Below, piece after piece: positions 1 to 54,717 of a stretch of DNA of 54,717 bases; the first letter of the stretch is position 1, and each line of letters opens with the position of its first letter. Made by a program: the position numbers and the translations under genes. The notes beneath the pieces are model-generated. The model was not told the origin of the DNA. It searched no databases and saw only the letters and a list, made by a program, of their open reading frames with translations. The DNA is from Bdellovibrionales bacterium (GTDB taxonomy: Bacteria; Bdellovibrionota; Bdellovibrionia; Bdellovibrionales; UBA1609): the NCBI GenBank assembly GCA_020850475.1, contig JADZEO010000119.1, positions 1-54,717 on the forward strand, given 5' to 3'.

Positions 1-1258
1 AGTAACCCATGCAAGAAAAATCAACTGGCGCCAGAAACCGACGAGGTTCAGTCAGACGTAAGTGTTCCATGGCGAGAAAAGTTCCATTCCCGCTATCGGT
101 GACAAAGCAAGGGGAGCCGGGAAAGTTCTCTCTCATCCGGTCAAAAAAGTGCACCGGGGTCACTCGCTGATCCTGAAGGGGCTGCCGGCGGGCCTCGGCA
201 TGAATTTGATGGTGAATCTGTTGCAGGCGCTGAGCAGTTGAGCTGCGGGACACAGGTTTTGGCTTAAGTCGTTCCAGCAGAAAGGGCACGGCCAAGGCGC
301 TGTCGGTGGCAATCGCCAAATCCGCCGGCAAGTTAGCACTTAAAACCTCGGGATCAACGTCAAGGTGAATGAGTCGTCCCGGAATGGCAACTCCATAGCT
401 GGCGGTTGCGACCTCAGAGAATCGCGCCCCGATCGTGAGAACAATCTCACTTTCATTCCAAACTTGTTGAAGTTCCGACGGCGAGCCCTGGCCCGGGACA
501 TTCCACGCAAACTGTGGATGGTCTTCGGGAAAGATCCCTTTGCCAGAGATGGTGGTAAACACCGCCGCGCCCAATCGCTCGGCCAGTGGTATCAGCTGAT
601 CGGTCACCGATAGGCAACCAAGGCCGAGATAAAGACTCACGCGGTCTGCTTGATTCAACCACTGAGTGGCGACTTCAAGTTGGTCTCGGGTGGCAGAGTC
701 TAACTGAGCGGGAGGTTCGCGGTGCCATTGAAATTGCGCTTCATTGACGGGCGCAGGGAACAACAACAAGTTGGCAGGAATTTCGACGGCCACCGGCCCG
801 GGCGGCGAAGCGTAGGCCAGGTCCACGGCCTTAACCAGACATCGATAAATATCGGAGTGGTGACGAGCTTTGAGAACTCCTTTAGTGACAGGCCTGAGTA
901 GCTCGCACTGATCAATATCATGAAGTTGAAATCGAGCTCCGGTGTCGGAGCGAATGCCGGTGGTGAGAATCAACATGGGGACCTGATCGAGAAATGCTTC
1001 GGCAACCCCGGACAAACAATGGGTGACACCTGCGCCCGGCACGACATTGACACAAGCCACCCGGCCACCCACTCGAGCATAACCATCGGCCATGAACGAG
1101 GCCGAATGCTCGCTATTGACGAGTACTAATTGAAGCTCTTGCTCGTCACGGAGAGCATCGTAGAGTTCGATATTGTGGGTCCCGGGAATTCCTAGGATGA
1201 GCCGAACACCGGCGTCGCGTAGGGCTCGAGCGGCGATTTGAGCTCCCGTGGTTTTCAT
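1..1258 (-). CDS. ThDP-dependent enzyme, acetolactate-synthase-like (3' end off window)
   Basis: Reading the minus strand from ATG at 1258 gives about 419 open codons with no stop before the left edge, so the C-terminus is missing. The order matches the acetolactate synthase/benzaldehyde lyase superfamily: an N-terminal pyrimidine-binding domain with the catalytic Glu in an EHSASFMADGYAR motif (about residues 50-62), a PGAGVTH stretch, a central domain, then the start of the pyrophosphate-binding domain with DSGNGTF and a truncated CMGY where the family has GxMGY. Such enzymes cleave or join 2-oxo acids or acyl groups in the cytoplasm; the substrate cannot be told here. The ATG overlaps the stop of the GMC oxidoreductase gene in an ATGA tetranucleotide, so the two are probably translationally coupled. 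Family sure, substrate unknown. Confidence 0.85.
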   Translation of the reverse strand, partial: MKTTGAQIAARALRDAGVRLILGIPGTHNIELYDALRDEQELQLVLVNSEHSASFMADGYARVGGRVACVNVVPGAGVTHCLSGVAEAFLDQVPMLILTTGIRSDTGARFQLHDIDQCELLRPVTKGVLKARHHSDIYRCLVKAVDLAYASPPGPVAVEIPANLLLFPAPVNEAQFQWHREPPAQLDSATRDQLEVATQWLNQADRVSLYLGLGCLSVTDQLIPLAERLGAAVFTTISGKGIFPEDHPQFAWNVPGQGSPSELQQVWNESEIVLTIGARFSEVATASYGVAIPGRLIHLDVDPEVLSANLPADLAIATDSALAVPFLLERLKPKPVSRSSTAQRLQQIHHQIHAEARRQPLQDQRVTPVHFFDRMRENFPGSPCFVTDSGNGTFLAMEHLRLTEPRRFLAPVDFSCMGY

Positions 1259-2757
1259 GAATTAACTCCTAGATCTTCGCGTACGGCCTGGGCGACTCGG
1301 TCGGCAATCGCCATTATCGAAAGATAAGGATTAATTTCGGCTGCGGCCGGAAACAGGCTGGCATCTGCAACATAAAGGTGGCGATGGCCGTGAACTCGAC
1401 CCCAGGGATCCGTCACCGAAGTTTTGGGATCGGTTCCCATTCGGCAGCCCCCCATCAAATGAGCCGCCGCAATTGAAATCTGACCGAGAAGAAATTGATC
1501 TTCGGTGACGATGGAGTCGAGGCGGGGAGCCTCGTTGCGGGAAACCAAAAATCGGCCCGCCCCGGGCGCGTGAACCCGTTCGGCTCCGGCCGCAAAAAAG
1601 AGCTGCGCCGAAGCCCGCACCCCTTGCACCAGTGCTCGCTTGGTTTGCTGACTGATGCGGTACTCAACCACGGGCTTACCGCCGCGACCCCAAAGCACGC
1701 GGTTGTGCTTTTCTGCCTCGTCGATGGCGAGGACCAGGATCATTTGTAGCTGCGGAAATCGTTTGATCAGCCAATCCAAGTCAGCCCCGTAGCCTGCGAG
1801 ATTCTTAGCTAGAGTAAAGGGGAAGTACATACAGCTTTCGAGCAAGAAGCGTTGCTTGGCGAGAAACTGTTCCGAGTAAAAACTCTTCGGGTGGCCGGTC
1901 ACATTCGTGATGGACTGAGGGTGTTGGCCGACCAGAATCAGAGCTGGGTGACAGGTCAAGTAGCGGCCTAAAGCCGGACTGGTAAAACCAGATCGTTCCA
2001 GCACGAGGGGCGAGTGGATGGCTCCCGCAGCGAGGATGATTTTTTTTGCCATCATCCGATAGGGGCCCGGGACATACTGGCCTTTGTCAAAGCCGGGAAG
2101 TGGCGGGATGATGGTGGCTTCGACCGAATGAGTCGTCACTTTGTCAACGCGACACCAGGGGATGACCTCGACTCCGGATTTTTCTGCTTCGGGAATTTGC
2201 ACTCGGGCGGTACCTTGTTTGGCACCCACGGCGCACCCCAGGTTGCACGTGCCGAGACCGACACAGTTCTTAGTGTTGACGGGAAATTGGGTGACTTCCC
2301 AGCCCAAGCGCTCACAGCCGAGTCGAAAAAGTTTATTGTTGTCATTGAGCTCTTGTTCCGGGCTCAAATGGACATTGTTTTCGCGTTCGTATTTTTGAAA
2401 ACGAGGGTCGAGATCCTGGCGCGTGAGCCCCGGGATTTGCCATTGATCGAGAACCTCCTGCGAAATTCGCAGCGAGGTTCCGGTATAGACATTCGTTGAG
2501 CCTCCCACGGCGCGGGCAAATGCCAGCGTGAGGTCTTTGCTCTTGGTCTGCATTCCTCCCCAGTCAAAATAGTACTTCTGGGCCATATCGAGTTCTAAAC
2601 GCGAGTGATGTCGAGTCGGATCAAAACGCCCGCCCCATTCCAAGAGTGCGATGCGGGCCCCGCGAGCCGCCAGTGGAGCGAGTTCTTTAGCCACGGTGCC
2701 GCCTCCAGCTCCGGAACCCACGATGACGATGTCATACTCGAGTTGGCGCTGACTCAT
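1255..2757 (-). CDS. GMC family FAD-dependent oxidoreductase
   Basis: A 500-residue glucose-methanol-choline oxidoreductase. The Rossmann FAD motif GSGAGGG is at residues 14-20 and is followed by an acidic end of strand 2 (LLEWGG). A GGSTNVYTG segment fits the GMC signature. The C-terminal GMC domain carries AAHLMGGCRMG (His433, candidate catalytic base) and INPYLS (Asn476, where the family has its His/Asn pair partner). These flavoenzymes oxidise alcohols, sugars or sterols. I chose ATG 2757 rather than the upstream start at 2811, because 2757 forms an ATGA overlap with the stop of the preceding gene and puts the FAD motif at the normal distance from the N-terminus. No signal peptide is seen. 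It is the middle gene of three coupled genes. Confidence 0.9.
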   Translation of the reverse strand: MSQRQLEYDIVIVGSGAGGGTVAKELAPLAARGARIALLEWGGRFDPTRHHSRLELDMAQKYYFDWGGMQTKSKDLTLAFARAVGGSTNVYTGTSLRISQEVLDQWQIPGLTRQDLDPRFQKYERENNVHLSPEQELNDNNKLFRLGCERLGWEVTQFPVNTKNCVGLGTCNLGCAVGAKQGTARVQIPEAEKSGVEVIPWCRVDKVTTHSVEATIIPPLPGFDKGQYVPGPYRMMAKKIILAAGAIHSPLVLERSGFTSPALGRYLTCHPALILVGQHPQSITNVTGHPKSFYSEQFLAKQRFLLESCMYFPFTLAKNLAGYGADLDWLIKRFPQLQMILVLAIDEAEKHNRVLWGRGGKPVVEYRISQQTKRALVQGVRASAQLFFAAGAERVHAPGAGRFLVSRNEAPRLDSIVTEDQFLLGQISIAAAHLMGGCRMGTDPKTSVTDPWGRVHGHRHLYVADASLFPAAAEINPYLSIMAIADRVAQAVREDLGVNS

Positions 2758-3293
2758 GAGATTCCCTTGGGGGTTGGGCGGGGATGATAGTTGATGAGCG
2801 GGTGAACGCAATCTTGTGAGTAAACTGCCAGCTTGGCCAAGGTGTTAATTCCCCAAAACCCCTTGCGCACCAAGCCGATGGGAGACGCAAAAAACTGTTG
2901 GATCAAGCGATCCTTCTGAACCTGAGTGAGCGAGCGGAAGCGCCGACGGCGACTCACCAGGCACCAAAAATTCATCAGGTGTAAAAAAACCGTCAGGAGC
3001 CTTAGGTTGGCACCGTCTTGTTGGGCCAAGAAGAGCCTGAGTTGATGGCGCGCTTGATTCTGCTGGGGCATCGAGAGTTCGCTAAAGAGAGGAACTAGAA
3101 AGACCAGGTACTCGTCCATCAAGGCGAGAATTCGCTCGATCTGAGCTCTTTTATTTGGCGAAAGCTCGTCAAGAACTGATAAAGCGGCCATGAACTGATT
3201 CCTCACCCCATCCTGTCGATTCCGAGGGGGTGAGGCAAGGAGTTTTACGGGTGGCGTTACATAAGATTTCACAAGCTTAGAAGGTCTCCTCAC
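2754..3293 (-). CDS. GMC-associated small subunit-like protein
   Basis: A protein of up to 179 residues, mostly helical, rich in Arg, Leu and Gln. The part from about residue 110 (LTQVQKDRLIQQF, then a GFWGINTLAKLAVYSQ stretch) resembles the small partner subunits or fused small domains found beside GMC oxidoreductases, such as the gluconate-2-dehydrogenase subunit 3 type. That resemblance is recalled, not searched. The longest reading uses GTG at 3293; ATG at 3191 would give a 145-residue protein and is an equally possible start. It is the first gene of the operon and its stop overlaps the GMC start (ATGA). The promoter should lie between 3192 and 3401, shared divergently with the GH31 gene. 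Confidence 0.6.
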   Translation of the reverse strand: MRRPSKLVKSYVTPPVKLLASPPRNRQDGVRNQFMAALSVLDELSPNKRAQIERILALMDEYLVFLVPLFSELSMPQQNQARHQLRLFLAQQDGANLRLLTVFLHLMNFWCLVSRRRRFRSLTQVQKDRLIQQFFASPIGLVRKGFWGINTLAKLAVYSQDCVHPLINYHPRPTPKGIS

Positions 3294-3401
3294 GAATCAA
3301 CCGCTCGGGTGGCTTTGATCGGTGGGAATAGATTGAAATTCATAACAAATTTGGGTTACATGGCCGTCCCAGCAGGAAGTTCAAAAGGGGGATCCTTCGC
3401 C

Positions 3402-5939
3402 ATGCAAAAATTTGGCATTTTTTTATGGTTGCTGAGTTGTAGCCTCAGCGGCCTCACTGCCTTCGGTCAATCTCACAAGTCAGAAGTTTTTGTGCGCGGA
3501 AGTGAATATCTGCAAGTCGAAGTGTGGCGCTCGGATTTGCTGCACTTTGAAATGGGCTTAGGTGGCGCGGAACCACGCATTTGGCACACACCCTCAATTC
3601 TTCCGGAGCGTCGAGATGCCACGGTCGATTATGTCCGGGGTGTCACCGGAACCGGCGATGATTTTTTGGAGACCAATGACTTGCGAGTGCTCATCCCTCG
3701 TCGGGGGCTTTGTCTCGAGGTGTTTGAAAAGCGTTTTCATCATCGTCAACTCGGTCGTTTCTGCGGGCAAGTAGTTAACAAGTCCGGCCGCCAATTGAAA
3801 ATTGAAGGGGGCGATGTTCAGCACCTTTTTGGCTTGGGCCAGCAGTTGGACGATCCCGATCAGGACCGAGGTCGTCGCGACGATTGGGTGGGACGGCGTC
3901 GAGAGTCACCCAGTCCTTATGGCAATTTTATGAAGAGCTTTTTAGGTGGCGCAGTCGGTGACACCCAGATTCCAATTCTTTATGCCTTGGGCCCGGGACG
4001 GAGTGGCTACGGACTCTATTTGGATGCCGTTGAAAAACTTGTCTGGGATTTTGAAGCCACACCTTGGAGAGTCGCGACCGAGCGATCCACCGTGCGGGGA
4101 TTTTTGATTTCGGGAGCTGACTTGCCGTCGTGGCGTCGGGGCTACATGGAGTTGACGGGAAAGCCCTTGGTTCCGCCGCGCAAAATGTTTGGGCTGTGGG
4201 TCTCAGAATATGGATTCGACAATTGGGCTGAGCTCGAAGGGAAAATGTCCTCTTTGAAGCGCCAAAATTTTCCACTCGATGGCTTTGTCCTGGACCTCCA
4301 ATGGTTTGGTGGAGTCAAAGCCGGGGCCGAAGACACCCCGATGGGTGGTTTGGAGTGGGACCGCCGGCAATTTCCTGACCCCGAGGGCAAGTTGCAGAAA
4401 CTCAAGGATCAGGAACAAGTGGGACTGGTGTTGATTGAGGAATCCTACGTGGGTCGCGCGAGGCTTGAACATCGGGAGTTGGCGGCCAAAGGTTATTTGG
4501 CTCGCGATTGCCAATCGTGCGGACCCACCTACATCGATGTGAATCCTTGGTGGGGAAGGGGTGGAATGATCGACTGGTCGCACCCGGAGAGTGGCTTGTT
4601 TTGGCATCAATGGAAACGGGCACCGCTGATTAAAATGGGAGTCATGGGACATTGGACGGACTTGGGCGAGCCGGAGATGTTTCAGCCCTGGTCCTCTTAC
4701 TTTGGTTTTTCCGACCGAGGAATGCAGGGTCATGCGGATGTTCACAACTACTTTTCCTTTTGGTGGCATCAGGGGATACATGACTCTTACGCTCGTTACC
4801 ATCCCGATCGACGTCCATTTATTATGAGTCGCTCCGGGGCCGCGGGCAGCCAGCGCTTTGGCACGGTTATGTGGTCAGCGGATATTGGGTCGAACATGAA
4901 AAGTTTGGCGGCCCATTTGCGCTCCCAAATGCATATGTCTTTGTCCGGTATTGATTATTATGGTTCGGACATTGGGGGATTTCATCGAGGAGGGCTTGAT
5001 GGCAATCTCGACGTGCTCTTTACGCAGTGGTTTGCCAATGCCTCACTGTTTGATGTGCCGGTTCGGCCTCACGTAGAAAATCTTTGTAATTGTAAAGAGA
5101 CCGCGCCCGATCGAATCGGTCATCAGGCGAGCAATCGTGAAAATCTGAAACTTCGCTATCAGCTGACTCCTTATTATTATTCCTTGGCCCATCTCGCTCA
5201 CGAATCCGGTGAGGCGATGTTTCCTCCCCTTGCTTACTATTTCCAAGAGGATCTTGCCGCACGTAACCTGGCCCATCAAAAAATGATCGGCCCTTGGTTG
5301 ATGGCGGGGATTGTTGCGGCCTACGGGCAAACGACTCGCGGAGTTTACCTGCCCGCGGGTACTTGGTTTAACTTTCATTCGGGCACGCGCTACGATAGCC
5401 AAGGCGGATGGATTCAGTCAGAGTCCTTGTGGCAGAACGGACTGTTTCGCCTGCCGCTGCTGGTTCGAGAAGGGGCCATCATTCCCATGGCCTCAAGTTT
5501 GACTCAGCATCTTTCTGCGAATTCTGGGCTGGCGCAAGAGGTGCGGGTGTTCCCGAGCGGTCATGATACGAGCTTTGACCTCATCGAAGATGACGGGGAA
5601 AGTTCAGGGTATCTTAGAAATCAGCTCAAAAAAACTCGGTTGACCCAAGGGCCGGTCGCCGGAGGACTCGAAGTCACCATTGAACGCGCCCAAGGAACCT
5701 ATGCGGGTGCTCCAAGTGCACGATCGTGGATCATTCGTCTGCCTGGCGTGCGCTCGGTGTCGCAAGTCAGCTGGCAGGGGCGAACTCTCAAGGGACTTTC
5801 GGTGAAGGAGTCTCCGCGCCTCGGAACTTGGCGGCTCGAAGAAGGCGACCTCGTGGTGTACACGCCCTCCGAGCCAGAACAAGTGGCCAAGACCTTGCGT
5901 CTGGAGTTGGACTCCCTTCAAGCCATCAGTATTCATTAG
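3402..5939 (+). CDS. Secreted glycoside hydrolase family 31 (alpha-glucosidase/xylosidase type)
   Basis: An 845-residue enzyme read from ATG 3402, which follows a strong AGGGGGA Shine-Dalgarno and gives a clear signal peptide (charged start, hydrophobic LWLLSC segment, cut near Ala-Phe-Gly). A start at 3309 would bury that signal, so I reject it. The GH31 barrel shows the nucleophile motif WTDLGEPE (Asp420), the acid/base region MWSADIGS (Asp494) and the SDIGGF strand near residue 527. After the barrel comes the usual beta-rich C-terminal part. GH31 enzymes remove alpha-linked glucose, xylose or related units by a retaining mechanism. The protein is probably periplasmic or secreted. The family usually has WSGD at the acid/base site; here it is WSAD. 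The exact substrate is not readable. Confidence 0.9.
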   Translation: MQKFGIFLWLLSCSLSGLTAFGQSHKSEVFVRGSEYLQVEVWRSDLLHFEMGLGGAEPRIWHTPSILPERRDATVDYVRGVTGTGDDFLETNDLRVLIPRRGLCLEVFEKRFHHRQLGRFCGQVVNKSGRQLKIEGGDVQHLFGLGQQLDDPDQDRGRRDDWVGRRRESPSPYGNFMKSFLGGAVGDTQIPILYALGPGRSGYGLYLDAVEKLVWDFEATPWRVATERSTVRGFLISGADLPSWRRGYMELTGKPLVPPRKMFGLWVSEYGFDNWAELEGKMSSLKRQNFPLDGFVLDLQWFGGVKAGAEDTPMGGLEWDRRQFPDPEGKLQKLKDQEQVGLVLIEESYVGRARLEHRELAAKGYLARDCQSCGPTYIDVNPWWGRGGMIDWSHPESGLFWHQWKRAPLIKMGVMGHWTDLGEPEMFQPWSSYFGFSDRGMQGHADVHNYFSFWWHQGIHDSYARYHPDRRPFIMSRSGAAGSQRFGTVMWSADIGSNMKSLAAHLRSQMHMSLSGIDYYGSDIGGFHRGGLDGNLDVLFTQWFANASLFDVPVRPHVENLCNCKETAPDRIGHQASNRENLKLRYQLTPYYYSLAHLAHESGEAMFPPLAYYFQEDLAARNLAHQKMIGPWLMAGIVAAYGQTTRGVYLPAGTWFNFHSGTRYDSQGGWIQSESLWQNGLFRLPLLVREGAIIPMASSLTQHLSANSGLAQEVRVFPSGHDTSFDLIEDDGESSGYLRNQLKKTRLTQGPVAGGLEVTIERAQGTYAGAPSARSWIIRLPGVRSVSQVSWQGRTLKGLSVKESPRLGTWRLEEGDLVVYTPSEPEQVAKTLRLELDSLQAISIH

Positions 5940-5974
5940 CTGGCGCCGACCTGGGTCCGGGGTGCTTGCTCGTT

Positions 5975-7696
5975 TTAGGCCCGCGGGAGACTGGTGAGGT
6001 CGCGGGCCGCCTTGGGACTTAAGAGAACATCCTTAAGGGCCTGCAGTAAGTAGCGATTCGACAAAAAGATTTCACGATTCACGTTGAGGAAGGTCGCGGC
6101 TGTTTCCGCAAAAGTGGATTTTTGTCCGGCTCGTTGATAGACCCAAGAAGCAACCTTTTTGTTAGCGGCTTCGTTGGATTCGATCAACCCCGCGAGCTGT
6201 TCAAAGCGAGCTTGCTCATCATCAATCGACCATAGGCGCTCAATCCCGTCTTGTAGTGGAGAGTAGTCTTGCCGCAATTCTTTTTGAAGAGTTTCGACGT
6301 CTTCACTAATGGATTGTTCGAATTCTTTCAGATTGTGTTGAATGTCTTTAACGGCTTTGGCGGATTGAACGGCGTTTCGCAAAGCCAGGATGAGTTGCTG
6401 AAGCTCAGTGGAACTCTCGGGATCCATCTTTTGTTGTTGGATGGTGGTTAAATAAGTAATGAGTTCGCCTTCCGCTTTTTTGAGGTGATCATACTCGCCG
6501 GCCAGATCCTCGCTGGCCAAAATGAGGTTGAGAATTCCCAATGGGCTTGGTGTGTTTTTAGTGGAAGGCGCAAGTCCTAAAAGGGCACTGTTAAAGCGGA
6601 AAACCTCCTGACTGAGTTGTGTCAGTTCACGTTTGGCCGCGGCCAGGGCCGCCTCCGGGACCTCGGAATTGACCTGATGGATAAAGTGACAAGCGTGTGC
6701 ATGGTTTTTGGTAAATAACCTCATCAGAAAGGATTCGAAGGTTCCGAGCAAGGGGATGAAGACGAGAATTCCAATTAAATTAAAACTACTGTGGAAAGCG
6801 ACGAGCCGATAGAGGGGATTTTCAAGAGAGTCGAAGCGACCAAGAAGTTCAAGCAGGACGGGTAAGCCAGCTAGAGTGGCAAGCGCGGTGACAACATTAA
6901 ATAGAAAATGAGCCGTCGCAATCCGCTTTTTCGTGGGAGTCCCGCCCACTGCACCAATGAGTGCCGTCGCCGTGGTGCCGAGATCGGCGCCCACGATGAG
7001 GGCCGCAGCGTTTTCAAAGCCCACAATCCCCGAGTGCAGTGCACTCAGGGTAATCATCATCGTCGCCGCGCTGGATTGTATGACGGAGGTAAAGAGGGCT
7101 CCGAACAGAAAAAATATGCCCACACCCCACTGTGGAATCAGACTGAGGTCGGTCTGACTGGCAAAGGATGAAACGCTGACTCGCATGAAATCAAGTCCCA
7201 TAAAGAGCAGGCCCAGGCCGGCAAAGAACGCGAGGAGGTGGTAAAAGCGAAATCGCGGCCCGAGAAAGGCCAAGCCGCTGCAGCCGATTCCCAGCAGCGG
7301 TAAGACAAACTGATTGAGGTCAACTTCAAATCCCACCGTTGCCACAATCCAACCCGTAAACGTCGATCCCAAGTTGGCCCCCAGGATGATTCCGAGGGCA
7401 TTGCGAAGCGTGATGATCTCGGCTCCCGCAAAGGCCAGAACCAAGAGAGTGACAACGGAACTTGATTGAAGGATCGCCGTTGAGACAATTCCGTTAACGA
7501 TCGCCACGAAACGGTTGGTTGTGTAGTCTTTCAGCAGACGGCGAAATGACCGTCCGGCTAATTCTTTGAGGGACTCCTCGATTCGGGTCATCCCAAACAA
7601 GAACAGACCGAGACCGGCAAGAAACTTCCAAGTGTCAATCGTGCCCACGATCGAGGGGCTTTCCTGACTGTTTAAATTGAATGATGGGAAGTCCAT
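5975..7696 (-). CDS. Na/Pi cotransporter family protein with PhoU-like tail
   Basis: A protein of up to 573 residues with two copies of the Na/Pi-cotransporter repeat: first copy with QSSS (77-80) and GANLGST, second copy with VIQSSAATM and GADLGTT. About eight hydrophobic helices precede a long soluble helical region (about 340-573) like the PhoU-type domain of bacterial NptA-like proteins. It would move phosphate with sodium across the inner membrane, with the tail as a possible regulator. The start is ambiguous. ATG 7696 overlaps the rhodanese gene by 62 bases and has a GGAAGG only three bases before it. GTG 7648 overlaps by 14 bases and lies behind AGGAAAG. The shorter start would still keep every membrane segment. 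Confidence 0.88.
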   Translation of the reverse strand: MDFPSFNLNSQESPSIVGTIDTWKFLAGLGLFLFGMTRIEESLKELAGRSFRRLLKDYTTNRFVAIVNGIVSTAILQSSSVVTLLVLAFAGAEIITLRNALGIILGANLGSTFTGWIVATVGFEVDLNQFVLPLLGIGCSGLAFLGPRFRFYHLLAFFAGLGLLFMGLDFMRVSVSSFASQTDLSLIPQWGVGIFFLFGALFTSVIQSSAATMMITLSALHSGIVGFENAAALIVGADLGTTATALIGAVGGTPTKKRIATAHFLFNVVTALATLAGLPVLLELLGRFDSLENPLYRLVAFHSSFNLIGILVFIPLLGTFESFLMRLFTKNHAHACHFIHQVNSEVPEAALAAAKRELTQLSQEVFRFNSALLGLAPSTKNTPSPLGILNLILASEDLAGEYDHLKKAEGELITYLTTIQQQKMDPESSTELQQLILALRNAVQSAKAVKDIQHNLKEFEQSISEDVETLQKELRQDYSPLQDGIERLWSIDDEQARFEQLAGLIESNEAANKKVASWVYQRAGQKSTFAETAATFLNVNREIFLSNRYLLQALKDVLLSPKAARDLTSLPRA

Positions 7697-8069
7697 GGGC
7701 CTTCCAATCTTTGAGTCCGCCGATATTAAAGACCTGAGTGAAGCCCTCTTTCTCGAGCTGAGTTTTTATTTTTCCGGCGCGGCCGCCGCCGCGGCAGTAA
7801 AGATAAATGGGCTGATCTTTTTTGGTGCGTTTAACAAATGCTTGCCAGCCGTCACGCCGACTTTCGGCCACACTGGTGGGAAGCCAGAGAGCTCCTTGGG
7901 CCAGTCCTTCTTTGGTGAGTTCATCTTCTTCGCGCAAATCGACGAGCACGGCCTCGTCTTTTTTAACTTGGTCATAGATCTTCTGAAAATCAAACGCCTC
8001 GGCGGCCCTCGCGAGGGCGCTGAAGCTAAAAATCACCAGGCAGAACATTTTTGCGGATCGTCCTAACAT
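7635..8069 (-). CDS. Exported rhodanese-like protein
   Basis: A 144-residue single-domain rhodanese. Residues 1-25 form a signal peptide ending ARAAEA. The domain shows the entry motif VLVDLREEDE (about 41-50) and the active-site loop CRGGGRAG with Cys92 as the sulfur-carrying residue. Single-domain periplasmic rhodaneses move sulfane sulfur or take part in redox chemistry; the natural partner is unknown. Its 3' end overlaps the Na/Pi cotransporter gene and it follows the MarC gene by 13 bases, so the genes probably share a transcript. Confidence 0.88.
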   Translation of the reverse strand: MLGRSAKMFCLVIFSFSALARAAEAFDFQKIYDQVKKDEAVLVDLREEDELTKEGLAQGALWLPTSVAESRRDGWQAFVKRTKKDQPIYLYCRGGGRAGKIKTQLEKEGFTQVFNIGGLKDWKAHGLPIIQFKQSGKPLDRGHD

Positions 8070-8082
8070 AAAACACCTCGGA

Positions 8083-8718
8083 TTAGATTTTTAACATCTT
8101 GTGAATGTAGGGAGTAAGCCCCTTAAAGAAATACTCCACCGCAATCATCATTAAGATGAGTCCCATCAGGCGAAAGAAAACCTTGCTACCACTCTTTCCC
8201 ATGAATTTAAGCAAAGGCTTAGAGGCCACCAGGATAAAATAGGTCGCCAGGCTAACCAAAGCAAAACACCCAAACAAGATCGCCCTTTGGGCAAACGAAT
8301 GAGCCTCTTGAATCAACACAATGGTGACCGTGATGGTGCCCGGCCCACAAATCATTGGGATGGCAAGTGGAGTAACGGCAAATTCTTGAATCTCCGAAGT
8401 CTCGGCATGAGAGACTGTTTTGATCCGTGAATTGCGGCCCTTTAAAAGATCGTAACCGGTGAGAAAAAACAACACTCCGCCAACGACCCGCAAACCGTCG
8501 ACGGAAATATTAAAAAAATTAAATACAAGTTTACCCGTCAGAGCAAAGAGAATCATGGCCGCAAAAGCAGTTAAAACCGCCGTGCGCGCCACCCGAATGG
8601 CCTGAATTCGCTTCACCGACTCGGTATAGGCCGAGTAAGTGGGGATACAGCCGATGGGATTTACGATCGTGAACAAGCTGGTAAATACCAAAAGGAAATA
8701 ACCAAAATGATCTTTCAT
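8083..8718 (-). CDS. MarC family integral membrane protein
   Basis: A 211-residue protein with about six hydrophobic helices. It starts with the family-like FTSLFTIVNPIGCIPTYSAYT region and contains the internal repeat (GGVLFFLTGYDLLKG, then PLAIPMICGPGTITVTIVL). This repeat pattern with NPIG and a Pro-rich half-helix is typical of MarC/UPF0056 proteins of the inner membrane, whose transport role is not settled. The length is normal. It ends 13 bases before the rhodanese start and follows the histone-fold gene by 10 bases. Confidence 0.9.
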   Translation of the reverse strand: MKDHFGYFLLVFTSLFTIVNPIGCIPTYSAYTESVKRIQAIRVARTAVLTAFAAMILFALTGKLVFNFFNISVDGLRVVGGVLFFLTGYDLLKGRNSRIKTVSHAETSEIQEFAVTPLAIPMICGPGTITVTIVLIQEAHSFAQRAILFGCFALVSLATYFILVASKPLLKFMGKSGSKVFFRLMGLILMMIAVEYFFKGLTPYIHKMLKI

Positions 8719-8728
8719 TGGGATTCGT

Positions 8729-9274
8729 TCACCTTTTGAAATCGCGTTCCATCACCGTTTTACGTCCATCGTCGCGCGCCGAATCGATCGCTTCATCGCA
8801 AAGTCGCCGGATATGGTGAGACAAGATTTGTAATACTTCGGCCGACATATTCATTTCAGAACGACGGCGGATGTAGTCCTTCACTTTGGATGCGACCACC
8901 AGCACTTCAAATTCCGCTGAGGCAGCCACGGCAGTGCTAGAAGCCTGAGCGGGTCGTTGGGTCGGAATAATCTTGCGAGGACCGGCAGCAGGGGGCGTTG
9001 ACAGCGCCGTTGCAGTCGAGCTGGCAGCAGCTTCCGCCGAGAGTTCCTTTTGCCATTGTTCTTGACTGGGCGCGAGTTCTTCGACGGCATAGGCGTCGCG
9101 GTGGCGCGCTCCCGGCAGGTGTTGTTCAAAACACGGAATTGAGCAAAACACCAAGCCCGTTCGTTTGCGATTACAAGTGGAGACGTTGCACTGATAATAA
9201 GCCTGGCGATAGGGAATTTCTTTTTTGCAGTTGCTACACTTACGCCAAAATTGCGGAGAGATTTCCATACTCAT
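8729..9274 (-). CDS. Zinc-finger / histone-fold fusion protein (bacterial histone)
   Basis: A 181-residue protein in three parts. Residues 13-58 hold a Cys/His zinc-binding motif with Cys13, Cys16, Cys29, Cys34, Cys44, Cys48 and possible ligands His52 and His58. Residues 70-120 are an Ala/Pro/Ser-rich linker. Residues 122-181 look like a histone fold: a short helix starting VVASKVKDYIRRR, the MNMSAE turn, a long amphipathic helix to about 168, the DDGRKTV loop with the Arg-Lys-Thr typical of histone loop 2, and a short third helix. Prokaryotic histones, including one in Bdellovibrio, and zinc-finger-bearing variants are known from recent literature; the assignment here is by pattern only. It probably binds DNA as a dimer, with the finger recruiting a partner. 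No clear Shine-Dalgarno precedes ATG 9274. Confidence 0.75.
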   Translation of the reverse strand: MSMEISPQFWRKCSNCKKEIPYRQAYYQCNVSTCNRKRTGLVFCSIPCFEQHLPGARHRDAYAVEELAPSQEQWQKELSAEAAASSTATALSTPPAAGPRKIIPTQRPAQASSTAVAASAEFEVLVVASKVKDYIRRRSEMNMSAEVLQILSHHIRRLCDEAIDSARDDGRKTVMERDFKR

Positions 9275-9427
9275 GAGACTAGTTCAATCCACGGCGAAGG
9301 AGAACTCGAATCTCCATCCCGGGTCGTGTCAGCTCGGCCATCGTCCAGAAGAACTCATCGATCCTTACTCAGCTGGGCGGAGGCAAGCCCCAGTAACACC
9401 GTAAATATATGTAAATATTGGATAAAT
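9275..9427. other. Intergenic stretch with a hairpin and a 20-codon ORF
   Basis: This is the gap between the hydrolase stop and the histone-fold start. On the minus strand it contains an open 20-codon frame (ATG 9341 to TAG 9279) that ends four bases before the histone-fold ATG, and a 5-bp hairpin GGAGA/TCTCC (9299-9315) whose loop resembles a tRNA T-loop. Neither a tRNA nor a clear ribosome binding site can be completed. A leader peptide or leader hairpin for the histone gene is possible but unproven. Confidence 0.3.
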
Positions 9428-10270
9428 TCAATTTTCAAAAGAATCGGATTGGGCGCTTGTCCAACCAAAGTGCTGGCGAGCGATCTCGCCCCAGCGCGGA
9501 CCGATTCGCGCCAACAGATCATTATGAAGTGCCAGAGGCACCGGGACCCAGAGTTTGCGATTGTTATCCGGAATTTTGCGCCAAAGTTCTTGCCCCAGCA
9601 CAAAGGGAATCACTTCGTCTTGCTCGCCATGAAAGCCCAGAATGGGGAGGTCCTTAAGCGTGGTGACCCACTCGTCGGAGGGAAAGGGATTACGGATTAA
9701 CCAAGAGACCGGCAGATAAGGATAATGAAACTGAGCCACCCGACGTATCGAAGGATAGGGGCTGATCAAAATCAGGCCGGCGCTGGCTCGCTGACTGGCG
9801 ACCCCGGTTGCGACGCCCGTGCCGATGGATTCGCCAAGCAAAGTAATGGGGTGATCACTCTGAGATTTGAAATGATCAAATAGGGCGACGGCGTTGGTGA
9901 CAAGGCTCGCTTGCTGGGGTTGCTCAGCACTTCCGGCATAGCCCGGGTACTCCGCCAACACCAGGTTGAGTGGCAAATCAAAAAAAGGTTCAAGCAAATA
10001 GTCGCGGTCGGCAGCTCGACCGGCATTTCCGTGAAAGGCCATCAAAGTTCCCTGAGCCTGGTCCACGGCACGCTCGTAGTAGCGCAGTTCCCCGGCTGGT
10101 GATGAAACGCTCTTGGCCGCAAAACCGCGAGCCGCCAACTCGGGGGCGTCCAAAAAATCCCGTGAGTCAGGAAAAAAGAGGAGGTTTTCCTGATAAAAAT
10201 AAACCCCGACGACTAACACTCCATAGGCGACCGCGAGCCCGGGAATAAGCTTTACCATCCAAGCTGACAT
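9428..10270 (-). CDS. Membrane-anchored alpha/beta hydrolase
   Basis: A 280-residue protein with one N-terminal hydrophobic segment (about 5-26) and then an alpha/beta hydrolase domain. The oxyanion strand motif MAFHGNAG is at 78-84, the nucleophile elbow GESIGTG at 146-152 (Ser148), an acid in GEQDEVIP (Asp218) and the His in LALHNDLL (His249), giving a complete Ser-Asp-His triad. It resembles the ABHD13/BEM46-like group, whose members have the same anchor plus a hydrolase of about 250 residues. The likely role is an ester or thioester hydrolase facing the periplasm; the substrate is unknown. No close partner gene is apparent. Confidence 0.85.
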   Translation of the reverse strand: MSAWMVKLIPGLAVAYGVLVVGVYFYQENLLFFPDSRDFLDAPELAARGFAAKSVSSPAGELRYYERAVDQAQGTLMAFHGNAGRAADRDYLLEPFFDLPLNLVLAEYPGYAGSAEQPQQASLVTNAVALFDHFKSQSDHPITLLGESIGTGVATGVASQRASAGLILISPYPSIRRVAQFHYPYLPVSWLIRNPFPSDEWVTTLKDLPILGFHGEQDEVIPFVLGQELWRKIPDNNRKLWVPVPLALHNDLLARIGPRWGEIARQHFGWTSAQSDSFEN

Positions 10271-10301
10271 ATAGGATGAATCTTATTCGATTGAGATCGA
10301 T

Positions 10302-10430
10302 TTGACGAAGAAATCAGAGGGCGAAGCGAGGGTTGTGGGGTATTTGCCGCTCCTTGCCAGAAAGGTCGTAAAGGATCTGTTACAGGCGGTTAAGGAAGCT
10401 CCCATAAGTGTGGCCAAAAAGCTTCGATAA
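10302..10430 (+). CDS. Possible small basic protein (42 aa)
   Basis: A TTG-started frame encoding 42 residues with a coding-like composition: a basic start (TKKSEGEAR), then an amphipathic or hydrophobic helix (VVGYLPLLARKVVKDLL) and a basic end. The frame is open further upstream to a TAG at 10271-10273. Only a weak GAGAT lies before the TTG. It could be a genuine small protein, a decayed fragment or chance. Confidence 0.25.
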   Translation: MTKKSEGEARVVGYLPLLARKVVKDLLQAVKEAPISVAKKLR

Positions 10431-10537
10431 GAGGAAGTTAGAATCAGAAAAGCTAAGCGTTCTAGCTCTGATAGGTTGCTTCTCAGATCTCATTATTCCT
10501 GGGTGTGCAGGCAAAAATTTGAACGTCAGGTTTTCGT

Positions 10538-10567
10538 TTGACAGTCCAAACGAGCGCATTGCATTAT
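10538..10567 (+). promoter_or_regulatory. Sigma70-like promoter for the outer-membrane protein gene
   Basis: A perfect -35 TTGACA (10538-10543), an 18-base spacer, then CATTAT (10562-10567) as the -10. It sits about 105 bases before the outer-membrane protein start at 10675. The -10 is imperfect. Confidence 0.45.
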
Positions 10568-10627
10568 TCTCCGCGTTCTGGACCGAGGTCTATGAATCAA
10601 ATGAGGGGATTTAATTAGTTCAAAAAA

Positions 10628-10644
10628 TTGATCGCACTGATCAA
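10628..10644. promoter_or_regulatory. Inverted repeat TTGATC-N5-GATCAA, possible operator
   Basis: A perfect 6-bp inverted repeat with a 5-base spacer, between the putative promoter and the GAGGGGG ribosome binding site of the outer-membrane protein gene. It resembles an FNR/CRP half-site pair, but the spacing does not fit FNR, so the binding protein is unknown. Confidence 0.3.
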
Positions 10645-10674
10645 AGGATAGCAAAAAATAGAGGGGGAAATCAC

Positions 10675-11661
10675 ATGCAACTAAGTTCAAAAGTATTGAG
10701 ACTCTTGGTGGGCTCAGTGATGGCAATGGGTTTGTCATTCACCGTTTCTGCAGAAGAGCAAAAAGACGTTAACGGCACCGGCGGCGAATCCAGCGTAAAG
10801 ATGGAAGAAGCCAAAGGCCAAGCCGGTGAGGAAGATGTCGACCAACTGATCACCAACCGTAAACTGCGTGCAGAAACCTGTTCTAAGTCAAAGGTCTCTG
10901 TTTCGACTTCATTCAACTACAACGGTGCTACGGTTAAACAGCCGGGCGCTCGCATTCGTCCCAACATTCGCGCTGCTGCCAACACTCCGGCTTTTGCTTC
11001 TTTGTCTGGCTCTGTAGCTGCCAAATATCGTTTGGGTACTAAAGATTCTGTTTCAGCTGGTGTGGGTCTGCGGATGTTTGTTCCCTTCCACGACAGTTTG
11101 AACAAATCAAAAGTGTCGATCGGCACTCGCACCGTTGAGCGCTCTGACGTTTTTGATCCAAGTGTTGATCTGACCCACGTCGATAAATTAGGAAGTCTGC
11201 AGTCAGTGACCAGCCTTGGTGTGACAGCAATGACGACCGACTTTTCTCGCGCTGCAGGTTATGTTGCAAACATTGGTTTGTCGCAAACTTTGATTAAAGA
11301 TGTTGGCACCACTGGCTTGAGCTTGGGCCTTTACTCGGCAATCGATGGCAGTGTTTTTGATAAATTTGATGACGAAGCGAAGGCAATGAGCGCTGACTAT
11401 TCAGTCGGTTTCTATCCCTTCCTTGAGTACGTGATCAACGACACTCTCAACTTGCGCACGATCTCTGGCTTGTGGGTCTATGACCATTCTCGCGCAGAGA
11501 CCAATCCTTGGACTTTTGAGAAGAACAAAATCTATCAATCAGTCGGCTTGGGAATCTCTGTTATTCGTGACGTTTATCTCTATCCGAACATTCAGTTCTT
11601 GCCCGAAGACGTTCGTGCAGACCTGACCAACGTTGCTCTGTCAGCTAACATCAATATCTGA
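10675..11661 (+). CDS. Outer-membrane beta-barrel-like protein
   Basis: A 328-residue exported protein. It has a classic signal peptide (LLVGSVMAMGLSFTVSA, cut near residue 24), a charged linker, then alternating-residue strands such as SVAAKYRLGTKDSVSAGVG and LSLGLYSAIDGSVFDKF, which suggest an 8-12-strand barrel. The end, NVALSANINI, is strand-like but lacks a terminal Phe. A strong GAGGGGG precedes the ATG, and strong promoter and terminator elements surround it, so it is probably abundant and monocistronic. No specific family is recognised; it may be a porin or a structural outer-membrane protein. Confidence 0.7.
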   Translation: MQLSSKVLRLLVGSVMAMGLSFTVSAEEQKDVNGTGGESSVKMEEAKGQAGEEDVDQLITNRKLRAETCSKSKVSVSTSFNYNGATVKQPGARIRPNIRAAANTPAFASLSGSVAAKYRLGTKDSVSAGVGLRMFVPFHDSLNKSKVSIGTRTVERSDVFDPSVDLTHVDKLGSLQSVTSLGVTAMTTDFSRAAGYVANIGLSQTLIKDVGTTGLSLGLYSAIDGSVFDKFDDEAKAMSADYSVGFYPFLEYVINDTLNLRTISGLWVYDHSRAETNPWTFEKNKIYQSVGLGISVIRDVYLYPNIQFLPEDVRADLTNVALSANINI

Positions 11662-11690
11662 TCGCAAAGAGCACTTGCTGGTTAAAAGAA

Positions 11691-11720
11691 AAATGGGACC
11701 CTTGGGGTCCCATTTTTTTT
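11691..11720 (+). terminator. Rho-independent terminator, probably bidirectional
   Basis: A 9-bp perfect stem ATGGGACCC (11693-11701) / GGGTCCCAT (11705-11713) with a 3-base loop, followed by a run of eight T. A-rich sequence on the other side gives a T-run in the opposite direction, so it can also end the convergent TPR gene. Confidence 0.9.
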
Positions 11721-11767
11721 GCGGAATGAGAAAGCGCTGAGTTAGGTATTTGAGCCAAAAATCCGTT

Positions 11768-12517
11768 TTAGCTGTTCTTTTCCGTGTGATCCTTTTTGAG
11801 GATGCGGTTAAGAGCCTGGAGTTCCTTCTCCATGAAATACCCCGTGTTGTCGGCCTTTTTGCGGTAAAACTCGATGACTTCAACGGCGTGTTCATAGCGC
11901 TTATGCTCGATCAACATCGAAACGTAACTGCGAGTGACGGTGACTTGCAGAGTGTCGGGTTTTTGTTCCAACACCTGCCGATAGTAGCGAACCGCTTCAT
12001 CCACTTGGCCCATTGAAGCTAACACCTGGGCGTAGCGATAAAGGGGTTCGGCTTGATTGCCACCCAATTTGACATATTCCTTAAAGGCATTGGCGGCGGC
12101 TTGGGCATTGCCAGTGGCTTGTTCAAGTTCGCCCAGCTTAGCCAAGATTTCTAAATCCTTATTGATGCGATAGATCTGCCGGTAAGAGTCCTTTACACAA
12201 CTGTGCTTGTGACGAGACTTGCAGATTTCAACAATTTTAAAGAGGTCTTGGGTGGAAGCCATGCCCGTCAGCTCTTTGGCTTTGAGCGGGATCACACTAA
12301 AAAAGTGGGTGTCCCAGTTGATAGCATGGATAAAAGCTCCCACCATGAGCATCGCTGACACTATGATAGTGGCCGAGATGCGATCAGTGATCTTGCGTTC
12401 TGCCGCCTTCGAAAAGGAAGACGCAGTCCAACCGCATTGGCAAACAATGACAGTCGCAAAGATCCGATCGTGTGGAATTTGACGATGGCACGCCGGGCAG
12501 TGTCCTAATTGAGTCAT
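11768..12517 (-). CDS. Zinc-ribbon, membrane-anchored TPR protein
   Basis: A 249-residue protein. The N-terminus carries CPACHRQIP and VCQCGW, four Cys in a zinc-ribbon-like arrangement. One transmembrane helix follows (about 47-66, ISATIIVSAMLMVGAFIHAI), then tetratricopeptide-like repeats (about 125-230, with ATGNAQAAANAFKEYVKLGG and SMGQVDEAVRYYRQVLEQ). TPR domains are protein-protein adaptors; the partner is not evident. It stands alone and converges on the outer-membrane protein gene. The 230 bases upstream to 12747 hold no gene. Confidence 0.75.
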   Translation of the reverse strand: MTQLGHCPACHRQIPHDRIFATVIVCQCGWTASSFSKAAERKITDRISATIIVSAMLMVGAFIHAINWDTHFFSVIPLKAKELTGMASTQDLFKIVEICKSRHKHSCVKDSYRQIYRINKDLEILAKLGELEQATGNAQAAANAFKEYVKLGGNQAEPLYRYAQVLASMGQVDEAVRYYRQVLEQKPDTLQVTVTRSYVSMLIEHKRYEHAVEVIEFYRKKADNTGYFMEKELQALNRILKKDHTEKNS

Positions 12518-12691
12518 TTCCTCAGCTCCCTGTTTCTAGCTCTAGAAGCCCCACTAATTGACAACCCCAAGTGGATTCAGCTTCCAGGCCCTAAAAATCC
12601 ACTATTTGTGCCAGGCCAGCTCAAATCCGCGAGGGGCTAAGATTGGGGCTTCTGCCAACTTTTAAGCAGTGCCGAGAACTTGAACATTGCG

Positions 12692-12710
12692 TTGACTTGG
12701 CATGGGTCAA
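12692..12710. promoter_or_regulatory. Inverted repeat TTGAC-N9-GTCAA upstream of the HIBYL-CoA-hydrolase-like gene
   Basis: A 5-bp inverted repeat about 40 bases before the start at 12748. The left arm also looks like a -35 element (TTGACT), but I see no well-spaced -10. It may be an operator; the regulator is unknown. Confidence 0.25.
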
Positions 12711-12747
12711 AAGTGTCTCTAAACTGAACATCCTCAAAGGGGGCTAA

Positions 12748-13866
12748 ATGCTGGTCCAGGCGGAGAAAATCCCATTTCGAAATGGTGGCTGCGGACGACT
12801 CACTTTGCGTCGCTCTCCAGCGCTGAACGCTCTCAATCAAGAGATGTTGCGCCAGATGCGAGAAGCCCTCGAGCGGTGGGAGTTCGACCCGGAAGTGAGT
12901 CTGATATGGCTAGAGGGCGAGTCGGAGAAAGCCTTCTGTGCCGGGGGCGATGTCAAAGCCGTGGTGGAGCACGCGCGCAGTGGGGACTTGGGGTTTGGCG
13001 AAGATTTCTTTTTGACCGAGTATGGAGTCGATTACCTTCTTCACTGCTACCCCAAGCCAGTGGTCTGTTGGGCGCACGGAATTACCATGGGCGGGGGCAT
13101 GGGGCTGCTCGCGGGCGCAAGCCACCGCGTAGTAACCGAAACGAGTGTGCTTGCGATGCCAGAAATTTCGATCGGATTCTTTCCGGATGTGGGTGGTGGG
13201 TATTTTCTCAATCAACTGCCCAAAGGCGTGGGTCTTTTTCTAGCTCTTACCGGAACCCGTTTGCGTGGCAATGATGCCGTGTCGATTGGCTTGGCGGATG
13301 CGTTGGTGCAGCAGGCGGATAAAGCTCGCGTGTTTGAGGCACTGGCGAGCGTCCGTTGGAGCTCGAATTTATCGGAAAACTTGCACAAGGTGAGCAAGAC
13401 TTTGCGGGACTTTCAGCTTCGCGAGATTCAGTCCACGCTAATTGAACCTCTTCTTCAAATCGGCAAAGGGATTCGAGGATTGGCGTCGTTTTCCCTGTTA
13501 TTGGATTATCTAAAAGACCAGATCTTTGACAGTTCCAGCCTCGAGGAGGGGCGGGCCCAGTTTTTCCGCGGTTCACCTCTGGCTGCTCGGGTTATTTTTG
13601 AACACCAAAAACGTTGTGTTAACAAGAGTTTGCAAGAGGTATTTGAATTGGAGTGGTCACTTGCACTCAGTTTCTGCCGGGAGCCGGATTTTCTGGAAGG
13701 GGTGCGATCTTTGCTAATAGACAAGGACAAGTCTCCGGGATGGCGATTTGCTTGGTCGTCTGAAATTCCACCCCAGGAATGGCAAAAGCTCTTAGCTCCG
13801 CAGGAACCGCACCTTTTACGGCCGGAACTCCTCCGGCGGCAACCCCGCGCTTCGGTGAAGAGTTAG
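12748..13866 (+). CDS. Enoyl-CoA hydratase/isomerase family, 3-hydroxyisobutyryl-CoA hydrolase-like
   Basis: A 372-residue crotonase-fold protein. The oxyanion-hole segments are FCAGGDVKAV (63-72) and HGITMGGGMGLL (110-121); the catalytic region has MPEISIGFFPDVGGG (137-151) with Glu139 and Asp147. The length and the FFPDVGGG motif match 3-hydroxyisobutyryl-CoA hydrolases of valine breakdown better than plain enoyl-CoA hydratases of about 260 residues. It probably acts in the cytoplasm on an acyl-CoA. An AAGGGGG site lies six bases before the ATG. No other branched-chain catabolic gene is in the window, so the substrate remains an inference. Confidence 0.85.
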   Translation: MLVQAEKIPFRNGGCGRLTLRRSPALNALNQEMLRQMREALERWEFDPEVSLIWLEGESEKAFCAGGDVKAVVEHARSGDLGFGEDFFLTEYGVDYLLHCYPKPVVCWAHGITMGGGMGLLAGASHRVVTETSVLAMPEISIGFFPDVGGGYFLNQLPKGVGLFLALTGTRLRGNDAVSIGLADALVQQADKARVFEALASVRWSSNLSENLHKVSKTLRDFQLREIQSTLIEPLLQIGKGIRGLASFSLLLDYLKDQIFDSSSLEEGRAQFFRGSPLAARVIFEHQKRCVNKSLQEVFELEWSLALSFCREPDFLEGVRSLLIDKDKSPGWRFAWSSEIPPQEWQKLLAPQEPHLLRPELLRRQPRASVKS

Positions 13867-13913
13867 CTCTCCTTTTGCCATAAGGTAAAGCGTACCTACG
13901 AAAGGAAGAAGGA

Positions 13914-15572
13914 ATGCGTCGAACGGATCGGGATTGGGTTCGTCATACAGTTCTTTTTTTGCAAATCTGCTGTTTGGTTTTTACCCCCGCCTCATTGAGT
14001 TGGTCAGCTGGGGCCGAGGCCGAGCCGCCGTCCACAATTGAAACCGCAACTCCCTGGTTGCGCTTGCTCACTCATGAAGAATGGTTGCGCTTAAGCCCTG
14101 AAGGGCGCGTCCAATATTTAGTGGGCCTGCGCCTTTTGATGCAGGATTGGGAAGAGTGGCAAAAACAAAATCGGCGCGACAGTTTTGCCAGTGACCGCTC
14201 AACTGAGGCCGAGCTCTTTTCGCGTTGGTTTTATTGGTTGGTTCCAACGGTCGAGGCCAATGTTGATCCGCGAGCAGATATTACTCGCGAGCAGAGGCGG
14301 CAATCTCCAGCCGCAGCCCCGCAGGAGCTGCTCGGCCCGCCCGCTCCTTCAGCTGCCCCGGCACCAGCACCTGCGCCGGCGGCGCCTGCCCCGGCTACAA
14401 CAGCAGCGCCGGCGGCGGCCGCTCCAGCGGCGCCAGCTCCGGCCGCGGCGACGGGCGAGCCCCGTGAAGCTGCGGGCGGGGTTCGAGTTGGGCCCGACGC
14501 CAACGCCTGCCTTTACGCCGGTTGGATTCAAGGCTACGCCAATGGGAGTAGCCTTTGCCAGCAGCCCCCCGCTTGCCAGGGCCAAGAGGGGAGCTTTCAG
14601 TGTAACCCCATCCTCGTGGGCCCGGGAGTTTGTGTACCGGCTCGCACCCGCGAGGATCGAATTCGGGCGACGTCGACATGTCTGCGGAGCGGTAAATCCG
14701 TTGAAGAAATTGCGGAGTACTTAAAGACGCGGAAGTCCGAATGGGATGCGTATGTGGCGCGCTTTCGGAGTGCTTCGACGAGCTGCCAGCGAGATCAACA
14801 ACAAGAAGTTTGTTGGATCATTCAGCGGCGCTTGGCTCAGCTCAATCAGCTCCTTGGTGGGCAGGCCTTGCCGGATTTGGTTCGGGCCCCCACGCGAGGT
14901 GGTGGTCCTGCTCCCGCTCCGGGAGCCGCACCGGCTGCCGCACCGGCCACTCGGGACCGTGGAGAACGCACGGCAGGCTCGGCTCCGGTTCAGCGGGAGC
15001 GACCGGCAGCGACAGCGTCAGGTGGACGATCCGATCCAGGACCCGTGGCTCGCTCCTGCTCGAATAACTTGGTCATCGGTGAAATGAGTATTCCCAATCG
15101 GCCCGCCACCATGGTGATGGATCTCCAGCAGGGTTATGATTTTGCTTGTCGCGGACAATACGATGCCAGTTACCTCGAGGCCCGCCGTGGAGAGCTCCGC
15201 CGTCACGTGGCTTTATTAGGACAGCGTCGTGATGGGGAGGCCAATTACTACCGTCGGTACTTCGGCGATTTGCTCGCCAACTTAAATGCCTGCCAGCGCA
15301 GCGTGGATCAGGCCAAGACGGCCGGACGCTCCTTAGAGCGAACCCAGACCCATCGGATCACTTTTGGCCGCGGCAATAACCCCGAAATCGGTTACCTTGA
15401 ACCGCTGCCGGGCGCGCGGTTGCGGTCACTCTCGGGGGCCTCACCGGGCTATATGGGTGCTCATCGCACCACCTTAGGGATGACCTTATCCGTTCAAGGT
15501 GTTGATTTGTGTGCGACTCGTATTGACGGCGGTGGCGTGGGCGCCCCCCAACCTGTCCGAGGCACTCGTTAG
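13914..15572 (+). CDS. Exported Ala/Pro-rich protein of unknown function
   Basis: A 552-residue protein with a signal sequence (about 10-32, hydrophobic LFLQICCLVFTPASLSWSA). An N-terminal domain (about 40-120) is followed by a low-complexity Ala/Pro tract (about 137-180), a Cys-containing domain (about 195-320, at least eight Cys, suggesting disulfides in the periplasm), a second Pro/Ala-rich linker, and a C-terminal domain with more Cys. AAGGAAGAAGGA precedes the ATG. I recognise no family. The modular plan with flexible linkers suggests a periplasmic or cell-wall-spanning role. Its stop overlaps the hisS stop in a TTAG. Confidence 0.7.
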   Translation: MRRTDRDWVRHTVLFLQICCLVFTPASLSWSAGAEAEPPSTIETATPWLRLLTHEEWLRLSPEGRVQYLVGLRLLMQDWEEWQKQNRRDSFASDRSTEAELFSRWFYWLVPTVEANVDPRADITREQRRQSPAAAPQELLGPPAPSAAPAPAPAPAAPAPATTAAPAAAAPAAPAPAAATGEPREAAGGVRVGPDANACLYAGWIQGYANGSSLCQQPPACQGQEGSFQCNPILVGPGVCVPARTREDRIRATSTCLRSGKSVEEIAEYLKTRKSEWDAYVARFRSASTSCQRDQQQEVCWIIQRRLAQLNQLLGGQALPDLVRAPTRGGGPAPAPGAAPAAAPATRDRGERTAGSAPVQRERPAATASGGRSDPGPVARSCSNNLVIGEMSIPNRPATMVMDLQQGYDFACRGQYDASYLEARRGELRRHVALLGQRRDGEANYYRRYFGDLLANLNACQRSVDQAKTAGRSLERTQTHRITFGRGNNPEIGYLEPLPGARLRSLSGASPGYMGAHRTTLGMTLSVQGVDLCATRIDGGGVGAPQPVRGTR

Positions 15573-16810
15573 GGGCTGATGCTCAGTCGCCCCAGTGCTT
15601 GATTGAGTGGAATTTCGGCTTGGCTGTGTTGGTCCAAGTCTTTAATCAAGATGACCCCTTTGTCGAGCTCAGTGTCACCCAAAATTCCGGCCAGGCGAGC
15701 CCGGGCATCGACCGCGCGAGCCAGGCGCTTTTTGAGGTTGCCGGAATATCCCATCTCCACGGGGATCCCTTGAAGCCGTAGTTGAAAGGCGAGTCTTTCG
15801 CATTCTCGTTGAGCGCGCTCGCCGAGCGGCACCAGGGCCACCGGACGGGTAACTGGGAAAGTGGGTTTAACCAACAAAGCCAGGCGCTCGATGCCCGCCG
15901 CCCACCCCACGCCGGGAGTGGCCGGGCCACCCATCAGTTCAATCAGCCCATCGTAGCGGCCGCCCGACAAAATGGCGTCCTGAGCTCCGAGTGCTGTGCT
16001 CTTAAATTCAAAGACACAGTGAGAGTAATAATCAAGGCCGCGCACCAGTCGGGAGTTAAGCTGATACTTAATTCCGAGATGATCGAGGCCGGCCAGAACC
16101 TGCGCAAAAAAATCACGGGCCGCGGGAGTCAAGGAAGCGTCGAACTCCGGAGCCCCGGCCACGATCTTTTTATCGCCTTCGTCCTTTGAGTCGAGAATTC
16201 GTAAGGGATTGACGGTGAGCCGTCGTTGGCTGTCTTCGCTCAGTTCCGCCTGAAATCGACTCAAGTAGGTGACGAGTTTTTCGCGGTACTGCTTGCGACT
16301 TTCCGTGTCTCCGATCGTGTTGATTTCGAGAATCGAAGAATCCGCCACACCGAGTTTTTTTAGCACTCCGTAACCCAAACTCAAGACCTCGAGGTCAGCC
16401 TGAGGACCCTCGACTCCCAGCAGTTCCACCCCAAATTGGTGGAACTGGCGCTGGCGACCCTTTTGCGGTCGCTCGTAGCGAAACATGGGCCCATGATAAA
16501 AAAACTTGAGCGGCAATTGGCGTTGCAATCCGCTCGAAATAAACGCCCTCGCAATCCCGGCTGTTCCCTCGGGCCGCAAGGTGAGTTCCTCGCCATTATT
16601 GTCGGGGAAGGTGTACATTTGTTTGTTTACGACCTCGGAGGATTCGCCGAGGGTTCGTTTGAAGACCTCAGTAAATTCAAAAATCGGGGTATCAATGGGC
16701 GCAAAGCCAAAACACCGACTCAAGGAACTCGCTTGGTCGATAATCCAGTGGTGCAGAGCAATTTGTTCGGGCAAAAGATCATGTGTTCCGCGGACCGGGT
16801 TCAGCGTCAT
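15569..16810 (-). CDS. hisS: Histidyl-tRNA synthetase
   Basis: A 413-residue class II aminoacyl-tRNA synthetase that charges tRNA-His. The N-terminus NPVRGTHDLLP is typical. LTLRPEGTAGIARAF is at 77-90, motif 2 FYHGPMFRYERPQKGRQRQFHQ spans 104-125, the histidine-binding SGGRYDGL is near 285, and motif 3 with GVGWAAGIERL is near 303. A C-terminal anticodon-binding domain follows. The length is normal. It is downstream of ltaE by 46 bases and may be co-transcribed. The stop overlaps that of the convergent 13914 gene. Confidence 0.97.
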   Translation of the reverse strand: MTLNPVRGTHDLLPEQIALHHWIIDQASSLSRCFGFAPIDTPIFEFTEVFKRTLGESSEVVNKQMYTFPDNNGEELTLRPEGTAGIARAFISSGLQRQLPLKFFYHGPMFRYERPQKGRQRQFHQFGVELLGVEGPQADLEVLSLGYGVLKKLGVADSSILEINTIGDTESRKQYREKLVTYLSRFQAELSEDSQRRLTVNPLRILDSKDEGDKKIVAGAPEFDASLTPAARDFFAQVLAGLDHLGIKYQLNSRLVRGLDYYSHCVFEFKSTALGAQDAILSGGRYDGLIELMGGPATPGVGWAAGIERLALLVKPTFPVTRPVALVPLGERAQRECERLAFQLRLQGIPVEMGYSGNLKKRLARAVDARARLAGILGDTELDKGVILIKDLDQHSQAEIPLNQALGRLSISP

Positions 16811-16856
16811 AAATACCTCAGGGAGTTATTTTTGCACAAAGCTCAGCGCGAGTAAA

Positions 16857-17909
16857 CTAAACGGGGTGGTTCCTGCGGACTTCTTGTAACTTGCCTAAAA
16901 ATCGCTGGAGCTGCTCGGGGGTGGTGTCAAAGCTGGTCATCCATCGCATGATCCAATGGGTTTCATCCCACACATAAAAAAAGGCTTCATCGCGAAGCGG
17001 ATGGGTCCAGGGTTTGGGAATTTGGACAAATACGGCGTTACTTTGCACTGGATGGCAAATCTTGATCTCAAGAAAGTCTTGTAAACCCTGCGCCAGAGTC
17101 CGAGCCATTTGGGTGGAGTGGCGGGCGATTTCCTGCCACAGACCTGTTTCGAGATAGGTCAAAAACTGCCCACTCACGAACCGCATTTTCGAGGGCAATT
17201 GCATGGCTTGCTTTCGCAGGAACTTAAAGTCGGGCCGGCGGGACCGGCCAAACAGGATGACGGCTTCGCCCGCGAGTAAACCATTCTTAGTGCCGCCAAA
17301 ACTCAGAGCATCAATTCCGAGATCGGTGGTGAGGGCGGCCAGCGGCACCCCCAGGTGAACCGCAGCATTGGGTAACCGAGCCCCGTCAATATGAACGCGC
17401 AAATCAAATTCCCGAGCCACCGCCATTAGTGCGTGGAGTTCATCGATCGAATACACCGTGCCGAGTTCGGTCGGTTGGGTCAGCGAGAGGGCGCGAGGCT
17501 GGGCGTGGTGTTGATCCCCCAGACGCTTCATGGCCTCGCGAACATCGACAGGGGAAATCTTGCCATCATGGGATGGAAGCAGGATCAATTTGCAGCCAAT
17601 AAAGTACTCCGGGGCGGCACATTCATCTAGATGCAAGTGGGCTTGGTCCGAGCAAAGGATGGCATGATAGGAGTCGACCAAAGATCGCAAGCAAAGCACA
17701 TTGGCGGCAGTCCCGTTAAAGACGTAATGGACGTCGATGTCCTCGCCAAAGTGACGGCGAAACTCCCTTTCGGCAAGCAAACTCACCTCATCACCACCGT
17801 AACTGTGGGCGTGGCCGTGATTGAGTGAGCCGAGAGACTCCAGAATGCGCGGGTGAATGCCGGAATGATTGTCGCTGCCAAATCCAGGGGAAAAAGAGAA
17901 CGAGCTCAT
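16857..17909 (-). CDS. ltaE: Low-specificity threonine aldolase
   Basis: A 350-residue fold-type I PLP enzyme that splits threonine or allo-threonine to glycine and acetaldehyde. Supporting motifs are FGSDNHSGIHP (10-20), GGDEVSLLAEREF (38-50), the cofactor Asp175 in HIDGARLPNAA and the Schiff-base Lys208 in SFGGTKNG. I chose ATG 17909. A longer frame reaches 18098 but would overlap the upstream ureohydrolase gene by 178 bases and adds residues without family likeness. From 17909 the gene begins 11 bases after that gene's stop, a normal operon spacing. Confidence 0.92.
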   Translation of the reverse strand: MSSFSFSPGFGSDNHSGIHPRILESLGSLNHGHAHSYGGDEVSLLAEREFRRHFGEDIDVHYVFNGTAANVLCLRSLVDSYHAILCSDQAHLHLDECAAPEYFIGCKLILLPSHDGKISPVDVREAMKRLGDQHHAQPRALSLTQPTELGTVYSIDELHALMAVAREFDLRVHIDGARLPNAAVHLGVPLAALTTDLGIDALSFGGTKNGLLAGEAVILFGRSRRPDFKFLRKQAMQLPSKMRFVSGQFLTYLETGLWQEIARHSTQMARTLAQGLQDFLEIKICHPVQSNAVFVQIPKPWTHPLRDEAFFYVWDETHWIMRWMTSFDTTPEQLQRFLGKLQEVRRNHPV

Positions 17910-17920
17910 AGGGATCTCAC

Positions 17921-18883
17921 TTAAGAAGGTGTCGAAAAAATAAAACGGTGAGCCAGTTGTGCGGCCCACTTGGCCGTGCGCTGGTCGTTGTCGAGTGGTG
18001 GAGAAACTTCGTAAATACCCAGGCCGCGAACCTGCCAGCGAGCCAAAAAGAGGTTCATCACCGGCAGGAAATCCTCCGGCCGCCAACCGGTCGCCCAAGA
18101 TTGGCTACAGCCCATCGCGATCGAAGACGAAAAGCCGTCGATATCAATGGAAAGAAAAGCCGGGCGGGGGCGCTGCAACTCGTTTTCCAGAAAACGTGAT
18201 ACCACCACAATGGGAGCTTCGCCGGAAAACATCAGGTCTTCCCAAAACAAGACTTTGACTCCGCGATCCTCGCACCACTGCCGATGATGTTGGCTATTGC
18301 AGTGAGCTTGGACCCCAAGCTGAACCAAATCACATTTGCCATGAAACTCATTGAGCAGGCGATAAAAGGGCGTTCCACTCGTGAGCCCTTGGTCCGTCGA
18401 GCGAACGTCGAGATGGGCGTCAAGGTTAATGACCAGAGGCTTAGGCCCCTTGCCTTGGTGGGCGTCGACAAAGGCCGAGGTGTCAGGAAAGCCGTAATCA
18501 TGACCCCCGCCGAAGGAGAGCCAGCGGGCCGGCGAAGCCATCACTTGTCGGGCGGCGCGCTGGGCTTCGGTGTGGCGGGTGGCAAGATCCGAGGCGTGTT
18601 GAAGGTTGCCGAGGTCAAAAAGTCGCAGAGGGTTTCTGGTTCCCGTGGCGGGTGGAGTGAGTCGATACAAAAAGCGCCGAATGGCATCGGGCCCTTGAGC
18701 AGCGCCGGGCCGGCCGCCGTTAAGACGAATGCCCTCGTCATCGGGGTAGCCGGCGATGACCACATCGTTAGCCGTGAGCTGGTGATTAGCAAAATCCAGT
18801 TGAACGATTTCGCCCAGGCGGGGATCGAGTTGGTCCTGGCGAGAAAATAGAAGGTCGTTTGGAATCGGCGCAAAAAACTTCAC
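17921..18883 (-). CDS. Arginase/agmatinase/formimidoylglutamase family hydrolase
   Basis: A 320-residue ureohydrolase. The binuclear manganese ligands are all present: His128 and Asp129 in GGGHD, Asp155, His157 and Asp159 in NLDAHLDVR, and Asp247 and Asp249 in SIDIDG. The family hydrolyses guanidino or formimino groups. The overall look, with GYPDDEGIRLNGGRPGAAQGP near the start, favours formimidoylglutamase (histidine breakdown), but arginase or agmatinase activity is not excluded. The first gene of a likely operon with ltaE and hisS. Confidence 0.88.
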   Translation of the reverse strand: MKFFAPIPNDLLFSRQDQLDPRLGEIVQLDFANHQLTANDVVIAGYPDDEGIRLNGGRPGAAQGPDAIRRFLYRLTPPATGTRNPLRLFDLGNLQHASDLATRHTEAQRAARQVMASPARWLSFGGGHDYGFPDTSAFVDAHQGKGPKPLVINLDAHLDVRSTDQGLTSGTPFYRLLNEFHGKCDLVQLGVQAHCNSQHHRQWCEDRGVKVLFWEDLMFSGEAPIVVVSRFLENELQRPRPAFLSIDIDGFSSSIAMGCSQSWATGWRPEDFLPVMNLFLARWQVRGLGIYEVSPPLDNDQRTAKWAAQLAHRFIFSTPS

Positions 18884-18930
18884 AAAAACCCTTCCTGATC
18901 AGAGTGGTCAGGGGTGCAAAAAGAAAAGGC

Positions 18931-19509
18931 TTACCACTTAAATGGGGTTAAGTTAATCGTCCGGGCCACGGCACCAGTGTCCGGATCAAAGAGCTGAATT
19001 TGAATGGAGTTGCCGGTGACGTTGAGGCTGCCGACGTCGACCGAATTAGAGTCGACAATGTAGATCGACCAGGTCGGTCCGTTCAGTGGCGCTACGGTGT
19101 AGCGCAGGTTGCGCAGTTCCACCGTATTGAGAGTGCGGGTGCGGGCCGGTTGATAGAGATCAAGGTTGCTGAAGTTCTTAAAGTCGAAGATTTCCCACTT
19201 GCCGGTACGCCATAGCCCCAAAAGTTTTTTAAGTCCCACAAACTCGATGGCCGTGATCTCAACCTGACTGTTGTTGTAGTTGAACAGTCCCTTCGCAGAC
19301 AGGTAATCGCCGGCTTCAAGTGCGCGCAGATCATTCATGACGTGGGTGTTGCGGGTGTAGACTAAATATTCTTTTCCTAGGCCCGAGACCTTGAGGTATG
19401 TGCCGGTTTGCTCGACTCGAGAGACCACGCCCTCAAAAGAAGTTACCGCCTTCGAGATCGGGGCTAGGAGTAACGCGGCAATTATGCACAGGTTTTGGAA
19501 AAATTTCAT
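18931..19509 (-). CDS. Exported protein of unknown function
   Basis: A 192-residue protein with a clear signal peptide (FFQNLCIIAALLLAPISKA, cut near residue 21). The rest is beta-rich. Residues about 24-95 (FEGVVSRVEQTGTYLKVSGLGKE, later DYLSAKGLFNYNNSQVEITAIEF) look like an OB-fold or similar small barrel. The C-terminal half ends ARTINLTPFKW. No family recognised. It probably works in the periplasm. Nothing around it points to a function. Confidence 0.75.
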   Translation of the reverse strand: MKFFQNLCIIAALLLAPISKAVTSFEGVVSRVEQTGTYLKVSGLGKEYLVYTRNTHVMNDLRALEAGDYLSAKGLFNYNNSQVEITAIEFVGLKKLLGLWRTGKWEIFDFKNFSNLDLYQPARTRTLNTVELRNLRYTVAPLNGPTWSIYIVDSNSVDVGSLNVTGNSIQIQLFDPDTGAVARTINLTPFKW

Positions 19510-19635
19510 GGGACTTAATTAGAGACAAAGAGGGGGGGAATCAACCCTAAAGATAATAACGCAAAACATAACCGCCAGGTGACGCAAAGCAATAGGCCAT
19601 GACGGATGAGGAGCTCCCACCTATCCTTTACCTCT

Positions 19636-20124
19636 ATGGCACATTTGAACTGCTCCCTCGTTGTTCCTGGCCCGATTAAAGAAGTCTATGATTATCTTTG
19701 TGACCCCAAGCGCGTCCCCCAACTCCTTGAGGGCCACGTTGAAGTCGAAGTACTAAATGCTGAGCCCTAAATGCAAAAAGGGGCGGAGTTCACCTACTTG
19801 ATGACCCGCGTAGGAATCTCTCAGCAGGTTCGCTTTCGGGTGGAAGACGTGACTCGCGGGACTGCCTTAGTTTACCGGCAGACCGAAGGGGTATTCCGTA
19901 AATGGGTTCATACGCAGAAATTCACCACTCATGGCAAGAACGAAACATTAGTCACCGACGTGGTCGACTACGAGCTGCCCTTTGGCTTAGTGGGGCACCT
20001 GTTAGATGATTTGTTGTTTCGGCGGGACCTGCGGCGGATTTTAGAAGACCGCCTCAAGAAAGCGGTCTTTCACTTTCAAGGTCTCCACCAGGGTGAAGAC
20101 CTTGATTCGGCTGCCTCAGTTTAG
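19636..20124 (+). pseudogene. SRPBCC-family (START-like) gene interrupted by an in-frame TAA
   Basis: ATG 19636 opens a frame that reads as the first 44 residues of an SRPBCC ligand-binding or cyclase-like protein (VPGPIKEVYDYLCDPKRVPQ is a typical helix-1 region). It then meets TAA at 19768-19770, directly followed in the same frame by ATG 19771 and 117 more residues (KGAEFTYLMTRVG to the long C-terminal helix RDLRRILEDRLKKAVFHF). The two halves join into a normal domain of about 160 residues if TAA is read as an amino acid, for example one base from GAA (Glu). The options are a recent nonsense mutation, a sequencing error, or termination-reinitiation at TAAATG giving two chains. It converges on sodB with overlapping stops. 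Confidence 0.75.
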
Positions 20125-20696
20125 AGGTTCTTGGCGACAAAATCCCAATTAATTAGTTTCCAAAAAGTTTCGACGTATTTGGGTCGAGCATTGCGATAGT
20201 CAATGTAATAGGCGTGTTCCCAAACGTCACAGGTGAGAAGGGGCTTTGCACCCTTGGTCATCGGGTTTTCGGCATTGGCAGTGCTCGTGATTGCGAGTTT
20301 GCCATCGGGATTTTTGACGAGCCAAGCCCAGCCTGAGCCAAACTGATTGATGGCCGCTTGAGTGAACTGCTCTTGGAAAGTGGCAAAGGAGCCAAAGCTC
20401 GTTTTAATCGCCGCAGCCAACGGGCCGGTGGGTTCACCACCACCTTTTGGTTTTAAGCAATTCCAATAGAACGTGTGATTCCAAACCTGAGCGGCGTTGT
20501 TAAAAATACCGCCAGAGGACTTCTTGACGATCTCCTCTAAGGACATTTTCTCGAACTCGGTTCCTTTAATGAGGCCGTTAAGTTTGTCGACATAGGTTCG
20601 ATGGTGTTTGCCATAATGAAACTCAATCGTCTCGGGAGAAATATGGGGGGCGAGGGCATCGTTAGAATAAGGCAGGGGGGGGAATTCGATGGCCAT
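20121..20696 (-). CDS. sodB: Superoxide dismutase, Fe type
   Basis: A 191-residue Fe/Mn superoxide dismutase that turns superoxide into oxygen and peroxide. Metal ligands His27, His74, Asp157 and His161 sit in the family motifs ([22 protein letters not shown]). Gln70 in the NNAAQVWNH segment is the usual mark of the iron form. No signal peptide, so it is cytoplasmic. The leader to 20790 is about 94 bases. Its stop TAA overlaps the TAG of the convergent SRPBCC gene. Confidence 0.97.
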
Positions 20697-20790
20697 GCGT
20701 TGGCTCCTTGTTAATTAAAGAAACAAAAATACGCTGGCCTCGCTCACCAGGCAAGGGGAGTGGAGTCCTGACGCTAATAATAAGGAACTT

Positions 20791-21750
20791 TTAGCGAATG
20801 AGTGCCTGTTCCTTAAGCTCGTCTTGCAGAGCCTTGAGGTAATTCATTGGGTGTTGCGCAATCTTGTTTACCAGAAGCTCCTTAAGAGCATCTTTAGGCG
20901 TCAGACGCTGGAAACTCACGTAGCGATCAAAGGAATTGGCCGTGGAGGCAATCATGACTGATGGGTCCATTTGAATTTCGGTCAGGCCTCGCGGGAAGCC
21001 ACTGCCGTCGATGTGTTCTTCGTGCTCAAGAATAATGCGCATCACGCCCTCGTCAAAGTGTTGAAAGCGCTTCACCCGATCCACGCCTTTTTGAGGGTGT
21101 TGCAAGTAGAGTTCGCGCTCCGCTTTGCCCATGTCCTTGGGGTTACGGGTGTAATCCACCGGAGTGTAGTGGTGTTCGATGTCGTGAAGAAAACAACCGA
21201 GGGCAAGAATGTCGAGAGGAAATTTATCAGTAAAGCCAAGCTTGGCGGCAATGCCGATGGCGAGACTGGCCACGGAAACTCCGTGGTGCGCCAGATTCAT
21301 GTCGACATTTTGAACGTCTTGAATGGCTTTAAGGCCAAAGGTTTCACGGCGCAAAAATTCCACAAACCGCTTAGACCCCCGCCGAGCGTCCTCGTAAAAT
21401 TCCTTGTTGTCGGGAGCATCAAGGACCTCTTCGGTTTTGGCCTGTTGGTTGCCTTGGATGACTTCGGCGCGAATCCCCAAAGGGCGGTCCGACTGCGGAT
21501 CATAAGCCCCCTCGATCGACCCCTCGAGGTAACTTCGATAGGCGGCTTCGTGCTCAGGAAGGATATAAAGTTTTTTGAGTTTTTTATCCCGCAGACGCGT
21601 CAGTCGATTGCCTTCAAAACTGTCGCCGCGACGGCAGTACAGAATGAATTTCCCGGCCACTTGAACGTAGGTATCAAACCCAATCTTGAGGTCGCCGCGC
21701 AGAGTGCTGACCCGGATCGGGAGAAATTGTTTTGCTTGGGTCTCGTTCAT
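20791..21750 (-). CDS. HD-GYP-like signalling protein (GFP variant of the GYP motif)
   Basis: A 319-residue protein. Residues 10-75 form a small N-terminal domain also seen before HD-GYP domains in Bdellovibrio-type proteins (recalled). The HD-GYP region has His156, the HD pair His189-Asp190 (FLHDIEHH), His218 in QHPQKG, His243 and His246 in LEHEEHIDG, and DGSGFP at 248-253 where the consensus is DGxGYP. HD-GYP proteins cleave or sense cyclic di-GMP. Most metal ligands remain, so activity is possible. A structurally studied Bdellovibrio HD-GYP protein also departs from the Tyr. AGAGGAT precedes the ATG. Divergent from the 21768 gene by 17 bases. Confidence 0.82.
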   Translation of the reverse strand: MNETQAKQFLPIRVSTLRGDLKIGFDTYVQVAGKFILYCRRGDSFEGNRLTRLRDKKLKKLYILPEHEAAYRSYLEGSIEGAYDPQSDRPLGIRAEVIQGNQQAKTEEVLDAPDNKEFYEDARRGSKRFVEFLRRETFGLKAIQDVQNVDMNLAHHGVSVASLAIGIAAKLGFTDKFPLDILALGCFLHDIEHHYTPVDYTRNPKDMGKAERELYLQHPQKGVDRVKRFQHFDEGVMRIILEHEEHIDGSGFPRGLTEIQMDPSVMIASTANSFDRYVSFQRLTPKDALKELLVNKIAQHPMNYLKALQDELKEQALIR

Positions 21751-21767
21751 AGAGTTATCCTCTGATT

Positions 21768-22280
21768 ATGAATGAGGTTGTGAGGGAATTCAAATCAGAG
21801 GCCCTAGAAATTTTGGCCAAATTGCTGGTGTTGCTCGAGGAGCTCGAGGAAGATCCCAGTCGAGTTGCTGAACTGGACGACTACGGGCAAAAGGTTGACC
21901 GCATCATGGGGGGCGCGATGAGTTTGGCGGCAGCCGTCAACCAAGACCCTCTCCTTAACCAAATCGGCGCTTGTGCGGGACTGTGCAAAACCGTGGGCTA
22001 TCGGGGATCGCAAATCCAAAACAACCAAGGTTTTGCCAGGGCCGTCATTGGACTGCTTTACGACATGACAGAAATTTTGCAGACGATGGTCGAGAGAGCT
22101 GGCTCAGCTCAGGGTTTTGATTTGTCAGCACCACTGTATTTGACCGTGTTGGATCGGCTGAAGTGGGTTTCGGAACAATTCAAGGCCGGCACCAGGAGTT
22201 CCCTGAAGATCGGCTCTCAACCCGCCAAATCAGGGTTAGAGGAAATTGAGGCTTTGTTAAAGAAGCTCGGAGTCAGTTAG
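21768..22280 (+). CDS. HPt-like helical protein lacking the phospho-histidine
   Basis: A 170-residue, nearly all-helical protein. The start (FKSEALEILAKLLVLLEELEEDP) closely resembles the first helix of CheA/HPt phosphotransfer domains, and VDRIMGGAMSLAAA stands where such domains have the HTLKG histidine motif, but no His is present. It may be a pseudo-HPt or an unrelated helical bundle. It is head to head with the HD-GYP-like gene, with only 17 bases between start codons, so each promoter must lie inside the other gene or they are regulated together. Ribosome binding site is weak. The 3' end overlaps queG by 24 bases. Confidence 0.65.
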   Translation: MNEVVREFKSEALEILAKLLVLLEELEEDPSRVAELDDYGQKVDRIMGGAMSLAAAVNQDPLLNQIGACAGLCKTVGYRGSQIQNNQGFARAVIGLLYDMTEILQTMVERAGSAQGFDLSAPLYLTVLDRLKWVSEQFKAGTRSSLKIGSQPAKSGLEEIEALLKKLGVS

Positions 22281-23303
22281 CTGGCTGACCGCCCACTGCG
22301 CGATCGGGCCCAAGCGCGGATGATCAAGGTAAAGCGAAATCTCAGGTAAGAGAGAGCGCAGGGAATACGTCACTGCCGCCAAAATGGCATTGCGTTTTAG
22401 CTTCCGCCCGCCGGCTCGTGACAACGGGGTCTGGGCCATTTTCTTCTCTAACTGTTTATTTGAAGTATTGAGAATTTCACGGAGTTCAGATTCGACTTGG
22501 AGGCGAGGGGAGGGGGCGGTTCGTTGCTCGAGCTGGGGGCCAAAGACTTTTTCATTCCAGGGACAAACGGTTTGGCAAATGTCGCAACCAAAGAGCCAGC
22601 CCCCGAGTTGGGCGCGCAGTTCCTTCGGAGGATCCTCTTTGCTTTCAATCGTCCAGTAGGAGATGCATTTGCGGGCATCGAGTTCGCGGTCATCGTTCAA
22701 GGCTTGAGTCGGGCAGGCCTCTATGCAGCGCCGACAGTTGCCACAAAAATCCGGGGACACCTTGAGGGCTGTCGAGAGTTGGGCGGTGGTGAGGATTTCT
22801 CCCACAAAAAAGAGACTGCCCTTTTGTCGGTCAATCAAGCAGGTGTTTTTGCCAATCCAACCCAGACCCGCTCGTTGCGCAAGATCGCGCTCTAAAATAG
22901 GGGCCGAATCAGTGGCACACCAAATTCGTTCGCCAGGAAAATACTCTTCGAGTTTCTGACCCAAAGCAGTGAGTTGTCGACGAAACCAGAAGTGATAATC
23001 ATCGCCTTGAGCGTAAAGCGACACGCGGTTGGCGGGCCAGGGAAAGTGCTCACGGCCCGGTAGAGCCGGAAAATAGGGAGCCGCCACCACCAGGGCGGTT
23101 TGGGCCCCCGGAAAGGTCTCGGTCGGATTTTGTTTGGCCGGCAGGTGCTCAACCAGGTACTCCATGTCGGCGTGAAAGCCCTGGCCCAGCCAGGCCTCAT
23201 AGCGAGGCAGTGTCGGAGCGGGCGCAAGAGGAGCCCAGCCAAAGTGATCAAACCCATGGGCTTTGATCTCAGTTTCAACCTGTGACATGATGGTGGCATT
23301 CAT
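22257..23303 (-). CDS. queG: Epoxyqueuosine reductase
   Basis: A 348-residue iron-sulfur and cobalamin enzyme that makes the last step of queuosine biosynthesis in tRNA. It shows CATDSAPILERDLAQRAGLGWIGKNT (129-154) with a conserved Asp132 of TDSAP, the first 4Fe-4S motif CGNCRRCIEACP (187-198), Cys213 in RKCISYWTIE, and the second motif CDICQTVCPWN (240-250). The C-terminal part ends in a HEAT-like region (LSRAGGRKLKRNAILA). The length is normal. Divergent from the CCA-adding-type gene by 40 bases. Confidence 0.96.
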   Translation of the reverse strand: MNATIMSQVETEIKAHGFDHFGWAPLAPAPTLPRYEAWLGQGFHADMEYLVEHLPAKQNPTETFPGAQTALVVAAPYFPALPGREHFPWPANRVSLYAQGDDYHFWFRRQLTALGQKLEEYFPGERIWCATDSAPILERDLAQRAGLGWIGKNTCLIDRQKGSLFFVGEILTTAQLSTALKVSPDFCGNCRRCIEACPTQALNDDRELDARKCISYWTIESKEDPPKELRAQLGGWLFGCDICQTVCPWNEKVFGPQLEQRTAPSPRLQVESELREILNTSNKQLEKKMAQTPLSRAGGRKLKRNAILAAVTYSLRSLLPEISLYLDHPRLGPIAQWAVSQLTDSELL

Positions 23304-23343
23304 GACGAGTAACCTACACGAGTTCAGCGGAGGGTTCTAGTTT

Positions 23344-24699
23344 TTGGAAATTTTCTCGCACCAACCCCATTTTTCCCAAGCTATGATGGTGTGCCAAGCT
23401 CTCAAAGGGGCGGGGTTTAAGGCCTATTTGGCTGGCGGGTGTGTGCGGGATGCTCTCCTGGGGCGCTTGTCTCACGACTTTGATGTGGCGACTGACGCTC
23501 GTCCGGAACAAATTGAACCGCTCTTTCCCAAATCGCTTCCCGTGGGCAAGCAATTTGGCGTGGTGATCTTGCCCTACCAGGGGTTTCAAATCGAGGTCGC
23601 TACCTTTCGCTCAGATGGCGAATATCGAGACGGCCGACATCCCACTGAGGTGCAGTTTTCCAATCCGGAACAAGACGCCCTCCGGCGAGATTTTACCGTT
23701 AATGCCTTATTTTACGATCTCGATGAACAACGAGTAATTGATTATGTTGACGGGGTGAGTGACCTGCAAAAGCGCATTTTGAGATCGGTGGGCGACCCCC
23801 AGCGGCGATTTGCGGAAGATCGCTTGCGCGTTCTGCGCGCCATCCGCATTGCCGCGCAACTCGAATTTGATATTGAACGTTCCACCTTTCAAGCGGTGGG
23901 CGATTGGGGGGCAGAACTCGCCGTCGTTTCACAGGAGCGCATCACCGGCGAAATTCGTAAAATGCTCGCACTGCCCTCGCGGGTTCAAGCCTTACATGAC
24001 CTGCAGGTGAGCGGCTTGGCCCAACAGCTCCTTCCGGATCTTAAATATTTTTTGCCCAATCATGAGCTGAGTGCTCGGCGGACCAAGCATTTGGCTCATC
24101 TCTATGGCAAAGAGAGTCGCCCGGCAATGCTCTGGGCGCTCTTGCTCTGGCAGGAAGTCGAGAGCCTTCACCAGGAATTAGAAAACGCCGAAGACTGGCC
24201 GCCGCTCGTCGCCGGGTTGGTCGAGTTGGTGTTGCGCCACCTCAAGTGTTCGAATCACGAAATTCAAGAGACCACTTACGTTTTGACTCATTATCGAGAC
24301 CTATTGGATTTGCCGGAGAGTGATGCCTTCAAGCCCTTTCCCCGTGGGCAGCTACATAACGACGAGGTGAGCACCTTGTTGCTGCTCGATCACCCTAACG
24401 GCGTAACTCTGTTGGACTTTGCCATGGCCGTCGCGGCTCTTGAAGACCAAGGTGTCGAGCAGATCTTGTTTCTTCATACTGAGTACTTGTCGCGATTAGA
24501 TCGTCAGACGGGGAGGCTCCCCCCATCCTGGGTTAATGGTCATGATCTGGTGGAGATTGGTTTTTCACCGGGGCCGGAGATGGGTTTGATTCTCGAGGAG
24601 CTCTATCGCGGGCAAATCACCGGCGATTTGAAGGACAAAAAAGAAGCCCTGACCAAGGCCAGGGCTTTACGAACAGAATGGGCTAAGAACTCAAAATGA
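23344..24699 (+). CDS. cca: CCA-adding tRNA nucleotidyltransferase type enzyme
   Basis: A 451-residue class II nucleotidyltransferase. The head shows AGGCVRDALLG (30-40), catalytic Asp45 and Asp47 in HDFDVAT, the YRDGRHP and RRDFTVNAL motifs, and the RRFAEDRLRVLRAIR tRNA-binding motif near 170. It repairs or makes tRNA 3' CCA ends; poly(A) polymerase or an A-adding-only enzyme are close relatives that cannot be ruled out by eye. The TTG start at 23344 lies nine bases after GGAGGG; ATG 23383 is the alternative. The last codons contain a terminator for the convergent metalloprotease gene. Confidence 0.88.
   Translation: MEIFSHQPHFSQAMMVCQALKGAGFKAYLAGGCVRDALLGRLSHDFDVATDARPEQIEPLFPKSLPVGKQFGVVILPYQGFQIEVATFRSDGEYRDGRHPTEVQFSNPEQDALRRDFTVNALFYDLDEQRVIDYVDGVSDLQKRILRSVGDPQRRFAEDRLRVLRAIRIAAQLEFDIERSTFQAVGDWGAELAVVSQERITGEIRKMLALPSRVQALHDLQVSGLAQQLLPDLKYFLPNHELSARRTKHLAHLYGKESRPAMLWALLLWQEVESLHQELENAEDWPPLVAGLVELVLRHLKCSNHEIQETTYVLTHYRDLLDLPESDAFKPFPRGQLHNDEVSTLLLLDHPNGVTLLDFAMAVAALEDQGVEQILFLHTEYLSRLDRQTGRLPPSWVNGHDLVEIGFSPGPEMGLILEELYRGQITGDLKDKKEALTKARALRTEWAKNSK
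24635..24667 (-). terminator. Rho-independent terminator inside the end of the CCA-adding gene
   Basis: Read on the minus strand: an 8-bp stem AAGCCCTG/CAGGGCTT (24667-24660 and 24651-24644) with an 8-base loop, then CTTTTTTG. It sits about 57 bases beyond the metalloprotease stop, inside the coding sequence of the convergent gene. Confidence 0.75.
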
Positions 24700-24723
24700 C
24701 GAATAGTGTCCGAGTGCCAATGA

Positions 24724-25596
24724 CTAGGGCTTATACCAGCAGCGCGGGCGCAAGCCAGCCGCGAATCCACCGGCTTGGGTGCAGGTGCCGCGCTTGGGGT
24801 CTGATTCATGAACATCGGTCGCCAGATCAGCCGTGCAGACCGAGCCTTGAAAATACGTGTCCAAGCGGCACTGAGTTCCCGGGTGGTTGTCATCGGTCTG
24901 AGTGACTTGCTTGGGGTCTGGCTGATCAAACAGCGGATCGGCGGGTTCATTGCGCAAGTCTTTAAAGAGGAGGGCCGTCGACATTCCCGCCATCGAGGTG
25001 CGAATGCAAAGCGCGGTCTCTTCTTCGCCCGGAAACTTCTGAGCGCACTCATTAGCTAAATATGGGTCGATGTCGTTATTGGCGACATAGTCGAGATTGT
25101 CTTGAGTGGTAAAGACCTTACGCAAACACTTAAGAGTTGCGTAGTAGTCAGCTTGGCCTTCATTACTGGCCCAAGAGCCCATCCAGCCAGCAACTTTAGG
25201 AGTGCCACCGATGTGGTGACCGGTTTCGTGACACGCCACCAGCGCGAAGCCATCGGCTGTGATACGAGCGTGACGAGCGAGACCGCCATACATATTAATG
25301 ACATAATTGCGTCCGTTGCGCATTGCGGATGCATTCACGGTTCCGTCACTCCAAAGTCTGCGGATTTGCAGGGTTCCGCCCTTGGAAGTAACAATCGGTC
25401 CGTAAACTTCTTGGACCTTATCTAATACGGCATTGAATTCAGCCTGGGTGATGCCCCCGGCTGTCGCACCGACGGGAATATAGAGGTCATTCTCCTCTAC
25501 AAAACCGGCGCAAAGTTGTTCAGGTGATGCATACTTAAAGCCCACACTCACCGCGGCGATCCAAGCGAGTGCAAACAAAATCCTTTTTGTTTTCAT
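24724..25596 (-). CDS. Exported zinc metalloprotease-like protein
   Basis: A 290-residue protein with a signal peptide (FALAWIAAVSVGFKYASP, cut near residue 22-30). The zinc motif HETGH is at 123-127 inside ALVACHETGHHIGG, followed about 20 residues later by NEGQADYYA (Glu146, Asp150), which can supply the third ligand. Several Cys suggest disulfides. It is likely a periplasmic or secreted metallopeptidase; the exact peptidase family is unsure. It carries its own terminator and a long leader with nested inverted repeats. Confidence 0.8.
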   Translation of the reverse strand: MKTKRILFALAWIAAVSVGFKYASPEQLCAGFVEENDLYIPVGATAGGITQAEFNAVLDKVQEVYGPIVTSKGGTLQIRRLWSDGTVNASAMRNGRNYVINMYGGLARHARITADGFALVACHETGHHIGGTPKVAGWMGSWASNEGQADYYATLKCLRKVFTTQDNLDYVANNDIDPYLANECAQKFPGEEETALCIRTSMAGMSTALLFKDLRNEPADPLFDQPDPKQVTQTDDNHPGTQCRLDTYFQGSVCTADLATDVHESDPKRGTCTQAGGFAAGLRPRCWYKP

Positions 25597-25666
25597 CGTG
25601 GGAATCCTTTCCTCTAAAAACGCTTAATTTTTGCTGCCGAGAAAAAGCATAGGACAGGTGTGAAGG

Positions 25667-25709
25667 GAGTGCCTATCGAAAACGCCTGATAGGTTCCAAA
25701 ATGGCACTC
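25667..25709. repeat. Nested inverted repeats between two minus-strand genes
   Basis: Outer arms GAGTGCC (25667-25673) and GGCACTC (25703-25709) enclose an inner pair CCTATC (25672-25677) and GATAGG (25688-25693). There is no T-run, so a terminator is unlikely. It could be a leader RNA structure or an operator for the metalloprotease gene. Confidence 0.35.
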
Positions 25710-25787
25710 TTCTAGACAGGAGTCGAGTCGTTCAAGCCGTCAGTCGGTAGATAATTTAGAATGGATCGAATCGATTAGGACCTTAGT

Positions 25788-25997
25788 TTAGTGGGCCGGA
25801 GGAGCGGCGTTGCGCTGGGGTTTTTTGGCCTTCATGCCTGAGTGATTCTTCCAGTTATAGTCAGGGCTACTTTGGTAGCGCTGCTGCCAACTCTCCCACT
25901 TTTCGGGGGGTAGATGATGGCGCACCTGACCTTTCTCATCGAAAATGTCGTTGTTCTTCCCAAACAAAAAATCTAAAAGCTTATTTACGATTCCCAT
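25788..25997 (-). CDS. Small hypothetical protein (69 aa)
   Basis: A 69-residue soluble protein that begins with an amphipathic segment (GIVNKLLDFLFGK), has HHLPPEKWESWQQRYQSSP in the middle and ends basic and Pro-rich. The composition is coding-like and Trp-rich. No family known. It is divergent from the O-methyltransferase gene. Confidence 0.6.
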   Translation of the reverse strand: MGIVNKLLDFLFGKNNDIFDEKGQVRHHLPPEKWESWQQRYQSSPDYNWKNHSGMKAKKPQRNAAPPAH

Positions 25998-26077
25998 AGT
26001 GGAGCCAGTTTAACCACTCTAAAGCCCAAATGCAAATGGGGAGTCGAACCAACCCCCGTGGACTGAAGGGAAGTCAA

Positions 26078-26737
26078 ATGGACAAATCATTCGGAAATTC
26101 AGACGAGGCAATCGGAAGTTATGTCTATAAATTGCTCGGCCCCGAAGATCAGGTGCTAGAGGCGGCGCGCAAGGAAGGGGCTGCGGCCGGAATGCCGGCC
26201 ATTCAAGTGGGTGGGCTTGATGGCCGCCATCTCGAGGTATTCGCCGCAATGTCGAGAGCTCAAAAGGTGGTCGAAATTGGCACTCTTGCCGGCTACTCGG
26301 GGATTTGCTTGCTAAGAGGAATGAACCCGTCAGGGCATCTTTACACCTTTGAGTGGTCGCCACTGCATGCTCAGGTGGCCTTGCGTAATTTTAAAATGGC
26401 CGGAGTCGAAAACCGCGTGACGTTGTACGTGGGTGAGGCTTTAGAGCGGCTTCCGCAAATTGAAAGTGAAGGTCCTTTTGATTTGGTCTTTATCGATGCC
26501 GACAAAGGCAACTATCCCGCCTACCTCGAGTGGGCAGAAAAAAATCTGCGTTCAGGGGGAGTGGTTGTGGGCGACAACACCTTTGCCTTTGGCCGAATCG
26601 CCCAGGAGCCACCCCGCGAAGACGCGCCCTCGGTTATGGCGCTTCGCAAGTTTAACGCCATGTTGGCTGAGTCTCCTCGCTGGCGCACCACCATCTTTCC
26701 GACTGGGGAGGGACTCACCGTCGGAGTCAAACGCTGA
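26078..26737 (+). CDS. SAM-dependent O-methyltransferase (caffeoyl-CoA type)
   Basis: A 219-residue enzyme from ATG 26078, which follows GGGAAG; an earlier start at 26030 adds residues with no family likeness. It shows the SAM motif VVEIGTLAGYSGICL, an acidic strand (YTFEWSP), and the metal/SAM motif FDLVFIDADKGNYPAY, then GGVVVGDNTFAFGRI. This is the order of class I, metal-dependent O-methyltransferases of the caffeoyl-CoA group (family 3). Cytoplasmic. The substrate is unknown. Confidence 0.9.
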   Translation: MDKSFGNSDEAIGSYVYKLLGPEDQVLEAARKEGAAAGMPAIQVGGLDGRHLEVFAAMSRAQKVVEIGTLAGYSGICLLRGMNPSGHLYTFEWSPLHAQVALRNFKMAGVENRVTLYVGEALERLPQIESEGPFDLVFIDADKGNYPAYLEWAEKNLRSGGVVVGDNTFAFGRIAQEPPREDAPSVMALRKFNAMLAESPRWRTTIFPTGEGLTVGVKR

Positions 26738-26827
26738 GCCCCTGCCCCTACCCAGGCACCACAATTGCACCTCTCGTGGCGGACGCGCCCATGCTCGTTT
26801 GGACCTCTTAATAGTGGAGACGAGGGA

Positions 26828-27841
26828 ATGCCTGTACTTACAAGAATTTGCGTGATCTTCAGTGGAATTCTCTTCAGCTACTCAGTTAAGGCCGAGACTT
26901 ACCATTTTTCACAAACTGATGGCTTCCTTCCGATAGAGAACACCGGGGGCGTATTTCGTTCTGAGAAGGAGTGTCAGTTAGGATTTTCCTCAATCTCAGA
27001 GAAATTTAAAACTATCCTGCAAACGGAGAACCTTCGATTTGCCTGTCAGCTAGATCAATCGATAAAACCACGCTACCGCTTGGTTGTCGAAACCATCGGG
27101 TCAAGAAACTCCGCAAGACTTAACCTTTATTTTATTAAATTATCTCGCCGACTTTTCGTGCCGACGCTAAGAAACCAAATTGCAAATTGGATCCAGCAAA
27201 ACGAACTGGACTTAGGGGTTCGGTTAATTCTAGAAGTCGATGCAGGCCTATTCGTTATGGCTGAAAGAATGCCCCTGATAGGCTCAGTCGGATTAAAGGC
27301 CCAGTCCATTGAAGACTGTCTGTATTTGGCCGACAAACTTCACTCGCTGGCTTCCACCAAAATTAATAGACCTCTTTTGACCGCGTGCGACTTTTGGGTT
27401 CTCGGGCGAGAGTATGATTTTGCAAACACCTATCCCGTAGCTGATAAAAAACAATGGGATCGAGTTAGGCCCGCCTTTACTGTGGAGAGAGTTCCCGTAA
27501 AGTTCGGATGGGCTAGCGTTTTGAGGATGTCTCGTAATGACTACCATCCTTTTACCGGGAATCGCGATGTTCCAATTTACAGTGCGACCGTGTTCTGGCT
27601 TAATTTTATTGGCCAAAATTTTGATCAAGCGCGAGTCATAGAACGAGAAGTTGAGTCTCCCGAAAAGTCTGAGGGTGGTTTCTCGGAGCTGAAACATTGT
27701 GAGTCTCATTTGAGCAGCATTGGGAATGACCTGGAATTTCAAAGTAAAGAACGTCGTCCCGCACCTAGGTTACAAGACCACTGCTCTTTTGCCTTCTCTA
27801 AAGGGTACTTTAAATATATCCCAGTTCGACTTGAGTTTTGA
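26828..27841 (+). CDS. Exported protein with three Cys-pair repeats
   Basis: A 337-residue protein from ATG 26828 (GAGGGA just before it; 26765 is an unlikely earlier start). The signal peptide is TRICVIFSGILFSYSVKAE. Three stretches share a similar plan of Cys, about 25-28 residues, Cys: one starting FRSEKECQLGFSSISEKF, one at SIEDCLYLADKLHSL and one at ELKHCESHLSSIGND. Each may form one disulfide-closed module. The DNA looks more A/T-rich than the neighbours. No family recognised. Periplasmic or secreted; function unknown. Confidence 0.7.
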   Translation: MPVLTRICVIFSGILFSYSVKAETYHFSQTDGFLPIENTGGVFRSEKECQLGFSSISEKFKTILQTENLRFACQLDQSIKPRYRLVVETIGSRNSARLNLYFIKLSRRLFVPTLRNQIANWIQQNELDLGVRLILEVDAGLFVMAERMPLIGSVGLKAQSIEDCLYLADKLHSLASTKINRPLLTACDFWVLGREYDFANTYPVADKKQWDRVRPAFTVERVPVKFGWASVLRMSRNDYHPFTGNRDVPIYSATVFWLNFIGQNFDQARVIEREVESPEKSEGGFSELKHCESHLSSIGNDLEFQSKERRPAPRLQDHCSFAFSKGYFKYIPVRLEF

Positions 27842-27861
27842 TCGAACGATTCGCAGTAATC

Positions 27862-28548
27862 CTAAGCTTTGCGCTTTTTTCTCGTGGATCGAAGAGTTGA
27901 CCGTTTAATAGAAACCTTCTTGCGTTTGGACGGCTCGGCCGACACTCGCTTTTTATTTGAAGCAGAAGGGTTTGCTTTCGGGAGTTGAGTTCCAACGGAG
28001 ACATACTTGGCCGGATCGCGCAAATAAGCTTCAACGGCCTTGAGCATCTTGGCCGGAATCAGGGGTTTGAGAGGTTGTGGAACCTCAGCGAAATGTTTAA
28101 GTGCATCTTTAATGCGACCATCCCACTCCTCAACTTGCTCTTGGCTTTGACTGAACACGGGGCAAACAAACTTTTCGCAACTAGGTTGAAACCCATGTTG
28201 GCGGGTAAAAATGCGGTAATCGTCGGTGACTTCTTCGCCGGGTTGGATGTCATTGATCGCGATCCCAAACACATAACCCGTCGTGAGGGTGTTGGAGTAA
28301 CAGCAATGATTCATGAATTTGCCGAGGTCCCAACAAATAATCAAATTGCCGGAATTGTCTTCGTAGGAGTATTTGTCAATCATGCTGCGCATGGGTTCTT
28401 TTTCTTGTTCGAGAATTTTGCGCGGAAGCACGATCTCCAAAGGGTCAAAGGCATAGGTCACCGTTCCCTTGGGAATGAACTCGGTGGCAAAAAGTCCGTA
28501 GCCGATATCGTCTGAGATCCACTTGATGCGAAGGCTCGGAAGAATCAT
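27862..28548 (-). CDS. SET-domain lysine methyltransferase-like protein with basic tail
   Basis: A 228-residue protein. The SET domain has GYGLFATEFIPKGTV (16-30), the pseudoknot motif NHCCYSNT (80-87) and GEEVTDDY (104-111, with the usual catalytic-site Tyr111), followed by Cys124 and Cys129 where a post-SET zinc site is found in relatives. SET proteins transfer methyl groups from SAM to lysine side chains. Residues 199-228 are a tail with 15 Lys/Arg in 30 positions, like a histone tail, and could bind nucleic acid or be its own substrate. No partner gene is adjacent. Target unknown. Confidence 0.85.
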   Translation of the reverse strand: MILPSLRIKWISDDIGYGLFATEFIPKGTVTYAFDPLEIVLPRKILEQEKEPMRSMIDKYSYEDNSGNLIICWDLGKFMNHCCYSNTLTTGYVFGIAINDIQPGEEVTDDYRIFTRQHGFQPSCEKFVCPVFSQSQEQVEEWDGRIKDALKHFAEVPQPLKPLIPAKMLKAVEAYLRDPAKYVSVGTQLPKANPSASNKKRVSAEPSKRKKVSIKRSTLRSTRKKRKA

Positions 28549-28648
28549 GGGTCTTAGCCCAAGACGACAAGACTGTCGAAGCGGGGCTCCTTTTGCCTAG
28601 ATTGTTCCACAATTTCCGGAAATGGGTAGTCTAGCCTGACGTTCTTTG

Positions 28649-29182
28649 TCACAAAAAGAAGTGAGCAAACCAATCGGTCAGATCAACGGCCGCGCCACCA
28701 GGAGTGAGGTAACCGACTCCAACGGGTTCACCTACATCAAGTAGACTGTCACCATCGCTGTCCAAGTGGGCACAAACACGATACTGTCGCCTTTCCAAAG
28801 TTCCCACCGACTGGCCCAGGTCTCCCACCCAGGCGCTTACGGTTGCGCGAACGGCAAGACCATCGAAGCTCGAGGTGGTGCTACCTGAAGCGTCAAACCC
28901 AAGGGCGAAGGGAGTGCCATTGAGGGATTGGATAAAGGATTCGCAGTTCACTTCCTGATCGGCTGAAAGCCCCACGCGAATCGTTTTGCCGCTGGAGTTG
29001 CAGGCGGGTGCGGAATCAACGGGGCACTCCACTTCGACATTTTGAATGACCGCCGTAACCGAGGAGCCACCCCCGCCCCCGGTGGGCAAGCACCCCGCCA
29101 CTAAGAACGGTAACTGGACGAACGCGAGCCAGAGAACAGTACGAAACCGATTACGAATATTTGCAGGCGGCTTGGGGCTCAT
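28649..29182 (-). CDS. Lipoprotein of unknown function
   Basis: A 177-residue protein. The hydrophobic start leads to a lipobox LVAGC with Cys31, then a Gly/Ser linker. The rest is beta-rich with two Cys pairs (ECPVDSAPAC and an internal NCESF/RVCAHL). The segment DSDGDSLLDVGEP resembles a calcium-binding loop of the dockerin or thrombospondin-3 type, read by eye. It is probably anchored to the outer or inner membrane facing the periplasm. No family known. Confidence 0.7.
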   Translation of the reverse strand: MSPKPPANIRNRFRTVLWLAFVQLPFLVAGCLPTGGGGGSSVTAVIQNVEVECPVDSAPACNSSGKTIRVGLSADQEVNCESFIQSLNGTPFALGFDASGSTTSSFDGLAVRATVSAWVGDLGQSVGTLERRQYRVCAHLDSDGDSLLDVGEPVGVGYLTPGGAAVDLTDWFAHFFL

Positions 29183-29191
29183 AGGACGAGG

Positions 29192-29226
29192 CTAAAATAA
29201 AAAACCCGGAAGGACAATCTTCCGGG
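29192..29226 (-). terminator. Rho-independent terminator
   Basis: On the minus strand: an 8-bp stem CCCGGAAG/CTTCCGGG (29226-29219 and 29212-29205) with a 6-base loop, then a T-rich run. It ends the transcript of the 29282 gene, just before the lipoprotein gene. Confidence 0.9.
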
Positions 29227-29281
29227 TCTGATCAATGAACCAATACAATCGTACGTCTAGGCTTTGCCCAGCGGCGGTTTG

Positions 29282-30211
29282 TTACCGAACCACTCCGAGC
29301 AGGACCGCATAGCGACCCCGGCTCCCAAAGGCCTGTGGGGAAGTTGCGGTGATCATGACGCGATCAACGTTGCGCAGGGTTTCGAGGCGAGCGCGGCGAC
29401 TTTCGCCTTGGCGAACGGTTCCCTCGAGTTCCCAAAGGCGGCGGTGTTCGCCGTTACCAAAAACCACGACGGCTTCCAAGATGTCGACTTTTTCATCGCG
29501 GCCTTCAATGATGATTTCGGCGACGGCAGGTTGACGAGCAGCGAAGGTTTCGCTGTCTTGGATAAACTTCTCTACCTTATCCGAACCAATCTCGATCAGG
29601 GTCAGGCGGGGAGGAAGGGGCGGGTTTGGCGGAAGCGGCGGACGCATTTCGCGACGGCTCAATTGAACGATGACGCTTCGAACTTTAATCTCGCCATTCA
29701 AGTGAATTTGCCACGGGCCTTCGCTCATCCAATCAAAATTAGTGAGTTCAACGTTATCAAAGGTGTAAGGAAGGGGGCTAAAAAAGTCGCGAGGATCTCC
29801 GCCTACCGTTCGGCGGTCCTGGGTGCGATTGTCGACTGTCAACTCGGCTTGGCCTCGGCCCATCTTTGACTTGGCAATCAGGCGCACGCTGTCGAGTTTA
29901 AACTCCTCAAGTCTTAAGTAAGGATGTTGCGCATTGAGCTCGCGGCGCAAAAAGATGGTTCCCGATCCAGAAAAATGGCGATCGCCAAATTGCAGTTCGA
30001 CGGACTCGCCCCAACCCGGGCGCTCAGGAGGCAGCGGACGCTCTGGCGGCAAGGGCCGCTCGGGATACAAGGGACCAATCGGCGGAACAGGATGTCCGGG
30101 CCGAAGCGGCTGGCCGGGAACATTAGGTCCAATTCCAAATTGATCGGCAGATGCACCGGTGATAACGACGAAACTCATTAGGCTCAGTAAGCCTGCAAAG
30201 ACTTTTTTCAT
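29282..30211 (-). CDS. Exported protein with Pro-rich linker
   Basis: A 309-residue protein from ATG 30211, which follows GAGGGGG; a start nine codons upstream is less likely. The signal peptide is KVFAGLLSLMSFVVITGASA. Next comes a Pro-rich stretch with repeats of LPPERP (about 45-65), then two beta-rich parts separated by another Pro-rich linker (PPLPPNPPLPP). The C-terminus (GRYAVLLGVVR) is strand-like. No family recognised. It is probably periplasmic or surface-exposed. It has its own terminator. Confidence 0.7.
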   Translation of the reverse strand: MKKVFAGLLSLMSFVVITGASADQFGIGPNVPGQPLRPGHPVPPIGPLYPERPLPPERPLPPERPGWGESVELQFGDRHFSGSGTIFLRRELNAQHPYLRLEEFKLDSVRLIAKSKMGRGQAELTVDNRTQDRRTVGGDPRDFFSPLPYTFDNVELTNFDWMSEGPWQIHLNGEIKVRSVIVQLSRREMRPPLPPNPPLPPRLTLIEIGSDKVEKFIQDSETFAARQPAVAEIIIEGRDEKVDILEAVVVFGNGEHRRLWELEGTVRQGESRRARLETLRNVDRVMITATSPQAFGSRGRYAVLLGVVR

Positions 30212-30399
30212 ATTTTCCCCCTCAGGATCGTTGGTCACAAGATGAACTTGTGTTCAGGCCCAGGCATAGCAGGGACTGTGCCACGATCAGAACCAAACTG
30301 TTGGGAGGAGAAAAACTTTTCTGGGGTCAAACTGACCCGCACAAGGGCGGATCAGTATCAAGATGTTACCATTGAATTTTTTATTCAGCCGGTCGGCAC

Positions 30400-30732
30400 T
30401 TAGCTGCAGGTCAGGTTCACACAAGAGTCAATAAAGTCTTGACCGCGGTCGGTATCGACGTTTTGGCCGCGAACGGTTTCAAAGAGTGAAACTCGTTTAT
30501 CAAAGCACTTTTCTGCTGCATCGGCTTGGGCGGCGTGGGGCGAATCACCTTTACCAACGATGGTGCCGACATCACCTGAGATGTACCTGCAAACGAAGGT
30601 TTTGGGCGCCTCGTGCTTTTCTGGTTCTGCGTGCGAGGAGACTGAACCAAAGTGGCGAGTGCCATTGGCCAGAGCCTCGTGAGCTGCGAGTAAAAATAAA
30701 ACCGTCGCGATAACAGTGAGAGCTTGTTTCAT
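30400..30732 (-). CDS. Small exported protein (110 aa)
   Basis: A signal peptide (QALTVIATVLFLLAAHEALA, cut near residue 22) is followed by about 88 residues with four Cys (FVCRY, EKCFDK, DSCVNLTCS), which fits two disulfides. No family recognised. It stands alone; the 190 bases downstream and 199 upstream contain no other gene. Confidence 0.7.
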   Translation of the reverse strand: MKQALTVIATVLFLLAAHEALANGTRHFGSVSSHAEPEKHEAPKTFVCRYISGDVGTIVGKGDSPHAAQADAAEKCFDKRVSLFETVRGQNVDTDRGQDFIDSCVNLTCS

Positions 30733-30931
30733 AACTCACTCCTTCTGCTGCAAGAGAGAGCAAAGGGAGAGCCAAGTGGCACCTGAGTTTTCAAGCTAAG
30801 TTACTGAAAATACATATGATTATTAACTAAACAAGGCCCCAAAAATGTCACTTAAGAGGGTTTGGCCGTTTTCGGGCGAGCGGTTGATCAGCTTCTGGAC
30901 ACCTTGGTCCCATCTGAGGTAGGCAGGCGCT

Positions 30932-31786
30932 ATGACGTCCATCTCCTCAGTGTTACCCGATTTGTATCATCGGATCTTGCCCAGCGAGGTCTTGGAGTTG
31001 CGTGTGCGCGAGTCACTCGCCACCTGTGACGATTGCGTTAAAGTCCAAAAAGGGGCCCGCCCACAGTACCAAGCAGCCCTTAAGTGCTGCACCTTTTACC
31101 CGATCCTCGCCAACTACTTGGTGGGGGCAATCCTAGCTGAGGCGCCCGGCCAGGCGCAGTCGCTGATTCGGCGTCAGCTGGAGCAGGGGCAATTTGTGAT
31201 TCCCGTGGGATTGGGTCCGGCGCCGGCCTATCAGTGGCGGTACGTCAACAAGCGCCCCGAGGAGTTTGGTAACAACGCGGATTTTTTGTGTCCCTATTAT
31301 CAGCGGGACTCGGGGGGCTGTACGATTTGGCAATTTCGCAGCTCCGAGTGTCGGTCATTTTTTTGCGTCAGTGAATCAGGTGTCGCCGGTGAAGAGTTTT
31401 GGCGGAGATTTAACGAAATGCTCTATTTTGTAGAGATCAATTTGAGCCAAGCTTACTTGCTGGAGCGAGGTTTCTTGCCGCAGGATTTTAAGTCCCAGAT
31501 GAATCTGTTGCGACGATCTGAGTTTAAGGATGGCGACGGGACCAATTGGTTTTTGAGTCAGACGGAGAGGCAAAAAATTTGGGATCACTGGTGGGGGCGT
31601 GAAATTGAATTTTTCTTAGGTGGAGCCGAGTGGGTGCGGTCCCTCACGACGGCTGAATGGCAGCGAGAGTTTGGGCGAGAATTTAAACCCTATGTTGAGG
31701 CGGTAAGAGAAAGCTTTCGGCGGACGACTTGGAAGGGCAGCACCACTTCTCGGCCAACTAAGCCCGGTTTGCCAATATCGCCTTAA
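30932..31786 (+). CDS. YkgJ-like Cys-cluster protein
   Basis: A 284-residue protein with two Cys groups. The first is CDDC (32-35) with CC at 52-53; the second runs LCPYY, CTIW, ECRSFFC. This spacing is like the YkgJ/UPF0153 family, thought to bind zinc or an iron-sulfur cluster. No signal peptide, so it is probably cytoplasmic. Its 3' end overlaps the convergent sufE gene by 29 bases; Fe-S assembly next door may be related but could be chance. Confidence 0.75.
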   Translation: MTSISSVLPDLYHRILPSEVLELRVRESLATCDDCVKVQKGARPQYQAALKCCTFYPILANYLVGAILAEAPGQAQSLIRRQLEQGQFVIPVGLGPAPAYQWRYVNKRPEEFGNNADFLCPYYQRDSGGCTIWQFRSSECRSFFCVSESGVAGEEFWRRFNEMLYFVEINLSQAYLLERGFLPQDFKSQMNLLRRSEFKDGDGTNWFLSQTERQKIWDHWWGREIEFFLGGAEWVRSLTTAEWQREFGREFKPYVEAVRESFRRTTWKGSTTSRPTKPGLPISP

Positions 31787-32195
31787 AGGCCGTAGCGTAA
31801 TACATCATTTGGCGAATCATCGAGAGCAGACCATTGGCTCGGCTGGGCGAAAGGTTCGCCTCAAAACCAATTTCTTTAATGAAGGTCGGTGCCGAATTTA
31901 AAATCTCTTCCGGGGTCGCTCCTGAGTAAACCTTCACCAAGAGGGCGACGAGCCCGCGGACAATCATGGCATCGCTGTCGGCTTCAAAGATGATGTGGTT
32001 TTGCTCGTCCAAACGGGCCAAGAGCCAAACCTGGCTCTGGCAACCTTTGACTTTGTAGTCTTCGAGTTTCTTTTCATCCGGCAACGAGGGCAGCTCTTTG
32101 CCAATCGCGATAACTCGCTTGTAGCGGTCTTCCCAAGTCTTGATCTGGGCGAATTCCTCGATCAGCTGCCTTTGGCGATCATCGACCCGGGACAT
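31758..32195 (-). CDS. sufE: SufE family Fe-S assembly sulfur acceptor
   Basis: A 145-residue SufE-like protein that accepts persulfide sulfur from the cysteine desulfurase SufS. The active loop VKGCQSQVW places Cys52 as the sulfur acceptor. The fold pattern LVALLVKVYSGATPEEIL and a C-terminal helix are typical. Cytoplasmic. No other suf gene is nearby. It is 15 bases downstream of yebC. Confidence 0.93.
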   Translation of the reverse strand: MSRVDDRQRQLIEEFAQIKTWEDRYKRVIAIGKELPSLPDEKKLEDYKVKGCQSQVWLLARLDEQNHIIFEADSDAMIVRGLVALLVKVYSGATPEEILNSAPTFIKEIGFEANLSPSRANGLLSMIRQMMYYATAFKAILANRA

Positions 32196-32209
32196 GTAAC
32201 CTCGTTGGC

Positions 32210-32914
32210 CTAGGCCAGTGTGGCGTGAACTCGGTGAGTGTCATCGTTGTCTTCAAGGGCTTCGAGAAACTCATGCACTTCCTTGGTTTGGTCGGGCGTT
32301 AGCTCCGTCAGGTTCTTGGGCTTAAAGCTGAGTTCGGCTGTCGTGATCTCCCAGCCCCGCGATTGGAGAGACGTGCGAATGGCATCTAAATCTTCAGGGG
32401 CGCCATAAAAACTGAAAACGCCATCGTCAGGTCCCGCGACTTCATTGGCTCCAGCCTCAATGGCCTCTTCTTCGGGATCAAAGGATCCGGATTTTTTTCC
32501 TTCCACCAGACTCACACGATCAAACATCCAAGCCACACTGCCGGACTCGCCCATCATGCCGCCATGTTTGCGAAAGAGACTGCGAATATCAGTGACCGTG
32601 CGATTTTTGTTATCGGTTTGGCACTCAACAATCACGCCCACTTGATGAGGGGCAAATCCTTCGTAGGCGGTTTCCTCAATGATCGCATCATCATCGCCGA
32701 TGCCAGCGCCCTTTTTGATGGCGCGTTCAATGGTATCTTTAGGGCAACTGGCGGCCTTGGCTTGCGCCACGGCAAGCGCCAACCGGGAATTGGCTGCGGG
32801 ATCAGGGCCACCGAGTTTTGCCGCAACGGCGATCTCTCGCGCAACCTTGGTAAACAATGCGCCTTTTTTTTGCGAAACCAGGACCTTGTCTGCTTTTTTC
32901 CAGCCTTTTCCCAT
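32210..32914 (-). CDS. yebC: YebC/PmpR family protein
   Basis: A 234-residue protein. ATG 32914 follows AGAGG and gives the typical N-terminus GKGWKKADK; an earlier start at 32941 adds nine residues. Family features are FTKVAREIAVAAKLGGPDPAAN, KDTIERAIKKG, YEGFAPHQVGVIVECQTDNKNRTV and the GGMMGESGSVAWMF region. YebC-type proteins act in translation or transcription control. The normal length is about 240. Confidence 0.93.
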   Translation of the reverse strand: MGKGWKKADKVLVSQKKGALFTKVAREIAVAAKLGGPDPAANSRLALAVAQAKAASCPKDTIERAIKKGAGIGDDDAIIEETAYEGFAPHQVGVIVECQTDNKNRTVTDIRSLFRKHGGMMGESGSVAWMFDRVSLVEGKKSGSFDPEEEAIEAGANEVAGPDDGVFSFYGAPEDLDAIRTSLQSRGWEITTAELSFKPKNLTELTPDQTKEVHEFLEALEDNDDTHRVHATLA

Positions 32915-32985
32915 AACTTTAACCTCTGGGGATGTTTGCAATAGGCGTTAATATTTGCCGTAGAATCGAAAAAAATCAAGCCTTG

Positions 32986-33723
32986 TCAGATTTGCTCATG
33001 GCGTCCGAGGTAGCGCCACTGACCTTCTTTCAGCTTTCCTAGGCGAAGTTGCCCGATGCGGACCCGTTTGAGCGAAACGACTTTGAGCCCGACCGCTTCA
33101 CACATCCGGCGAATTTGCCGCTTACGCCCCTCGATCAGAACAAATTGCAGGAGTCCAGGTTGGAGTTCTTTGACTTGGGCTCGTTTTAGCGGTTTGTCAT
33201 CGAGAATCAAACCAAACTCCAGGCGGTCGAGAATTTTTGTCGCGATCTCGCCTTCAACGCGAACCAGGTACTCTTTTTCAATCCCACTATCTTCACCGAT
33301 CACTTTTTTTGCCAGAACTCCATCTTGGGTCAAAATTAACAAACCCTTGGAATCGATATCGAGTCGCCCGGCCGGGGAGAGACCGCGGCGATGAGAGGGT
33401 TGAAACCGGTTTTGCTTTCGGTCCTGAAGATCTTGATTGGAAGCTTCAATTAAGCGCGTGGCCAGGGGATAGGGATCGTCCGACGGTGACGACAAATAGC
33501 CTATGGGTTTATTGAGGATCACGGTCACCTTTTGATCGAGGTGTTTTTGACCGGCGGGAGCAAGGGTGATTTCTGCATCGGGAGAAACTTTGCTGCCCAA
33601 TTGATCGACGACCATGCCATCGACTCGCACCAGGCCCTTGGCAATGAGTTCATCGGCCTCTCGGCGGGAACAGAGTCCGCGATTGGTCATGAGTTTTGAG
33701 AGACGGATAAACTCGTCACCCAT
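32986..33723 (-). CDS. RsuA/RluB-family rRNA pseudouridine synthase
   Basis: A protein of about 245 residues. An N-terminal S4 RNA-binding domain (FIRLSKLMTNRGLCSRREADELI) is followed by the synthase domain: VILNKPIGYLSSPSDDPYP, the catalytic AGRLDIDSKGLLILTQDG with its Asp, and IEGRKRQIRRMCEAVGLKV. It isomerises uridine in rRNA; RluF or RluB type cannot be told. I prefer ATG 33723; GTG 33735 is also possible. Upstream of yebC by about 70 bases. Confidence 0.93.
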   Translation of the reverse strand: MGDEFIRLSKLMTNRGLCSRREADELIAKGLVRVDGMVVDQLGSKVSPDAEITLAPAGQKHLDQKVTVILNKPIGYLSSPSDDPYPLATRLIEASNQDLQDRKQNRFQPSHRRGLSPAGRLDIDSKGLLILTQDGVLAKKVIGEDSGIEKEYLVRVEGEIATKILDRLEFGLILDDKPLKRAQVKELQPGLLQFVLIEGRKRQIRRMCEAVGLKVVSLKRVRIGQLRLGKLKEGQWRYLGRHEQI

Positions 33724-33893
33724 GGGTGTGACCACCGTCTGAAGCTAAGAAAAAACTGCTCTCGACTGATACAAAGGGCGTTTCACAATGGGAAACATCA
33801 CTCAAAAGTGTCAAATTTTCCTCATCATTTTCAAACATTGATTAGAATTAATCTGTGGGGTCTTTGGTGGGACCCTGTAATTGGTAGGAGTAT

Positions 33894-34037
33894 ATGAGTC
33901 AAAAAGTGGTACGTCAGCAGAAATCCGCGCTCTCTCACATATGGCGATGGATTGACTTCATTCAGAGTTTTGCGCTCTTTTCGGCCGTAACCGTCGTGCT
34001 TGCGACTTTTGTGTATCTCTTGGTCTCTAATTCCTAA
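33894..34037 (+). CDS. Small single-TM protein (47 aa)
   Basis: ATG 33894 lies four bases after TAGGAG and encodes 47 residues. A basic, Trp-containing start (KVVRQQKSALSHIWRW) is followed by one hydrophobic helix (FALFSAVTVVLATFVYLLV). It is likely an inner-membrane protein with the N-terminus inside. No family known. Too short for routine gene calls but with a good start site. Confidence 0.55.
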   Translation: MSQKVVRQQKSALSHIWRWIDFIQSFALFSAVTVVLATFVYLLVSNS

Positions 34038-34043
34038 TTGGGG

Positions 34044-34775
34044 TTACCTTAGAGAGATACCGCCATCGACGGTGAGAACACTGCCGGTGGTCCAAGCCGA
34101 TTGCTCAGAGCCGAGGAAAAATACCGCGCGGGCGATGTCGTCCGGATTTCCCATTCTTCCTAAGGGTTGCAGTTGGCCCATGAACTCACGTTGTTCTGGG
34201 GTGGGTTTGCCATGAATCGGGGTATCGACAATTCCAGGGCAGACACAGTTGGCACGAATACCTCGGGGAGCTAATTCCATGGCCAACGACAAAGTCCAAT
34301 TGATGAGTGCAGCCTTAAGCGCCGAGTAACTCGAAGTGTTGGCAATGGGCATTTGTCCAAGGTTGGAAGAAACGGTGACGATGGCTGAGGGTTGAGCGAG
34401 AACCAAAGCGGGGAGGAGAGCTTGAGTCAATAAAACGGGGCCTAAGAGATGAACGCGAAAACTCTGCTCCCAGTCGTGTCGAGTGGTTTCGTCAAAGGGT
34501 GCTCTTCGAATCAGGCCGGCGTTATGGATTAAGACGTTCAGTCCCCCGGGACCTAATTGAGAGTTGAGAGTGGAGCCGACTTTTTCTACCTGACTCAAGT
34601 CTTCGAGATCAAGTTCGAGGAGGTGCGATGGCCCTGAGAGCAAAGACCGGGTGCCTTCGAGTTTTTGCCGTTGGCGGCCGAGCAGCCACAGCTCGTAGCC
34701 GGCTTGGGAAAACTGCTGGGCAATGGCCTGGCCAATCCCGCTTCCGGCTCCGGTGATCAGCGCCGTCTTTTGCAC
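34044..34775 (-). CDS. Short-chain dehydrogenase/reductase
   Basis: A 243-residue classical SDR. The NAD(P)-binding motif TGAGSGIG is at the start; an N-A-G motif, the catalytic Ser in VTVSSN and YSALK (Tyr, Lys) follow, then CPGIVDTP and the C-terminal VDGGISLR. It reduces or oxidises a carbonyl/alcohol; the substrate is unknown. Cytoplasmic. It runs against two small plus-strand genes on its flanks. Confidence 0.93.
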   Translation of the reverse strand: MQKTALITGAGSGIGQAIAQQFSQAGYELWLLGRQRQKLEGTRSLLSGPSHLLELDLEDLSQVEKVGSTLNSQLGPGGLNVLIHNAGLIRRAPFDETTRHDWEQSFRVHLLGPVLLTQALLPALVLAQPSAIVTVSSNLGQMPIANTSSYSALKAALINWTLSLAMELAPRGIRANCVCPGIVDTPIHGKPTPEQREFMGQLQPLGRMGNPDDIARAVFFLGSEQSAWTTGSVLTVDGGISLR

Positions 34776-34906
34776 TTTGGGCCTCCTTTGGTCAGGATTA
34801 GGTCGAGTCCGGTACTCAAGTAATTCTTAAAAACTGTAGCATGACATTTAGCAAACCCGTCTAGGAATGACAACTCACAAACCCCTGTCCAGGAAGGACT
34901 TGGTTC

Positions 34907-35002
34907 ATGCGTACGGTGAATTCTTCTGACTTGTTGATGTTTGGTCTTAAGGTCTTTGTCGTGTCATTTGTTTTTAGTCTGATTTTTTTGGCTCAGGTTT
35001 AG
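34907..35002 (+). CDS. Very small single-TM protein (31 aa)
   Basis: ATG 34907 follows AGGAAGGA by eight bases. The 31 residues have a short polar start and one hydrophobic helix (FGLKVFVVSFVFSLIFLAQV). A strong terminator follows at 35035. A real tiny membrane protein is likely but no homologue is recognised. Confidence 0.5.
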   Translation: MRTVNSSDLLMFGLKVFVVSFVFSLIFLAQV

Positions 35003-35034
35003 GTGCACCCACCGCGACCGAAGCGGTCTGCCAA

Positions 35035-35066
35035 GAAAAATGCCGGCGCTTCAGCCGGCATTTTAT
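35035..35066 (+). terminator. Bidirectional Rho-independent terminator
   Basis: A 9-bp stem AATGCCGGC/GCCGGCATT (35039-35047 and 35054-35062) with a 6-base loop, A-run before and T-run after. It serves both the small plus-strand gene and the convergent 35092 gene. Confidence 0.9.
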
Positions 35067-35091
35067 GATCTGCAAATTTAAACGCTTGGCC

Positions 35092-35331
35092 TTAAGAAGC
35101 TTTACGGTGCTTCTTGAGGTAGTGCTGGTACTTCTTGTCGAAGTCTTTGGGCTTTTCGCCCTTACGATTGACCAGACCTTCTTTGAACCAATGGAAGTGT
35201 TCTTCGCAAAATGCCGATCGAGTGGGTTTTTTGCCGCACTTTTCGACTGGGCAGCGCTCCGGAAGACTGACGACATTACCACCGCCACCACTCTGGGGCT
35301 GCTTATTATCTTGGTCACCTTTTTTTGCCAT
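35092..35331 (-). CDS. Small basic zinc-finger-like protein (79 aa)
   Basis: A 79-residue protein with a Gly/Gln-rich start, then CPVEKCGKKPTRSAFCEEHFHWF (two Cys pairs plus His, a zinc-site pattern) and a very basic C-terminus with many Lys. It may bind nucleic acid. It begins three bases after the stop of the OppA-like gene, so it is probably co-transcribed. No family name known. Confidence 0.65.
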   Translation of the reverse strand: MAKKGDQDNKQPQSGGGGNVVSLPERCPVEKCGKKPTRSAFCEEHFHWFKEGLVNRKGEKPKDFDKKYQHYLKKHRKAS

Positions 35332-35334
35332 GAC

Positions 35335-36966
35335 TTACTCCTTGCTAGGCCGATGACTCCTTATCGGTGCGTCGGAGGGGGAGCTTGAATTTGGACCTTG
35401 GTGCGGGAGAGGGGGCGTGCGAATCTCCAGCCGCGTGAGGTCGAGTTGGTTCAGCTCGTTGATTTCCCAGCCCTTAAACTGGGGGCTTGCCAACATTGAG
35501 AAGTGAATTTCACCTAAGGGAATCAGGGCAAATCCATTCATCAAGAGTTCGATGCCGGTCTGGCAGAGGTGGCGTCGCCGGGCGGGATCGGTGGTTTGCT
35601 TGAGTTCCGTGAGGACCTTGGAAAACTCGGGATGGGTAAAGCGGATGTAGTTCTCGCGGTGATCGGGGGCAAAAATTTCGAGGGCGGCAAGGCAAGTCGG
35701 TCGATCGAGAGTGACTCCCTTGCGAAACACCGGGGGTGGTTCGGCGCGCAGTTGTTGGAGGTAGGAGCCTTGTTCCCTCCCATCCAACTGAAAGTTCCAC
35801 TTGAGGGATTGGCTCCATTGCCCTTGAATCCACTCCATTCCCCGCTGAATGTCATCCCCGCCCATTTTGCTAAAACCAATGACCGACTTCTGGAGCGACG
35901 GAAGTGGTTGATTGCGAAGCAGCCCTCGCGCACGCTCAGGTTCGTAGGGGATGCACACGGGCTTTTCAAAGTAACCGGAAGGAAGACTCGGGCAGCCGGG
36001 GCGACCGAGAGCCCGATATAGCTCTTTGAGCTGATCATAATTAAGAGAAAGGCTAAGTGCCTGCCGCCAGTCTTGGCGATCCTTAAATAGCGGCCCAAAA
36101 CCTAAATAGTCAAAGCGGGCGAGACTCAGCTGCACAAAGTCCGGTCGCTCGCGAAATTTATCGATGAACATCGACGGAAGCCGGCGCAGCAGGCTCAAAT
36201 GGCCAGTCTCATAGAGGCGCAGTGCTGTCATATCGTCATCCACCAACAAGATCTCAACCCGAGGCCGGGTGGCCGCCCCCGGATAGTAGGGATTGGGCTC
36301 AAGGCTGATTCGCCCTCGGGCGCGCCATTCGGCAATTCGGTAGGGGCCATTGAAGAGTCCTTCGCTGGCTTTGGCATTTTCTGGGTAGGGCTTAGGTGGA
36401 AGGGGGGCAAGTGTGGAGCTGGCCAGGCGGTACTCAAAATCGGAATCGGGTTCTTCGAGATCAAAGGTTAAAACATTGGCGGTACGGGCCGACACGCCGA
36501 GACGAGCGGGAGGTTGTCGCCCGGCGAGAATTTCGCGAGCATTTTTTAAACTTAGAACAAGTTCAGTTTGAATGGTTCTCGTGTTGGGATCAACCAAGCG
36601 CTGGAAGGCTTGCACATACTGAGCGGCCGTGATGCTGCTGCCATCACTCCACTTGCGCTCTGGATCGAGATAGCAAACCAGGCGGAGGCGACCCTGCCAG
36701 TTGCAGCTGCGCGCCCCTTCGGGCACCAGCCCGACGCCAGGGCGGTACCGCAACAGCGAACGGTACAAGTTGTGGTGGAGATAGTTTCCTGAGCTTGCGG
36801 TCAAGTGGGCCGGATCCAAATCCGCTGGCTCAGAAAAGACATGAAAGCGAAACACAGGGGGAGTTGGATTGCTCATGAAGCCAGAGACCGCGCCCTGAAA
36901 GACAAAAAATACGAGCAGGGACAAACCCGCTAATGGGACTAGACGGTGAGGGCGAGGAGTCGGCAT
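35335..36966 (-). CDS. OppA/DppA-type peptide-binding protein (SBP_bac_5)
   Basis: A 543-residue solute-binding protein of ABC peptide transporters. A single N-terminal hydrophobic signal or anchor (LAGLSLLVFFVFQGAVSGF) precedes the domain: NLYRSLLRY, ERKWSDGSSITAAQYVQAFQRLVDP, a FNGPYRIAEW strand pair, and a C-terminal hinge. Such proteins bring oligopeptides or other nutrients to a permease, but no permease or ATPase gene is adjacent, so it may be an orphan receptor. Start 36966 fits the hydrophobic segment. The 220 bases upstream hold no clear gene. Confidence 0.85.
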   Translation of the reverse strand: MPTPRPHRLVPLAGLSLLVFFVFQGAVSGFMSNPTPPVFRFHVFSEPADLDPAHLTASSGNYLHHNLYRSLLRYRPGVGLVPEGARSCNWQGRLRLVCYLDPERKWSDGSSITAAQYVQAFQRLVDPNTRTIQTELVLSLKNAREILAGRQPPARLGVSARTANVLTFDLEEPDSDFEYRLASSTLAPLPPKPYPENAKASEGLFNGPYRIAEWRARGRISLEPNPYYPGAATRPRVEILLVDDDMTALRLYETGHLSLLRRLPSMFIDKFRERPDFVQLSLARFDYLGFGPLFKDRQDWRQALSLSLNYDQLKELYRALGRPGCPSLPSGYFEKPVCIPYEPERARGLLRNQPLPSLQKSVIGFSKMGGDDIQRGMEWIQGQWSQSLKWNFQLDGREQGSYLQQLRAEPPPVFRKGVTLDRPTCLAALEIFAPDHRENYIRFTHPEFSKVLTELKQTTDPARRRHLCQTGIELLMNGFALIPLGEIHFSMLASPQFKGWEINELNQLDLTRLEIRTPPLPHQGPNSSSPSDAPIRSHRPSKE

Positions 36967-37186
36967 GCCCCCTTATACACAGAATTTTGACTGCGGAAAA
37001 ACCAAATGTACGAGAGAATGTCATGCCCGTTGGGCGAGTGAAAAAAAGATAGACAGTCGCAGCGGATGGCAAGGGCTGGTTTCGCCGGGAGCTGGTACAA
37101 AGGGTGCAAATCATAGAGCAATATTGGTTAAGAGGAAAAACTCAAGATTTCGGGTCGTTGTACCGATATGAGATTGAGTTTTGTAA

Positions 37187-37711
37187 GTGGGGTTGCTTTT
37201 GAAGAAGTCATTATTTTCCGTTACAGCCGCAATTTTGGGAGTGGGTCTTTTGCTGACTTACTTTACCAACTGTGACGTTTATTCAGAAAACAATCTGTTT
37301 GCCGAGCTTGAGTCCCGTTGTGTGGACAAAAATGAATGTATTAATCAGAGTTCCGACTTTATGGAGCTCAAAATTAACTCCGAAAACAATTTGCCGATTG
37401 GCGCCGCTGAATCAGAATTTGATGTGGGCGGAGACTGCAATGAAGGCGGCTTCATACAAAATGTGATTGTGTGGGAGCTCTACCTCGACAATGCGATGAT
37501 CCAATCATCGCAGATGTTGGGATTAAATGGCCTGTGCATCAACGGACGCTTTGCCATGCGAGTGAGATTGCCGCGGATGGGTTTGCTCGACGCGGTGGGT
37601 GTTCGTCGTGAGCATCGCTTGGATGTGGAAATTGTCGGCCTTGATGCCGAAGGGAAACTCTTTAAGAACAGTCTGTTGGGTCGTAAGAACATCACTCTGG
37701 TTCCTCGTTAG
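37187..37711 (+). CDS. Exported or lipid-anchored protein of unknown function
   Basis: A protein of up to 174 residues. GTG 37187 or TTG 37199 (after AGTGGGG) are possible starts; both keep the hydrophobic segment LFSVTAAILGVGLLLTYFT ending at a Cys in TNCD, a weak lipobox with an unusual Asn before Cys. The mature part has four more Cys and a beta-rich pattern (FIQNVIVWELYLDNAMIQSS). No family recognised. Confidence 0.6.
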   Translation: MGLLLKKSLFSVTAAILGVGLLLTYFTNCDVYSENNLFAELESRCVDKNECINQSSDFMELKINSENNLPIGAAESEFDVGGDCNEGGFIQNVIVWELYLDNAMIQSSQMLGLNGLCINGRFAMRVRLPRMGLLDAVGVRREHRLDVEIVGLDAEGKLFKNSLLGRKNITLVPR

Positions 37712-37760
37712 AACCATTTGAGCTCTCACTTAAAACTTAGAAATTTCTCAGCACCCCTTA

Positions 37761-39470
37761 TCAATCGGTGAAGGCGTTGTCCTCGTTGTCTTCAAGGGAT
37801 TCAGGGGAAGGCTCTGCCGGTGCCTCAGGTGGGGCGGTCTCAGTTGCTTCAGGTTCTGACGTCTCCGCAGATGGTGCTGCCGGAGGCGGAGTGGGCTTAA
37901 CAGTTGCCGGTTGGCTCGACCCGACCGGGCGTACGGTTCGTCCGGCGGCCGGAGCAGGAGTTGGCGTCGGCGTCTTAGGCTCAGCGATTGGCGCCTTGGC
38001 TTCCGGGGTGGGTACCTTAGGTTCAGGGGTTGGCGCCTTGGCTTCCGGGGTGGGCAGTGGTTTAGCGGCAGTGGCAGCTTCACTCCGGGGCTGAGGGGGA
38101 GGTTTTACTGCCGGCTGCGCTACCACGGGTTTAACCGGAACCGGTGGCTTAACCGGCACCGGCGGTTGAACAACCACCGGAGGTGCCGTCGGCCGGGCAA
38201 GCGGCGGAGGAGCAGGGGGCTTAGGTGTTGGCAGGACCACGGTCGGTGGCGGTGCAGTGGCGGCGGGAACTGGCGGGGCCGTAGCGGGTGCTGGTGAAGT
38301 AGGAGCTGGCCCGGGTACCGCCGCTGGGGGTTTTTCTACCACCACCGGTTGGGGAGCGGCCTCGGGCTGTGACAGGGGCTCTGGCTTTACGTGATGGTCA
38401 GGAAACACCTCTGGAAGAATTTTACTTAAGGTCCGAAACCAAATCGGATTGAGGGAAGACGACTCAGTCATCAGTTGGATTTGCTCCAGATTGAGACGCC
38501 TGAGGTATTCGGGGCGCTGCATTTCGTGCAGGCCCGTAGGTCGCTCCATGCGAATAGTCGTGGCTTGCTGGTTAAACGCCACGAGTGACTGAACGCTGGA
38601 GTCTTCAAGCAAGTAGGCGATGAATTCTTCGGCTTCTTGGACGCGGGAGGAGCCCTTAGGAATTCCCACTAAGCTCACCCAAAGATTAATCTTCTCTTTG
38701 GGTAACCAAAACTTGGTGTCCGCGTTGTCACTCAAAAATTCGGCGGCCGAGCCATTGGAGATTTGCAAGGCATCCATTTTACCTGCCTGCCACAATTCTC
38801 GCGGCGGCCCTGAGGGTATAACCACGGACTCCAGCAAGGTCTTAGTGGCACTCGCAAGATCATCCCAATTTTCCTGTTCAATCCACTCCGGCAAGAGGGT
38901 GCCCATCTTTTCCATCAAGGAAAAAATCTCGATCTGGTGGGGAAGGAGAGCGATGCGGCCCTTGAATTTCTTGTCTTCCATAAGGGCTTTTATCGTCTGA
39001 GGTTCAGGTCCGGCCTTGCCATTCCAGAGGTACCCGTTGAGGCCCCAAGCGTAAGGAACTAGAAAGCGAAATTCAGGGTCAAAGGGCAGATGGGTAAAAT
39101 CAGGTGAGATCTTATCAAGCCGCAAATCCTGATCGGCGTTGAGCTCACGAAAGACCTGAGAACGCAGGGGTTCATTCGCCATATAGGAAAAAAGTTGAAT
39201 CAAATCGTAACTGGCGGGTTTTTCCTTGATTTGCTCCCACAGGGCCTGATCCGTCTCAACCGGAAAACCAGCCACATGGATTCCCGTCTTTTCTTCAAAG
39301 CTCGTCAAGATCTGAGGAGGGAGGAACCCGCGTCGGTATAAAACCTTAAGCTCAATATCGGCCCCGCGGCGATGGTGGAGACGCTTTTCGATGTTGCGTA
39401 AGCCCCACCACGTCCCCATCAAAAAGGAGAAGGGAATGACCATCACCAAGAGTTTAGCGAAACGATTCAT
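37761..39470 (-). CDS. PotD-like solute-binding protein with long Pro/Ala tail
   Basis: A 569-residue protein. A single hydrophobic anchor (LLVMVIPFSFLMGTWWGL) leads into a spermidine/putrescine-type binding domain (about 35-370; LKVLYRRGFLPPQILTSFEEKTG, PYAWGLNGYLWNG, a SLVGIPKGSS strand). The last 190 or so residues are low complexity: Pro, Ala, Lys and Glu with tandem TPEAKAPTPEPK-like units, encoded by near-identical 25-base repeats with a 42-base period. The tail may span the cell wall. No permease gene is adjacent. It follows the VWA gene by 35 bases on the same strand. Confidence 0.75.
   Translation of the reverse strand: MNRFAKLLVMVIPFSFLMGTWWGLRNIEKRLHHRRGADIELKVLYRRGFLPPQILTSFEEKTGIHVAGFPVETDQALWEQIKEKPASYDLIQLFSYMANEPLRSQVFRELNADQDLRLDKISPDFTHLPFDPEFRFLVPYAWGLNGYLWNGKAGPEPQTIKALMEDKKFKGRIALLPHQIEIFSLMEKMGTLLPEWIEQENWDDLASATKTLLESVVIPSGPPRELWQAGKMDALQISNGSAAEFLSDNADTKFWLPKEKINLWVSLVGIPKGSSRVQEAEEFIAYLLEDSSVQSLVAFNQQATTIRMERPTGLHEMQRPEYLRRLNLEQIQLMTESSSLNPIWFRTLSKILPEVFPDHHVKPEPLSQPEAAPQPVVVEKPPAAVPGPAPTSPAPATAPPVPAATAPPPTVVLPTPKPPAPPPLARPTAPPVVVQPPVPVKPPVPVKPVVAQPAVKPPPQPRSEAATAAKPLPTPEAKAPTPEPKVPTPEAKAPIAEPKTPTPTPAPAAGRTVRPVGSSQPATVKPTPPPAAPSAETSEPEATETAPPEAPAEPSPESLEDNEDNAFTD
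37988..38054. repeat. Tandem 42-base-period repeat in the Pro/Ala tail
   Basis: Two 25-base identical blocks (37988-38012 and 38030-38054) inside the coding sequence of the PotD-like tail, repeating 14 residues. Such repeats can change copy number. Confidence 0.7.
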
Positions 39471-39505
39471 TCCCTTAAGTTTAATCCTCGGGACGATTTT
39501 GCCAA

Positions 39506-40594
39506 TTAGATTTCAAGGGTCGCCGGATCGAAGTCTACGAGAATTTGCGATCCCGCGGCCGGAATGTAGTCACCGTAGAACAGAATGCTATTGGCAGCGG
39601 CGTCGTAGACCCAACCACCCGACAGAGGTCCGGGGTTTTGATCTTTGCGCGGAATCAACTGACCGTTAATCTTGACGGTAATACTTTCTGGAATCGGCAC
39701 CCGTTTTAAGAAGAACTGGGTCGACAGAGTCAGAATGTTGTTCGAAATAGCTTTAAGTTCTTCAGCAAAGTCGCCGCAAAGGCTGGCCACCATTCCGCCG
39801 GCCGCTTCGGCCATGGCTTGGTTGCGCTTGCCGTAAATGCGGCCACCGCCAGAGAGTTGGCTCAAGCAGGCTGAGTCGCCGTCTTTGATCAAAATTGAAT
39901 TCACGCTAAAGCGTTTGGTCGCACCCGAGGAGCTGGTCAAAGTCTGAAAGTAATCCATGTATTTGGAAATGGTGTGATCTTTGGCTGAGTTGTAATAGGT
40001 ATGTCCAGGATCGGTGTAAGCCGAGTACTGACCTTTAATGTATTCACTGCCGTTATGAGTAAAATCATCTTCGTCGCTCACCAGAATGACGGCGAAGAAG
40101 CTATCGGCCCGTAAAAAACCCGCGTTGCCGGGGTTAACCAGAGCCGTGCTAATTGAGTGCAGCGTGCGCTCGTCGCCATGGCCGGTGGTTCCCACCATGA
40201 TGTTACCAATGAAGACGTCGGTCAAATTAGGGGTGGTGGGAGTGATCACCGCCGCCCCGCCCGCACTTTTAAACAACGAGATGTTAGGGTCGCCGGTAAA
40301 CACCTGGCGATAGGCATCGGTGCCGATGACGGCGATCCGATAGTCAAAGCTGCGGGAAGCAAAATCACCAATAAAACTTTCGAAGTTATCGGCAATGTTT
40401 TGTTGTGAGGTGTGCATCGAACCTGAGTTATCGACGACCCAAAGCATATCGATCTTAGCTGAAACGGCCCCAGTATTTTGGAAAAATACCTCGGTGTCCG
40501 GAAGGATCGAAAAACTCGGCGACGTCTTGTCGCAACCTACAGTTAATAAAAGAACGGCGAAGCTAACGCCCCAAAAAGCGCCTGTTCTTTTCAT
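39506..40594 (-). CDS. VWA-domain lipoprotein-like protein
   Basis: A 362-residue protein. The signal ends LLTVGC (Cys21, probable lipidation). The von Willebrand A domain has the metal motif DNSGSM (55-60), a further Thr-containing loop (VGTTGHGDERTL) and ILVSDEDDFTHNG. The C-terminal part is beta-rich (SITVKINGQLIP, then VYDAAANSILFYGD). VWA domains bind partners through a metal ion. It is probably on the cell surface or in the periplasm. A palindrome lies in its leader. The next gene downstream is the PotD-like protein. Confidence 0.82.
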   Translation of the reverse strand: MKRTGAFWGVSFAVLLLTVGCDKTSPSFSILPDTEVFFQNTGAVSAKIDMLWVVDNSGSMHTSQQNIADNFESFIGDFASRSFDYRIAVIGTDAYRQVFTGDPNISLFKSAGGAAVITPTTPNLTDVFIGNIMVGTTGHGDERTLHSISTALVNPGNAGFLRADSFFAVILVSDEDDFTHNGSEYIKGQYSAYTDPGHTYYNSAKDHTISKYMDYFQTLTSSSGATKRFSVNSILIKDGDSACLSQLSGGGRIYGKRNQAMAEAAGGMVASLCGDFAEELKAISNNILTLSTQFFLKRVPIPESITVKINGQLIPRKDQNPGPLSGGWVYDAAANSILFYGDYIPAAGSQILVDFDPATLEI

Positions 40595-40610
40595 GAGAAA
40601 GCCCCCTGTT

Positions 40611-40625
40611 CGGACCGGTGGTCCG
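40611..40625. promoter_or_regulatory. Palindrome CGGACC-N3-GGTCCG in the VWA gene leader
   Basis: A perfect 6-bp inverted repeat with a 3-base loop, about 17 bases upstream of the VWA start codon and just before its CAGGGGGC ribosome binding site. It may be an operator or an mRNA hairpin that limits translation. Confidence 0.35.
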
Positions 40626-40838
40626 TTAATAAACGTCCAACTTTTGGCAGGAACTTTATGAAATACAAATAGGAGCTTACATACCGAAGGTAAGAATATT
40701 ATCGACGAAAGTCTGGATTTTTAAAGGGTGCAGCTCGGGTTGAGCCGCTCGCTCCGAAGTACCCAAGAAGTCAGCGGATTTTGTGGTGATGGTTGAAAAT
40801 GAGAACTCTAATGCCCTGATATCAGAGGAGAAATAAAT

Positions 40839-40943
40839 TTGACTGAAAGATCAAGAATTTCAGTTTTGAGTCATCTCTCGGCAGATTATGAGACGACCAG
40901 GGATTGGAATGCGTCAGTTCTTGTCGAATTCTCTGCCGCCTGA
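40839..40943 (+). CDS. Possible small ORF (34 aa)
   Basis: A TTG at 40839 lies eight bases after GAGGAG and opens a 34-codon frame with hydrophilic, unremarkable content. The ribosome binding site is good but nothing else supports it. Confidence 0.2.
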   Translation: MTERSRISVLSHLSADYETTRDWNASVLVEFSAA

Positions 40944-41015
40944 ATTGCTGCGATGAGGGACCGACAAGTGGGTCTGCTCAGTTGCTCTCTCAAAATGAAA
41001 TGGTAAGATGGGCCT

Positions 41016-42113
41016 ATGAAATCATCTAAAAAAATTCGAGTGGGAATACTTTTTGGCGGTAAATCGGCCGAGCACGAAATCTCTTTGCTTTCGGCCCGCA
41101 ATATTATTGATGCGATCGATCGCACCAAGTTTGACGTGGTCTTGGTGGGGGTCGACAAGCAAGGTCACTGGCATTTAAATGAGTCCTCGCAACTCCTTCT
41201 CGATAGTCAGAATCCTCGGCTGGTGCGACTGAACGCTGCGGGGAGCCCGGTGGCCGTCGTGCCAGGAAAGAATCAACGAGCCTTGGTAGCCGATGCCGGA
41301 GGGCTGGATGGTGTTGACGTGGTTTTTCCCATTCTACATGGCCCGATGGGCGAAGATGGTACGATACAGGGTTTGTTAAAGCTCGCGGGACTCCCTTTTG
41401 TCGGGGCCGATGTCTTAGGTTCGGCTGTCGGCATGGACAAAGATGTCATGAAGCGCTTGTTGAAGGAAGCGGGCCTGCCGGTTTTGCCGTGGGTGACCCT
41501 GACGCGCAAACAATCTCATCGCTGGGATGTGCAAAAGATCATGAAAGACCTCGGTCCGGTGGTTTTTGTTAAGCCCGCCAACATGGGGAGTTCGGTTGGA
41601 ATTAGCCGAGTCACCCGCGTCGAGGATTTGGAGGCGGCGATCAAACTGGCCTTTCAGTTTGACCACAAGGTTTTGGTTGAAAAAGGCGAAAAGGTTCGCG
41701 AGATCGAAATCGCGGTGCTGGATGGGGAGCCTCCGCAGGCCTCAATTGCCGGTGAGATTATTCCCAAAGGAGATTTTTACTCCTATGAGGCCAAGTATGT
41801 GGACGAAAATGGAGCTGAGCTCGTCGTTCCCGCCCGGCTGGAAAAATCTCAAGTCAAAGAAGCCCAAGAGTTAGCGCTAAAAACCTTTGCCGTTCTTGAG
41901 GGTTCCGGTCTTGCGCGGGTGGATTTCTTTTTAACTCACGCTGGCAAGTACTACGTTAACGAAGTGAATACCATGCCCGGATTTACTCGCATCAGTATGT
42001 ACCCAACTCTGTGGCGAGCGACGGGGATCGAGTACCCGGACTTGATCGAACGCTTGATCAATTTGGCCATCAAAAGGTGGCAGCGGGATCAAGAACTTAA
42101 AACAACCTGTTGA
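41016..42113 (+). CDS. ddl: D-alanine-D-alanine ligase
   Basis: A 365-residue ATP-grasp enzyme that makes the D-Ala-D-Ala dipeptide of peptidoglycan. The N-terminus VGILFGGKSAEHEISLLSA, HGPMGEDGTIQGLL, KPANMGSSVGI, ARVDFF and the end motif NEVNTMPGFT are all present. Slightly longer than the usual 300-350 residues, within the group seen in related Gram-negatives. Cytoplasmic. It stands alone between two intergenic regions. Confidence 0.96.
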   Translation: MKSSKKIRVGILFGGKSAEHEISLLSARNIIDAIDRTKFDVVLVGVDKQGHWHLNESSQLLLDSQNPRLVRLNAAGSPVAVVPGKNQRALVADAGGLDGVDVVFPILHGPMGEDGTIQGLLKLAGLPFVGADVLGSAVGMDKDVMKRLLKEAGLPVLPWVTLTRKQSHRWDVQKIMKDLGPVVFVKPANMGSSVGISRVTRVEDLEAAIKLAFQFDHKVLVEKGEKVREIEIAVLDGEPPQASIAGEIIPKGDFYSYEAKYVDENGAELVVPARLEKSQVKEAQELALKTFAVLEGSGLARVDFFLTHAGKYYVNEVNTMPGFTRISMYPTLWRATGIEYPDLIERLINLAIKRWQRDQELKTTC

Positions 42114-42197
42114 GGGTGTCTTATTCAAGGGACTTAGCGGATGATCGCGAGGTACCGACTAAGACCCAGCGTAGGTAGAATATTTTGTAGGTTCCTG

Positions 42198-42203
42198 TAT
42201 AAT
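42198..42203 (+). promoter_or_regulatory. -10 element TATAAT immediately before the 42212 gene
   Basis: A perfect TATAAT ends eight bases before the GTG start at 42212, so transcription would begin at or next to the start codon. No clear -35 and no Shine-Dalgarno. Confidence 0.4.
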
Positions 42204-42211
42204 TAAAAAAA

Positions 42212-43105
42212 GTGAACAACACCCTTCGTGTGATTTCGATATTCATTTTACTCCAAGTGGCTTTGGCCCAGGGCGAGGAGCTTTGGCAAAAAGAATTGCC
42301 AACAGCATTTTCTAAGTTCTTTAAGTTCATCCCTGTTCTTGATGATAAGGATGAACCGATCCCAGGGCGGGTCGCGATTGCAAAACTCAATGACGACCAG
42401 AATCTGCCCCCCAATATTGGGGTTTTAAAAGCCAAGCGGGCGTTTGGCTTTCAGGAGGATCAACCGACTCAGTTGGAGTGGGCAGTTTCTATTGATCAAT
42501 GTGGGAAAAATCGGCAGATGAATTGCGCCGCAATGATGCAAAAACCGCAAGCGGTGAACAAGGCATTCTTACACCCCTATAGATCTTTTGTCTTGAGTCA
42601 AAAGCAACCGGAACTAAGTCGAATTCTCTTCTGCAATATGGGCTACGTAAAAGGTGTGACGAGTGTCGTTCAAATGAGCAGGGAGAAAATTCAACTTCAT
42701 GACTGTGTGGAAATATCAAAGTCAAAATGTGACTCATGGAGTTCGTATCTCTCCCATAATCCTCATAATTATCAAAAAATTTTGGATGGAAACTGTTTGC
42801 CCATTGAAGATTGTCGAACTGAGATTACCAGTAATCGACAAGCCATGGGTCTCATCTTTTCCCCAACTCAAGACGCAGCCTTTAAACAGAAACTCATGTC
42901 AGTCACACAAGAGGCGACCGCTATAAGAGTGGAACCTGAAATTATCGTGAAGCCCTTTGGCACCGAGCCCACCAAGGCGAATATGGATGAACTGGTTGGC
43001 ATGGCAAAAAGGTGTGTTGAATACTCTGCGCTTTTAAGAAGTCCCACCCATGCGAATGGGACTCCCGCCGCTCCTGTGGGAAAAGGTACCCCGGCATCCC
43101 CTTAA
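42212..43105 (+). CDS. Exported protein, possibly from a leaderless mRNA
   Basis: A 297-residue protein starting at GTG 42212 with a short signal peptide (LRVISIFILLQVALAQG, cut near residue 20). It has at least seven Cys and an A/T-richer coding sequence than its neighbours. The C-terminus is Pro/Gly/Ala-rich. No family recognised. There is no ribosome binding site; a TATAAT lies directly upstream. A weak hairpin overlaps its stop codon. Confidence 0.65.
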   Translation: MNNTLRVISIFILLQVALAQGEELWQKELPTAFSKFFKFIPVLDDKDEPIPGRVAIAKLNDDQNLPPNIGVLKAKRAFGFQEDQPTQLEWAVSIDQCGKNRQMNCAAMMQKPQAVNKAFLHPYRSFVLSQKQPELSRILFCNMGYVKGVTSVVQMSREKIQLHDCVEISKSKCDSWSSYLSHNPHNYQKILDGNCLPIEDCRTEITSNRQAMGLIFSPTQDAAFKQKLMSVTQEATAIRVEPEIIVKPFGTEPTKANMDELVGMAKRCVEYSALLRSPTHANGTPAAPVGKGTPASP

Positions 43106-43115
43106 TGGGTATGCC
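43093..43115 (+). terminator. Weak hairpin at the 3' end of the 42212 gene
   Basis: Arms GGCAT-C-CCC and GGG-T-ATGCC with one mismatch, overlapping the stop codon and followed by CTTTC and AATTTTC. A terminator is possible but the T-run is poor. Confidence 0.3.
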
Positions 43116-43132
43116 CTTTCAATTTTCAATGC

Positions 43133-45154
43133 CTAAAATAAATAAACGAGGTACCCCATGGTTCGCCGCTCGGTGGTCTTTCGTTCGAAGCCACCGTTAA
43201 TTGAACCGGCCCGAATGATATACTCCCGCGCCAGTTCCAGGCGAAGATTGCGAGTGAGCCGGTAGGACACAGAAAAGCGGTGGCTCTGATAGCGATCTTC
43301 GTAATTGTCGCGGCGAGTGGAGGAAGTTTCTAAGCGCGAGCGACTGTTAATGGACGCCGACTGCGACATTTGTCCTTGATAGGCCAAGCGGAACCGTTCG
43401 TACTCCAAAGAGATCGCGGCTAAAACCGTGGAGCCAAAGCCGTAGTAATTTCCGCGCTTAGTGATGTTGCTAGGAAGGTTCTTGGGACCTTCCAATGAGT
43501 TATAGAAGGGTTCTAGCGAGTAACTCTTAACCATCGTAAAGTCGCCATAAAAGGCAAACTCAGCGCGAATTCGCATCCCTTTGTGGTAGACGGTGGCGTG
43601 CGCAATGGGGCCCAAGATATTGATTGTGCCATAGTAGTCTTCCGCAAAGTCAGGTCCATTGCGATCTCCATCGGTGCGCGAGCCACGGTCATTCCAGGTG
43701 ATGGCCGAGCCAAGCCCAATCGCAAAGTCATAGCCTTGGAGTCGATTTTGTTCATCGCGTTTGACGTTTCGTTGATAGTAAACGCCGGCCACGGTCTGAG
43801 CGATCACGCGAAGATCAATGAGCCCCATGCTCTTATTGGCCTCAATGACAACTCGATTTAAGGCCGCGTCGATGAGTAATCCGTGTCCTTGACCTTCTTT
43901 GCCGTAGCCTGGAATCGTGATGACTTCCGATTGAAACCCGACGAGAGCTTCTTTGCTACTAGGCTGCGGTTGAAATGGTTTTTGGTGCTTTTCAAGACCT
44001 AGGTAAAAGCTAATTTCTGACCAGCGGGGTTTACTGCAGTCATCTTGCCCGGCGTAGCGGTCACCTTTTTTAAAGTGATCAATTCCGTGATTGAGTGCAA
44101 CTCCGGGTGACAAAGTGTAGCCAACAATTTTGGCTCCCGTTCCGCCCTTGGCTAACAGGGCGCACGACGTTTGGTAAAAGGCTTCGCCCAGTACATAGCC
44201 GCCGACGGAAGTCATGACTTGATCATTAATCGAAAACACCTCGTGAAATTCGAGGAACTCCCACGCGGCCGAAGAAGCAAAGGCAATGAGAAAGGACTCG
44301 AGGTGATTGGCGCCATTGGCTCTGCCAATTTGATAGTAGAGCATGCCCGCAAACTCGTGTCCCACATTTGCCCACTTGTCGTTGTCATCAAAGCGGATGG
44401 CTTCGCCGTTAAGTTTCTTTTGAAAACCTTCCTTCACTCCGTAGTCAAAGTCCTGCTTGTTGAAGACTAAGTTTTTGTAGTAAATCGCCAAGCCGGCGGA
44501 CAGCAAAACTCCTAATTCGATTCCTGCCCGAACGTAGTTGGCTTTGCGCGAACTTTCGCCCGCAAACAATTCCACGGCTCGATTGATCGTAATGTCTTCC
44601 CGAGTCGTTTGGTCAGTGAACTGCCTCGTCTTGTCGTTAAATCCAATGGTCGTGGACTCGGCAAGCCCATTGAGAAGGAGAGCTGCTTTAAAGTAATCCT
44701 CATGAGCGGCATAGATAAAAAAGTTGTAAAGGGCCCGTTCAAAGCCATCTTTTTGAGTGACCTGAGGCGAGGGGCCACTCAATTGTCGATCAGCAAAGCG
44801 GACTTCAACGCTTTTAAAGTCAGCCGCATTGGTTTGGTGCCAGTTATTGATGTCGAGACTGATCGTGCCATCGGTGAGCTTCATGATGCGTACGTGGTAG
44901 TCAAAGCGAGGGCGCAGCTGACTGAGTTCAGAATCCAGAAAGTTTGCCGAAGAAAAGCGCCGACAACTCATGTTCATCGGTTGGTCGCTCACGCTGTTGC
45001 CGATCAGATGGACCTGGCGGCAAATCTCCCGCTCCCAAAGTGAGGCAGAGGAGCCATTCATATCGGAGACTGAGATCAGAATCTCAGGGGTCCTGGCCAG
45101 CGCCGGACAGGCGAAGAACCAGGCGAATACGAGAGTTGAAAGCACTCGGATCAC
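43133..45154 (-). CDS. DUF3943-like outer-membrane protein
   Basis: A 673-residue protein from GTG 45154, which follows GGAG and gives a proper signal peptide (RVLSTLVFAWFFACPALA); the longer reading to 45250 puts 32 extra residues before it. The central part shows NVGHEFAGMLYYQIGRANG, SSAAWEFLEFHEVFSINDQV and GGYVLGEAFY, the pattern of DUF3943 proteins (recalled). The C-terminal 250 residues are alternating beta strands ending YLVYLF with a terminal Phe, typical of outer-membrane barrels. The role is unknown; relatives are membrane-embedded. Confidence 0.75.
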   Translation of the reverse strand: MIRVLSTLVFAWFFACPALARTPEILISVSDMNGSSASLWEREICRQVHLIGNSVSDQPMNMSCRRFSSANFLDSELSQLRPRFDYHVRIMKLTDGTISLDINNWHQTNAADFKSVEVRFADRQLSGPSPQVTQKDGFERALYNFFIYAAHEDYFKAALLLNGLAESTTIGFNDKTRQFTDQTTREDITINRAVELFAGESSRKANYVRAGIELGVLLSAGLAIYYKNLVFNKQDFDYGVKEGFQKKLNGEAIRFDDNDKWANVGHEFAGMLYYQIGRANGANHLESFLIAFASSAAWEFLEFHEVFSINDQVMTSVGGYVLGEAFYQTSCALLAKGGTGAKIVGYTLSPGVALNHGIDHFKKGDRYAGQDDCSKPRWSEISFYLGLEKHQKPFQPQPSSKEALVGFQSEVITIPGYGKEGQGHGLLIDAALNRVVIEANKSMGLIDLRVIAQTVAGVYYQRNVKRDEQNRLQGYDFAIGLGSAITWNDRGSRTDGDRNGPDFAEDYYGTINILGPIAHATVYHKGMRIRAEFAFYGDFTMVKSYSLEPFYNSLEGPKNLPSNITKRGNYYGFGSTVLAAISLEYERFRLAYQGQMSQSASINSRSRLETSSTRRDNYEDRYQSHRFSVSYRLTRNLRLELAREYIIRAGSINGGFERKTTERRTMGYLVYLF

Positions 45155-45345
45155 AAAAGCTCCGCAAATGATAAGGATTAGGGGCCGGTTTCTTCTATGC
45201 AACCGATGGGCCCAGAAGGCCAGAATTAGATCAAAACTAGGGGCCGACAAACTGTCATAAGCCTAAACAGTCTGCCGATTCTGGTCCCTTGAAGTCCAAC
45301 TGTGACTGGGGGAGTAGCCGGAGCGGTTATTGGCAAACGGCCAGC

Positions 45346-46125
45346 TTAAAGCGGCATTAAGAGGCCTTCTTCGGCCACAAAATCAACGAGAGTCAAACAG
45401 GTCAGGAGTCGCTCGGGATTGAAAAACTGCGACACCCGGGCTTCGCCATCAAATAGCCCGACATCGAGTCCGCGCCAACTAATGGGAATGCAGATTTCGC
45501 TCGAAACTTCGGGGTCACACTCGTAGTAGGGTGCCCCCTCACGCTTGAGTTGTTCGATATCTTGGGCGAGAACCGGTTGTTGCTCCAAAAAACATCGCGA
45601 GTTGTTCGAGCGCCGGGCAAAACCGGGCGACAGGGGAAACAGCGCTCGGCTCGGTGCGCCCCAATAACAAATCTTCACCAGTGAGGGGGAGCCGGCCTCG
45701 TGGCCGTAGTCATCATCGATGTAAGTTGGAATTTGTGGTTGATCAATTTTTTGATAAAGACCCACCCAATCCAGACAGGTTTTTTCTTTGACCCAGTGGA
45801 GGGCGGTGTAGAGGCGGTTGAGGCGAGTTAAATGCGCCTCCTCTTGGAGCTCCACGGCCCAGCGAAGTTCGAAAGGATTTTGTACCATCCCGACCCCGCA
45901 GGTGAGGCCGTCTTCAACCCGGGGCACCCGATACTGGTGGGGGGCTTCTAACTGTTGTGCGGCCAAATAATGGGATAGCTCCAGGCGCTTCTCACTGATG
46001 GTGGTCAAAAACCCCATTTCATCCCAAGTGCCGCCCAATTGTTCGACCAAGGGTCGCGCGAACTTTATCATCCTGGCTCTCCAGGGCACGCCACTTATTA
46101 AATTAATTGGTTGCGGCCCTGACAA
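45346..46125 (-). CDS. GAF-domain protein
   Basis: A 259-residue protein. The C-terminal 150 residues look like a GAF domain related to free methionine-R-sulfoxide reductases: WVGLYQKID, PLSPGFARR, ECDPEVSSEICIPISWRG and GLFDGEA. The N-terminal 100 residues are unassigned. A cytoplasmic enzyme or sensor; the catalytic Cys set of fRMsr is not clearly matched, so activity is uncertain. It stands alone. Confidence 0.65.
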   Translation of the reverse strand: MSGPQPINLISGVPWRARMIKFARPLVEQLGGTWDEMGFLTTISEKRLELSHYLAAQQLEAPHQYRVPRVEDGLTCGVGMVQNPFELRWAVELQEEAHLTRLNRLYTALHWVKEKTCLDWVGLYQKIDQPQIPTYIDDDYGHEAGSPSLVKICYWGAPSRALFPLSPGFARRSNNSRCFLEQQPVLAQDIEQLKREGAPYYECDPEVSSEICIPISWRGLDVGLFDGEARVSQFFNPERLLTCLTLVDFVAEEGLLMPL

Positions 46126-46168
46126 AAGTTAGAGCATCCTAAGGATATTGGCAAGGAGGTCTGGAGTC

Positions 46169-46747
46169 ATGTTGAGGCAGGTTTGCATCAGTTTTGTCGT
46201 CGGGTTGCTGGTCCCAAGTTGCGCCGGAGTGCCGAGCACTCACCATCAGAGTGAACTCAGTGAAACCGAACGAGCCGAGTATTTACGTAAAGGTCAGCAA
46301 ACGGCGATGAGTCTTAAGAAGGATCTCGTCAGCGAGTTGACTGCAGCGATTTCCCGCGGGGGACCTGTTCAAGCCATTGCGGTGTGCAAAGACAAGGCCG
46401 CCGAGATCACTCAAGCGGTAGCAAAACAAGGAATTCGTATTGGGCGAACCAGTTGGAAGTTGAGAAATCCTGCCAATCAAGGTCCTCCCTGGACTCAAAG
46501 TGTAATGGAAGGGTGGAAGACCACACGGCTCAACACACCTTCTCCTGCGCAAGTCATGGTCACTGAGGATGGAAAAATTGGCTACGTCGAGCCTCTTTAC
46601 ACTCAACCTTTGTGTGTTAATTGTCATGGGGTCGACTTAAAGCCAGAAGTCAGCTCTCAACTCAAAAAGTTGTATCCCCAGGACCAAGCCACCGGATTTC
46701 ATGCCGGTGACCTGCGGGGTGTGTTGTGGGTTGAGTTTGACCGGTGA
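46169..46747 (+). CDS. DUF3365-like c-type heme protein
   Basis: A 192-residue protein from ATG 46169, nine bases after a perfect AAGGAGG. A hydrophobic signal ends LLVPSCAG (Cys18, possible lipidation, with an unusual Pro). A single heme motif CVNCH (149-153) lies in a domain resembling DUF3365/Tll0287-type heme-binding proteins, with an earlier AVCKDKAAEI stretch that is also family-like. Heme attached in the periplasm would act in sensing or electron transfer. No cytochrome partner is adjacent. Confidence 0.8.
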   Translation: MLRQVCISFVVGLLVPSCAGVPSTHHQSELSETERAEYLRKGQQTAMSLKKDLVSELTAAISRGGPVQAIAVCKDKAAEITQAVAKQGIRIGRTSWKLRNPANQGPPWTQSVMEGWKTTRLNTPSPAQVMVTEDGKIGYVEPLYTQPLCVNCHGVDLKPEVSSQLKKLYPQDQATGFHAGDLRGVLWVEFDR

Positions 46748-46780
46748 GGGACCTCCAAGGGTCTCTCTCGCCGCACCCGC

Positions 46781-47776
46781 TTATGGGCGCGAGGGAGGAA
46801 GGCGACTCCCGTAGGGCTGTTTGCCAGCCTTAAAGCTCCCCATGGGTCCAATATGATCCGCCATACGCTGAAGTTCCAGAACACCGTCGCGTAAAAAACC
46901 ACTGGCGGAAAAATACCCGGCGCCAGGGACCGTTCCAGAACCAACGGCCGAACTGGGTTGTCCCTCCATCCAAATCTCGCCCGTTTCGGCGAAGTAAATG
47001 ACATCAGCCCACCGATCGGAGTTGATTTCCATGTTGTTCAGATGAACGCGCGCTTTGAGTTTGACGGATCCTTCCACCGGATCGTCGACCAGATAAATTC
47101 GAATGCGGAGTTCGGACTTCATGACCCCCGCCGGTTCAACAACTGTTCCGGTGTAATCACCAAGCAAGGGAGCATAAAAGCGCGCCAATCGCTGGCGCAG
47201 ATCGGTTAAGTCGCGCTCGCTGGGTGCCAGGACCATGCGGCTCGTACGTTGAGCATTAATTTCGCCAACCACACCTGAGCGAATTCGGTACTGGGTGTTG
47301 ATCATCTGTCCATTGACGATTGATCCAGTGAGAGCCGCGCGCAAGGCATTGGCACCGTTGGAGGGGACGGTGGCCATTGAGCCCAGCTCCTGGCCGGTGT
47401 AAACCATTTCGAAAAATCCCGATTTTTCATTGTAGGAAACTTGAAAAAACTTATCGTCAGTGGCGAGAATGGCATCTTTGCGGCGGTACTGCCCGATCAG
47501 CTCGGGGCGGGAAGCCAAGCGACCGTCTTCATTGCGGCCGCCAAAATTCGAAATTGAAAAAAGCTTGATCTCCACTTCGTAGCGATCAGTCTCCACTCCT
47601 TCGGAGTTGCGCTTCACGAGGGTGCCTTCATAGACGCCTTCAACTTGCTCATAGATATTGAGGACCCGCTGGCGATTTTCGTCTGGAACATCCTTGTCGG
47701 GAGTTAAGCCGACATCGCAGCCAAACAGGGCCAGAGCCAGGAAAACCGGTAAAATGGACTTAGATTGTGAGATCAT
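46781..47776 (-). CDS. Lipoprotein of the RND operon
   Basis: A 331-residue lipoprotein: lipobox ALFGC with Cys20, then a beta-rich body (VEGVYEGTLVKRNSEGVET, GDYTGTVVEPAGVMKSELR) suggesting two similar halves of a lipocalin-like or barrel-like fold. It overlaps the RND pump gene by 17 bases, so it is likely coupled and part of the same machine. It does not look like a membrane-fusion adaptor: no coiled-coil hairpin or lipoyl-type motif is visible. Confidence 0.72.
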   Translation of the reverse strand: MISQSKSILPVFLALALFGCDVGLTPDKDVPDENRQRVLNIYEQVEGVYEGTLVKRNSEGVETDRYEVEIKLFSISNFGGRNEDGRLASRPELIGQYRRKDAILATDDKFFQVSYNEKSGFFEMVYTGQELGSMATVPSNGANALRAALTGSIVNGQMINTQYRIRSGVVGEINAQRTSRMVLAPSERDLTDLRQRLARFYAPLLGDYTGTVVEPAGVMKSELRIRIYLVDDPVEGSVKLKARVHLNNMEINSDRWADVIYFAETGEIWMEGQPSSAVGSGTVPGAGYFSASGFLRDGVLELQRMADHIGPMGSFKAGKQPYGSRLPPSRP

Positions 47777-50700
47777 GTTGGTGATCCTCCAAACGTGAAA
47801 GGGAAGCTGAGGAAGGAGAAACGGTTAGGTCATTCGTAAGAGCGGGCAAACTTGAGTCCGTCATCGCGAATCGACTAAAATAAGCGCCAAAGCGTTGATG
47901 GAGCCAGTTTTCAATGTCGATGATGATGGCATAGCCACAGGGAATCCATACGAGAGTCAAAAAGGTTCCAGCGGCAAGGCCCCAGGCGAGAGCCAAGGTC
48001 ATCGGCACCAGCATGCGCTCGTAGCCTCCCCAACCATAAGCGGTGGGGATAAGGCCACCGACCGTCGTAAGCGACGTCACCATGACGGCGCGCAAGCGAT
48101 CGCTCGAGGAGCGAGCGAGAATGCCGACTAAGGTGAGTTCAGGATGATCGAGCCGCATCTCGTTGATGTAACTCACGAGCACAATGGCTGAGTTGACCAC
48201 CACGCCAGCGAGCCCAATGGTGCCAATCATGGCGAGAAAGCTCAAGGGTTTGCCATGCAGAAAAAACGCCCAACAAACACCAATGAGTCCTAGTGGGATA
48301 CTCGTGAGGACCAACAAGGAATGAGAAAAACTGCGGTACAAGACCACTAAAATGGCAAAAATTCCGATGAGTGAGAGTAAAAGGGCCTGGCGAAGCGAGG
48401 TCATGGACTCCTGAGTGCTTTCTTGTTCGCCGCCAAAGGTCGAGGACACGGCCGGGTAGGTGGAACTGAGGCTACCAACAATTGCCTGGGCTCGCTGGTT
48501 CAGCTCGAGCGAAGTAATCTGGGAGGGAACGACTCCACTTGAAACATTGATCGAGCGCTTAAAATCATAGTGCTTGCGCACGGCCGGTCCTTCGGTTTCG
48601 TCAATGCGAACCAACGAGCTCAACGGAATGAGCTTACCGGTGCGTTCCATGATGGTCGTGTCCCGCAGCGCTTCGAAAGTCTCACGATGCTGGTCATCGT
48701 AGCGCACCCGCAAATCAAAATCGTCTCCGTCGAGGCTGAGTTCCGAAGCAATCGCTCCCTGGAGTGCCGTGCGTAAAGCCATGCCGATCGTTTGGACATC
48801 GAGATTGAGTCCAGCAATGATGTTGTGATTGGGAACAATTCGATACTCGGGGCCGCCACGCACTTCATCACTTTCGACATCGACGACGCCCTCAATCTTA
48901 GCCAGTCGCTCTTGGAAGCTCGTGACCATCCCTTTGAGTTGCTCGTAGTTTTTGGAGCGAAAGGTGGCGCTAAGAGCAGCACCCACCGGCGGGCCATGGC
49001 GCGAGACTTCAAATGACAACTGTTCCAGCTCACCTTTGTTGATGGTGCGCAGTTTTTGCAACGTCTCCTGAGGATCCAAAGTGCGGGCCGCTTCGGGAGT
49101 TACGGTGATCACCATCATCCCCACATAATCGCCGGTCACAGAACTCTCGCTGCCCGAACGCCGGGACACTCCCGACCGAGCAATCACGTAGTCAATGGCC
49201 TCAGAGCCGATCATGGTTCGGGCTTCTTCACTCAGACGCTTGGTAATCGCATCCATCGACTTTAAATTGGTCGTGATTGGCGCGGTGTAAGAGGCCACAT
49301 ATTGCTCGACATCTTCGGCGGGAAAGAGTTCAAAGCGATTGCCAAAGACGGCAACTGCAAAGCTCGACAGGAGGAGTAGTCCAAGGCCACCCGCGACGGC
49401 ATAACGGCGCGCCACGCAGACGGACATGGTGCTTTCAAATTTTTGCTTGAGCGGTTCAAACCAAGTGCGTTTGGGGTTCGTCGCCGAGTCGGATTTGGGC
49501 TCCGTTAACAAACAAAACTGGAGTCGACTGGGAAGCAAGAAAAAGCTCTCGATTAAACTCATCACCAGAGAAATCGTCACCACAATCGGAATCCAGCGAA
49601 TAAACTGGCCCATAACCCCTTTGGTCACGAGCATGGGCAGGAATGCGGCGATGGTGGTGAGAACCGTCGCTGAAAGAGGCATCCAAAACTGGTGCCCGGC
49701 TTTAACGGCGGCCTGGTTGCGAGGCATTCCCCCGGCTCTGAGGCGGGCGTAGTATTCACTAATGACGACCGAGTTGTCGACCAACATCCCGATGGCAATG
49801 ACGAGTGCGAGCATCGTGATGTTATTAAAATTGACTCCAATCAACGGCATGATGGCGACCGTACCGAGGGTGGCCAGCGGCAAACTGAGCGAGGTCAAAA
49901 AACCCAATGTTCCGGGTAAAAAGAGCAGCAAAATCACTAAGACTAAAATCAAGCCCTGAAGGGTATTGCTGATAACAATATTGAGGCGCTCGGCAATCCG
50001 CTTGGCTTCATCGTTGTAATTAATCAGGGTGAAGCCAGGAGGCAATTTATCGCGACGAAAATCTTCAAGTCGTTTCTTGAGGCGATCGACCACCCGAATG
50101 GCATCGGCGTCAGCCCGCTTGGTTACGGTGAGGAGGGTGGCGGGTTCGCTATTGACCCGAACTAAAACGCTGGTGTCTTCCATGCCGTCGACCACTTCAG
50201 CCACATCCCGGATGCGGACGTTCTGGCCATCGAAGTTGCCTCGAACGATGATGTCACCCATTTCTTGGGCCGAACGACTTTGTCCAGTGACACGAACCAG
50301 ACGTTGGTTGTCGATCGTTCGAATAAAACCCGCGGGGATGTTTTGGGTGCGCCGTTTGACGGCATCAACCACTTCGCTAATTCCCACGTGCAGAGATTGC
50401 ATCAACTGCGGTTTAAGTAAAATTTGAAACTCACGTTCGCGATATCCACTCAAGACCACTTCGGCGACGCCCTTTTCGTCTTCGAGCAGGAGCCGCAGGT
50501 CGTTGGCCATGCGATCTCTTTGTCGCGAATCATTGGGGCCAACCAAAGCCAGTTCAACGATGGGAATTTCTTTGGCGTTGGCAATTCGCACACTGGGTAA
50601 GTCCTTGATGTCGGAGGGCAGGCCGCGAACCCGTTGAATCGCCCGATGGATTTCGTCTTGAGTCGTCTGGGTACTGCCATGATCCAGATCTAAACGGACC

Positions 50701-50978
50701 ACAATGTCGCTTTTGCCTGTTCCCGACACAGATTTAATATCTTTAACTCCTTCAATACTGCGGAGCTCTTCTTCGATCCTGGTCGTCACCTGATCTTCGA
50801 CTTCCTCAGGGGAGGCGCCCGGATAAAAGGTGGTGATCGAGACACGGGCAAAGTCAACGGGGGGACGAGATTCGCGTTTGATGAGATTCATCCCCAAGAG
50901 GGCCATGAAAACAATGAGGCCGGTCAGCAGCCAACTCAGTTTGTAGTTATCGACAAAAAAAGCAAAGACCGCCTTCAT
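47760..50978 (-). CDS. RND family efflux/transport pump, inner-membrane subunit
   Basis: A 1072-residue RND transporter of the AcrB class with about 12 membrane helices and two large periplasmic loops. The N-terminal helix is followed by RPPVDFARVSITTFYPGASPEEVE, a hallmark of the class. TM4 has GMLVDNSVVISEY and TM10 has GVVVNSAIVLVSYIN, the pattern common to the HAE1-like group with one Asp in TM4. It moves substrates out using the proton gradient. The ATG overlaps the TolC stop by four bases. Substrate unknown. Confidence 0.93.
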   Translation of the reverse strand: MKAVFAFFVDNYKLSWLLTGLIVFMALLGMNLIKRESRPPVDFARVSITTFYPGASPEEVEDQVTTRIEEELRSIEGVKDIKSVSGTGKSDIVVRLDLDHGSTQTTQDEIHRAIQRVRGLPSDIKDLPSVRIANAKEIPIVELALVGPNDSRQRDRMANDLRLLLEDEKGVAEVVLSGYREREFQILLKPQLMQSLHVGISEVVDAVKRRTQNIPAGFIRTIDNQRLVRVTGQSRSAQEMGDIIVRGNFDGQNVRIRDVAEVVDGMEDTSVLVRVNSEPATLLTVTKRADADAIRVVDRLKKRLEDFRRDKLPPGFTLINYNDEAKRIAERLNIVISNTLQGLILVLVILLLFLPGTLGFLTSLSLPLATLGTVAIMPLIGVNFNNITMLALVIAIGMLVDNSVVISEYYARLRAGGMPRNQAAVKAGHQFWMPLSATVLTTIAAFLPMLVTKGVMGQFIRWIPIVVTISLVMSLIESFFLLPSRLQFCLLTEPKSDSATNPKRTWFEPLKQKFESTMSVCVARRYAVAGGLGLLLLSSFAVAVFGNRFELFPAEDVEQYVASYTAPITTNLKSMDAITKRLSEEARTMIGSEAIDYVIARSGVSRRSGSESSVTGDYVGMMVITVTPEAARTLDPQETLQKLRTINKGELEQLSFEVSRHGPPVGAALSATFRSKNYEQLKGMVTSFQERLAKIEGVVDVESDEVRGGPEYRIVPNHNIIAGLNLDVQTIGMALRTALQGAIASELSLDGDDFDLRVRYDDQHRETFEALRDTTIMERTGKLIPLSSLVRIDETEGPAVRKHYDFKRSINVSSGVVPSQITSLELNQRAQAIVGSLSSTYPAVSSTFGGEQESTQESMTSLRQALLLSLIGIFAILVVLYRSFSHSLLVLTSIPLGLIGVCWAFFLHGKPLSFLAMIGTIGLAGVVVNSAIVLVSYINEMRLDHPELTLVGILARSSSDRLRAVMVTSLTTVGGLIPTAYGWGGYERMLVPMTLALAWGLAAGTFLTLVWIPCGYAIIIDIENWLHQRFGAYFSRFAMTDSSLPALTNDLTVSPSSASLSRLEDHQHDLTI

Positions 50979-52444
50979 GGATTGTTCCCTTGACGGCCCG
51001 AGACTCGTGGTGAAAAGCCCGCAATCAATTCGTCGCGCAAGGAAGCTAACTCGTTAAGGGCAATGTGGTAATCGCCAATCGCGCGCGAGCGCTTGGTTTG
51101 GGCGGCAAAAAAAGCATTGTAAGCCAAGATCACATCGCTGATTGAGGAGCGGCCCTGGCGGTAGGAACGCTCAAGTTCTCGGACCGCCTTTTCACGCATG
51201 GTCACCATTCGGGCGGCACTTTCGGCAATTTGAAACTGGGCCTGCGCGTGGCGCTCGCTGGCCAGCAAGTCGGTGCGCATGGCATCGCGCTTACGTTCCA
51301 AGGCAATTTCAAAGCGACGCTGTTCGGCCGACTTAAAACTGACCTCACCTTGGCGGGCTCGGCCTTCAAGAGGAGTCGAAAACTGCAAGCCGATAAAATA
51401 GGTGGGGCGGTTCAGACCGGCCATTTCCGCAAAGGCATCGGAGGGCTGGTCTTCCACCCCGGTAAAGCGAGACTCACCGACCAGATCCAATTGGGGGGCC
51501 TGACGTGACTGCGAATACTGTAAGTCCGCCTGGGCCATGCGCAGTTCTCGCTCGGCAATTTGATAGGGGCGCAGGGTTTCAACGGATTTTTTTTCGAGGT
51601 TCGGCAGGGCAGGCAAAATCGCCTCGGTTGCAAAGGCGACTTCTTGCGCCGGTTCGTAGCGCAACAGCACCAGAAGATTGTCCACTGCCGAGAGATAGTC
51701 AAAGGAAGTGATTTTGACTCGCTGAAATTGTTCTTCGTATTCGGCTTGAACTCGCGACAGCTCGCCGGGGTTGGTAAAGCCCACGCGATCTTTGCTGCGA
51801 ACAACACTGACCAGGTTTTCATAGCGTTCTTTGGCCGCAATACTCTCCCGCAGATTTTCCTGAGCGACATAGGTGGACCAAAACTGCTTCATCGCCTCAA
51901 CGAGACTGGCTTCGAGACCTTCAAGACGCTCCAGTGAAGCATTTTTAAGTAAATTTTCGGCCCGGTCGAGACGGGCTCGGGTGGCCTTGCCGAAGGCGTT
52001 TTTCCAAAGATTTTGACTGATCTTGAGGACCATTTGGTCCTGAGTTTGAGCTTCGGGAAGATTCAAGTTTTGCGCAAACGTACTGAGTTCACTCTTTTGT
52101 GACTGTCGATCAAAGCCGAACTCGACGTGAGTTCCCGAAACCAAAGATTTGCCAAGACTCAGGCCCATCCCGAAACTTTGATCTTTGAGATTACTCATTC
52201 CGGAGAGGCTTTCAGCCCGGTCCTCGGTGAAGTTGGTACTTACCCCGAGCCGCCAATCGAGCTCTCCCAGGCTTTCAAAAAGTTCTCGTTCTTTTTTTTG
52301 TTCCTCAAGTGCGAGCTCCTGAGTGCGCAAGCCTTGCGCCAGAACCCGATCCACCACCGTCTGAGGGGAAAGTTTCAGCGGCTCGGCCTGACTGCTACTA
52401 ACTGTTAACATTAAGGTCAGAAGAAGGAGCGAAGTGGCAATCAT
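50975..52444 (-). CDS. TolC family outer-membrane efflux protein
   Basis: A 489-residue protein with a signal peptide (LLLLTLMLTVSSSQA) and two internal TolC-type repeats of long alpha-helices (for example QFWSTYVAQENLRESIAAKERYENLV and MREKAVRELERSYRQGRSSISDVILAY) separated by barrel strands. It forms the outer-membrane duct for the RND pump encoded next. Overlaps both neighbours by four bases (coupled). Confidence 0.92.
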   Translation of the reverse strand: MIATSLLLLTLMLTVSSSQAEPLKLSPQTVVDRVLAQGLRTQELALEEQKKERELFESLGELDWRLGVSTNFTEDRAESLSGMSNLKDQSFGMGLSLGKSLVSGTHVEFGFDRQSQKSELSTFAQNLNLPEAQTQDQMVLKISQNLWKNAFGKATRARLDRAENLLKNASLERLEGLEASLVEAMKQFWSTYVAQENLRESIAAKERYENLVSVVRSKDRVGFTNPGELSRVQAEYEEQFQRVKITSFDYLSAVDNLLVLLRYEPAQEVAFATEAILPALPNLEKKSVETLRPYQIAERELRMAQADLQYSQSRQAPQLDLVGESRFTGVEDQPSDAFAEMAGLNRPTYFIGLQFSTPLEGRARQGEVSFKSAEQRRFEIALERKRDAMRTDLLASERHAQAQFQIAESAARMVTMREKAVRELERSYRQGRSSISDVILAYNAFFAAQTKRSRAIGDYHIALNELASLRDELIAGFSPRVSGRQGNNP

Positions 52445-53241
52445 TGACCGCGCCCCCAGTTAACTCCCACCAAGAAGTTTTGCTCCCCAAGGTCAACAAC
52501 CGAGCGAGCCGCAAGCGAGCGCCGCTGTTCCAACATGGCCTCGAGTGACCATTGGCCTACCAAAAAGAGCCGCGCGCCAAGACTTGCGGCCGCATACCAT
52601 TCATTTTTCGAAAAAGTCGCCGAATCACTCCGACTGGTCTGAAAATTCAAGGCCTGCCCGGCGGAGAAACCAGCCGCGAGTTCCAGCTGCTGAGATCTTT
52701 GCGGTCGCAGTCCCATCCTGAGGCCCGCCGAAGTCAGCAGCGTTGAGAGGCGAGTTTCCTGATAGCGGAAACCAGTCGCAGTGGTAAGGTCCACATCTTG
52801 CCTGGAGTAAGAACCCTGGAGAGTCACTTGCGGAAGCCAGGTACCCCATGGATGCGTCACTGAATTCAGGTGCCAGCGTCCCTCGAGACGAAACAGCGGT
52901 GCGGCATCTAGGTCGGCGAGGGGGTAATCGCCCAACCCTCGTCGGGAGCCAATTCCGCCGGGTTTAAAACTTTGCGCGAAGAGGCCCAAACTCCAGCGTG
53001 AGGTGAGGGCTTCACGCGCCGTAATGTCTTCGCGAATGGCAACGGTGGCGGAGGTTAAAACGGGTGGACGGCCGGTGGGCGGAGCGAGCTCTCGTTCGGC
53101 CTTTTCGAGGTAGGACGCCGGCGCCGTTGGAGTTGAGGTGTTCGCCCCGGCCGGAGCGGCCGCAAGGGTCCAAACAAGAATGGAAATAAATAGCCCTACG
53201 CGCGAATCAGTGTTCTGTCCCCGTCCCATCCCAGCCCCCAA
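52441..53241 (-). CDS. Exported barrel-like protein leading the RND operon
   Basis: A protein of up to 266 residues with a signal segment (LFISILVWTLAAAPAGA), a Thr/Ala/Pro-rich linker and a C-terminal region of strands with small residues (LSTLLTSAGLRMGLRPQRSQQLELAAGFSAG) that may form a small outer-membrane barrel. The first gene of the four-gene operon; its stop overlaps the TolC start. Start 53229 is an alternative. No family known. No adaptor gene is found in its place. Confidence 0.6.
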   Translation of the reverse strand: MGAGMGRGQNTDSRVGLFISILVWTLAAAPAGANTSTPTAPASYLEKAERELAPPTGRPPVLTSATVAIREDITAREALTSRWSLGLFAQSFKPGGIGSRRGLGDYPLADLDAAPLFRLEGRWHLNSVTHPWGTWLPQVTLQGSYSRQDVDLTTATGFRYQETRLSTLLTSAGLRMGLRPQRSQQLELAAGFSAGQALNFQTSRSDSATFSKNEWYAAASLGARLFLVGQWSLEAMLEQRRSLAARSVVDLGEQNFLVGVNWGRGQ

Positions 53242-53346
53242 AATGAGTAGCGCACTTGTACCTAGTTTTGCGGGGGAATTGCAAGGTTCTTAGAGCCTAA
53301 ACGAGCCTCGTTGCGGTGAGCTCTTTCGAGTAAATTATATGGCGCA

Positions 53347-54717
53347 TCATTGAGTGCGACGGGCATTTTCAAGAGCGATTTGTTCCAGCAGTGACTCCGC
53401 TCGATCAAACAGGCGTTGGGCCTCGGCCGGAGAGGAGCCAAAGGCGGTCAGCCCGACTTTTCCTACCGCCGGGATTGCCGCCAGCATGTGAAACTTAACG
53501 CCGCGATCAAGCTTGGGATCAAAAGCCAGTTGACGGTATTCGGGATGCTGAGTGAATCGCGCCCATAAGTTCTCGAGGTTTTGCCCTTTGAGACTTTCGC
53601 GAACGAAGTTATCCGTCATCACATAGTAGAGTTTGCGGCCAGTGGTTCGAGAAACCAATCCGCCGCGAGCAGGATCATAAACGGCATTGGCTAGAATGGC
53701 GACGGTTTCGCGGGGATGAGTGGTCCCGCCTTCGCGGATATTGGCTTCGCCAAAGACAAAGTCAACGTCACCGTTGGAGTGGCGGACTTCAAAAAAATCG
53801 AGGGCGATGCGGCCGACCACCCCATAGCGGGCTAGGGTGCTGGCATAAGCCACGGCATAATCGGTGAGTCGCTGCACGACTTGGGGGTCATCGTAGGAGG
53901 GTTGACGGCTTCCCTTGTAAGTTGGCCCGTCGAGAATTTGCATATGAGTTGAGAGGACGTCAATTTTTCCGTTGCCGTTAATTTGAAGTTGTACGCTGGG
54001 CGCTTGTTGATGAGTGACTCCTAGCTCAATCACCGCACCATCGGTGCGAATCCGGGCAAAGAGTGAGTCCCAGGTTTTGCCCCTTTGCTCGAGGGTTTCG
54101 AGATGTCGACGAATTTTGTGCTGCCGTAAAGCGGGATCTTGATCGAGAGTCAGATTGAGTTCTTTAAATTTAATTTGAATGATTCCTTCTCCGCTGGTCC
54201 CGTAGTTGGTCTTGAGCCACGCGCTGCCTTGCCCTTGCGCCGAGATAAAGAGTTGATCCACCGCTTGAGCGATCGACTCGAGACTCCGAAGGTTATTAAA
54301 GCCCGACGGGAACGGGATGTGGGCCTCGACCGCAATTTCGCGGTTGCCTGATTTTGAGTTCAAATAGGTGAGGGCTTCATGCATTCCCGTCACGGCAATG
54401 CCGAGGGTTTGACCGAGTAAAGCCAGGCTGGTTTCACTAATAAATCCGTGCAAAACCGTGTTTTGTGCTGAGAGATCTTCGCCCAGGGCTTGACGAACCA
54501 GATTGCGAATTTGCCTTAGGACCTGTGGGCTACTTTGAATTTTATCGGAGAGATATTCCATCCCCGGACGATTCAGCGGGAGATAGTGAATGCGATTTTG
54601 AATACCAGTGAGTTCACGCGGACTGAGCCCCTCAAACAAGTGAGCCAAGGCGGTGGCGGGCACCGGTTGCGAAGTGATGAGGAGCACATGGAGCTGCGGA
54701 TCGCGCAAGGTCCTTAA
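53347..54717 (-). CDS. PGM1-like ATP-grasp peptide/carboxylate ligase (5' end off window)
   Basis: An open frame of at least 457 residues that runs to the right edge; TTG 54708 could start it, but the frame is open upstream and relatives have about 50 more residues, so I call it partial. Key features: LNSKSGNREIAVEAHIPFP, WLKTNYGTSGEGI, RIALDFFEVR and FGEANIREGGTTHPRET. The last motif is the hallmark of the PGM1/pheganomycin-ligase group of ATP-grasp enzymes, which join amino or carboxyl groups in small peptides. No biosynthetic partner is visible here. Cytoplasmic. Confidence 0.8.
   Translation of the reverse strand, partial: LRTLRDPQLHVLLITSQPVPATALAHLFEGLSPRELTGIQNRIHYLPLNRPGMEYLSDKIQSSPQVLRQIRNLVRQALGEDLSAQNTVLHGFISETSLALLGQTLGIAVTGMHEALTYLNSKSGNREIAVEAHIPFPSGFNNLRSLESIAQAVDQLFISAQGQGSAWLKTNYGTSGEGIIQIKFKELNLTLDQDPALRQHKIRRHLETLEQRGKTWDSLFARIRTDGAVIELGVTHQQAPSVQLQINGNGKIDVLSTHMQILDGPTYKGSRQPSYDDPQVVQRLTDYAVAYASTLARYGVVGRIALDFFEVRHSNGDVDFVFGEANIREGGTTHPRETVAILANAVYDPARGGLVSRTTGRKLYYVMTDNFVRESLKGQNLENLWARFTQHPEYRQLAFDPKLDRGVKFHMLAAIPAVGKVGLTAFGSSPAEAQRLFDRAESLLEQIALENARRTQ

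What the first reader, a model, noticed from the sequence alone, without database searches (positions are those of the whole stretch)
8729..9274. Zinc-finger domain fused to a bacterial histone fold
Residues 13-58 hold a Cys/His zinc-binding pattern and residues 122-181 read as a histone fold, including the Arg-Lys-Thr loop 2. Bacterial histones are rare and zinc-finger-bearing variants rarer. It could be a chromatin protein that recruits a partner. The link between domains is a long Ala/Pro/Ser linker. The fold assignment is by eye.
Basis: partly seen in the sequence, partly recalled or inferred. Interest (0 to 1): 0.75.

Follow-up and report, generated by a model that had tools for sequence, protein, structure and literature searches.

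The report
Zinc-finger bacterial histone (ZZ histone)
This gene encodes a real bacterial histone with a zinc-binding domain at its front end, a kind of protein already described in predatory bacteria, but related genomes show that the two halves also exist as separate or single genes, which points to an independent job for the zinc domain.

Summary
The minus-strand ORF 8729-9274 (181 aa) has a binuclear Cys/His finger (C13 C16 C29 C34 C44 C48 H52 H58), a disordered linker and a short-alpha3 histone fold (about 123-180). The histone part matches crystallised Bdellovibrio HBb (phmmer 4e-13; Foldseek 5e-5, TM 0.89). All eight ligand positions hold in 127 relatives, two with Asp at C44. It is not a new kind of protein: Schwab et al. 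2024 named this architecture 'ZZ histones'. Most likely it is a DNA-binding dimer carrying two tethered fingers that bind an unknown partner; DNA contacts are mostly conserved, the partner is inferred. Beyond what I found in the literature: (1) the finger also occurs without a histone fold, alone or with a VILRR-like tail; (2) all 15 genomes with tailed fingers carry a separate histone gene (the 10 read are ZZ-type), whereas 6 genomes with a lone finger have no detectable histone; (3) in one genus the finger is absent at the syntenic locus of four species; (4) the linker often holds a short R[RK][IV][IV] motif. The finger is nearest to eukaryotic ZZ domains by fold, but weakly, and Pfam's ZZ model does not hit it.

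The parts
8729..9274 (-). Whole gene: 181-aa ZZ-type histone (finger, linker, histone fold), stop codon included
9065..9247 (-). ZZ-like binuclear zinc finger, residues 10-70 (ligands C13 C16 C29 C34 C44 C48 H52 H58)
   Evidence: ligand conservation; models; Foldseek
9005..9064 (-). Confidently predicted helix after the finger, residues 71-90
8909..9004 (-). Disordered Ala/Pro/Ser-rich linker, residues 91-122
   Evidence: pLDDT about 52-66; 18% mean identity to relatives against 60-62% in the two domains
8969..8980 (-). Short linear motif R99-K100-I101-I102 in the linker (family form R[RK][IV][IV])
   Evidence: 50 of 72 relatives against a shuffled mean of 3.5 (max 10)
8735..8908 (-). alpha3-truncated histone fold, residues 123-180, with DNA-contact equivalents S129 K130 K132 S144 A145 K172 T173 R177

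Best explanation
It is a ZZ histone. The C-terminal histone fold dimerises and binds the DNA backbone at the minor groove much as HBb does. Each chain then holds out, on a flexible linker of about 30 residues, a two-zinc ZZ/MYND-like finger and a short basic-hydrophobic motif. The dimer would thus be a DNA-tethered bivalent adaptor that brings a partner protein (or a second nucleic acid) to the nucleoid. Shown here: architecture, ligand conservation, predicted folds, conservation of most DNA contacts, existence of the finger without the histone. Inferred: zinc binding, dimerisation, DNA binding, and that the finger binds a partner.
For: Histone identity. Of ten HBb residues reported to contact DNA (PMC11317129: T8, S9, K10, K12, T23, S24, A25, K52, T53, R57) the window keeps eight (S129, K130, K132, S144, A145, K172, T173, R177) and differs at two (A128, M143). 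Ligand positions kept in all relatives. Finger and histone fold are about equally conserved (62% and 60% mean identity) while the linker is not (18%). The finger evolves as its own unit: alone or with a tail in 27 of 127 distinct finger proteins read, with no histone fold in any frame of those loci. Fused in some lineages and split in others: all 15 genomes with tailed fingers have a separate histone gene, and the 10 of these that were read are 63-86% identical to ZZ-histone domains. The linker motif exceeds chance.
Against: No partner is found: no gene neighbour recurs across the family. Six genomes keep the lone finger with no detectable histone, so the finger's job need not involve chromatin. 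Published data report low expression of the B. bacteriovorus ZZ histone, and the same authors judge it unlikely that the finger reads histone tails (PMC11390915). Zinc, dimer and DNA binding are untested.
Confidence: 0.55

Rival explanations
1. The finger and linker are extra nucleic-acid-binding elements: the protein bridges or loops DNA (or ties RNA to DNA) by histone fold plus basic finger, with no protein partner.
For: The finger is net positive (+4 in the window, median +4 in fused and +5 in histone-less forms); the linker and tail motifs are basic.
Against: The nearest folds are ZZ and MYND domains, which mostly bind peptides (general knowledge).
Confidence: 0.25
2. It is an ordinary minor nucleoid protein in which the finger has only a structural, stability or zinc-responsive role.
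For: Low expression reported for the B. bacteriovorus ZZ histone (PMC11390915). In genus g140, four genomes lack the finger yet keep the histone at the syntenic locus.
Against: The finger is as conserved as the histone fold, keeps all ligand positions and persists without the histone.
Confidence: 0.12
3. The histone fold is not a nucleoid protein here but a dimerisation scaffold, as in eukaryotic TAFs, and DNA binding is incidental.
For: B. bacteriovorus has an abundant HBb as well, and Bd3044 cannot readily compensate for loss of Bd0055 (PMC10627809).
Against: DNA-contact residues are largely conserved across the family. In some genomes (e.g. f16 g76) only one histone match is found in a genome with a finger match, both in an open frame of about 160 codons.
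Confidence: 0.08

Closest known systems
ZZ histones (Schwab et al. 2024, PMC11390915; example D0LYE7 of Haliangium ochraceum; the B. bacteriovorus member is most likely Bd3044)
   Same: N-terminal binuclear ZZ-like finger with C4 and C2H2 sites, C-terminal alpha3-truncated bacterial-dimer-like histone fold, overlapping lineages.
   Different: Nothing that excludes membership. The window's fourth C4 ligand is C48 (FCSxxC), whereas the paper lists C53 of D0LYE7, which by offset would fall at residue 46. The linker motif and the histone-less forms are not mentioned in the passages read.
HBb / Bd0055, bacterial-dimer histone (8cmp, 8fvx, 9f0e)
   Same: Histone fold, RKT loop, most DNA contacts; 52% identity in the structural alignment.
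   Different: HBb has no finger. The five HBb-type histones read form one clade (SH-aLRT 99) apart from ZZ-type histone domains. The window genome also has its own HBb-type gene.
Eukaryotic ZZ domains (p62, PRT1, KCMF1, p300)
   Same: Closest folds of the finger in the PDB: 5yph probability 0.84, target TM 0.62.
   Different: E-values only 0.13-0.6; no Pfam ZZ match; reported not to share binding-pocket residues (PMC11390915).
MYND, HIT and FCS-type treble-clef fingers
   Same: FCSxxCxxxH signature; weak Pfam hits to zf-FLZ, zf-FCS and zf-HIT; MYND and SMYD2 folds next in rank.
   Different: All Pfam hits weak (best E 0.002 among 72 members); the last two ligands are His-His.

Membership tests
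ZZ histones | N-terminal two-zinc finger with C4 + C2H2 ligands | tested here: met
   C13 C16 C44 C48 and C29 C34 H52 H58; all positions present in 127 of 127 relatives, two with Asp at C44. Zinc itself not measured.
ZZ histones | Finger structurally similar to eukaryotic ZZ domains | tested here: inconclusive
   ZZ domains are the best PDB hits, but E is at least 0.13.
ZZ histones | C-terminal bacterial-dimer-like histone fold | tested here: met
alpha3 histones | alpha3 helix of only 3-4 residues | tested here: met
   DSSP helix 176-178 in the model
alpha3 histones | RxTxxxxD motif | tested here: met
   R171-K172-T173-V-M-E-R-D178; R171, T173 and D178 invariant in 72 sequences
Bacterial-dimer histones (HBb) | Histone fold without extra domains | tested here: not met
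   Finger and linker present; HBb-type forms a separate clade
Bacterial-dimer histones (HBb) | DNA-bending dimer | not testable with these tools
   Dimer prediction and DNA binding not available here; contact residues mostly conserved
Pfam ZZ (PF00569) | Profile match above the curated cut-off | tested here: not met
   No match at E up to 10 in the genome; not among the 25 families listed for the finger set

The most novel reading that the evidence does not exclude
The conserved functional unit is the finger plus a short basic-hydrophobic motif, an autonomous adaptor, and the histone fold is an optional DNA tether that is either fused to it or encoded separately. Finger and histone have been fused, split or lost repeatedly across Bdellovibrionota, so the 'ZZ histone' is one arrangement of a wider two-component system.
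Probability: 0.4. Interest if true: 0.6.

Novelty: new member of a known kind. Interest (0 to 1): 0.4.

Why it matters
I found no experimental study of what a ZZ histone does in the papers searched. Finding the finger split from, and surviving without, the histone makes its role testable: the same finger can be studied alone, with its tail, and fused, and the split genomes predict that the finger protein and the separate histone act together. It would also show how a bacterial chromatin protein gains and loses an accessory module.

Tried and rejected
Gene neighbourhood as a clue to function: no neighbour family recurs across the loci beyond close relatives (at most 7 of 79 loci, mostly generic genes). 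A phage or plasmid origin: no phage hit, one weak plasmid histone hit without the finger, three viral contigs with histone-only matches. The finger as a plain Pfam ZZ domain: not supported by profile. Histone-less fingers as frameshift artefacts: a histone HMM run on all six frames of those loci with filters off found nothing below E 0.19. Singlet histones of the split genomes as HBb: rejected for those read, they are nearer to ZZ-type domains. A tRNA upstream of the gene: none found. The finger and histone trees have too few columns to fix the number of losses or splits. A Myxococcota-wide genome search could not be set up with the tool.

Full report
What is there. The minus-strand ORF 8729-9274 encodes 181 residues. 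phmmer against the PDB matches residues 123-179 to HBb of Bdellovibrio bacteriovorus at E about 4e-13; a family profile gives 2.5e-19. Pfam's histone model is sub-threshold on its own (E 0.0023), so a Pfam scan at its curated cut-off would miss it.

Structure. AlphaFold2 with 72 relatives gives a confident finger (block means of pLDDT mostly 90-98), a helix at 71-90, a disordered linker and a histone fold with alpha1 128-139, alpha2 145-168 and a three-residue alpha3. Foldseek's best hits are HBb (9f0e, E 5.4e-5, target TM 0.89), then Leptospira HLp and Thermococcus HTkC. The finger modelled alone is nearest to ZZ domains (5yph probability 0.84, target TM 0.62), then MYND, but with E of 0.13 or more. 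Pfam's ZZ profile finds nothing in this genome and is not among the families listed for the finger set. 'ZZ-like' is therefore a statement about fold, not about profile.

Conservation. In 72 aligned sequences C13 C16 C29 C34 C48 H52 H58, R171, T173 and D178 are invariant and C44, K172 and R177 nearly so. In 127 distinct finger proteins all eight ligand positions are kept, with Asp at C44 in two. Mean identity to the window is 62% in the finger, 60% in the histone fold and 18% in the linker. Eight of ten reported HBb DNA contacts (PMC11317129) are kept in the window; A128 and M143 differ.

Known family. Schwab et al. 2024 (PMC11390915) define ZZ histones with this architecture and report low expression of the one in B. 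bacteriovorus HD100. Hocher et al. 2023 (PMC10627809) describe Bd3044 as the longer of two B. bacteriovorus histones and say it cannot readily compensate for Bd0055. That Bd3044 is that ZZ histone is my inference from the papers; I did not align it. By the tests made here the window protein belongs to the family.

Spread. In 148 relatives the protein matches in 133, many only through HBb-type histones; the finger is in 60. Across 369 genomes of the phylum the finger is in 174 and a histone in 329. Named genomes include Bdellovibrionota, Myxococcota, Binatota and one Planctomycetota-labelled MAG. The window's genome also has an HBb-type gene and a third, weak histone match.

Modularity. Of 127 distinct finger proteins read, 100 are fused, 12 are finger only and 15 are finger plus a tail ending in a VILRR-like motif. 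These 127 were partly chosen to look at short ORFs, so the proportion is not a frequency. A histone HMM on all six frames of the 27 histone-less loci found no fold. The tail motif is in 12 of 15 against a shuffled mean of 0.07; the linker motif is in 50 of 72 fused proteins against a shuffled mean of 3.5. Related sequences are not independent and the patterns were written after seeing the sequences, so these ratios overstate the evidence. Homology of linker and tail motifs is not shown.

Split and lost forms. All 15 genomes with tailed fingers have exactly one histone match, outside the finger gene. Ten of those histone genes were read (L195-L200, L203-L205, L210; not G303, G325, G328, G337, G349): they are 63-86% identical to the nearest ZZ-histone domain and at most 58% to the HBb types. 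Six lone-finger genomes (G145, G286-G290) show no histone match. In genus g140, four genomes (G307, G311, G312, G315) have a histone-only gene and no finger match. Its upstream GGDEF-type neighbour is 55-80% identical to the gene upstream of fused loci L072, L083, L094, L097, L100 and L110, and the histone domains are up to 90-98% identical to fused ones, so this is one locus with and without the finger.

Mechanism. The best reading is a DNA-bound dimer carrying two tethered fingers that bind something else. Fusion in some lineages and separation in others is a classic hint of functional linkage. Persistence of the finger without a histone argues that its target is not only a histone.

Limits. 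Trees rest on about 60-72 columns and are poorly resolved, so the number and direction of fusions, splits and losses is open. Zinc binding, dimerisation and DNA binding were not measured. 'No histone' in a draft genome can be an assembly gap. The statement that histone-less forms are unreported rests on the papers found by four searches, not on their supplements.

Noticed in passing
L145-L148, L151-L158: Lone zinc-finger proteins, about 65-80 residues, with no histone fold nearby; nine of the twelve come from one family of genomes (f13).
   Followed up: partly
L163-L169, L176-L180, L187-L189: Finger proteins with a disordered tail ending in a [VI][IL][LIV]R[RK]-like motif; each genome also has one separate histone gene.
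   Followed up: partly
L191-L194: In genus g140 a histone-only gene with its own ATG sits at the locus where other species of the genus have the finger-histone fusion (same upstream GGDEF-type gene).
   Followed up: partly
window 8969-8980, and linkers of relatives: Short R[RK][IV][IV] motif in an otherwise diverged, disordered linker.
   Followed up: partly
G000:C65:20362-20529, L213: Third, divergent histone-like ORF (91 codons, E 1.4e-7) in the window's genome.
   Followed up: no
L112-L114: Three IMG/VR contigs encode histone-fold matches (35-44% identity) without the finger.
   Followed up: no
window 5975-8718: MarC, rhodanese and Na/Pi-cotransporter genes follow on the same strand with 10-13 base gaps or an overlap, so the histone may head an operon here; the order is not conserved elsewhere.
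   Followed up: partly
PMC11390915: The published ligand list (C51, C53 in D0LYE7) does not fit the C44/C48 spacing found here by simple offset; D0LYE7 itself was not aligned.
   Followed up: no
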